Shown here one piece after another: positions 1-24,243 of a DNA stretch of 24,243 nucleotides; positions within the stretch are counted from its first letter, which is position 1; each line of letters starts with the position of its first letter. Origin of the DNA: a virus. The position numbers and the translations under genes were made by a program. The stretch lies in the IMG/VR virus record IMGVR_UViG_3300002225_000013, positions 1 to 24,243 of that record. The stretch is one strand, 5' to 3'. The notes beneath the pieces are model-generated. The model was not told where the DNA came from, did not search any database, and saw nothing but the letters and a program-made list of their open reading frames with translations.

Positions 1-695
1 GTGTTATCCGCACCAGCGATTTTCCAACCAAACCAATCACCAGAAGCATTGCTCTCTGGGGTGGTGGTCATCATATAGGAGCGATAGAACATAGCAGGGT
101 TGAATGTCCCACTGCCATCCGCTTTTTCAAGGCGAAGTTGATTGATCATTGTATTCCAGCGCTTGGCTTTCTTAAGCTGCGTGCTGGACATTGAGATCAC
201 TGCAGGGCTGAATGCGCCAGTTTCTGGATCAATAATGAACACAAAGTATTCAGAAGTGGTCACAATATTGGTGCCTTTGCCAGTGCAATCCCGGTTCTTA
301 TCATCTTTTGTTGTCCCGTTGAGGACAGATGAATCATTACCATGGTCAGCAACAAAGCCACCACCATCTTCACGGAGCTTCCACTCAATGTATGCGCGGC
401 GATAACTAACTGGAACAACCAGCAAGCCAACCTCACCATCAATGACAGTGCCGCTCACTGAGTCAAGCACCATGCCTTCTTCAGCGCCATCAATATAGGC
501 ATCATCTTTCTTTTTGACTTGAGGTGATAGGGTTTGAAGAATAGAGAGGCGAGGGATTGTGAAATCATCCTTGTCCATATTCTCCTGACCAGCACCAGCA
601 TCATCTTCAAAGTTCACAGCAGAAGTAGCTACTGCTGTTGATCCCTTCTCTGCTGACTTAACAGCCGTTTTAGTATTCTTCTTCTCAGTTGCCAT
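1..695 (-). CDS. Phage replication-module protein of unknown function, C-terminus cut by window edge
   Basis: Leftward gene whose ATG reads from 695, with AAGGAG (705-710 on this strand) at good spacing. At least 231 residues are visible before the window edge and no stop is reached. The N-terminus is a low-complexity Lys/Ala/Thr tail, followed by an acidic patch (FEDDAGAGQENMDKDDFTIP) and then a region with RLSILQTLSPQVK, EEGMVLDSVSG and VVPVSYRRAYIEWK. This DxxIPRLxxLQ...SP pattern recurs in unnamed proteins near phage DNA replication genes; some resemble single-stranded-DNA-binding proteins, but I cannot assign that role. It heads the way of two further leftward genes. The family is recognised by memory only; the function is unknown. 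Confidence 0.8.
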   Translation of the reverse strand, partial: MATEKKNTKTAVKSAEKGSTAVATSAVNFEDDAGAGQENMDKDDFTIPRLSILQTLSPQVKKKDDAYIDGAEEGMVLDSVSGTVIDGEVGLLVVPVSYRRAYIEWKLREDGGGFVADHGNDSSVLNGTTKDDKNRDCTGKGTNIVTTSEYFVFIIDPETGAFSPAVISMSSTQLKKAKRWNTMINQLRLEKADGSGTFNPAMFYRSYMMTTTPESNASGDWFGWKIAGADN

Positions 696-731
696 GGGAA
701 TTATCTCCTTGTTTGGCGTTTCACCAGCACA

Positions 732-1334
732 CTATCGTGCTTTTGTGATTTTAGCCTTGCGGCCTGTGTAGACTGCGAATGTGTCAAATGGGACATCCTC
801 ACCAGCAGCCAATTTCTCACGCACCCAAGCTGAAAGCGTTTGTGCGTTTACTGATTTGTTGTGATCTGCATCCAAGCCATAAGTTTCAGAGACTTGCGCA
901 ATGATATCACCAGCAATGTTTCCACCACCCTTGCCAACATCAATGACCACTTCATCTTTGATGATTGCACCAGAGCCAGCATCAGTTAGGTATTTGATGC
1001 CATCCTCAAAGCGGGTGCGCATCTCTTCTTGCTTATCTTCATCCCTCTGCTTATTGATATTAAGGAGGGTGGGAAGAGCGGCCTTGATGATTGGCATGAT
1101 CTTGATTTTTGTCCCATCACTTAGGGAGAATTCAGACATGCCAGCAGCATCCATTAGGTCTGGAAGATCAACTGTTTCAATGGCTGAATATTGACCTTCA
1201 AGCTCTTTGAGGCTGTCTTTTGCTGTCTTGATTTTAGTTGCAAGATTGTCCATCTTAGTAGCTGCATCAGAAATCGCTTTGAGGTCTTGTGGGGCAGCAC
1301 TTTTGCTGTCATCTTCAAAATTTGGGGTACTCAT
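732..1334 (-). CDS. Conserved phage protein, DUF7173-like, replication-module neighbour
   Basis: A 200-residue leftward gene. Residues about 25-55 form a predicted coiled coil (KMDNLATKIKTAKDSLKELEGQY). Next come the phrase IPxLMDAAGMSEFSLSDGTKI-like and a C-terminal block with TLSAWVREKLAAGEDVP and FAVYTGRKAKI. This architecture (coiled coil, then 'GMSEFxLxDGTKI', then 'REQLxxGxDxPxDxFxVxxGxKAxI') is shared by small uncharacterised proteins encoded beside phage DNA polymerase and helicase genes. Their biochemical role is not established as far as I know. The gene lies between two other leftward genes, with 36-bp and 18-bp gaps, consistent with one transcript. No membrane segment or catalytic motif is seen. 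Confidence 0.82.
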   Translation of the reverse strand: MSTPNFEDDSKSAAPQDLKAISDAATKMDNLATKIKTAKDSLKELEGQYSAIETVDLPDLMDAAGMSEFSLSDGTKIKIMPIIKAALPTLLNINKQRDEDKQEEMRTRFEDGIKYLTDAGSGAIIKDEVVIDVGKGGGNIAGDIIAQVSETYGLDADHNKSVNAQTLSAWVREKLAAGEDVPFDTFAVYTGRKAKITKAR

Positions 1335-1352
1335 GTTGAGCCTTTCTTTTCT

Positions 1353-1727
1353 TTAACTATCTGTGCGAAGGGTCAAAGGTACATATTCACCTTTTGATCC
1401 ATTGCGCTTGCCATCCTCACCAACCATTCGGTCCCATAGGAGGAAGCGAATTTCAGTGAAGCCATATCCCATCAGCACCATTACACATGCCCAGATTGCA
1501 GCCGGGTCACCAGTATTAGGCCAAAGGAGATAATCAGTGTGAGGATTGAATGCATCAAGTCTGTCCCTCGCAACACGCATCATGGTGTTAGGGTCAGATG
1601 ATACTTGCTCATCAGGCTCAAATACGAATTCACACTTGCCATACTTAAGAGCAGGTGTCAAATCCGGGGTCCAGCCAACGGCGTTGGCTTTTGGGCGCTG
1701 AGAAACATAAACTGTTGATTGTGGCAT
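1353..1727 (-). CDS. Small conserved phage hypothetical protein
   Basis: A 124-residue leftward gene starting at ATG 1727, with an AAGGATG-type ribosome site just upstream. Visible phrases are KYGKCEFVFEPDEQ, MMRVARDRLDAFNPHTDYLLWPNTGDPAAIWACVMVLMGYG-like, and TEIRFLLWDR near the end, followed by a Lys/Gly-rich stretch. The 'hDYLLWpnTGDPaA' phrase recurs in unnamed proteins of phage replication modules. No enzyme motif is apparent, and the hydrophobic part looks like a buried core and not a membrane span. It is the first gene of the leftward set that reads away from the helicase gene, so it probably has its own promoter in the 1728-1944 gap. Confidence 0.78.
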   Translation of the reverse strand: MPQSTVYVSQRPKANAVGWTPDLTPALKYGKCEFVFEPDEQVSSDPNTMMRVARDRLDAFNPHTDYLLWPNTGDPAAIWACVMVLMGYGFTEIRFLLWDRMVGEDGKRNGSKGEYVPLTLRTDS

Positions 1728-1944
1728 TTCACATCCTTAATTGCGTTAATTTCTTTCCTTGATCTGAACCTGCCTGAAAAATATCCAAAGGGCAAGCTCT
1801 TTTTTGATCAGTGCCAATATTGCCTTTTTTGAAAAGAAAAGCAACAACGGTGATGAGCAAATAAAATCTTGTCTTTTCCTCTAAAAGAAGAGACAACAGA
1901 AGCCCCTCTCTCTTGGGGTCAACAAATGCAAATAAAGGAATATA
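1728..1944. other. Divergent intergenic region
   Basis: 217 bp separate the leftward gene starting at 1727 from the rightward helicase gene. At least one promoter per direction is expected because the transcripts diverge. I found no pair of boxes close enough to TTGACA/TATAAT at 16-18 bp to call with confidence. A short stem (CCCC near 1903, GGGG near 1914) and several T- and A-runs are present. It carries none of the ACCGGGT repeats seen at 9186-9478. Confidence 0.5.
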
Positions 1945-4044
1945 GTGGACATGGATGAGGAATTTGTAGGCATTTCAACAGTTTATGAGGAAATGTCAAA
2001 ACAGCTTGGCTTGGTTGAGCAGCACCAAAAGCGCCTTGAGTCAAGAGGATTTAGTGATGAAGAAATTGTCCAAGGGGGATACAGCTCATTATCAGCTAGA
2101 AGAAAGACTGTCATTGCCCAATTAGAAAAGCAGAAAGCAAATCTTTCTGGTGTCCCGGGCTTCTGGGTGGACAACAAGAAGCCTAAATTGGCAGGGCAAA
2201 GTGGTCTTTTAATCCCAGTGCGAAACTTCTATAATCAAATTGTTGGCATGAAAATCCGCTCAGATAAAGATAATATCGCAGCAAAATATACCCAATTAAG
2301 CTCCAACCCAAAGCCAGATAAAGAGGGCAACACAAAATACCCGGGTGGCACAGCAGCAAAGACGCACATCCACTATCCTATATTTAAGAAGCCGGATGGA
2401 CCCATCAAAACAGTGCGAATAACAGAGGGTGAATTGAAGGCTGACATTGCCAGCTCCGCTTCTGATGTGTACACAATATCAATCCCGGGTGTCAATATGT
2501 GGCAATGGGCGCTTGATGCCATTGAGCAGCTAGGAGCCACAGAGGTTTATCTGGCATTTGACTCAGACAAAGACAAAGAATTTTCATCATCAACCCCTCA
2601 AGCCAAGCAGCCATTTGAAGTTGCGCGGGCGCTTGCCTCCTTATATATGGGAGCAAAAGAGAAGGGCTATGACACCAAGATTGAACACTGGGATGGTGAA
2701 TATGGAAAGGGCATTGATGATGTTCTTGTTGGAGGCCACAGCGACAAAATAAGATTTATGACTGATGACGAGTGCAACCAGTTTTGTGCAAAAGCCCTCA
2801 AGGGCAAGATGCCACTGGAATGGCTCTATATAATTGGCACCAAGCGCTTCATCAACCCAAGGACATTCCAAGAGCTAGACAAAGAGCAATTTTCTGATAA
2901 GTTCGCACCAGACTTCAAAAAGGAAAAGGCTGCTGATGCTGTGATTAAGCACCCCGGCTTTCCCAAAGTTGACAATCCTATTTATCTGCCCGGTCAACCA
3001 CCATTGATAGAAAGGGGAGAGCTTAAGCACTTCAATTTCTGGACAGATTGTGGAGCCAAGTCTGAAGAGGGTGACATTGATCCATTCACAGCACACGCTG
3101 AGTTGATCCTCCCTGATGAGACAGAGCGCAACATAATGCTCGACTGGATGGCATACAATGTACAACAGCCGGGTAAAAAGATACACTGGGCACTCTTGAT
3201 CCAAGGGGTCCAAGGAACTGGAAAGAGCTTCTTTGGTGAAGCCATGCGGTTGGTGCTGGGAAAGAAGAATGTTTCCAATCCATCCAATGAGGCCATTCAT
3301 GAACCATACACAGGATGGCAGAAGTCTTGCCAACTGGTTGTTGTTGAAGAGATGATGGCCAGAGGCAGACTAGAATTGATGAATAAGCTCAAGCCTATGA
3401 TCACACAGGACATTGCTGTCATCAGAGACATGTACAAGCCAGCATACGAGCAACCAAACTGCTTCAACCTATTCCTATTCACCAACTATAAGGATGCAAT
3501 CATCTTGGATGATGATGACAGGCGCTATGGGGTGCTATTCTCCAGTGCTGTCCCAAAAGATGCGCAGTATTATGAAGAGCTATTTGGTTGGCTTGAGAAG
3601 AATGCTGGCAAGGTGAGAAAGTTCCTAGAGGATAGAGATATATCCAACTTCAAAGCAAAAGGGCATGCCCCAATGACAGAGGGCAAGAAGGTTCTCATTG
3701 GTGAGAGCTTAATGCCTCTGGAACAGTGGATCAGAGATGGCATTGAGGACAGCGCTTGGCCTTTCCATGGGGACTTACTCGCAACAAGGCACTTGATGGG
3801 GTGCTTGCCACACAGGCTTGGCCGGGTGAGTGAGACAATTGTTGCCCGGGCATTAGCTAAGATGGGCTGTCAGAAGGTTGGAAGGGTGAAGTTGAACACT
3901 GATGGCTATGTTAGATTGTGGTCACTAAGGCGGCATGAGATGTATGGGAGTGCTGAGAGCACCTTCTTGGCCAATGAATATGAGAAGTGGTCTGCAGAGA
4001 AAGAGCCGGGTGGAAATCCCCTTAAGGATGCGGAGCCAATTTAG
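1945..4044 (+). CDS. Bifunctional primase (TOPRIM/DUF3854-like) and P-loop helicase
   Basis: A 699-residue replication protein. Residues about 85-120 (GLLIPVRNFYNQIVGMKIR) and the following KYTQLSS phrase match DUF3854-type primase domains. TOPRIM-like acidic residues are E161 (ITEGELKAD) and D206/D208 (LAFDSDKD), followed by GKGIDDVL. The C-terminal ATPase has Walker A GVQGTGKS at 421-428, Walker B LVVVEE at 464-469, a sensor Asn at 514 (FLFTNYKD), and an arginine pair after an Asp run (DDDDRRYG, 522-529), as in DUF5906/SF3-like helicases. It should prime and unwind DNA at the replication fork. Start: GTG at 1945 or ATG at 1951. AAAGGAA (1934-1940) sits 4 and 10 bases upstream respectively, so ATG 1951 is equally possible. 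It is the only rightward gene left of 9586 and is followed by a strong terminator. Confidence 0.92.
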   Translation: MDMDEEFVGISTVYEEMSKQLGLVEQHQKRLESRGFSDEEIVQGGYSSLSARRKTVIAQLEKQKANLSGVPGFWVDNKKPKLAGQSGLLIPVRNFYNQIVGMKIRSDKDNIAAKYTQLSSNPKPDKEGNTKYPGGTAAKTHIHYPIFKKPDGPIKTVRITEGELKADIASSASDVYTISIPGVNMWQWALDAIEQLGATEVYLAFDSDKDKEFSSSTPQAKQPFEVARALASLYMGAKEKGYDTKIEHWDGEYGKGIDDVLVGGHSDKIRFMTDDECNQFCAKALKGKMPLEWLYIIGTKRFINPRTFQELDKEQFSDKFAPDFKKEKAADAVIKHPGFPKVDNPIYLPGQPPLIERGELKHFNFWTDCGAKSEEGDIDPFTAHAELILPDETERNIMLDWMAYNVQQPGKKIHWALLIQGVQGTGKSFFGEAMRLVLGKKNVSNPSNEAIHEPYTGWQKSCQLVVVEEMMARGRLELMNKLKPMITQDIAVIRDMYKPAYEQPNCFNLFLFTNYKDAIILDDDDRRYGVLFSSAVPKDAQYYEELFGWLEKNAGKVRKFLEDRDISNFKAKGHAPMTEGKKVLIGESLMPLEQWIRDGIEDSAWPFHGDLLATRHLMGCLPHRLGRVSETIVARALAKMGCQKVGRVKLNTDGYVRLWSLRRHEMYGSAESTFLANEYEKWSAEKEPGGNPLKDAEPI

Positions 4045-4135
4045 TTCTTGCCTTTCAACAAAGGGCTTCACACTCTCTTAATAGTTACTTGGCATGGTGA
4101 CTCCTTTATGTTGAAAACACTAAAACTACCCACAG

Positions 4136-4169
4136 AATAACCCGCATGAGTCACATCATGCGGGTTATT
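4136..4169. terminator. Bidirectional intrinsic terminator
   Basis: Perfect 14-bp inverted repeat AATAACCCGCATGA (4136-4149) and TCATGCGGGTTATT (4156-4169) with a 6-base loop. It lies between the end of the rightward helicase gene (4044) and the end of the leftward operon (4173). T-rich sequence follows the stem on the + strand (TTATTTGTTT). On the minus strand the A/T part of the stem and the sequence beyond serve the same way. It probably stops both converging transcripts. Confidence 0.88.
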
Positions 4170-4172
4170 TGT

Positions 4173-4526
4173 TTACCAATTGACTTCACGCTTGAAGGAG
4201 GCTGAAACATCAGGATGTGCATCAACGCTGCGAGTGGTGCCATATTGTTCCATCTGCCTAACAATGCCTATTAAGTCAGATAAATCTTCCTCTTGGACAT
4301 TGAACACCTTTACATAATCATGGTTCTTATAGCGCCCAACCATGATTATTTGGGATGGTGCTTTCCTGCGCAAATCAATGTGAAGGTCTGTCCTCTCCTT
4401 TATATAGCCTTTAGCTTGGGCCATAGAGCGGCGAACAATATCAATTCGGCCATTTGTCTGTTTGTTGTCTCTGTCATACTCTCTCACAATCTGAAAGAGC
4501 TTTTTGATCCACTTAATCACTTTCAT
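4173..4526 (-). CDS. Small phage hypothetical protein with amphipathic N-terminus
   Basis: 117 residues, last gene of the leftward operon, ending 4 bp from the terminator stem. The N-terminus MKVIKWIKKLFQIV is an amphipathic basic/hydrophobic segment that could touch a membrane. The middle has RRSMAQAKGYIKERTDLHIDLRRKAPSQII, then VGRYKNHDYVKVFNV, and the end has QMEQYGTTRSVDAHP. The 'GxYxnxDYVkvf...lxqMExy...xvDapP' phrase occurs in unnamed phage proteins. Start is uncertain: ATG 4526 directly abuts AAAGGA (no spacing), while GTG at 4520 has a 6-base spacing and would drop two residues. It shares the frame of the upstream gene, whose TAG stop lies 6 bp before the ATG. Confidence 0.72.
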   Translation of the reverse strand: MKVIKWIKKLFQIVREYDRDNKQTNGRIDIVRRSMAQAKGYIKERTDLHIDLRRKAPSQIIMVGRYKNHDYVKVFNVQEEDLSDLIGIVRQMEQYGTTRSVDAHPDVSASFKREVNW

Positions 4527-4532
4527 TCCTTT

Positions 4533-4943
4533 CTATTTATTTACCATTCCATCAAGGATAGCAGCAAGCCAACAAAAGACAATGCCCATCACAAACAAGT
4601 CCTCAGCCTTTAAATCCTTGATGCGCTTCATATCTCTCTTGGCTGCAACAACAATCCTTGTTTTCACTAGCTCCCATTGTCGATTGAGTTGGATAGATTG
4701 ACGGACAATGTCAGGGAGAATTGCATTTTGCGCTTTGGCATAGGCCTCCAGAGTGTCCGGGTTGCGCCCAACAAGATAGGAAGTCCAAAGCTTGATTGAT
4801 CCATCATCCATGTAGAATTCAAGATAATGGCCACCGCTTGTTATGTCAGTGGCCAGTTGTACATCCACTACATGAACCATGTCAATATCAAGGTCATTGA
4901 CCCCTTTGAGAAGGAGCCTGTGCTTGTTATGATCCTTGCTCAT
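4533..4943 (-). CDS. Hypothetical protein with C-terminal hydrophobic segment
   Basis: 136 residues, unrecognised. The first half looks like a small beta domain (HYLEFYMDDGSIKLWTSY) and the middle is helical and charged (RDMKRIKDLKAEDL). The last 20 residues contain a hydrophobic stretch (FVMGIVFCWLAAIL, about 117-130) that may be a short membrane anchor. The ATG overlaps the upstream stop as ATGA (4940-4943), so translation is probably coupled. No enzyme motif is seen, and no function is proposed. Confidence 0.68.
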   Translation of the reverse strand: MSKDHNKHRLLLKGVNDLDIDMVHVVDVQLATDITSGGHYLEFYMDDGSIKLWTSYLVGRNPDTLEAYAKAQNAILPDIVRQSIQLNRQWELVKTRIVVAAKRDMKRIKDLKAEDLFVMGIVFCWLAAILDGMVNK

Positions 4944-5155
4944 GGCGAGAGCATTTCTGGTGTCATCTGGTCTATCGCCCTTTGAGGAATATCAGAGATG
5001 TCCACCTTTTCGCCAGATTGCAGACGCTCCCAGATGATAGTGTCATCAAGAGCCTCAATGAAATCATTTATTTTGTATGGCCCCACTGATGTGCCTCTGA
5101 ATGTTGTGCTCAGAAAGTTCCGCAGGGATTTCAATGTTTCTAGTCTCTTTTCCAA
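4940..5155 (-). CDS. Small hypothetical protein, TTG start, overlaps upstream gene by 92 bp
   Basis: 71 residues, rich in charged helix (RLETLKSLRNFLSTTFRG, INDFIEALDDTIIWERLQSGEK). The start is TTG at 5155, chosen because a full AGGAGG (5161-5166, this strand) lies 5 bases upstream. It lies inside the 3' end of the preceding gene in another frame, so 5064-5155 would encode two proteins. Its own stop overlaps the next ATG as ATGA. It is not recognised as a known family. It could be a regulatory or small structural phage protein, but nothing in the sequence decides this. Confidence 0.6.
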   Translation of the reverse strand: MEKRLETLKSLRNFLSTTFRGTSVGPYKINDFIEALDDTIIWERLQSGEKVDISDIPQRAIDQMTPEMLSP

Positions 5156-5309
5156 TTAAGCCTCCTATTGCTTGTTTTATGGTGTCAATCAGCGTTGGCT
5201 TTGCATCGCCAACATAGATGTTAATAGTTAAGTTGACAGGGCTATTGTTGATTGAAGCCCCGCCTCCATTACACACATGGCCAAAAGTTGAATTGCTTTC
5301 TCTTTGCAT
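5064..5309 (-). CDS. Small hypothetical protein
   Basis: 81 residues, start ATG at 5309 taken from the TGATG overlap with the stop of the upstream membrane-protein gene. It contains an Asn/Gly-rich part (NGGGASINNSPVN), a beta-like LTINIYVGD, and then a helix DTIKQAIGGLIG. No known family. Its last 92 bp are also read in another frame by the TTG-started 71-residue gene. No clear ribosome site precedes the ATG, so it probably depends on coupling to upstream translation. The possibility that only one of the two overlapping frames is translated cannot be excluded. Confidence 0.58.
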   Translation of the reverse strand: MQRESNSTFGHVCNGGGASINNSPVNLTINIYVGDAKPTLIDTIKQAIGGLIGKETRNIEIPAELSEHNIQRHISGAIQNK

Positions 5310-5590
5310 CACAACCCAAACCAATGAAAGTTCTTAGCCAGAGTGACAAAGATGAATGCAATGATGAAGGTGGCAGGGAAGTCAATTTGGCTGTCCGGCT
5401 TCCACTTGATAGGATTAGGTTCATCACCGTTTTGGGTGTATTCCCGGATGTATGCCACCAATAGGGAGGCTGCTAGGCCATCCCAACCATCAGGGAGGAT
5501 CAAGACCAGTGCCATGGCGATTGTACCGCCAATGGCGTGTTTAAACTTGTCTTGGTTGCGCTGATAAAAGGCTTTCAATTTACTCAACAT
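5309..5590 (-). CDS. Small membrane protein, holin-like candidate
   Basis: 93 residues from ATG 5590, which follows GGAGAGGG (5602-5611 region, this strand); longer starts would lie inside the upstream gene. A basic N-terminus (MLSKLKAFYQRNQDKFKH) is followed by hydrophobic segments at about 19-33 (GGTIAMALVLILP) and 37-48 (DGLAASLLVAYI), a polar loop with REYTQNGDEPNP, and a third hydrophobic segment at about 70-86. Size, two to three spans and the 'xGxxAxLLVAxxREyxqxG' phrase resemble small phage holin or holin-associated proteins. No endolysin gene is visible beside it, which weakens the lysis assignment. It overlaps the upstream gene by 11 bp and the downstream one by 1 bp. Confidence 0.7.
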   Translation of the reverse strand: MLSKLKAFYQRNQDKFKHAIGGTIAMALVLILPDGWDGLAASLLVAYIREYTQNGDEPNPIKWKPDSQIDFPATFIIAFIFVTLAKNFHWFGL

Positions 5591-6734
5591 TGTCCAAGCC
5601 CTCTCCATCAGTGTATTCCACCTCAATGCAGGCAAGGCGATTATGCCCAAGAGCTGCATCAGCCAAAGCCTTTGTTGGGTGGCGATAGCAAAAAGCCTTA
5701 TACACATTCAACCAAATGGTTGTTTTCTCTGGTGGGGTGTTGATCAAGTCTGTTGGCTTCTCACCAACATCCGCTTCCAAGTATTTGCCCTCAGATGTAT
5801 AGGTGCGGATATCTTCATCACCATCACCATACATGACTACTGCCACAATTGGATAATGCCCACCAGCCTTATAAGTTGTGATTATCCTTGCTGCAATTCC
5901 CGCTCTGGTTTGAACAGGCTTTGTTGGGTCAAAGGTTGGAGTTGCCTCTTTAGGTGTCTCTTCAGAAGTTTTAGCCTTAACCTGTACAGCAAATAGATTT
6001 GACAGTGCGTCAACTGCTGTGTCCATCGGGAGAGGGTTCTTTTCATTATTGATGGCTGTTAACACACCTTCCATGGCGCCTTCAATTGACCAGCAATAGT
6101 CCCAGTAGCCATGGTTTATCTCAATAAAGTTGTCACTGTATTTCCCAAGAGGGTCCATTCCTGCATCTGAGTTGGCAATTCTCCACCCACTCTTTGCGCC
6201 ATCAAACAGCACAATTGCGCCATCTTCTGCTTTTGCCATAATTGGAAAAGACAAATCTTCAATTGCTGTCTCACTAAGGGGCTTTGGCTTCACAGCCTCC
6301 GCACTTACATTTAGATTGATTGTTCCAGTAGTCATTTTAGTTCCTTTCTTAGTTCCGTTTTTGATTTTAATGTTGTTTATAGTTCGCCTTATGGCTTCGC
6401 GTTGCTCTGGGGTAATTGTTGATGGCTTATTCAAGTTGTTCAACACCTCTTTTGGTGGAGGGCAAAGGCCATCCCTATTCTTAATTAGATACTCACCAGA
6501 GGCAAGGGGTTGCCCCGCCTTTCTAAATGCTTGTTCCATCTCAATCATGGCATCAGCAAATGCCCGGTCTGTTGCCTTCCATGCCTTGGCCAAGTCATTA
6601 GCCTGCATGCGCTTCATTGCCCTTACAGCAGCAATTTTCATCTCTTCCCGGGCTTTCTTGGTTGCTCTTCTGTGCTTCAATTCCTTGAATATCCACTTGA
6701 GCTCAGAGATTGTGTGTTTCCAATATGATCTCAC
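5580..6734 (-). CDS. Long phage hypothetical protein, possibly two in-frame products
   Basis: An uninterrupted 384-codon frame with two unlike halves. Residues 1-133 are basic and helical (ELKHRRATKKAREEMK, ALAKAWKATDRAFADAMIEMEQ-like) and end in the Lys-rich GTKKGTK. Residues 134-384 start at an internal ATG (6335) preceded by AAAGGAA at 6-base spacing, and read as a separate phage protein: FPIMAKAEDGAIVLFDG, WDYCWSIEGAMEGVL, then ARIITTYKAGGHYPIVAVV with DIRTYTSEGKY, a phrase widespread in small phage proteins near replication or accessory genes. I see no stop between the halves. Either a natural fusion or full-length plus short product from one frame is possible. It overlaps the next gene by 4 bp (ATGA) and the holin-like gene by 11 bp. 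Function unknown. Confidence 0.75.
   Translation of the reverse strand: MRSYWKHTISELKWIFKELKHRRATKKAREEMKIAAVRAMKRMQANDLAKAWKATDRAFADAMIEMEQAFRKAGQPLASGEYLIKNRDGLCPPPKEVLNNLNKPSTITPEQREAIRRTINNIKIKNGTKKGTKMTTGTINLNVSAEAVKPKPLSETAIEDLSFPIMAKAEDGAIVLFDGAKSGWRIANSDAGMDPLGKYSDNFIEINHGYWDYCWSIEGAMEGVLTAINNEKNPLPMDTAVDALSNLFAVQVKAKTSEETPKEATPTFDPTKPVQTRAGIAARIITTYKAGGHYPIVAVVMYGDGDEDIRTYTSEGKYLEADVGEKPTDLINTPPEKTTIWLNVYKAFCYRHPTKALADAALGHNRLACIEVEYTDGEGLDNVE
6333..6347 (-). promoter_or_regulatory. Internal in-frame ribosome site and ATG
   Basis: AAAGGAA (6341-6347, minus strand) is followed, after ACTAA-type spacing, by an ATG at 6335 within the 384-codon frame. It would yield a 251-residue product (5580-6335) beginning MTTGTINLNV, where the protein changes character from basic-helical to mixed alpha/beta. 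Confidence 0.55.
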
Positions 6735-7417
6735 TTTTTAATTCCCTTCTTCCATGCAAGCATAAGGATTTTCTCTGTCAATTCTGGGCTTCCATTCCAA
6801 TAGAATAGATGCATCAAATCCCAATTGCGCTCCTTAACATAGCCCATGCAGATTTTGGCATCACAATTTTGCGCAAGGCGGTGGATTGATCTGGATGAAA
6901 TTCGACTGAGGCCAAGATATAAGCGGTCAAAGCGCCTCATCAACCTAGCAAGCCTGTCAGCCTCCCAATAGTCATGGCGCTCACGCAGGGCATTGTACTT
7001 GTGGAGGGCTTTCCCTAGCTCAAGAGGCATGTTGTGAAGGTTCAATACAGCAGAGGCTGTGGTGATTTCCTTCCATGCCATCTTAGGCTCTTCTTCAATC
7101 AGATTGATGCCAGCAAAATCACTGTCAGTCCTTGCCCAAAATCTATAGATGTGATCTATCCCATCAAGACCACCCTCAGATGACACCTCTGACTTGTGAG
7201 GGAAGAGAATGACCTGTGGCTCACTGTCAATCTTAACAGTGATTTCATGAGGCACTTCTTGGTGGCGCACTGCCAGCTGTTTTGCCATTGGGATAGAGGA
7301 AATCTCAATTGACCCACAAGCAGACACACTGGCATCTGCACACCTTAAGTCATTAACTGATTGGCCATCTTCATAGGCTATATCAATTGTCACCAGTGAT
7401 GCTTTAATCATTGTCAT
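6731..7417 (-). CDS. Hypothetical phage protein
   Basis: 228 residues, unrecognised. Start ATG 7417 has GGAG 7 bases upstream. The first half is beta-like (SLVTIDIAYEDGQSVN, ITVKIDSEPQVILFP) and Ser/Glu rich. The second half is helical, with many charged and aromatic residues (RERHDYWEADRLARLMRRFDRLYLGL, KERNWDLMHLFYWNGSPEL) and ends in a basic tail KKGIKK. It overlaps the upstream gene by 14 bp and the downstream by 4 bp, so it belongs to a coupled operon. No catalytic motif, signal peptide or membrane span is apparent. Confidence 0.7.
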   Translation of the reverse strand: MTMIKASLVTIDIAYEDGQSVNDLRCADASVSACGSIEISSIPMAKQLAVRHQEVPHEITVKIDSEPQVILFPHKSEVSSEGGLDGIDHIYRFWARTDSDFAGINLIEEEPKMAWKEITTASAVLNLHNMPLELGKALHKYNALRERHDYWEADRLARLMRRFDRLYLGLSRISSRSIHRLAQNCDAKICMGYVKERNWDLMHLFYWNGSPELTEKILMLAWKKGIKK

Positions 7418-8108
7418 GACTTGTCTCCAATAGCTCTTTTAAGCCAATCACCGCCATGGTCTGATTATCAACACCAAGGAGCTTCCACAATTCTGTGAGG
7501 GCAACAATAGATATCTGGTGACCAATTTCCAAGTGGGACATAAGCTCTCTAAGGGATGCCAATTGCACTTCAAGCTTCAACACCTCATCAGCTTCCTTTT
7601 TCAAGAACCGCGCCGCAATTCTGGCCACTGATCTTGTCTCAATTCTTGCGCCAAAGACCTCTGCTGATTTGTCAAATTCAGGGATGCAAACATCAGATTT
7701 CTCCTTTGTCCACTTGGCTATTTGCTCTTGCACCCAGCCCTCTCTGTGATTGTCAATCATGTGTTTGATGCTATAGCTATGGCTTCTAGCGTGACTTTCA
7801 TACCACTCTTTTTTGGCTGCATCCTTGCGAAGCTTAAGCTCTTCTGCGCTGATTAGCCCAAAATCATCTCGCTCATCATCACTAAGGTCACGAAGCTCTT
7901 GCATCTTGTTGAAGTGGTGGTGATCATAGGTGTTGTGGTTAGCATGCTTTATAACAATGGCTGTCCCATCATCAAAATATATCCCAAGCTTGCCCTCTTC
8001 TTGGAGCAATATGTGCTCAACAACTCTCCCTTTGAAGGCTTCATCAATAGCCTCTTCTTTATAGGGCTTGAAAACAACATCCAATATGTATCTGTGATTG
8101 TTTTGCAT
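7404..8108 (-). CDS. Hypothetical phage protein, His-rich segment
   Basis: 234 residues from ATG 8108, preferred because GAGAGGA lies 8 bases upstream; an in-frame ATG at 8126 lacks a ribosome site and lies inside the upstream gene. The N-terminus (YILDVVFKPYKEE, GKLGIYFDDGTAIVIKHANH) looks like a small beta domain resembling the one in the 4533-4943 gene (hEFYMDDGSI). Next come a His-rich patch (HANHNTYDHHHF), a long charged helix region, and a Leu-rich C-terminus (LEVQLASLRELMSHLEIGHQ). No recognised family. The shared 'IYFDDGTAI/FYMDDGSI' phrase may mean these two operon members share a domain, but that is inference from a short similarity. Confidence 0.7.
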   Translation of the reverse strand: MQNNHRYILDVVFKPYKEEAIDEAFKGRVVEHILLQEEGKLGIYFDDGTAIVIKHANHNTYDHHHFNKMQELRDLSDDERDDFGLISAEELKLRKDAAKKEWYESHARSHSYSIKHMIDNHREGWVQEQIAKWTKEKSDVCIPEFDKSAEVFGARIETRSVARIAARFLKKEADEVLKLEVQLASLRELMSHLEIGHQISIVALTELWKLLGVDNQTMAVIGLKELLETSHDND

Positions 8109-8112
8109 GATC

Positions 8113-8715
8113 TTATCCTCTCTCATCTTTTGTTAGCATCTTGCCACCACAGCATGGGCAGGCAGGACGCGCCATGTTGAAACACTCTAGGGTGGTCTTG
8201 ATATAATAGTCATCAACAGGGCAGCGAAGGTTGACACTGGCTTTCCATGGCTGCTTCTTCTTAGGGCTTCCCTGCCCACCTGCATTAAGGCTCTTGTGTG
8301 GATAAGGGGGCATGCGCTTGAGGATTTTGGTGAGGATGCTCTTGAACTTCTCTCCCTCAGTGGTTGCTGTCATCTTACCTTCTAAGCCGATTGCTAGAGC
8401 TATTTTCTTGAACTCTTTGCCGTGACCAAAGCCAGAGCCTAGAGTGGCGTGGATCATCTCATGGGCTAGGATGCCCGCAACGCGCATTGGCTCTGCTTGG
8501 TTAGGCTTGATGAATATCTCTGGGCGCTTGGCCTCACTGGCTTCCTTATACCAACACTCACCAATGGCTGCGCCTCTTCCTCCAGAGGAAGTGAAGCCGC
8601 AACTGATTGCGATGTCAGCCGGGACATCAACATTGGCCTCCTTCTTAAAGAGGGATTTCTTCATGTGGTTGGCTAGACGGTTCAGCCACTCTTCTCTTGT
8701 GATTTTCTTAGGCAT
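8113..8715 (-). CDS. SprT-like zinc metalloprotease
   Basis: 200 residues, start ATG 8715 with GGGAG upstream and 8 bp overlap with the preceding stop. The zinc-protease motif HEMIH is at 85-89 with E86 as catalytic base, and a third likely ligand H98 sits in GFGHGKEF, the HExxH...H arrangement of SprT/Spartan-type proteins. A C-terminal cysteine cluster (C165, C178, C186, C188, C189 in ACPCCGGKM) looks like a zinc ribbon. Cellular relatives cleave DNA-protein crosslinks (Spartan). Phage members are common, but their targets are unknown. It is part of the coupled leftward operon. Confidence in the fold is high; the role (host takeover, DNA repair, regulation) is not shown by the sequence. Confidence 0.88.
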   Translation of the reverse strand: MPKKITREEWLNRLANHMKKSLFKKEANVDVPADIAISCGFTSSGGRGAAIGECWYKEASEAKRPEIFIKPNQAEPMRVAGILAHEMIHATLGSGFGHGKEFKKIALAIGLEGKMTATTEGEKFKSILTKILKRMPPYPHKSLNAGGQGSPKKKQPWKASVNLRCPVDDYYIKTTLECFNMARPACPCCGGKMLTKDERG

Positions 8716-8950
8716 TCACTTTCTCCCAATAAGCCCACTCACTGAGTGCGTCTTTTGCTTCTTCAAAATATGGCATCAGGCACTCAACAACAAAGTCCCA
8801 CTCAAAGTCCTTTATCCAGCACCCAAGGAAGTTTTCAAAATCTTCCATAAGGCTGTCAATTGTGGTTGTAGGTTCCCACTGGTAATCCTTAATGATTAGG
8901 AGTTCCACCACTTTATTTTCAATTGTGAGTTCTTGATCAGGGGTTAGCAT
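8708..8950 (-). CDS. Small acidic hypothetical protein, first gene of leftward operon
   Basis: 80 residues from ATG 8950, preceded by AAGGAATTAAAGAG. An upstream in-frame start (9055) would add an AT-rich, unlikely N-terminus and enter the control region. The protein is acidic and aromatic (SLMEDFENFLGCWIKDFEWDFVVECLMPYFEEAKDAL-like), ending in WAYWEKVNA. It could be a small inhibitor or DNA-mimic type protein by charge alone, but that is speculation; no family is recognised. Being promoter-proximal in the leftward operon, it would be among the first proteins made from it. Confidence 0.66.
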   Translation of the reverse strand: MLTPDQELTIENKVVELLIIKDYQWEPTTTIDSLMEDFENFLGCWIKDFEWDFVVECLMPYFEEAKDALSEWAYWEKVNA

Positions 8951-9076
8951 CTCTTTAATTCCTTTATTTGCTTTTGTTAATTTGTTATCGCTTATTATTG
9001 ACCAGAGGGCAAGAACTTTGTTGGTCAAAAATGGTGAAAATGCGAGATAGTTCAAATGTTACTTATTTGAGGTGAT

Positions 9077-9168
9077 ATGAGTAATTATATTACAAGATTA
9101 AAAGTTATGGATTTTGGAAAATGTGTAATAAAGGGTCTGTTTTGGGTTGTAGATGAGTAATTATATTA
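9077..9168. repeat. 16-bp direct repeat pair ATGAGTAATTATATTA
   Basis: Exact copies at 9077-9092 and 9153-9168, 76 bp apart. The core TAATTATATTA is nearly palindromic and reads TATAAT on the minus strand. The right copy forms the spacer of the leftward promoter at 9146-9174. The left copy lacks a matching -35 box, so the repeat is more likely a protein-binding site than two promoters. Confidence 0.75.
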
Positions 9169-9174
9169 TGTCAA
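9146..9174 (-). promoter_or_regulatory. Leftward sigma70-type promoter
   Basis: On the minus strand a perfect TTGACA (-35, 9174-9169) is followed after 17 bp by TACAAC (-10, 9151-9146). It would drive the leftward operon from 8950 with an approximately 190-nt leader. Its -35 box lies 12 bp from the first ACCGGGT repeat (9186), so a repeat-binding protein would sit at an activator-like position. The -10 box matches at 4 of 6 positions only. Confidence 0.55.
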
Positions 9175-9249
9175 GGGAGAGTGGGACCGGGTTCAGACCG
9201 GGTTGTCACCGGGTTTGTGTGAAAAAATAGTTGTGTGATTTCAAGGGCT

Positions 9250-9381
9250 TCACCGGGTAGACCGGGTAGACCGGGTTTTTTAAGGAAAGTGTATATAGTA
9301 TGTAAATAGGGGAGGGTAAATATAGGGGGTAATATAGGGGGAGAGAAAAGGTTTGCCATGAAAACCCGGTCTACCCGGTGA
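9250..9381. repeat. Perfect 18-19 bp inverted repeat arms around G-tracts
   Basis: TCACCGGGTAGACCGGGT (9250-9267) is the exact reverse complement of 9364-9381. A shifted register pairs 9261-9279 with 9361-9379 over 19 bp. About 82-96 bp lie between the arms. The two possible registers come from the third 9-bp unit present only in the left arm, suggesting unit gain or loss. It could form a cruciform or a looped protein complex. Confidence 0.85.
9309..9341 (+). other. G-tract block with quadruplex potential
   Basis: Runs of G at 9309-9312, 9314-9316, 9325-9329 and 9337-9341, separated by 1, 8 and 7 bases, with TATAGGGGG directly repeated (9321-9329, 9333-9341). One loop is slightly longer than the usual 7-base limit. 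The block lies at the centre of the inverted-repeat array. Confidence 0.6.
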
Positions 9382-9519
9382 GATTTTGGAAAATGGCTTG
9401 CAACTACTTGTTTTTGTTGAGTAAAATACAGACCGGGTTTGAGTGGTTAAACCCGGTCTAAGCCGGTCTGAACCCGGTCTTGGGTTTATTGGTGTGAATT
9501 GGGGGTGCACACATCTGGC

Positions 9520-9548
9520 TTGACGATTGATGCTGCGGCAGATAAAAT
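9520..9548 (+). promoter_or_regulatory. Rightward (late) sigma70-type promoter
   Basis: TTGACG (9520-9525), 17-bp spacer, TAAAAT (9543-9548): 5 of 6 matches in each box at ideal spacing. Transcription would begin near 9555, about 30 bp before the small terminase gene. The inverted ACCCGGT triple ends 41 bp upstream of the -35, a position from which a bound activator could act. Confidence 0.72.
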
Positions 9549-9585
9549 CTGAGCACTCACAAAAACTCAAATTGAATGGACAAAA

Positions 9586-10212
9586 ATGGCCAGCAAGAAA
9601 ACAGCATCAGGCGTTCCGGGCACAGAGAGCCATCAAGATAAAGCGGGTGTCATCAGATCAGCCCCCAAAAGAGAAATTAAAAAGCCGCCAAGCAAGACAG
9701 GCAGGAAGGTTGGGAGGCCCAAGGGCAAGAAGAATAGAACAGCCAGCCAGATTGAGGCTGACAAGAACCGTAAGGCTGGAGTGTTAAAGCACAAGGCCAC
9801 TTTAGCTGCTAAAGATCGGATGGCAGCGAGTGAGGCGCTTGATGAATTAGGATTTGACCCTCTCAAGTTTGCTGTTGATGTGGCCATGGGAAAAGAGCTA
9901 AAGATCAATCACCCATTCTTAAAGGTAATCAATGGCCGTGTGAAGCAGTGGCAGCAGAGAGCTGAGAAAGGCATGGCCTTTGACCCTGCTGAGTTTGAAG
10001 AGTTCATGGCCATGGCTGTTAAGAGCCTTGGAGACTCATGGACGCCAATTGACTTGAGGAATAGGAATGCACTTGAGTTGATCAAGTACATTCACCCCCA
10101 GCTTAAGAGCCAAGACATCAATATGGGTGGGGCTATGGGCATAGCGGTGGTCACTCCATTGTGCAGAGAAGAGATAGAGTTGTTTGATAAGTGGTTTGGG
10201 GAGAATTACTAA
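9586..10212 (+). CDS. terS: Putative terminase small subunit
   Basis: 208 residues. The N-terminal 60 residues are very basic and disordered (SKTGRKVGRPKGKKNRTAS), with an AT-hook-like GRPKGKK, fitting a DNA-binding arm. Then come helices (ASEALDELGFDPLKFAVDVAMGKEL and INGRVKQWQQRAEKGMAFD) and the phrase LRNRNALELIKYIHPQLKSQD, typical of 'K.hP.lks.e' in terminase small subunits that recognise packaging sites. Position supports this: it is the first gene of the late operon and its TAA overlaps the ATG of the large terminase by one base. The ribosome site is weak (GAATGGAC). Not proven by a diagnostic motif; identity rests on context and general character. Confidence 0.75.
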   Translation: MASKKTASGVPGTESHQDKAGVIRSAPKREIKKPPSKTGRKVGRPKGKKNRTASQIEADKNRKAGVLKHKATLAAKDRMAASEALDELGFDPLKFAVDVAMGKELKINHPFLKVINGRVKQWQQRAEKGMAFDPAEFEEFMAMAVKSLGDSWTPIDLRNRNALELIKYIHPQLKSQDINMGGAMGIAVVTPLCREEIELFDKWFGENY

Positions 10213-11696
10213 TGGATGATGAATTGTCCATGAACACTAAGCGGATGCTAAAGCACAAATGTGAGAATGACCATATTGCCTTCACTCGCTATGTATTCAA
10301 GAACCTCATGAACCAGAAGTTCATTGTGAATGAACACCACTCCCTTATAGCAGACACCCTGCGGAGGGTTGAGACAGGCGAGATCAAGCGCCTTGTCATT
10401 AATGTGCCACCCGGATACACCAAGACATTGATGGTGGTCCATACTTGGGTGGCTAGGATGATGGCCAAATACAATCGCTCTCGCTTTCTCCATCTCAGCT
10501 ATTCTAATGATCTGGCCTTGTACAATTCCTCTGAGGTCAAGCGCATAATTGGCTCACCTGAGTATCAAGCCTTGTGGCCTATGACCATGCGTGATGATGC
10601 CAACTCTAAGGGGATGTGGTTCAATAACTTCTCTGGAGGCATGTACTCCAAATCAGCAGGTGGTCAGGTGACTGGTTTTCGTGCTGGCCTAATGGATGAA
10701 GAGAGCACAGACTTTGATGGCGCATTGATCATTGATGATCCAGTCAAGCCAGATGATGCCCGGTCACAGCTCAAGAGGGAAAAGATCAACGACAACTTCA
10801 ATGGCACAATCCTCTCTCGCCTTGCGCTCCCTAGAAAGACACCACTCATAGTGATCATGCAGAGGGTCCATGATGCTGACCTTAGTGGGTATTTGCTCAA
10901 GGGTGGCTCAAAGGATGATTGGCACCACCTTCTATTGCCTGTTGAGATTGAACAAGATGAGGCTTATCCTAGAGAGTTCACCCATGGCATTCCCATTCCC
11001 CATAAGCTAGAGGATGGCCCATTGTGGGAGTTCAAGCATAATGCTGAGGACATTGAGCAGCTCAAAGAGGCGCACCCATATACATACTGGGCACAATATG
11101 CCCAAAGGCCTCAACCTGTTGGCGACATCATCTTTGAGGAGGCTTGGTGGAAGTATTACAACAGTGATGCCCTCCCTGCCTTTGAGTGGACAGCCATCTA
11201 TGCTGATACTGCCCAAAAGATCAAAGAGCATAATGACTATTCTGTATTCCAGTTGTGGGGCAAGCTTGATGGGTGCATCTATTTGATTGATCAGATCAGA
11301 GGCAAGTGGAAAGCCCCGGACCTTAGACGAAATGCCATTAACTTTGTTGAGAAGTGGCACAACCCCTCTGCTACATTCTCCAAGCTTCGATATATGAAGG
11401 TTGAGGACAAGGTGAGTGGAACGGGCCTCATTCAAGACTTAGAAAAAGAGCTTAAAATTCCAGTGTTGCCGATTGAGCCAATAGGAGATAAGCTCTCAAG
11501 AGCAATGGATGGCTCACCATTTATTCAGTCCAGCCGGGTCTATCTCCCTGAGAAAGCTCCTTTTGTGATTGACTATCTTGATGAGTTCAATAAATTTAGT
11601 AGCGATGACAGCCATGATCATGATGACCAAGTTGACCCAACGCTCTATGCAATACAAGACATGATCCAAGGTGCTGTACATATTGGCACTTGGTAA
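10212..11696 (+). CDS. terL: Terminase large subunit
   Basis: 494 residues from ATG 10212 (TAATG overlap). The ATPase half has a Walker A of the deviant type, VPPGYTKT (65-72, K71), as in the PPxYxKTE class of phage terminases; then Walker B ALIIDDP (171-177, acidic D175/D176) and VIMQRVHDADLSGYLL as the coupling motif region. The nuclease half has IYADTAQK with D332, a VEDKVSGTGL block with E398, and a C-terminal metal site DSHDHDDQVD (466-475). It cuts and pumps the phage genome into proheads, docking on the portal. All key acidic residues appear present, so it is likely active. Confidence 0.95.
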   Translation: MDDELSMNTKRMLKHKCENDHIAFTRYVFKNLMNQKFIVNEHHSLIADTLRRVETGEIKRLVINVPPGYTKTLMVVHTWVARMMAKYNRSRFLHLSYSNDLALYNSSEVKRIIGSPEYQALWPMTMRDDANSKGMWFNNFSGGMYSKSAGGQVTGFRAGLMDEESTDFDGALIIDDPVKPDDARSQLKREKINDNFNGTILSRLALPRKTPLIVIMQRVHDADLSGYLLKGGSKDDWHHLLLPVEIEQDEAYPREFTHGIPIPHKLEDGPLWEFKHNAEDIEQLKEAHPYTYWAQYAQRPQPVGDIIFEEAWWKYYNSDALPAFEWTAIYADTAQKIKEHNDYSVFQLWGKLDGCIYLIDQIRGKWKAPDLRRNAINFVEKWHNPSATFSKLRYMKVEDKVSGTGLIQDLEKELKIPVLPIEPIGDKLSRAMDGSPFIQSSRVYLPEKAPFVIDYLDEFNKFSSDDSHDHDDQVDPTLYAIQDMIQGAVHIGTW

Positions 11697-11710
11697 ACAG
11701 GAGAAGAAAT

Positions 11711-12526
11711 ATGACATATGGTGGAATTGTTGGAGGCCTTTCAAGCCTTGCCTCTGGAGTGGCTCCAGATCAAGCAATTGTGAATAAATTCTCTCACAGA
11801 GATGATTTGTCAACAAGTTTGAAAGATGTTTGGGATCACCCGGATGCTTCCTTGGAGTATTTGGGTGGAATTGGCTCTGGTGAGACAATGGACATTGTAA
11901 GGGCATCACCCACAATTGACAAAGTTGGCGGGACAGGTGCCCACTCAATTACTTTGTTTGGCATTGATGATGATGGATGGTATCAAGAGGCAACTTATTC
12001 TCTTGATGGGGAGGCAACCATCACAACAACTGAAGTATGGTTGCGAGTTTGGAGGGTCAAAGTTGTTGGCCCATCTCAAGCTGGAGGTGACCCAAAGGTG
12101 CCAAATGTTGGTGACATAACAATCCAAGCAGCTACATCCTTGACAGTCCAATCATTTGTTGAGGCTGGTGCTGGTATCACTCACATGTCTCACTTTACAG
12201 TCCCAAGAGGCTTTGTTGGTGTCGGGATTTATCTCAATGGCACAACTGGCTCTGGCAAGGAAGTTGACTTGTTCTCTCTTGTAAGAGAGTCACCTCTTGA
12301 TGGCACAGTTGGCCCATTCATAAGAGGAAGAAATTACAAGCTTCTTGAGACAGGAATTGAACAGACTGATGCAGCATTTCTTCCAGAACTTACTGATGTT
12401 TTATTTCAAGCAAAAACAATAGCAGGGAGTGCCACCATTGGGCTTACATTTCAAGTGCACTTGATCAAGAGCAGCCTTGTTGGATCAAACACCTTGAAAG
12501 AAATAACTGCTCAATTGAGCGCATAG
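11711..12526 (+). CDS. Putative virion structural protein (beta-rich)
   Basis: 271 residues from ATG 11711, with AGGAGAAG at 11699-11706; a TTG start in the same frame at 11690 is unlikely. The sequence is Gly/Thr/Ser-rich with alternating beta strands: GGTGAHSITLFGIDDDGWYQEATYSLDGEATITTT-like, WLRVWRVKVVG, HMSHFTVPRGFVGVGIYL. The 'GTGAxxxxIxGLDxxxxExxETVxLNG...xxxxRVxxVxV' pattern recurs in unnamed virion proteins of marine and other phages, consistent with a capsid-surface or fibre-like beta sandwich. The location between terminase and portal is less usual for such a protein. Role on head or tail is not determined. Confidence 0.72.
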   Translation: MTYGGIVGGLSSLASGVAPDQAIVNKFSHRDDLSTSLKDVWDHPDASLEYLGGIGSGETMDIVRASPTIDKVGGTGAHSITLFGIDDDGWYQEATYSLDGEATITTTEVWLRVWRVKVVGPSQAGGDPKVPNVGDITIQAATSLTVQSFVEAGAGITHMSHFTVPRGFVGVGIYLNGTTGSGKEVDLFSLVRESPLDGTVGPFIRGRNYKLLETGIEQTDAAFLPELTDVLFQAKTIAGSATIGLTFQVHLIKSSLVGSNTLKEITAQLSA

Positions 12527-12535
12527 GAAGCAACC

Positions 12536-13918
12536 ATGAAAATTCCCTTTACCAACATACACATTTCCACTAATGAGGATTTGTTCACATCCCGGTCAAA
12601 GTTCTTCCAGTCTTTTGGGTGGGGAGTTTCCATGGGTGGCATGCGTGATATCAATGACATCTTTGGCTATAGCACAAGCCGGACCTTCTTGGATTATTTC
12701 AGGGCATACCGCTTTGGTGATGTGGCCAAGCTGATCATTGACCTCCCAGCCAAGTCCTGTTGGCGTGGTGATATTAGGATTGTGGACAAGGATAACAAAG
12801 AGTTGATTGAAGATCAGATGCGCATTCTCAAAAAGATTAAGTTCTTTCAAAAATTAGAGCGTGCTGACATCCTTAACCGCATTGGGCGCTTCTCTGTTCT
12901 CTATGTGATGGTGCCTGATGGCATGGACCCTCACCAACCGCTTGCGACATCCTCCCCTGATCAATTGGAGAGGGTTTCTTTTGCCCCTTACTCTGAGGAT
13001 GGCATCACCATCACTGCTTGGGACACTGAGCCAACATCTCAGCGCTTTGGGCTTCCTACAATGTACAACTTGCAGGTGATTTCTCGTGGAGAGAAGGAGC
13101 AAACAGATGTGCGTGGTGCTGTCCAAGTTCACTGGACAAGGATTATCCATATGGCTGAGGGAGCGCTTGACAGTGATGTTGAGGGCATGCCAACATTGGA
13201 GAACTTGCTCAACCGTCTTGTTGATTTGAACAAGGTTGTTGGTGGATCGGCTGAAGCTTACTTTAGGAATGCCAGACAGAAGCTGGCGCTTGAGTCAGAC
13301 CCCAAATTTGCTGTCAAGATGGATGATGAGACAAAGGCAGCGCTCAAGACAGAGGCTGATAAGTTCCAAAATAACTGGACAGACATATTGAAGCTGTCCG
13401 GGCTTAAAGCTAACATGCTCCAAGTCACTCATGCTGACCCAGAGGGAAGCTTCAACACAATCATTCGCCTTTTGGCTGGTGCTGCTGGCATCCCAATCCG
13501 GGTGCTTCTGGGAATTGGCGTTGGCCAACTATCTGGTGCTGAGGACAAGGCCAGCTATGCAGAGCGCATTACTGAGCGCAGAGAGAGTGATTGTGAAGGG
13601 TGGCTCTGGCGTGGTCTTGAAATCCTAGCCAATGCTAAGATGCTGGATGATGTCTTTCTTGAGGGAGAGGTTGATTGGCCAGAGGTTTCTGCTTCCACTG
13701 AGGCTGAAGAAGCTGATATTGCTGTTAAGAAAGCTCAAGCCCTCGCTTTGACTTCTAATGCCCTTGGGCCTGTTGGTGGATTGGCTGATGAAGTTACCGC
13801 AGAGCAAGCCATTGAGGACATTCTTGGGATGGAGTATAAGCCTGACACTGCTGCGCTAGATGATGACGCAGAGATGGAAGAGGAAGCTGCAAGGATGGCT
13901 GCTGAGGGGGCTGAGTAA
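12536..13918 (+). CDS. Portal protein (DUF1073 family)
   Basis: 460 residues, ribosome site AGGAAG 5 bases before ATG. N-terminal GYSTSRTFLDYFRAYRFGDVAKLIIDLPAKSCWRG-like matches the opening of DUF1073/Acb1-like portal proteins (Yrxs..arkivd.Pa.d..R.w). Later phrases are ADILNRIGRFSVLYVMV, EAYFRNARQKLALESD, and GAAGIPIRVLLGIGVGQLSGAEDKASY-like, followed by WLWRGLEIL, all usual for this family. The last 60 residues are very acidic (DDDAEMEEEAARMAAEGAE). Twelve copies should form the ring at one capsid vertex that binds the terminase and connector. Length is normal. The MuF-like gene starts directly after its stop. Confidence 0.93.
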   Translation: MKIPFTNIHISTNEDLFTSRSKFFQSFGWGVSMGGMRDINDIFGYSTSRTFLDYFRAYRFGDVAKLIIDLPAKSCWRGDIRIVDKDNKELIEDQMRILKKIKFFQKLERADILNRIGRFSVLYVMVPDGMDPHQPLATSSPDQLERVSFAPYSEDGITITAWDTEPTSQRFGLPTMYNLQVISRGEKEQTDVRGAVQVHWTRIIHMAEGALDSDVEGMPTLENLLNRLVDLNKVVGGSAEAYFRNARQKLALESDPKFAVKMDDETKAALKTEADKFQNNWTDILKLSGLKANMLQVTHADPEGSFNTIIRLLAGAAGIPIRVLLGIGVGQLSGAEDKASYAERITERRESDCEGWLWRGLEILANAKMLDDVFLEGEVDWPEVSASTEAEEADIAVKKAQALALTSNALGPVGGLADEVTAEQAIEDILGMEYKPDTAALDDDAEMEEEAARMAAEGAE

Positions 13919-14806
13919 TTGGCTGGAACCCATAATCCAACCAAGACACTGACCATCCAGAAGCAGTGGCGGCGTGAAGTTGATAAGCGGTACAGAGATT
14001 TGTCCCGGGCTATCAACAAAGCGCTCCTTCTTGGTGATGCTGGTGGCTTTGTGTTCAATGAGAGTGCATTCCAGTTCAAGGACAACCCCAAGGCTGTTGT
14101 TGAGTTCATGCTCTGGCTTCAAGGGCAGATTGATCAGAAGATTTTGGACAATAAGAATATTGTGACTGCCTCAACTGACTTTTGGCAGAACAAATATATT
14201 GACCGGGCATACATCTCTGGGATGGAAAGAGCAAAAGCTCAACTGAGGAAAGCACCCACATCACTAGGCAAGCTCCTAGAGGATATCAAGCCAGCAGACA
14301 TCAATGGGACAGCCAAGATGCATCTTGGTGCAGGCATTGGAGGGGGCAGCGCCTTTATTGGTGTTCCAATCCACCTTGATGCCATTCAAACGCTGTACAC
14401 CAGAGACTTTGCGCAACTTAAGGGCATCACTGATGCCATGAGCCAACAGATTTCCAGAGTGCTGTATGAAGGGGTTGAGCAGGGGCTTGGGATGGCTGAA
14501 GTTGCCCGCAATATCAATGACCGGGTGAACAAGATTGGCCGGACAAGGTCAAGGTTATTGTCCCGGACTGAAACTGTGAGATCATACAATGTTGGTGTGA
14601 TCAATGAAGGGATTGAGACAGGGAGAAGGTTCAATGAGGTAGTAAATTACAAGTGGGCTGACTCAGATGATGGGGCAGTGCGCCCAGAACACTTAGCGAG
14701 GGATGGCCTTGTCTACAATGCTGGCACTGCATTCTCCCTTATTGGTGAGCCAAATTGCAGGTGCGCTTTGATCCCTGTGATTGGCCAAAAAGTAACTGGA
14801 TCATAA
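13919..14806 (+). CDS. Minor head morphogenesis protein (SPP1 gp7 / Mu F-like)
   Basis: 295 residues. The start is TTG at 13919, immediately after the portal TAA; GAGGGGG upstream and absence of a nearby ATG support it. N-terminal half is helical. The C-terminal MuF-like domain shows RTRSRLLSRTETVRSYNVGVINEG (about 208-231), then WADSDDGAVRPEHLARDG (246-263) and GEPNCRCALIP with C280 and C282, the classic 'W....d..vR..H..ldG...NCRC' layout. Such proteins associate with the portal inside the prohead and may be ejected with DNA. No toxin domain is fused to the C-terminus; the protein ends 13 residues after NCRC. Confidence 0.92.
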   Translation: MAGTHNPTKTLTIQKQWRREVDKRYRDLSRAINKALLLGDAGGFVFNESAFQFKDNPKAVVEFMLWLQGQIDQKILDNKNIVTASTDFWQNKYIDRAYISGMERAKAQLRKAPTSLGKLLEDIKPADINGTAKMHLGAGIGGGSAFIGVPIHLDAIQTLYTRDFAQLKGITDAMSQQISRVLYEGVEQGLGMAEVARNINDRVNKIGRTRSRLLSRTETVRSYNVGVINEGIETGRRFNEVVNYKWADSDDGAVRPEHLARDGLVYNAGTAFSLIGEPNCRCALIPVIGQKVTGS

Positions 14807-14863
14807 AAATAATTTCTCTTTTGTTTTTGGTCACAGTAATATTGTTCATGAAATAGGTGAAAT

Positions 14864-16186
14864 ATGAAAATTGCGATTAATTCAACGACTGATGGCCACT
14901 ATAGGACTGAGATGCTCAACAACCGTGAGCACATAGTCACTACAATGGTGCCCATTGTCGGAAATACCGTTATGAATGGGGGCTTCTATTCTGATGCTGA
15001 GGTTGAAAAATCTTACAATCAGCTTGATATGCTTCCAGCCCCTAACAAGCACCCAACCGTTGCAGGGCAGAATGTCTCTGCCTTCCACCCTCTCGCTGTC
15101 AATGCCCAGAACTTTGGTGCAGTTGTTCGCAACCCCACTAAGGAGGGAGAAGTTGTCACCAATGAGCTATGGGTTGACGCCGAGGTGGCCAATAAGTCCA
15201 AAGATGGCAAAGAGCTTATCAAGCGGATCAAGAACAAGAAGAAGGTTGGCGTGAGCACCGGGCTGACCTTAAAGCAGAGAGCTGCCAATGGCACTGCTGC
15301 TGATGGAAAAGATTACACTTGGGAGGGGGCTGACTTCAAGTTTGATCATGTGGCAATCCTCCTTAATGAGAAAGCTGCTGGTGACCATGTAGGCACTGCA
15401 CTGAAATTTAATGAGGGGCAAGATGATGAGGACACAATTGATATTGTTCAAATCAACGAGCTGACCACAACCCAATTATATCAGAAGCTGCGTGAGCTAA
15501 TCACACCAGCACGCTCTGATGATTGTCACGTTTATGCTTGGCCAGATGAAATCTTTCCTGACTCCAAGCAATTTATTTATGAAAAGAGAATTCGTGGTGA
15601 GAAGAGGAAGCTCTTCAAGCGTGGATATGCCATTGACAGTAATGACGTTGTCACACTGCTTGGCGATGAAGTTGAGGTGGTCAAAAAGATCACCTTTGAA
15701 CCCGTTGGTGAACAAAACACCAATAATATGGAGAATGAAATGCCCAAAGAAGATAAAGCAGTGAAAGCTGCAGCCGCTTCAAGTGGTCAAGAGGCAGGTG
15801 CTGCACCAACGGTGTCCAATGAAGATGCCATTGCGAATGCACAAGCTTTGCTGAAAGAGAATGGCTTCACAGCCAACTCTGAAGCTGACCAAGCTAAAAT
15901 TGACAAGCTGCTTGCCAACTCCGATAAGCTGGAAAGCCTATTGGCGAATGAGGACACCCGAATTGGTGAAATCAAAGCAGATATTGTCAAAAACTCAACC
16001 ATGACTGAAGATGAGCTTGAAGGCATGTCTGAAGGTGTGTTGACCAAGCTTCAAAATCAATTCCGTCCAGCTAACTACTCTGGCCAAGGCGGTTCTGGCG
16101 TAACAAACACCAATGGTGATGATGCACCTGCTGGCGGTTATGGTGCTGACTCTTTTGAAGCAAACGCAAACAAGGAGGACAAGTAA
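14864..16186 (+). CDS. Prohead protease (DUF2213-like) fused to scaffold
   Basis: 440 residues. Residues 1-185 resemble DUF2213 proteases: HIVTTMVPIVGNTVMNGGFY, NKHPTVAGQNVSAFHP, NFGAVVRN, ELWVDAEVANKSKDG, KKKVGVSTGL and FDHVAILLNEKAAGDHV. A following segment (about 205-285; CHVYAWPDEIFPDSKQFIYE, YAIDSNDVVTLLGDEVEVV) occurs as a linker in this family. From about 290 the protein is Ala/Glu/Lys-rich and helical (LLKENGFTANSEADQAKID, DKLESLLANEDTRI), ending Gly-rich, as expected for a scaffold. It would template capsid assembly and then be cleaved. The 57-bp gap before it is the largest in the late operon upstream of the tail genes. Confidence 0.86.
   Translation: MKIAINSTTDGHYRTEMLNNREHIVTTMVPIVGNTVMNGGFYSDAEVEKSYNQLDMLPAPNKHPTVAGQNVSAFHPLAVNAQNFGAVVRNPTKEGEVVTNELWVDAEVANKSKDGKELIKRIKNKKKVGVSTGLTLKQRAANGTAADGKDYTWEGADFKFDHVAILLNEKAAGDHVGTALKFNEGQDDEDTIDIVQINELTTTQLYQKLRELITPARSDDCHVYAWPDEIFPDSKQFIYEKRIRGEKRKLFKRGYAIDSNDVVTLLGDEVEVVKKITFEPVGEQNTNNMENEMPKEDKAVKAAAASSGQEAGAAPTVSNEDAIANAQALLKENGFTANSEADQAKIDKLLANSDKLESLLANEDTRIGEIKADIVKNSTMTEDELEGMSEGVLTKLQNQFRPANYSGQGGSGVTNTNGDDAPAGGYGADSFEANANKEDK
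15730..15742 (+). promoter_or_regulatory. Internal ribosome site for a scaffold-only product
   Basis: GGAG (15730-15733) lies 6 bases before an in-frame ATG at 15740, codon 293 of the protease-scaffold gene, exactly where protease-like sequence ends and scaffold-like sequence begins. It would give a 148-residue protein starting MPKEDKAVKAAA. Another in-frame ATG is at 15728. Lambda C/Nu3 is a known precedent. Confidence 0.5.
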
Positions 16187-16187
16187 C

Positions 16188-16655
16188 ATGGCTGGTTCAC
16201 CAAATACAATCCTGCTTTCCGCTTATGATGAGCGCTTGAGCAGCAAAGGTGTAAAAGAGGCTCTTAGTGATGCTGCTATTACACCGGGTCACTTGATTGA
16301 ACGCACAGCGACTGGTGTTGCTGTTCATTCCTCTTCAAATGGCCGTGCGCAGAAAATCTTTGCGCTTGAAAATGTTGCTGATGCTTCTGGCATTGATGAT
16401 GCATACGTTGCTGGCGAGACAACCCGCTTTTGGTTTGGCCGTGCTGGTGATGAAATCTATGCACTCATTCCTGCTGCAGCCCCTGCAATTGTAAAAGGCG
16501 ATGGCCTTGCCTCAAATGGTGATGGCACATTGGTCAAAGTGACAGATACAGCTCTTGGCGCTCCGCTTGATGAAGTGGTTGTGGCTTATGCAGCTGAAGA
16601 TGTTGACAACTCTGGTGGCGGCACTGCTGTTCGCCTAATCGTGGAGGTAGCATAG
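16188..16655 (+). CDS. Head decoration protein (putative)
   Basis: 155 residues from ATG 16188, with AAGGAGG (16172-16178), the strongest ribosome site in the late operon, consistent with high copy number. It is Ala/Gly/Val-rich and beta-like: ITPGHLIERTATGVAVHSS, AQKIFALENVADASGI, IYALIPAAAPAIVKGDGLASNGDGTLVKV-like, and EVVVAYAAEDVDNSGGGTAVRLIVEVA-like. 'pG.li....g......a....fa.e....G..i...y..G..v......pG' with this ending matches small decoration or cement proteins placed directly upstream of the capsid gene. It should bind the outer capsid surface. Exact family not assigned. Confidence 0.8.
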   Translation: MAGSPNTILLSAYDERLSSKGVKEALSDAAITPGHLIERTATGVAVHSSSNGRAQKIFALENVADASGIDDAYVAGETTRFWFGRAGDEIYALIPAAAPAIVKGDGLASNGDGTLVKVTDTALGAPLDEVVVAYAAEDVDNSGGGTAVRLIVEVA

Positions 16656-16656
16656 T

Positions 16657-17676
16657 ATGACCGCAATTATTACTGATATCCACTCACCTGAATATGCATC
16701 TATTGCAAACAAGGTGATGAATGAAGATGTTGCGTGGAATAACGCATTGATGGACAGCCCTGATGGCAAACGCATTGTTAATGCGGATGGCACATTGCGC
16801 CATGAAGATCATCGCCGCATCATGGAAAAGTTGGTGACTGTTCGCCGCTTGAACTTGAACGGCATCAAGGATCTGTTTGCTGCTGGGCTTACAAGCTCAG
16901 AGAGCATTGGCACAACTTTGGTTGGCCGTGAATCAATTGATGAGTTCCGCGCTGCTAAGACATCTATGAACCCTGTCGCTGGTGATAACAACCAGATTGA
17001 CTTCCTCTTGAAGTATGTTCCACTCCCTATTAACCATAGTGGTTGGCGCATCCCATTCCGTCAGATTGGCTTCCCTTATAAGCAATCAACCGGGATGACT
17101 GAGTCAGTTCGTCAAGTGAATGAAGCTACTGAGAACATGCTGTTCAATGGTAACTCAGACATTGTTGTTGATATCAATGGCGTTAAAGCGGAAATCAAAG
17201 GTTACACTACAACCTCTTTCCGTCAGACACTAGCTATCAGTGACTGGACAGACTTGGCAACCAACCGTGAGAAGATTGTTGATGAGACACTAGAGATGGT
17301 GAGCTTGGCATTCCGTGAAGCTTCTGTTTCTGATGCAAATTCAATGATCCTTTATGTTGGTAAAGCCATCTGGACAAACATGCAGGCTGATTACACCCTT
17401 CAAAAAGGTGACAAGACGCTCAAGCAACGCATTGAAGATATTGCTGAGATCAAAGAAGTTAAATATGCGGATAAGCTCCGTGATATTGAAGTTCTATTGG
17501 TTGAAATGTCTGATGCAACAATTGAGCTTGCCGTTGCAGCCCGCACAACCACAGTCCCAGTTCGCCGGACATCTGATGTTGATGATCAAGCATTCTTCAC
17601 ATACAATAGTATGGTGCCAATCATCAAAGAAGATCGCAATGGCAAAACTGGTATTGTTCATGGCACACGCCCATAG
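16657..17676 (+). CDS. Major capsid protein (HK97-fold)
   Basis: 339 residues, GGAGG (16643-16647) 9 bases upstream of ATG. The sequence has LRHEDHRRIMEKLVTVRRLNLNGI, GTTLVGRESIDEF, MLFNGNSDIVVDINGVKAEIKGYTT-like, WTNMQADYTLQKGDKTLKQRI, and ELAVAARTTTVPVRRTSDVDDQAF. 'enmLfnG......v.G......G.tt' followed by a nuclease-free alpha/beta body is typical of encapsulin-like HK97 capsid proteins (DUF6260-type). There is no N-terminal delta domain of about 100 residues, consistent with the separate scaffold encoded upstream. Position after decoration protein and before connector genes supports the call. Confidence 0.92.
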   Translation: MTAIITDIHSPEYASIANKVMNEDVAWNNALMDSPDGKRIVNADGTLRHEDHRRIMEKLVTVRRLNLNGIKDLFAAGLTSSESIGTTLVGRESIDEFRAAKTSMNPVAGDNNQIDFLLKYVPLPINHSGWRIPFRQIGFPYKQSTGMTESVRQVNEATENMLFNGNSDIVVDINGVKAEIKGYTTTSFRQTLAISDWTDLATNREKIVDETLEMVSLAFREASVSDANSMILYVGKAIWTNMQADYTLQKGDKTLKQRIEDIAEIKEVKYADKLRDIEVLLVEMSDATIELAVAARTTTVPVRRTSDVDDQAFFTYNSMVPIIKEDRNGKTGIVHGTRP

Positions 17677-17690
17677 AAAGGAACTGACTA

Positions 17691-18080
17691 ATGGCTAAAG
17701 AGAAAACACAGAAGTATCGCGTCACGCATGGTGGAATTCACACTGGCGGTAAGAACTCAGAAGAGCGCAAAATTGGCTCTACTGTTGAGCTAACTGATGC
17801 TGGCGCACGTTCCTTGGCTGGTAAAGTCACACCGCTTGCTGAGTGGGAGAAGGCCAATGCGTCAACTCCTAATTCAGAAGAGGTTCAGAAGCTTGCTGCC
17901 TCTTTGGATAAAACCAAAGAGCAGCTTTCAGAAGCTAAAGAGCAATTGTCAGCAGCCAAAGAAGCCAACGCTGACTTTGCTACATCAAATGAGGATTTGG
18001 CCAAGGCCAATGAGGCGCTTGATAAAGAGCTAAAGGCAGCTCAAGCTGAGATCAAAAAGCTTACACCCAAGGCCAAGTAG
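17691..18080 (+). CDS. Coiled-coil head-associated protein
   Basis: 129 residues, AAAGGAA 9 bases before ATG. N-terminal 45 residues (YRVTHGGIHTGGKNSEERKIGSTVELTDAGARSLAGKV-like) match a small phage domain found just after capsid genes. Residues about 62-125 form a clear coiled coil with Lys/Glu/Ala repeats (SLDKTKEQLSEAKEQLSAAKE, NEALDKELKAAQAEIKKL). It could be a capsid accessory or connector-linked protein; its function is not known to me. The next gene starts with TTG directly after its TAG. Confidence 0.78.
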   Translation: MAKEKTQKYRVTHGGIHTGGKNSEERKIGSTVELTDAGARSLAGKVTPLAEWEKANASTPNSEEVQKLAASLDKTKEQLSEAKEQLSAAKEANADFATSNEDLAKANEALDKELKAAQAEIKKLTPKAK

Positions 18081-18455
18081 TTGGCCCGGGTAACTGATGC
18101 AGAAGTGAGAGAGGTTGCTCCTAATTTGGATGCATCTCTCTCACTTGATGCTTTTATCACCGCAGCCGATTTGGTAGTGGATAGGATTGCAGCTGGTTGT
18201 GGTTCAGATTTTTCTGATCCTCTGCTCAAGGAAATTTCTCGTTGGTATTCTGCCCACTTGGCAACTGTTGCCTCACCAGAGGCAAGAGGGCTTGTCAAAG
18301 AGAAGTTTGAAGGGGCTGAAAACACCTTCCAATCATTCACTGCTGGCTCTGGTGTTATGTCCACTCAGTATGGCCAAATGGCCAATCAAATTTCCAATGG
18401 CTGTCTTGAAGAGGCCACAATCAGGGAGGCGAAGGCACTTTTTGCACAATCATGA
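18081..18455 (+). CDS. Head-tail connector (adaptor) protein, gp6/gp15-like
   Basis: 124 residues. The start is TTG at 18081, flush with the previous TAG; the reading LARVTDAEVREV matches the usual 'MaRvTdaeVre' opening, and no ATG precedes the conserved part. Helical: LDAFITAADLVVDRIAAG, LLKEISRWYSAHLATVASPEARGLVKEKFEG-like, and SGVMSTQYGQMANQIS. The 'is.wlaAH......g....g......' followed by 'ygq.a' layout is that of small helical adaptors that extend the portal ring after packaging. It overlaps the following gene by 4 bp (ATGA). Confidence 0.82.
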   Translation: MARVTDAEVREVAPNLDASLSLDAFITAADLVVDRIAAGCGSDFSDPLLKEISRWYSAHLATVASPEARGLVKEKFEGAENTFQSFTAGSGVMSTQYGQMANQISNGCLEEATIREAKALFAQS

Positions 18456-18775
18456 GTTCATTCAAAACCCCACAAACAATCACCTATTGGTTGCCCGGCG
18501 CTCTTAATGGCTCTGGCGGCAAGGTCTGGGCTGTTGGCGTAAAGGTTGCAGCGAGGGTTGCCACCAAGGTCAAAGAAGTGATTGGGCCTGATGGGAGCAA
18601 GCAGCTTACCACAAACGCTATTTATTCAAGAGTTGACATCCCTATTGATGCCATGATTGCTGTTGGTGATTATGAAGGCCAAGCCGCACCAGAGCCTCAG
18701 TCCACCAAGGCCAAGAGTGTGATATTCCGTGTGACTAATGAGACAATGTCAGATATGTTTATGGTCTATGTCTAA
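18452..18775 (+). CDS. Head-tail stopper-like protein
   Basis: 107 residues, mainly beta: TITYWLPGALNGSGGKVW, VAARVATKVKEVIGPDGSKQLTTNAIYSRVDIPI-like and AKSVIFRVTNETMSDMFMVYV. The 'q.itYW.Pg..n..G......p..i..r.......f.d..G.e..s.a.vyv...v..gd.l' pattern is typical of stopper or head-closure proteins encoded third after the capsid gene. It would close the connector and form the surface for tail joining. Overlaps the previous gene by 4 bp and the next by one base (TAATG). Confidence 0.8.
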   Translation: MSSFKTPQTITYWLPGALNGSGGKVWAVGVKVAARVATKVKEVIGPDGSKQLTTNAIYSRVDIPIDAMIAVGDYEGQAAPEPQSTKAKSVIFRVTNETMSDMFMVYV

Positions 18776-19158
18776 TGGCCAAGGGCATGACACTCAAAGT
18801 CAAACAAGTTGGGCAAAAGAAATTTAAGCGGAGGCTCAAGAAAGAGTTGAACAAGATTGAAGGCGACTTGGAGAAGGGCATGACATTTGGGTTGATAGCA
18901 CTCCAAGAAGATGTTGAGGAAATCACCCCAAGGCGAGATGGCTTTTTGATTGGCTCTATGTTCACTGCAGCCAGAAAGGCTAGAAATAAGATTGTTGGGC
19001 GCATTGGCTTCACTCAAAAATATGCTGCCATTGTCCATGAGATGCCTGATGATACAAATTGGACAAAGCCAACTTCAGAAAGCAAATTCCTTGAGAAGGG
19101 GGTTGAGAGAAATTTGGACAAGTTTATTAAGGTTGTTAAGAGGTATGCAAGACGATGA
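18775..19158 (+). CDS. HK97 gp10-like neck / tail completion protein
   Basis: 127 residues. Basic N-terminal half (KKFKRRLKKELNKIEGDLEKGM), then EEITPRRDGFLIGSMFTAARKARNKIVGRIGF-like, YAAIVHEMPDDTNWTKP and FLEKGVERNLDKFIKVVKRY. The 'tP.dtG.L..s.......g...G...yA..VHe' sequence followed by 'kfle.g' is the gp10-like family signature. These proteins assemble at the head-tail joint or tail top. The next gene begins inside its last codons (ATGATG at 19155-19160). Confidence 0.87.
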   Translation: MAKGMTLKVKQVGQKKFKRRLKKELNKIEGDLEKGMTFGLIALQEDVEEITPRRDGFLIGSMFTAARKARNKIVGRIGFTQKYAAIVHEMPDDTNWTKPTSESKFLEKGVERNLDKFIKVVKRYARR

Positions 19159-19559
19159 TGAATTCAGTCACACAAGACATTGCTGATCTATTGGTTGCGG
19201 CTGGCCTTGGCACTCTTGGCACAAACCTCTTCCACCCAGCATTTGGGCCTGATGATCTTGATGTTCAAACCATGATTGGAAGCTCTGGTGGCATGGATGC
19301 TATTCCATCCCTCTCTTATGAGCAACCAAACTTTCAGGTGATGTGTCGAGGGGAGCGAGAGGGTGACGCCATGGATGTCTATACAACCATTCGCACCATC
19401 TTTGAATACCTCAACAACAAGGACCGGGATGGTGAGGTGATTAATGGCACAACATATCTAGGCTTCCACCCAAAGGGCAATGTTGCCAGCCTTGGTATGG
19501 ATGAGCACAAGCGCTATGTGTACACAATGAACTTCTATACATTCAGGAACCCAGCATGA
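19155..19559 (+). CDS. Tail terminator-like protein
   Basis: 134 residues. TQDIADLLVAAGLGTLGTNLF at the start, then IPSLSYEQPNFQVMCRGEREGDAMDVYTTIRTIFEYLNN-like, and a beta end with YVYTMNFYTFRNP. The layout '.i...L...g.gt.g...f........p....tg.......y..p..qv..R......a......i...L' is that of minor-capsid/tail terminator proteins which cap the tail tube. The start could be ATG 19155 or 19158. It ends with an ATGA overlap into the first tail tube gene. Confidence 0.8.
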   Translation: MMNSVTQDIADLLVAAGLGTLGTNLFHPAFGPDDLDVQTMIGSSGGMDAIPSLSYEQPNFQVMCRGEREGDAMDVYTTIRTIFEYLNNKDRDGEVINGTTYLGFHPKGNVASLGMDEHKRYVYTMNFYTFRNPA

Positions 19560-20080
19560 CCCAGAACAATAGGCAGGGAAGAGAATTCAAGTTCCAGACA
19601 ACTCTTAATGGGGGCAACAATTGGAATGACATTGGCGGCATTGCATCAAAAGAGTTTGTCCGGGAAAGGGCAATTTCTGATACCACAAGCCAATCTACCC
19701 CGGGCAATGAGACAGAGGCCTGTGATCATGGATACATGTCTGCCTCTGCAACCTTCTCTGGCAAGGTGGATAAGCGCTCTGGTGTTGGCCTAGATGATTA
19801 CAAGGCTTTATCATTGGTGGCAAATTCAAGCCCTCCACAAGATTATTTCCGAATGACTGATGGCATGGATGATGCAGGAGAAACCTTTGAGGGCTATTTT
19901 CTCATCACCAGCTTTGGAAAGACCACTGACCAGAATGGCATTGTGGAATATTCAGTTTCTCTAATCAACACAACCGACTTATACTATGTTGACCAGTGGT
20001 ATGTTGCACTTGAGTTTTTTGCCAACACTACCCTTCCCGATGCTTGGGAGAATATACAATATGGAACAGATTTTAGCTAG
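19556..20080 (+). CDS. Tail tube protein paralog 1 with extra C-terminal module
   Basis: 174 residues. Residues 1-137 are homologous to the next gene: GGIASKEFVRERAISDTTSQ, TSQSTPGNETEAC, then FEGYFLITSFGKTTDQNGIVEY. This is the TP901-1-type major tail protein pattern. It then continues for about 34 residues not found in the paralog (DLYYVDQWYVALEFF, TLPDAWENIQYGTDFS). The same module ends the tail protein encoded at 23368-23880, with 46 of 50 identical bases at 20031-20080 versus 23831-23880. The two tail tube copies may form mixed or end-specific rings; the extension could anchor the tube to the baseplate. The paralogy is seen; the role is inferred. Confidence 0.85.
   Translation: MTQNNRQGREFKFQTTLNGGNNWNDIGGIASKEFVRERAISDTTSQSTPGNETEACDHGYMSASATFSGKVDKRSGVGLDDYKALSLVANSSPPQDYFRMTDGMDDAGETFEGYFLITSFGKTTDQNGIVEYSVSLINTTDLYYVDQWYVALEFFANTTLPDAWENIQYGTDFS
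20031..20080 (+). repeat. Shared C-terminal coding module, copy 1 (copy 2 at 23831-23880)
   Basis: 50 bp with 46 identities to 23831-23880. Both encode LPDAWENIQYGTDFS plus stop. All four differences are synonymous or change TAG to TAA, so the peptide is under constraint or recently copied. Weaker protein similarity extends about 18 residues upstream of the repeat in both genes. Confidence 0.9.
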
Positions 20081-20094
20081 AATGGAGACTAAAA

Positions 20095-20526
20095 ATGACT
20101 GCAAATAACATCCAAGGCCGCACCCTCCTATTGCAGATCAGCGATGACGCTGGCTCAACATGGAAGGATGTTGGTGGCATTTCCACAAAAGAGTTTAACC
20201 GTGACAACCCAATTACTGATGTCACAAGCCAGTCCACCCCGGGCAATGAGACAGAAGCCTGTTACAATGGCTATTCAACTGTCACTCTCAATGGCTCTGG
20301 TAAGGCTGACACTCGTGATGATGTTGACACAATGGGCTATAAAGCTTTCAGTGCGATTGCCAACAGCTCAACCCCATCCGCTCTAATGCGCTTGGCTGAC
20401 TCAGAAGAAACCTATGAAGGAACCTTCTTGATCACCAGCTTTGGTAAGACATCAGAGCAGAATGGCATTGTTGAATTCTCAGCTGCTCTGCAAAATGAGA
20501 GCGCCATCACCTTCACACAGACTTAA
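20095..20526 (+). CDS. Major tail tube protein (paralog 2)
   Basis: 143 residues, GGAG 7 bases before ATG 20095. LLLQISDDAGSTWKDVGGIS opens the protein; TSQSTPGNETEAC and FLITSFGKTSEQNGIVEFSAAL match the upstream copy and TP901-1-type tail tube proteins. It ends QNESAITFTQT, without the extra module. It probably stacks as hexamers around the tape measure to form the tail tube. Size is normal for the family, and its better ribosome site suggests it is the more abundant of the two. Confidence 0.9.
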   Translation: MTANNIQGRTLLLQISDDAGSTWKDVGGISTKEFNRDNPITDVTSQSTPGNETEACYNGYSTVTLNGSGKADTRDDVDTMGYKAFSAIANSSTPSALMRLADSEETYEGTFLITSFGKTSEQNGIVEFSAALQNESAITFTQT

Positions 20527-20531
20527 TTGCC

Positions 20532-21071
20532 ATGGCAAATAAGTATGAAGGAGAAGAGACTGTTGAGGTAGGCAAAGATGTCTACCTCTGCAAAGTTGAC
20601 TTCAGATTTCTTGTAGAGCTAAAGGAGATGGCTGGGATGGACCCGGCTGCAATCTTTACCAATTTGAATTCTGGCGATTGTGACCCAGACCAAATCAAAT
20701 CTGTGGTTGTCTGCGCACTTAGGTCTGAAAATGGAAAGAGCATTGAGGCTGAAGAGGAAAAGAAGGATATTGCAGAAAACATAATTGCAGGCTATGGCCT
20801 TCAAGAGTGTTGGCTCCTATCCCAGCACCTTCTCAGCTATGCTATGATAGGTGAAATTTCAAAGATGAAGCTCCAGTCACTGGACAGGAAAAGGAAGTTT
20901 CTGGAGCTGGTTTCACCTTTCCAATCAGAGAATTTGAAAAATCTGCTATTGCTATGGGGGTGGCACCTGTTGATTTTTGGCCTCTCTGCATGTTTCAGTT
21001 TCAGTCTATTCGTTTGGCTCATCTCCAAAAACACGGACTTCGCCCTGATGGTTCAAGCGCTGGTACAATGA
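20532..21071 (+). CDS. Tail assembly chaperone, unshifted product
   Basis: Zero-frame product of 179 residues. Residues 1-111 (YLCKVDFRFLVELKEMAGMD, IKSVVVCALRSENGKSIEAEE, LQECWLLSQHLLSYAMIGEISK) look like the N-terminal domain of GTA-type/lambda G-like tail chaperones, encoded between tail tube and tape measure. After codon 111 the zero frame becomes unlike a phage protein, with a run NLLLLWGWHLLIFGLSACFSF, because the better coding frame has shifted to -1. The hydrophobic tail is therefore probably a by-product, though it stays open for 68 codons. No clear ribosome site is seen before ATG 20532. Confidence 0.8.
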   Translation: MANKYEGEETVEVGKDVYLCKVDFRFLVELKEMAGMDPAAIFTNLNSGDCDPDQIKSVVVCALRSENGKSIEAEEEKKDIAENIIAGYGLQECWLLSQHLLSYAMIGEISKMKLQSLDRKRKFLELVSPFQSENLKNLLLLWGWHLLIFGLSACFSFSLFVWLISKNTDFALMVQALVQ

Positions 21072-21139
21072 CCCTTGCTGACTTAAACGAGTTGAGGAAG
21101 GGAGTGAGAGAGGCAGAGGCAAAGAAGAATGGCACTTAA
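20532..21139 (+). CDS. Tail assembly chaperone, -1 frameshift fusion (G-T type)
   Basis: Proposed join of 20532-20864 and 20864-21139: 111 residues from frame 0, then 91 from frame -1, 202 in total. After the slip the product reads DEAPVTGQEKEVSGAG, then FPIREFEKSAIAMGVAPVDFW, i.e. the 'AI.mGV.P.dFW' phrase of tail chaperone C-termini, and ends LADLNELRKGVREAEAKKNGT. The -1 frame shows many codons starting with G and ending in T or A like its neighbours. It is closed upstream by TGA at 20852-20854, so the shift must occur after that. The -1 frame ends 11 bp inside the tape measure gene. The short and long forms should coat the tape measure during tail assembly. A natural or sequencing 1-base indel is the alternative. 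Confidence 0.75.
20849..20884 (+). promoter_or_regulatory. Predicted programmed -1 frameshift element
   Basis: AGGTGA (20849-20854) is an SD-like stimulator about 7 bases before the slip site. A_AAG (20861-20864) lets Lys-tRNA move from AAG to AAA. After a 7-nt spacer, TCCAG (20872-20876) pairs with CTGGA (20880-20884) across loop TCA. The -1 frame stop at 20852 and the change in coding character bracket this point. Confidence 0.68.
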
Positions 21140-23375
21140 AGTTGGAACGCTTCAATATGATATAGATGTTGACACAAGAGGCCTTAATAAGGCAGTGTCT
21201 TCAACTAACAGGTTGTTCAGTCGCCTTGGTCGCACCATTGCTGCTGCTCTATCATTTGAAGCTGCCCGGCGCACCGTTCTCCTAGCTGAGAAAATGACCC
21301 TGTTGGATGTTCGCATCAAGAATGTGACAAAGTCCACCAAGGAATTTACAAAGTCTCAACAAGAGCTAATTCGCACAGCCAATAGCACTGGCCAATCATT
21401 CCAAGCAACTGTCCAGTTGTTTGAGCGCCTTAAGATTGCCTCCAAAGATATTGGAGCAAGCAATGACCAAGTTTTGAGACTCACTGAGACAGTCCAAAAG
21501 CTTGGTGTTGTTGGTGGTTCATCTGTTGATGAGATGAAGTTCTCCCTTCGCCAGTTCTCCCAAGCAATGGCAGAGGGTCTTGTGCGTGCGCAAGAATTTA
21601 ACTCCATTGTTGAGAACACCCCATTCATCATGGATGCCATTGCTGACTCTATGGGTGTATCAATTGGCCAGCTTCGCCAAATGTCCAGAGAGGGCAAGCT
21701 TCTCTCCAAGGATGTATTCAACGCACTTCTAGCAAAGCAGGATGAGGTTGTTGAGCGCTTTGAGAAATTCCCTTTGACAACTTCACGTGCCATGCAGGCA
21801 ATTGAGAATAACTTTGGCCAAGCAATCAAGAAGATCAATGATGAAATTGAGGCTTCTCCCCCTCTTGCTAAGTTCTTTCAAGAAATGGCAAACAAAATCC
21901 CTAAGTGGGGCAATGATTTCTTGCGGGCAATCAACACAGTTCAAGCTGGTTGGGTTGTTCTCACTGCTACCTTTGAGGCCAAGTGGGATATTATGCTCCA
22001 AAGGCTATCGCTGGCTTGGGATCAGTTCAAAGGGGCCTTTACATCTGGTGGAGCTGACATTGAATTCTCTTGGGAAATCCTAACCAAGACAATTGGCTTT
22101 CTTTGGTCTAAGGCCTTGGACACAATGGAGCTTACATATGCCAAGTTCATAGCTGGTGTTGCTGAGGTTGCTGATGCCACCGGGTTTGATGACATAGCTG
22201 AGTCACTTAGAGGGACAGCTAAAGAGTTCCTTGGTGCATCCCATGATGCCAAAGCCTTAAAGACTGAAATTGAAGGCCTTGTTGTATCTAATAATAAAAG
22301 GAAAGAGGCAGAGGCCAATGCCAATGAGGAGCGCATTGCAGCTCACAAAAAGGCAGTGGCTGAAATCCTTGAGAAGAAGAAAACAGCGATTGGTGCTGCT
22401 GCTGAAGAGCTTGATGCTGATCTAGCGCGCATTAATGCTGTAGAAGAGGCAGAACGCAAGGCCCGGGAAGCCAAATTGCCGGGGGGTCTTGTTGAGGATA
22501 AGCAAGCCCCTTCTGTTGATGGGATAGAGGTAAATGCTGGCGTGACAGGAAGCATAGAGCAGTTGATGGCTGATATGGGCAATGAGACTCAAGCAATTCT
22601 CAACGCCTTAAGAGAACGCAACAAGAAAATCCTTGATGCCACAGAAGAAGGTGAGACAGCTAGAGAGGATTTGATCAGAGAGAGCCGGAAAAAATTCAAC
22701 AGAGACATGTTGGCATTTGAAAAGCAAAATGCGATTATGGGCCTTCAACAGATTGGAAGCTTTCTGGATCAACTGGTTGGTGTTCTGGCTGCTGGCGGCA
22801 AGAAGCAAAATGCCCTTTACAAAGGATTGTTCTTGGCCATGAAAGCTATCCAAGTGGCAACCATTATTGCTGAGACTGAGGTTGGCGCTGCCAAGGCAAT
22901 TGGCCTCATGGGTCCGTTTGGGCTTCCTCTAGCCAATGTCATTAGAGCATCCGGGTATGCATCTGCTGGCTTAGTGGCTGGCCTAGCCATTGGAGACACT
23001 TTCTCAGGCGGTGGCAGGGTTTCTGGCGGTGATGTGTTTGCTGGCGCAATGCACCCAGTCAATGAGAATGGAAATCCAGAAATACTTGTGCAGGGTGGGA
23101 GGCAATTCCTCTTGCCGGGCAGTAGTGGTGGCAAGATTGTTCCAACAGGGGGCACAGGGATGGGTGGGAGCGCGCCCTCCATCACAATTAACAACAATGG
23201 TCCAGCAATTGATGTGGAAAGCTCTAGGATGTCAGATGGCGAGATTGTCTTGGCAATTAAGGCAGCAGAAGATACTGCAGTGAGCAGAGTGGATACAAGC
23301 CTTGCCTCTCAAAGAGGTTCAACTTATAAATCCTTGAGAGAGGGTGCTGATGTGGGGAGAAATATCCGTGGCTGA
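21129..23375 (+). CDS. Tail tape measure protein
   Basis: 748 residues. N-terminal VGTLQYDIDVDTRGLNKAV and FRSxxGxx-like FSRLGRTIAAALSFEAARR begin the tape-measure N-domain; TGQSFQATVQLFERL, SVDEMKFSLRQFSQAMAEGLV, RAQEFNSIVENTPFIMDAI and LRQMSREGKLLSKDVFNAL are typical of the TMP_3-type family. Residues about 377-450 form a charged coiled coil. About 534-625 are hydrophobic and Gly-rich, likely membrane-active during DNA entry; the end has ITINNNGPAIDV. At about 0.15 nm per residue the tail would be near 110 nm. No lytic transglycosylase or peptidase domain is seen. Overlaps the next gene by 8 bp. Confidence 0.94.
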   Translation: MALKVGTLQYDIDVDTRGLNKAVSSTNRLFSRLGRTIAAALSFEAARRTVLLAEKMTLLDVRIKNVTKSTKEFTKSQQELIRTANSTGQSFQATVQLFERLKIASKDIGASNDQVLRLTETVQKLGVVGGSSVDEMKFSLRQFSQAMAEGLVRAQEFNSIVENTPFIMDAIADSMGVSIGQLRQMSREGKLLSKDVFNALLAKQDEVVERFEKFPLTTSRAMQAIENNFGQAIKKINDEIEASPPLAKFFQEMANKIPKWGNDFLRAINTVQAGWVVLTATFEAKWDIMLQRLSLAWDQFKGAFTSGGADIEFSWEILTKTIGFLWSKALDTMELTYAKFIAGVAEVADATGFDDIAESLRGTAKEFLGASHDAKALKTEIEGLVVSNNKRKEAEANANEERIAAHKKAVAEILEKKKTAIGAAAEELDADLARINAVEEAERKAREAKLPGGLVEDKQAPSVDGIEVNAGVTGSIEQLMADMGNETQAILNALRERNKKILDATEEGETAREDLIRESRKKFNRDMLAFEKQNAIMGLQQIGSFLDQLVGVLAAGGKKQNALYKGLFLAMKAIQVATIIAETEVGAAKAIGLMGPFGLPLANVIRASGYASAGLVAGLAIGDTFSGGGRVSGGDVFAGAMHPVNENGNPEILVQGGRQFLLPGSSGGKIVPTGGTGMGGSAPSITINNNGPAIDVESSRMSDGEIVLAIKAAEDTAVSRVDTSLASQRGSTYKSLREGADVGRNIRG

Positions 23376-23880
23376 ACAATGGCCTAAACTTAACACCGAT
23401 ATTTTGCTTGCTGGGTATAGCCCGGTTGAAAATTCGCACACCCAAAATAACAAGGTTCAATCTGGCGCACTCCGCTTTGAGTTGTTGACGGATGTTGTTC
23501 CAATGAATGCAAAGATCACCCTCAACTTGTCCTCATTTGATTTCCAGTTGTTTGATGGCTGGTTCAAAAAGACAATTGCCTATGGATCAAAATCATTTAT
23601 AGTTCCGCTCAAGGTTGGGATGGGTGTTGTTGATCATGAGTGCTATTTTCTTGGCCCATATGTGCCAAGCCCCATTGGCCAGAGATGGAAAGTTTCAGCC
23701 ACACTGATAGCCATTCAGAAGCAATATAATACGGATGCTGATATTGATCAATTGATGGTGCTGGCTGAGTTGACTGATGACTTGTATAATGATCAATTCT
23801 TTATTGACTTTGATACATTCTTGAATGTCACCCTTCCTGATGCTTGGGAGAATATACAATATGGAACGGATTTTAGTTAA
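23368..23880 (+). CDS. Phage tail protein encoded after the tape measure, distal-tail-like
   Basis: 170 residues from GTG 23368, chosen because GGGGAG (23354-23359) lies 8 bases upstream; starts further left lie inside the tape measure gene. AEQWPKLNTDILLAGYSPVE, GALRFELLTDVVPMNAKITLNL, FDFQLFDGWFKKTI, and HECYFLGPYVPSPIGQRWKVSATL-like fit the family 'WP..L......GYs........R.e...g.....r......' ... 'F..W.......g..wF.v.l......h..rF.g.y....G..W.vsatl'. These small proteins follow the tape measure and may join tube to tip. The last 33 residues carry the module also ending tail tube paralog 1 (TLPDAWENIQYGTDFS). Confidence 0.82.
   Translation: MAEQWPKLNTDILLAGYSPVENSHTQNNKVQSGALRFELLTDVVPMNAKITLNLSSFDFQLFDGWFKKTIAYGSKSFIVPLKVGMGVVDHECYFLGPYVPSPIGQRWKVSATLIAIQKQYNTDADIDQLMVLAELTDDLYNDQFFIDFDTFLNVTLPDAWENIQYGTDFS
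23831..23880 (+). repeat. Shared C-terminal coding module, copy 2
   Basis: 46 of 50 bases are identical to 20031-20080; both copies end a tail gene with the same 15-residue peptide and a stop codon. Confidence 0.9.
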
Positions 23881-24243
23881 TGGCAGTTGATCAAGAAGCT
23901 TGGAATAGGTTTTTGGCCTCAGCACCAGAGGGTGTTAGGGAGTACAGAACTATTGAGCTGAGTCACCCTGAATTCTCTGCTGGCCAACTTCGCTTTGTTA
24001 AGGATTATGTTGATGCTGATCTTGGACTTGAGGCTGATGCCCCAAGAAACCCCGGCGAAGTTGTGACCTTTACAGCAATTGCTATGGATGTCAAAGAGCC
24101 AGATGAAACAGGCGATGCAGAGCAAATCCTTCAAATAAACCTTGGCGCTGTTGGTGGTGAGGTTCAAGATGTTCTAAAGGAGATAACTGCAGCAGGGGTG
24201 CTAACTCCAATCCAAGTAATTTATCGAAAATACTATGGAGGGG
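23880..24243 (+). CDS. Tail protein, DUF1833-like, C-terminus cut by window edge
   Basis: Starts at ATG 23880, sharing one base with the previous stop (TAATG). 121 codons are visible, with no stop before the edge. The reading MAVDQEAWNRFLASAPEG, then IELSHPEFSAGQLRFVKDY, GEVVTFTAIAMDVKEPDE and LQINLGAVGGEVQDVL matches the DUF1833 tail protein layout ('ElsHPaf....rfv.d......l......g....f....f.v..P......p...l.i.nv...i...l'). DUF1833 genes lie downstream of tape measure genes before tail hydrolase and fibre genes. It is likely a tail-tip component; most of the family's core is present. Confidence 0.85.
   Translation, partial: MAVDQEAWNRFLASAPEGVREYRTIELSHPEFSAGQLRFVKDYVDADLGLEADAPRNPGEVVTFTAIAMDVKEPDETGDAEQILQINLGAVGGEVQDVLKEITAAGVLTPIQVIYRKYYGG

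Follow-up and report, generated by a model that had tools for sequence, protein, structure and literature searches.

The window analysed here, the whole 24,243-nt stretch of IMG/VR virus record IMGVR_UViG_3300002225_000013, carries in one intergenic gap an array of twelve ACCGGGT-type heptads that is probably a phage replication origin of the PICI/SaPI iteron kind. Support for the origin reading comes from two comparisons: a twin array lies beside a SaPI5-like initiator helicase, and arrays of other heptads lie downstream of DUF5906 primase-helicase genes. A preliminary description of this DNA had proposed a phage origin or a master operator. The comparisons uphold the origin half of that proposal; for the operator half, the evidence is the position of the array between divergent operons. 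Most tailed-phage replication origins are unmapped.

The ACCGGGT array and the divergent region around it

The elements of the array are listed below, with their counterparts in the twin locus (L122, described in the next section).

9186..9214, + strand: iteron group A, three ACCGGGT at 11-bp spacing (9186, 9197, 9208); twin 5822-5850
9252..9276, + strand: iteron group B, three ACCGGGT at 9-bp spacing (9252, 9261, 9270); twin 5899-5923
9277..9363, no strand: candidate unwinding spacer of 87 bp between the inverted groups B and C, proposed from its AT content
9364..9379, - strand: iteron group C, two inverted ACCGGGT at 9-bp spacing (9364, 9373); twin 5989-6004
9432..9438, + strand: single forward iteron, 19 bp ahead of the inverted outer group; twin 6046, at the equal 19-bp distance
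9451..9478, - strand: outer inverted group, 9451 and 9472 with the variant 9461, at spacings of 10 and 11 bp; twin 6065 and 6075

A recount confirms the eleven exact heptads and one variant first described at 9186-9478, and their grouping. Exact copies run forward at 9186, 9197, 9208, 9252, 9261, 9270 and 9432 and in reverse at 9364, 9373, 9451 and 9472; the variant, ACCGGCT, is in reverse at 9461. The left half had been called mostly forward and the right half mostly inverted, and the counts are 6/6 and 5/6, respectively. Re-measured from site to site, the spacings are 11 and 11 bp, then 44, 9 and 9, 94, 9, 59, and 19, 10 and 11 bp, in agreement with the reported phasing of the outer triples at 10-11 bp and the inner groups at 9 bp. 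The whole window contains 14 ACCGGGT, 11 of them inside the array, where 0.47 would be expected, and none of 100 dinucleotide shuffles reached 14. A scan of the phage genome found no second heptad cluster of comparable size, and no DNA similar to the array was found in the phage collection.

Because the heptad is a near palindrome (ACC-S-GGT), only the central base and the flanks tell its two orientations apart. The flanks are mostly AG before and T after, which supports the orientations originally given. At a larger scale, an inner inverted repeat of 19 nt (9261-9279/9361-9379) matches at 100% and an outer one of 20 nt (9185-9204/9460-9479) at 95%. The spacer between groups B and C is 64% AT against 54% for the locus, a modest difference, intergenic DNA being generally AT-rich. 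It carries TATATAG and four G-runs (GGGG, GGG, GGGGG, GGGGG). The G-runs lie on the + strand at 9309-9345 and could form a G-quadruplex. The spacer of Pseudoxanthomonas phage PW916 likewise has a GTAGGGGGATTAAG stretch.

The same phage is represented by a second IMG/VR record, 3300027834_000011 (44,744 bp). Window positions 1-20973 are identical to the end of that record and 20847-24243 to its start. Its first 127 bases equal its last 127 bases, so the map closes as a circle of 44,617 bp. On this map a rightward block (terS-terL-portal-head-tail-lysis) and a leftward block (DNA polymerase III alpha, helicase, exonuclease, ThyX, SprT-like protease, and others) diverge from a 530-bp gap (9056-9585), in which the array sits and which is the only large divergent region of the phage; several gene names in both blocks were read from the sequence rather than from family matches. 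One gene, encoding the primase-helicase, opposes the leftward block. The features relevant to the array are as follows.

1945..4044, + strand: primase-helicase of 699 aa (DUF3854 + DUF5906), candidate initiator with a predicted C-terminal winged helix; from family matches and a model
8113-8715: SprT-like gene, following the ORF at 8708..9055
8708..9055, - strand: first ORF of the leftward operon, no family; from ORF position, the next gene being SprT-like
9173..9178, - strand: TTGACA, possible -35 of a leftward (early) promoter, 8 bp from the outermost iteron; a perfect -35
9520..9548, + strand: promoter-like TTGACG-17-TAAAAT upstream of terS; 10/12 consensus matches
9586..10212, + strand: putative terminase small subunit, first gene of the rightward operon; from its position before terL, with no family match

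The array had been described as bracketed by outward promoters. Candidate sites are indeed present on both sides, as consensus matches only: four promoter-like sites were found in the region against 1.7 expected. The leftward candidate is weak because the TTGACA at 9178-9173 (-) is paired, at 17-bp spacing, with a poor -10, TACAAC. Left of the array and near this TTGACA is a 16-nt exact direct repeat, ATGAGTAATTATATTA, at 9077-9092 and 9153-9168, possibly a second operator or a duplicated promoter. A GC-skew analysis, which the preliminary description had suggested, does show a switch at the array, with the cumulative minimum near window position 8845 and the maximum at the convergent end of the operons. 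However, the skew follows gene direction, the inverted primase gene included, so it is uninformative on the origin and adds no independent evidence.

Arrays in other elements and beside DUF5906 primase-helicases

No close relative of the window phage was found. A scan of the IMG/VR collection for three ACCGGGT in tandem returned 38 viral contigs. Nearly all of the tandem-ACCGGGT contigs, viral and bacterial, were discarded as 9-bp-phased, probably coding repeats. The twin array is in IMG/VR 2706794555_000001, a 98.7-kb element on Streptacidiphilus carbonis contig NZ_BBPM01000016. It has eleven exact heptads in the order, orientation and within-group spacing of the window array: + + + at 11, + + + at 9, - - at 9, then +, 19, -, 10, -. 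The between-group distances are 55, 72 and 48 in the twin versus 44, 94 and 59 in the window, and the two spacer sequences are unrelated. The twin element is 69% GC against about 45% for the window phage, and BLASTP found no protein in common. Among 2.9 million IMG/VR records, the inverted inner 9-bp pairs occur in these two alone. Matches of the twin array to Streptomyces plasmids were rejected as GGTCCGG-rich coding DNA.

The twin array starts 11 bp after the stop codon of a helicase gene with D5_N, DUF5906 and Pox_D5 domains, whose product matches the SaPI5 primase-helicase (7ola/7om0) with an E value of 6e-11. Its similarity to the window primase is remote (E of 0.015 pairwise and 0.4 by profile), so the shared heptad can be put down to a shared binder only at the level of fold. 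A third ACCGGGT array, with 10-11-bp and 9-bp triples, is present in IMG/VR 3300005678_000060 (1372-1516 of locus L144); it adjoins genes for an AAA_25/RecA/KaiC-type ATPase and a primase-polymerase-like protein, not a D5 helicase. In IMG/VR 3300031993_000066, five ACCGGGT in one orientation (at 23, 11, 11 and 13 bp; locus L145, 6867-6931) precede a tyrosine integrase gene by about 1 kb.

Two-sided arrays of other heptads were found soon after the primase gene in named phages of the DUF5906 type: GAACCGA in Erythrobacter phages R16L and R22L, GGTCCGA in Burkholderia phage AH2, and CTGTCAC in Xanthomonas phage AhaSv and Stenotrophomonas phage Bhz60. The 9-bp triple recurs in AhaSv and Bhz60, and AhaSv also has an inverted exact 9-bp pair. 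In contrast, no clear heptad array was seen in the stretch examined of PW916, RDJL3, BUCT_49532 or phiAxp-2, which are DUF5906 phages as well.

For a broader survey we took IMG/VR loci with AH2-like primases, using the best-scoring 80 of 552 relatives, near-duplicates included, and scored a cluster wherever a heptad occurred six or more times, in mixed orientation, inside 300 bp. This detector was built with the window array already known. Controls were 77 terL loci, which differ from the primase loci in gene content and composition, and shuffles that preserve composition only in 60-base blocks. Mixed-orientation clusters occurred in 29/80 primase loci (best 80 of 552) versus 5/77 terL loci. 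In a slightly different count, 25 of 32 clusters lay between -100 and +1300 bp relative to the primase end, against 3.4 expected; the binomial p for this position overstates the case, since the 80 loci are the best-scoring ones and include near-duplicates. A strict motif modelled on the window array, combining two same-strand copies 8-9 bp apart with an inverted pair at 8-9 bp, was present in six of these best 80 of 552 primase loci. All six lie 226-1287 bp downstream, with six different heptads, and the motif was absent from the terL controls (0/77) and the shuffles (0/785). The spacer between the inverted groups measures about 64-101 bp, and it is AT-richer than its locus in 11/11 arrays compared.

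PW916 shares with the window phage both the domain architecture of the primase and the divergent terS arrangement. Its divergent region upstream of terS (L259, 10652-10789) holds inverted arms of 37 nt that are 81% complementary (30/37 matches, against at most 25 in 20 shuffles) and enclose a 64-nt AT-rich spacer (67% versus 37% AT). This hints that the region upstream of terS can serve as an origin in PW916-like phages. Among terL relatives of the window phage (77 loci of at most 46% identity, named phages included) there was no ACCGGGT array, and a few had other arrays. In Pseudomonas phage KPP23, eight AAACGAA repeats surround an AT-rich stretch of an 865-bp noncoding region (L100, 1456-2320), which makes it a candidate origin of broadly this kind. 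Locus L003 has 22-bp tandem repeats with inverted CTAATAG units at 9054-9130, just downstream of a terL gene. Literature searches, incomplete in coverage, returned no paper on iteron origins in Casjensviridae or DUF5906 phages and, for the ACCGGGT heptad, primer-like and unrelated matches only.

Candidate initiator, proposed mechanism and alternative readings

It had been stated that none of the genes adjoining the array is recognisable as a binder. This holds locally, but the best candidate, the primase-helicase at 1945-4044, is 5.1 kb away. As sole query of the collection, this protein found only its own phage. An alignment with 22 relatives from IMG/VR served to model its C-terminal 424 residues (mean pLDDT 81.5). 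The best structural match is NrS-1 (Z 27.2, rmsd 4.1, 369 residues aligned), the next is the SaPI5 primase-helicase PriRep1 (Z 20, 335-344 aligned, covering model residues 10-381), and D5-like helicases come after it. Model residues 316-385 run helix, strand, helix, helix, strand, strand, the winged-helix order, with pLDDT of about 70-83. The window primase-helicase thus models as a D5-type helicase with a predicted C-terminal winged helix. In SaPI Rep and Cch2 the C-terminal domain binds iterons downstream of the protein's own gene, and the predicted winged helix is placed where these two carry that origin-binding domain (PMC7581432). We infer that it reads ACCGGGT. An alternative binder that we considered, encoded by a small HTH-like gene upstream of some primases, has weak Pfam matches only.

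If the array is an origin, the phage's own D5-type primase-helicase would bind the heptads through its C-terminal winged helix, and a helicase ring would be assembled from each side, on groups B and C. The assembled helicase would then melt the spacer at 9277-9363, and DNA synthesis would start outwards, under the leftward and rightward operons. The outer sites, phased at 10-11 bp, would contribute further binding, cooperative and along one face of the DNA, and may also repress the two divergent promoters.

It is conceivable, if still tentative, that the layout is a fixed plan, with spacings of 11-13 bp in group A, 9 bp in group B and 8-9 bp in the inverted group C, and about 60-100 bp of AT-rich spacer between B and C. 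The heptad would vary by lineage, making winged helix and heptad a matched, predictable pair. If the origin reading is right, origins could be read from sequence in the many phages that encode DUF5906 primase-helicases, and one origin design would be common to phages and satellites, which would bear on the ancestry of PICI replicons and on phage-satellite competition for replication. Such arrays would also offer a test case for the loading of hexameric helicases by iterons of fixed geometry.

The strongest alternative, which we consider unlikely, is a master operator, at which a phage repressor or activator would bind cooperatively and control divergent early (leftward) and late (rightward) promoters. 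The array does lie between two divergent operons, with promoter-like sites within 8 and 42 bp, and since these flank it on both sides, binding may also control both operons. However, the arrays elsewhere follow a helicase gene (in the twin) or primase genes (in other phages) rather than a divergent early/late junction. Moreover, the genes examined and families scanned included no recognisable regulator, and an operator has no need of an AT-rich spacer between inverted pairs. It could also be that this DNA acts both as origin and as operator.

A packaging site (pac/cosB), where TerS would bind repeats beside its own gene to start packaging, is improbable. The array ends 108 bp ahead of the putative terS, and within the terS of L061, a distant relative by terL, there are GGTATCCA repeats in five forward and two inverted copies. 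These repeats (6190-6390, in the gene at 6131-7006) are themselves a candidate pac site. Nevertheless, the twin array is about 41 kb from the terL of its element, and related arrays go with the primase gene; the AH2 array is separated from terS by about 11 kb. The distribution of clusters, 5/77 at terL against 29/80 at primase loci (best 80 of 552), likewise argues against packaging.

More improbable still is a recombination or partition site, either the arms of an integrase attP or a centromere for a ParB/RHH-like protein. Arrays of short direct and inverted sites are typical of such DNA, and the twin element encodes two tyrosine integrases and a serine recombinase. However, the integrases are about 6 kb or more from the twin array, and the arrays track primases. 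In the window phage, the proteins scanned gave no integrase family match, none was apparent on reading the remaining ORFs, and no ParA/ParB gene was seen among its proteins; the array thus lacks the nearby integrase expected of an attP. Finally, a structured RNA formed from the inverted repeats is barely credible: both strands fold far better than shuffles (z of -8.2 and -10.9) and a terminator-like hairpin lies at 9460-9429 (-), but inverted repeats of a single word trivially give such stability, the loops span 80-250 nt, Rfam gave a chance-level match and none at family threshold, and the heptads are kept as words at fixed spacing, direct as well as inverted.

Comparison with known origins

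PICI origins are described as "always" having two iteron sets flanking an AT-rich region (PMC6092414). The window array resembles the PICI/SaPI origins (SaPI5 PriRep1, PDB 7ola/7om0/7pds) in this layout, with six sites on the left mirrored by six on the right and the AT-rich stretch at 9277-9363 between them. A further likeness is the candidate initiator, by fold a predicted D5/SF3-type helicase with a C-terminal DNA-binding domain, on the evidence of DUF5906 and the model. The position differs: PICI origins lie directly 3' of the initiator gene, as the array does in the twin (11 bp) and at many other DUF5906 loci, whereas the window primase-helicase ends at 4044 and the array starts at 9186, 5.1 kb on. 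The window array would work like a PICI origin, and strict membership in that class fails on position here but not in the twin or many other phages. Two further differences are that it belongs to a full-size, apparently lytic tailed phage rather than a satellite, and that it consists of twelve heptads in 9-bp and 10-11-bp groups on a fixed plan.

The SCCmec Cch2 origin is similar in that a D5-family helicase binds short direct repeats through its C-terminal domain, but it has only three 5-nt iterons and no two-sided array (PMC7581432). The phage P4 alpha protein is mentioned with its cognate origin in PMC6092414. Like the candidate initiator proposed here, alpha has origin recognition, helicase and primase in one protein. 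The P4 origin has short iterons in both orientations, although iteron and layout differ from those of the window array. The closest solved relative of the C-terminal region of the window primase is the NrS-1 primase-polymerase-helicase (PDB 6k9c), which has a Primpol domain at its N terminus (PMC9611036), where the window protein has DUF3854.

Follow-up and report, generated by a model that had tools for sequence, protein, structure and literature searches.

Distal tail proteins (DTPs) have the tail-tube fold, and some tail tube proteins carry C-terminal decoration domains, for instance Ig-like ones, as in lambda. How siphophages anchor their side fibres is only now becoming understood. The closest described system is that of Shigella phage Sf11, whose gp17 is a distal tail protein forming a hexameric ring (cryo-EM, PDB 9occ; PMC12724387). 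A single gp17 “adaptor helix” bundles with three N-terminal helices of the tailspike trimer gp13, and the contact residues named for gp17 are Glu129, Glu136, Glu147 and Glu152 (PMC12724387). Another example is RcGTA, in which the spike TspA touches both the tail tube and the DTP (PMC13420450). For Jersey and LSH1, a 2026 study could not determine how the fibres are attached (PMC13243795).

The locus described here belongs to a portion of a tailed-phage genome. The window, that is, the whole stretch of DNA that was analysed, comprises 24,243 nucleotides (positions 1 to 24,243 of IMG/VR record IMGVR_UViG_3300002225_000013). The 44.7-kb record IMGVR_UViG_3300027834_000011 is the same phage, and the overlaps are identical. 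The late region runs in the order tail terminator, tail tube protein paralogue 1 (TTP1), tail tube protein paralogue 2 (TTP2), a small gene, tape measure, P0002 (the DTP), DUF1833, NlpC/P60, TipJ and a fibre candidate. The Sf11 order of tube protein, tape measure, DTP, hub protein 1, hub protein 2 (TipJ) and fibre is that of this phage. Elsewhere in the window, a near-perfect palindrome of 34 bases (4136-4169) lies 3' of the stop of the 1945-4044 gene and ahead of genes on the opposite strand; it is probably a bidirectional terminator. The features of the tail region are the following.

19556..20080, plus strand: TTP1, tail tube protein paralogue 1, 174 aa, with a C-terminal docking-like module (phrog_1407, PF06199)
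19964..20080, plus strand: TTP1 C-terminal module of some 38 codons and the stop; aligns in register with that of the DTP
20009..20026, plus strand: h[DE]xxhN motif of TTP1 (LEFFAN), from the sequence
20030..20080, plus strand: near-identical core TLPDAWENIQYGTDFS plus stop, copy 1 (TTP1), from DNA comparison
20095..20526, plus strand: TTP2, tail tube protein paralogue 2, 143 aa, without the module (phrog_1407, E 7.6e-17; PF06199, E 4.5e-12)
20532..21071, plus strand: probable tail assembly chaperone gene, so named by its position between tube and tape measure genes
21129..23375, plus strand: tape measure protein (PF20155 TMP_3, E 4.9e-56)
23344..23880, plus strand: distal tail protein (DTP, P0002) of the phrog_384 / Sf11 gp17 type, from profile, fold and gene order
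23764..23880, plus strand: predicted C-terminal adaptor module of the DTP, from AlphaFold2 helices and alignment with the Sf11 gp17 adaptor
23809..23826, plus strand: h[DE]xxhN motif of the DTP (FDTFLN), from the sequence
23830..23880, plus strand: near-identical core TLPDAWENIQYGTDFS plus stop, copy 2 (DTP), from DNA comparison
23880..24243, plus strand: DUF1833 / baseplate hub protein 1, truncated at the end of the window (PF08875, E 1.1e-10; phrog_396)

Several neighbours of the DTP gene also have counterparts in Sf11. The DUF1833 protein is a homologue of Sf11 gp16, with a weak match to 9occ_F, and TipJ matches Sf11 gp14 (9occ_E) by profile with E 2.8e-62. A Pfam scan of the 20532..21071 product gave no match.

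P0002, encoded after the tape measure, is a distal tail protein of the Sf11 gp17 type. Its residues 12-177 match phrog_384 (E 1.7e-23), and a profile built from 30 of its relatives has Sf11 gp17 as its sole PDB match (9occ_C, E 1.8e-13). That alignment reaches from gp17 residue 1 to residue 155 and thus covers the adaptor region. The AlphaFold2 model of the protein has a core pLDDT of 86-95. Searched with Foldseek, the model returns the gp17 chains 9occ_D and 9occ_C at ranks 1-2 (E 1e-5, prob 1.0) and, at rank 4 with E 8e-3, the lambda tail-tip chain 8iyk_E, which we take to be gpM. As in Sf11, the gene lies between those for the tape measure and hub protein 1. Judged by the family N-terminus, the likelier start is the GTG at 23368 (MAEQWP...), not 23344, and the gene then probably overlaps the tape measure gene by 8 bases.

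The C-terminal extension of this DTP aligns with gp17 residues about 127-155, such that FDTFLNVTLP stands against LDEVVNRELP. The gp17 contact stretch 129-152 falls within the aligned module, with Glu147 and Glu152 inside LDEVVNRELPQ. By this alignment the module is homologous to the Sf11 adaptor region and native to the DTP, and it was therefore copied onto one of the two tail-tube paralogues. Unlike the Sf11 protein, which continues into a large extra C-terminal domain, the DTP here ends with the adaptor. The model places C-terminal helices at residues 130-148 and 156-173 with low confidence (pLDDT 55-62, modelled alone). Such values would be expected for an unpartnered peptide, but they are not proof of one.

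TTP1 is recognised by its residues 8-139, which match the phrog_1407 major tail protein (E 5.8e-11), and by PF06199 at E 2.4e-4 (21.6 bits, slightly below the cut-off of 23.8). TTP1 and TTP2 have a tube domain in common, with 52% identity, and the C-terminal extension is found in TTP1 only. The AlphaFold model of TTP2 was poor (pLDDT 48) and was left out of the analysis. In Sf11 the adaptor is on the DTP only, whereas here a near-exact copy is also present on a tube protein. Like the decorated tube proteins, of which lambda is an example, TTP1 would have a C-terminal addition outside the tube. Unlike the lambda type, this addition is no folded domain but a short, helical-type peptide that by alignment is homologous to the DTP adaptor.

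A first-pass annotation of this DNA had noticed that TTP1 and the protein after the tape measure both end in TLPDAWENIQYGTDFS, that the base changes are silent or in the stop, and that TTP2 lacks the module. Translations and DNA comparison agree on all three points. Its count of 46 matching bases in 50 is corrected to 47 (94% over 50 nt), and near-identity stands; with the whole stop codon included, the count is 47 of 51 nt. The copies differ in four places, by CCC/CCT, ACA/ACG, AGC/AGT and TAG/TAA. All are silent, one being the stop, as against 19% expected of random changes. Within the shared core, 13 of 16 codons agree, where 7.2 would be expected had the peptide originated independently (p 0.002). 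Copying thus took place at the level of the DNA itself.

The weaker similarity further upstream, also reported in that annotation, is real. It is ungapped and in register over about 22 residues, 7 of them identical (shuffle p about 1e-4), and local BLASTP aligns TTP1 residues 139-174 with DTP 144-178. Codons are scrambled in this stretch, and since only one of the seven identical residues keeps the same codon, the resemblance is old or convergent. As read from the sequence, then, the shared end is layered: a recent copying or conversion of the final 50 bp overlies a module of ~38 residues that is either old or convergent. The silent-only differences and the older layer together suggest that the peptide has been kept the same in both proteins. 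The two proteins had been called unrelated, which is not wholly right given the tail-tube fold of DTPs.

The reading preferred here takes the C-terminus common to both proteins to be the element (adaptor helix) by which the DTP docks a receptor-binding protein; copied onto TTP1, it would be able to dock the same fibre there. This reading is given an even chance of being correct. On the DTP, presumably a hexamer at the tail tip, the module would pack in a bundle with the N-terminal helices of a side fibre or spike trimer, like gp17 with gp13. TTP1 is presumably part of the virion with its C-terminus pointing outward, and its module, on the outside of the tube ring, would dock the same fibre as the DTP. 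Fibres would then be anchored on some number of module-bearing TTP1 rings, one or more, as well as on the tip ring, and TTP2 rings would be bare. The fibre in question is presumably the product of the gene after TipJ (L004:6470-7558).

A docking peptide was among the earlier suggestions for this sequence. It gains a concrete basis from the module being the C-terminus of a homologue of Sf11 gp17, which binds the tailspike there; binding in this phage would be by analogy. The proposal resembles the case of RcGTA TspA, in which one appendage contacts both tail tube and DTP. Unlike here, TspA uses other surfaces and folds, without a shared peptide. Several facts count against docking: Sf11-type phages manage with adaptors on the DTP alone, the tube copy is known from one phage only, the helices of the module are predicted with low confidence, the N-terminus of the fibre candidate is of another type than that of gp13, and the 16 identical residues are mostly outside the stretch aligned to Sf11.

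The best surviving alternative, although unlikely, is that the last part of the DTP gene was transferred to the end of a duplicated tube gene by gene conversion or a short recombination, with no docking role and a tail that tolerates it. Such an event would leave the sharp left edge that is seen, with 13 of 16 codons identical inside and 1 of 7 outside, and an end of the DNA copy that falls inside the stop codon. A single recent event does not explain the older in-register similarity upstream, however, and none of the four differences alters an amino acid. Moreover, across the whole 44.7-kb genome no near-identical repeat other than the TTP1/DTP pair links genes of different kinds. Recent recombination, which the first-pass annotation had offered as an alternative to docking, is borne out for the last 50 bp by the codon evidence, and it is compatible with the docking idea.

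The occurrence of the tube copy in one phage also fits an event without function. Searched directly in phages and viral contigs, the module was found in this phage only. Among 35 tail loci, several of whose regions may stop short of the tube gene, no other protein ended in a convincing second copy of the adaptor. The same was true of 82 additional loci, many of them closely related, in which the DTP adaptor was compared with 1,197 C-termini. The second-copy score is 130 in this phage, and no other locus compared exceeds 47; the ~117 tail loci give a bound and are not a census. Searches for close relatives through TTP1, the DTP, the TTP pair, the MCP and the fibre N-terminus returned none beyond the 44.7-kb record of the same phage, and one distant MCP relative (L063) is without a TTP pair of this kind. 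The first-pass annotation would have counted confinement of the module to this phage against its docking idea. The outcome is mixed: such confinement applies to the copy on the tube protein, known from this phage only, but not to the copy on the DTP, which belongs to a widespread family.

Slightly less probable is a role for TTP1 as a tube initiator, present only in the ring beside the DTP, with the same partner (fibre or hub) fixing both rings. The module would then set position instead of adding fibres along the tube. Of the two tube paralogues one has the module, as an initiator ring would have it, and the single spike of RcGTA likewise reaches tail tube and DTP. Against it, Shine-Dalgarno-like sequences are similarly placed before TTP1 and TTP2 and do not tell the two apart in amount.

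The wider DTP family lends support to the preferred reading, that of a docking element native to the DTP. In about 50 viral loci, the relatives of this DTP have D..hN..[WL]P as their ending. The form D..hN..WP occurs 45 times in 236,482 residues, always at a DTP C-terminus, against 0 occurrences in one shuffle. More fully, DTPs of the family end in h[DE]xxhN..[WL]P in many phages; the pattern is represented here by FDTFLNVTLP in the DTP and LEFFANTTLP in TTP1. In Sf11 and its kin the DTP end takes the form LDEhhN or LDxhhT.

In about ten loci (L011, L014, L015, L020, L023, L026, L030, L054 among them), the DTP ends with D..hN..[WL]P in tandem, ~20 residues apart, suggesting from the sequence two docking sites per DTP subunit. 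Multiplication of the element has thus happened elsewhere. The phrog_384 proteins of Pseudomonas phage MR14 and related loci, some of which have the motif twice, resemble that of the present phage in family, in C-terminal motif and, in some phages, in the repetition of a docking motif per virion. They differ in that any second copy sits in the same polypeptide and not on a tube protein.

The motif h[DE]xxh[NT] is also found near the N-termini of spike candidates, in 19 of 24, compared with 64 of 563 other N-termini (11%); the spikes are interrelated, and a p-value overstates their independence. Examples are LDEVVN/IDEVVN in Sf11 and LDEIVN/VDEIVN in ZX4. A motif shared by DTP and spike is what a bundle of one DTP helix with three spike helices would lead one to expect.

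Strict co-variation of the last motif residue (N or T) between DTP and spike was considered as proof of pairing and rejected: it is fully concordant in hand-picked cultured phages, but in ~80 further loci DTPs with N are also paired with spikes having T or A. In Cobrasixvirus, Feofaniavirus and related loci (L101, L104, L134-L188), the DTP motif ends in T rather than N (LDIVVT), and at that place T or S, never N, is found in the partner spike; the reverse rule fails in Sf11-like phages. A further family of ends occurs in proteins encoded directly 3' of the DTP or tape measure (L022:8420-8902, L023:8503-8985, L054:4381-4869 and others), which finish in FDLINxxWPRxxY..xxPGxxYL. These proteins are probably of the DUF1833 type. 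Their ends look loosely like the DTP motif, a resemblance that may be due to chance or be part of the protein's fold.

The fibre candidate of this phage differs from the Sf11 tailspike in having another type of N-terminus. The PS.D.RDL..N...hDE.hN pattern of the gp13 type is absent from it, and the only loose motif match, AETNVN, has a ~11% chance of accidental occurrence. A search with this N-terminus in phages gave no match. The candidate and an unrelated early-region protein (L067:7290-7805, minus strand) have a 26-residue peptide in common, 58% identical (TQGGITYAPQIGQLPIGPEAFDSNKW / TEDGLQYAPKVECLPIGPEEFDPSKW), with no detectable DNA similarity.

A partner other than a fibre, for instance hub protein 1 (DUF1833), TipJ or an accessory protein, is improbable, more so than the explanations above. 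It would accommodate the N-terminus of the fibre candidate, and also the position of the 16 identical residues of TLPDAWENIQYGTDFS, most of which are beyond the stretch that aligns with Sf11 gp17. Against it, the homologous Sf11 region binds the tailspike and extends outward. Docking to the tape measure or chaperone, also considered earlier, is not supported, a genome-wide comparison having found no peptide shared with them. An assembly artefact is an unlikely source of the two copies, which differ at four positions and are both carried unchanged by a circularly permuted contig.

The docking principle is already known from Sf11 (2025); its presence on a tube paralogue is new. A more far-reaching version of the preferred docking reading holds that the siphophage tube carries receptor-binding fibres by means of a DTP docking peptide that was transplanted to a dedicated tube paralogue and that repeated gene conversion has held identical. 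This version is tentative and on the doubtful side; the apparent signs of repeated homogenisation of the TTP1/DTP module come from one uncultivated phage.

If the docking reading is true, h[DE]xxhN..[WL]P could be used as a motif to seek docking sites in many phages. Spikes or fibres may sit on the tail tube as well as on the tip in this phage. A portable docking peptide, native to the DTP and functional on a tube protein, would explain evolutionary change in the number and position of fibres. It would also provide a simple evolutionary route for multiplying or relocating the host-binding fibres of a virion.
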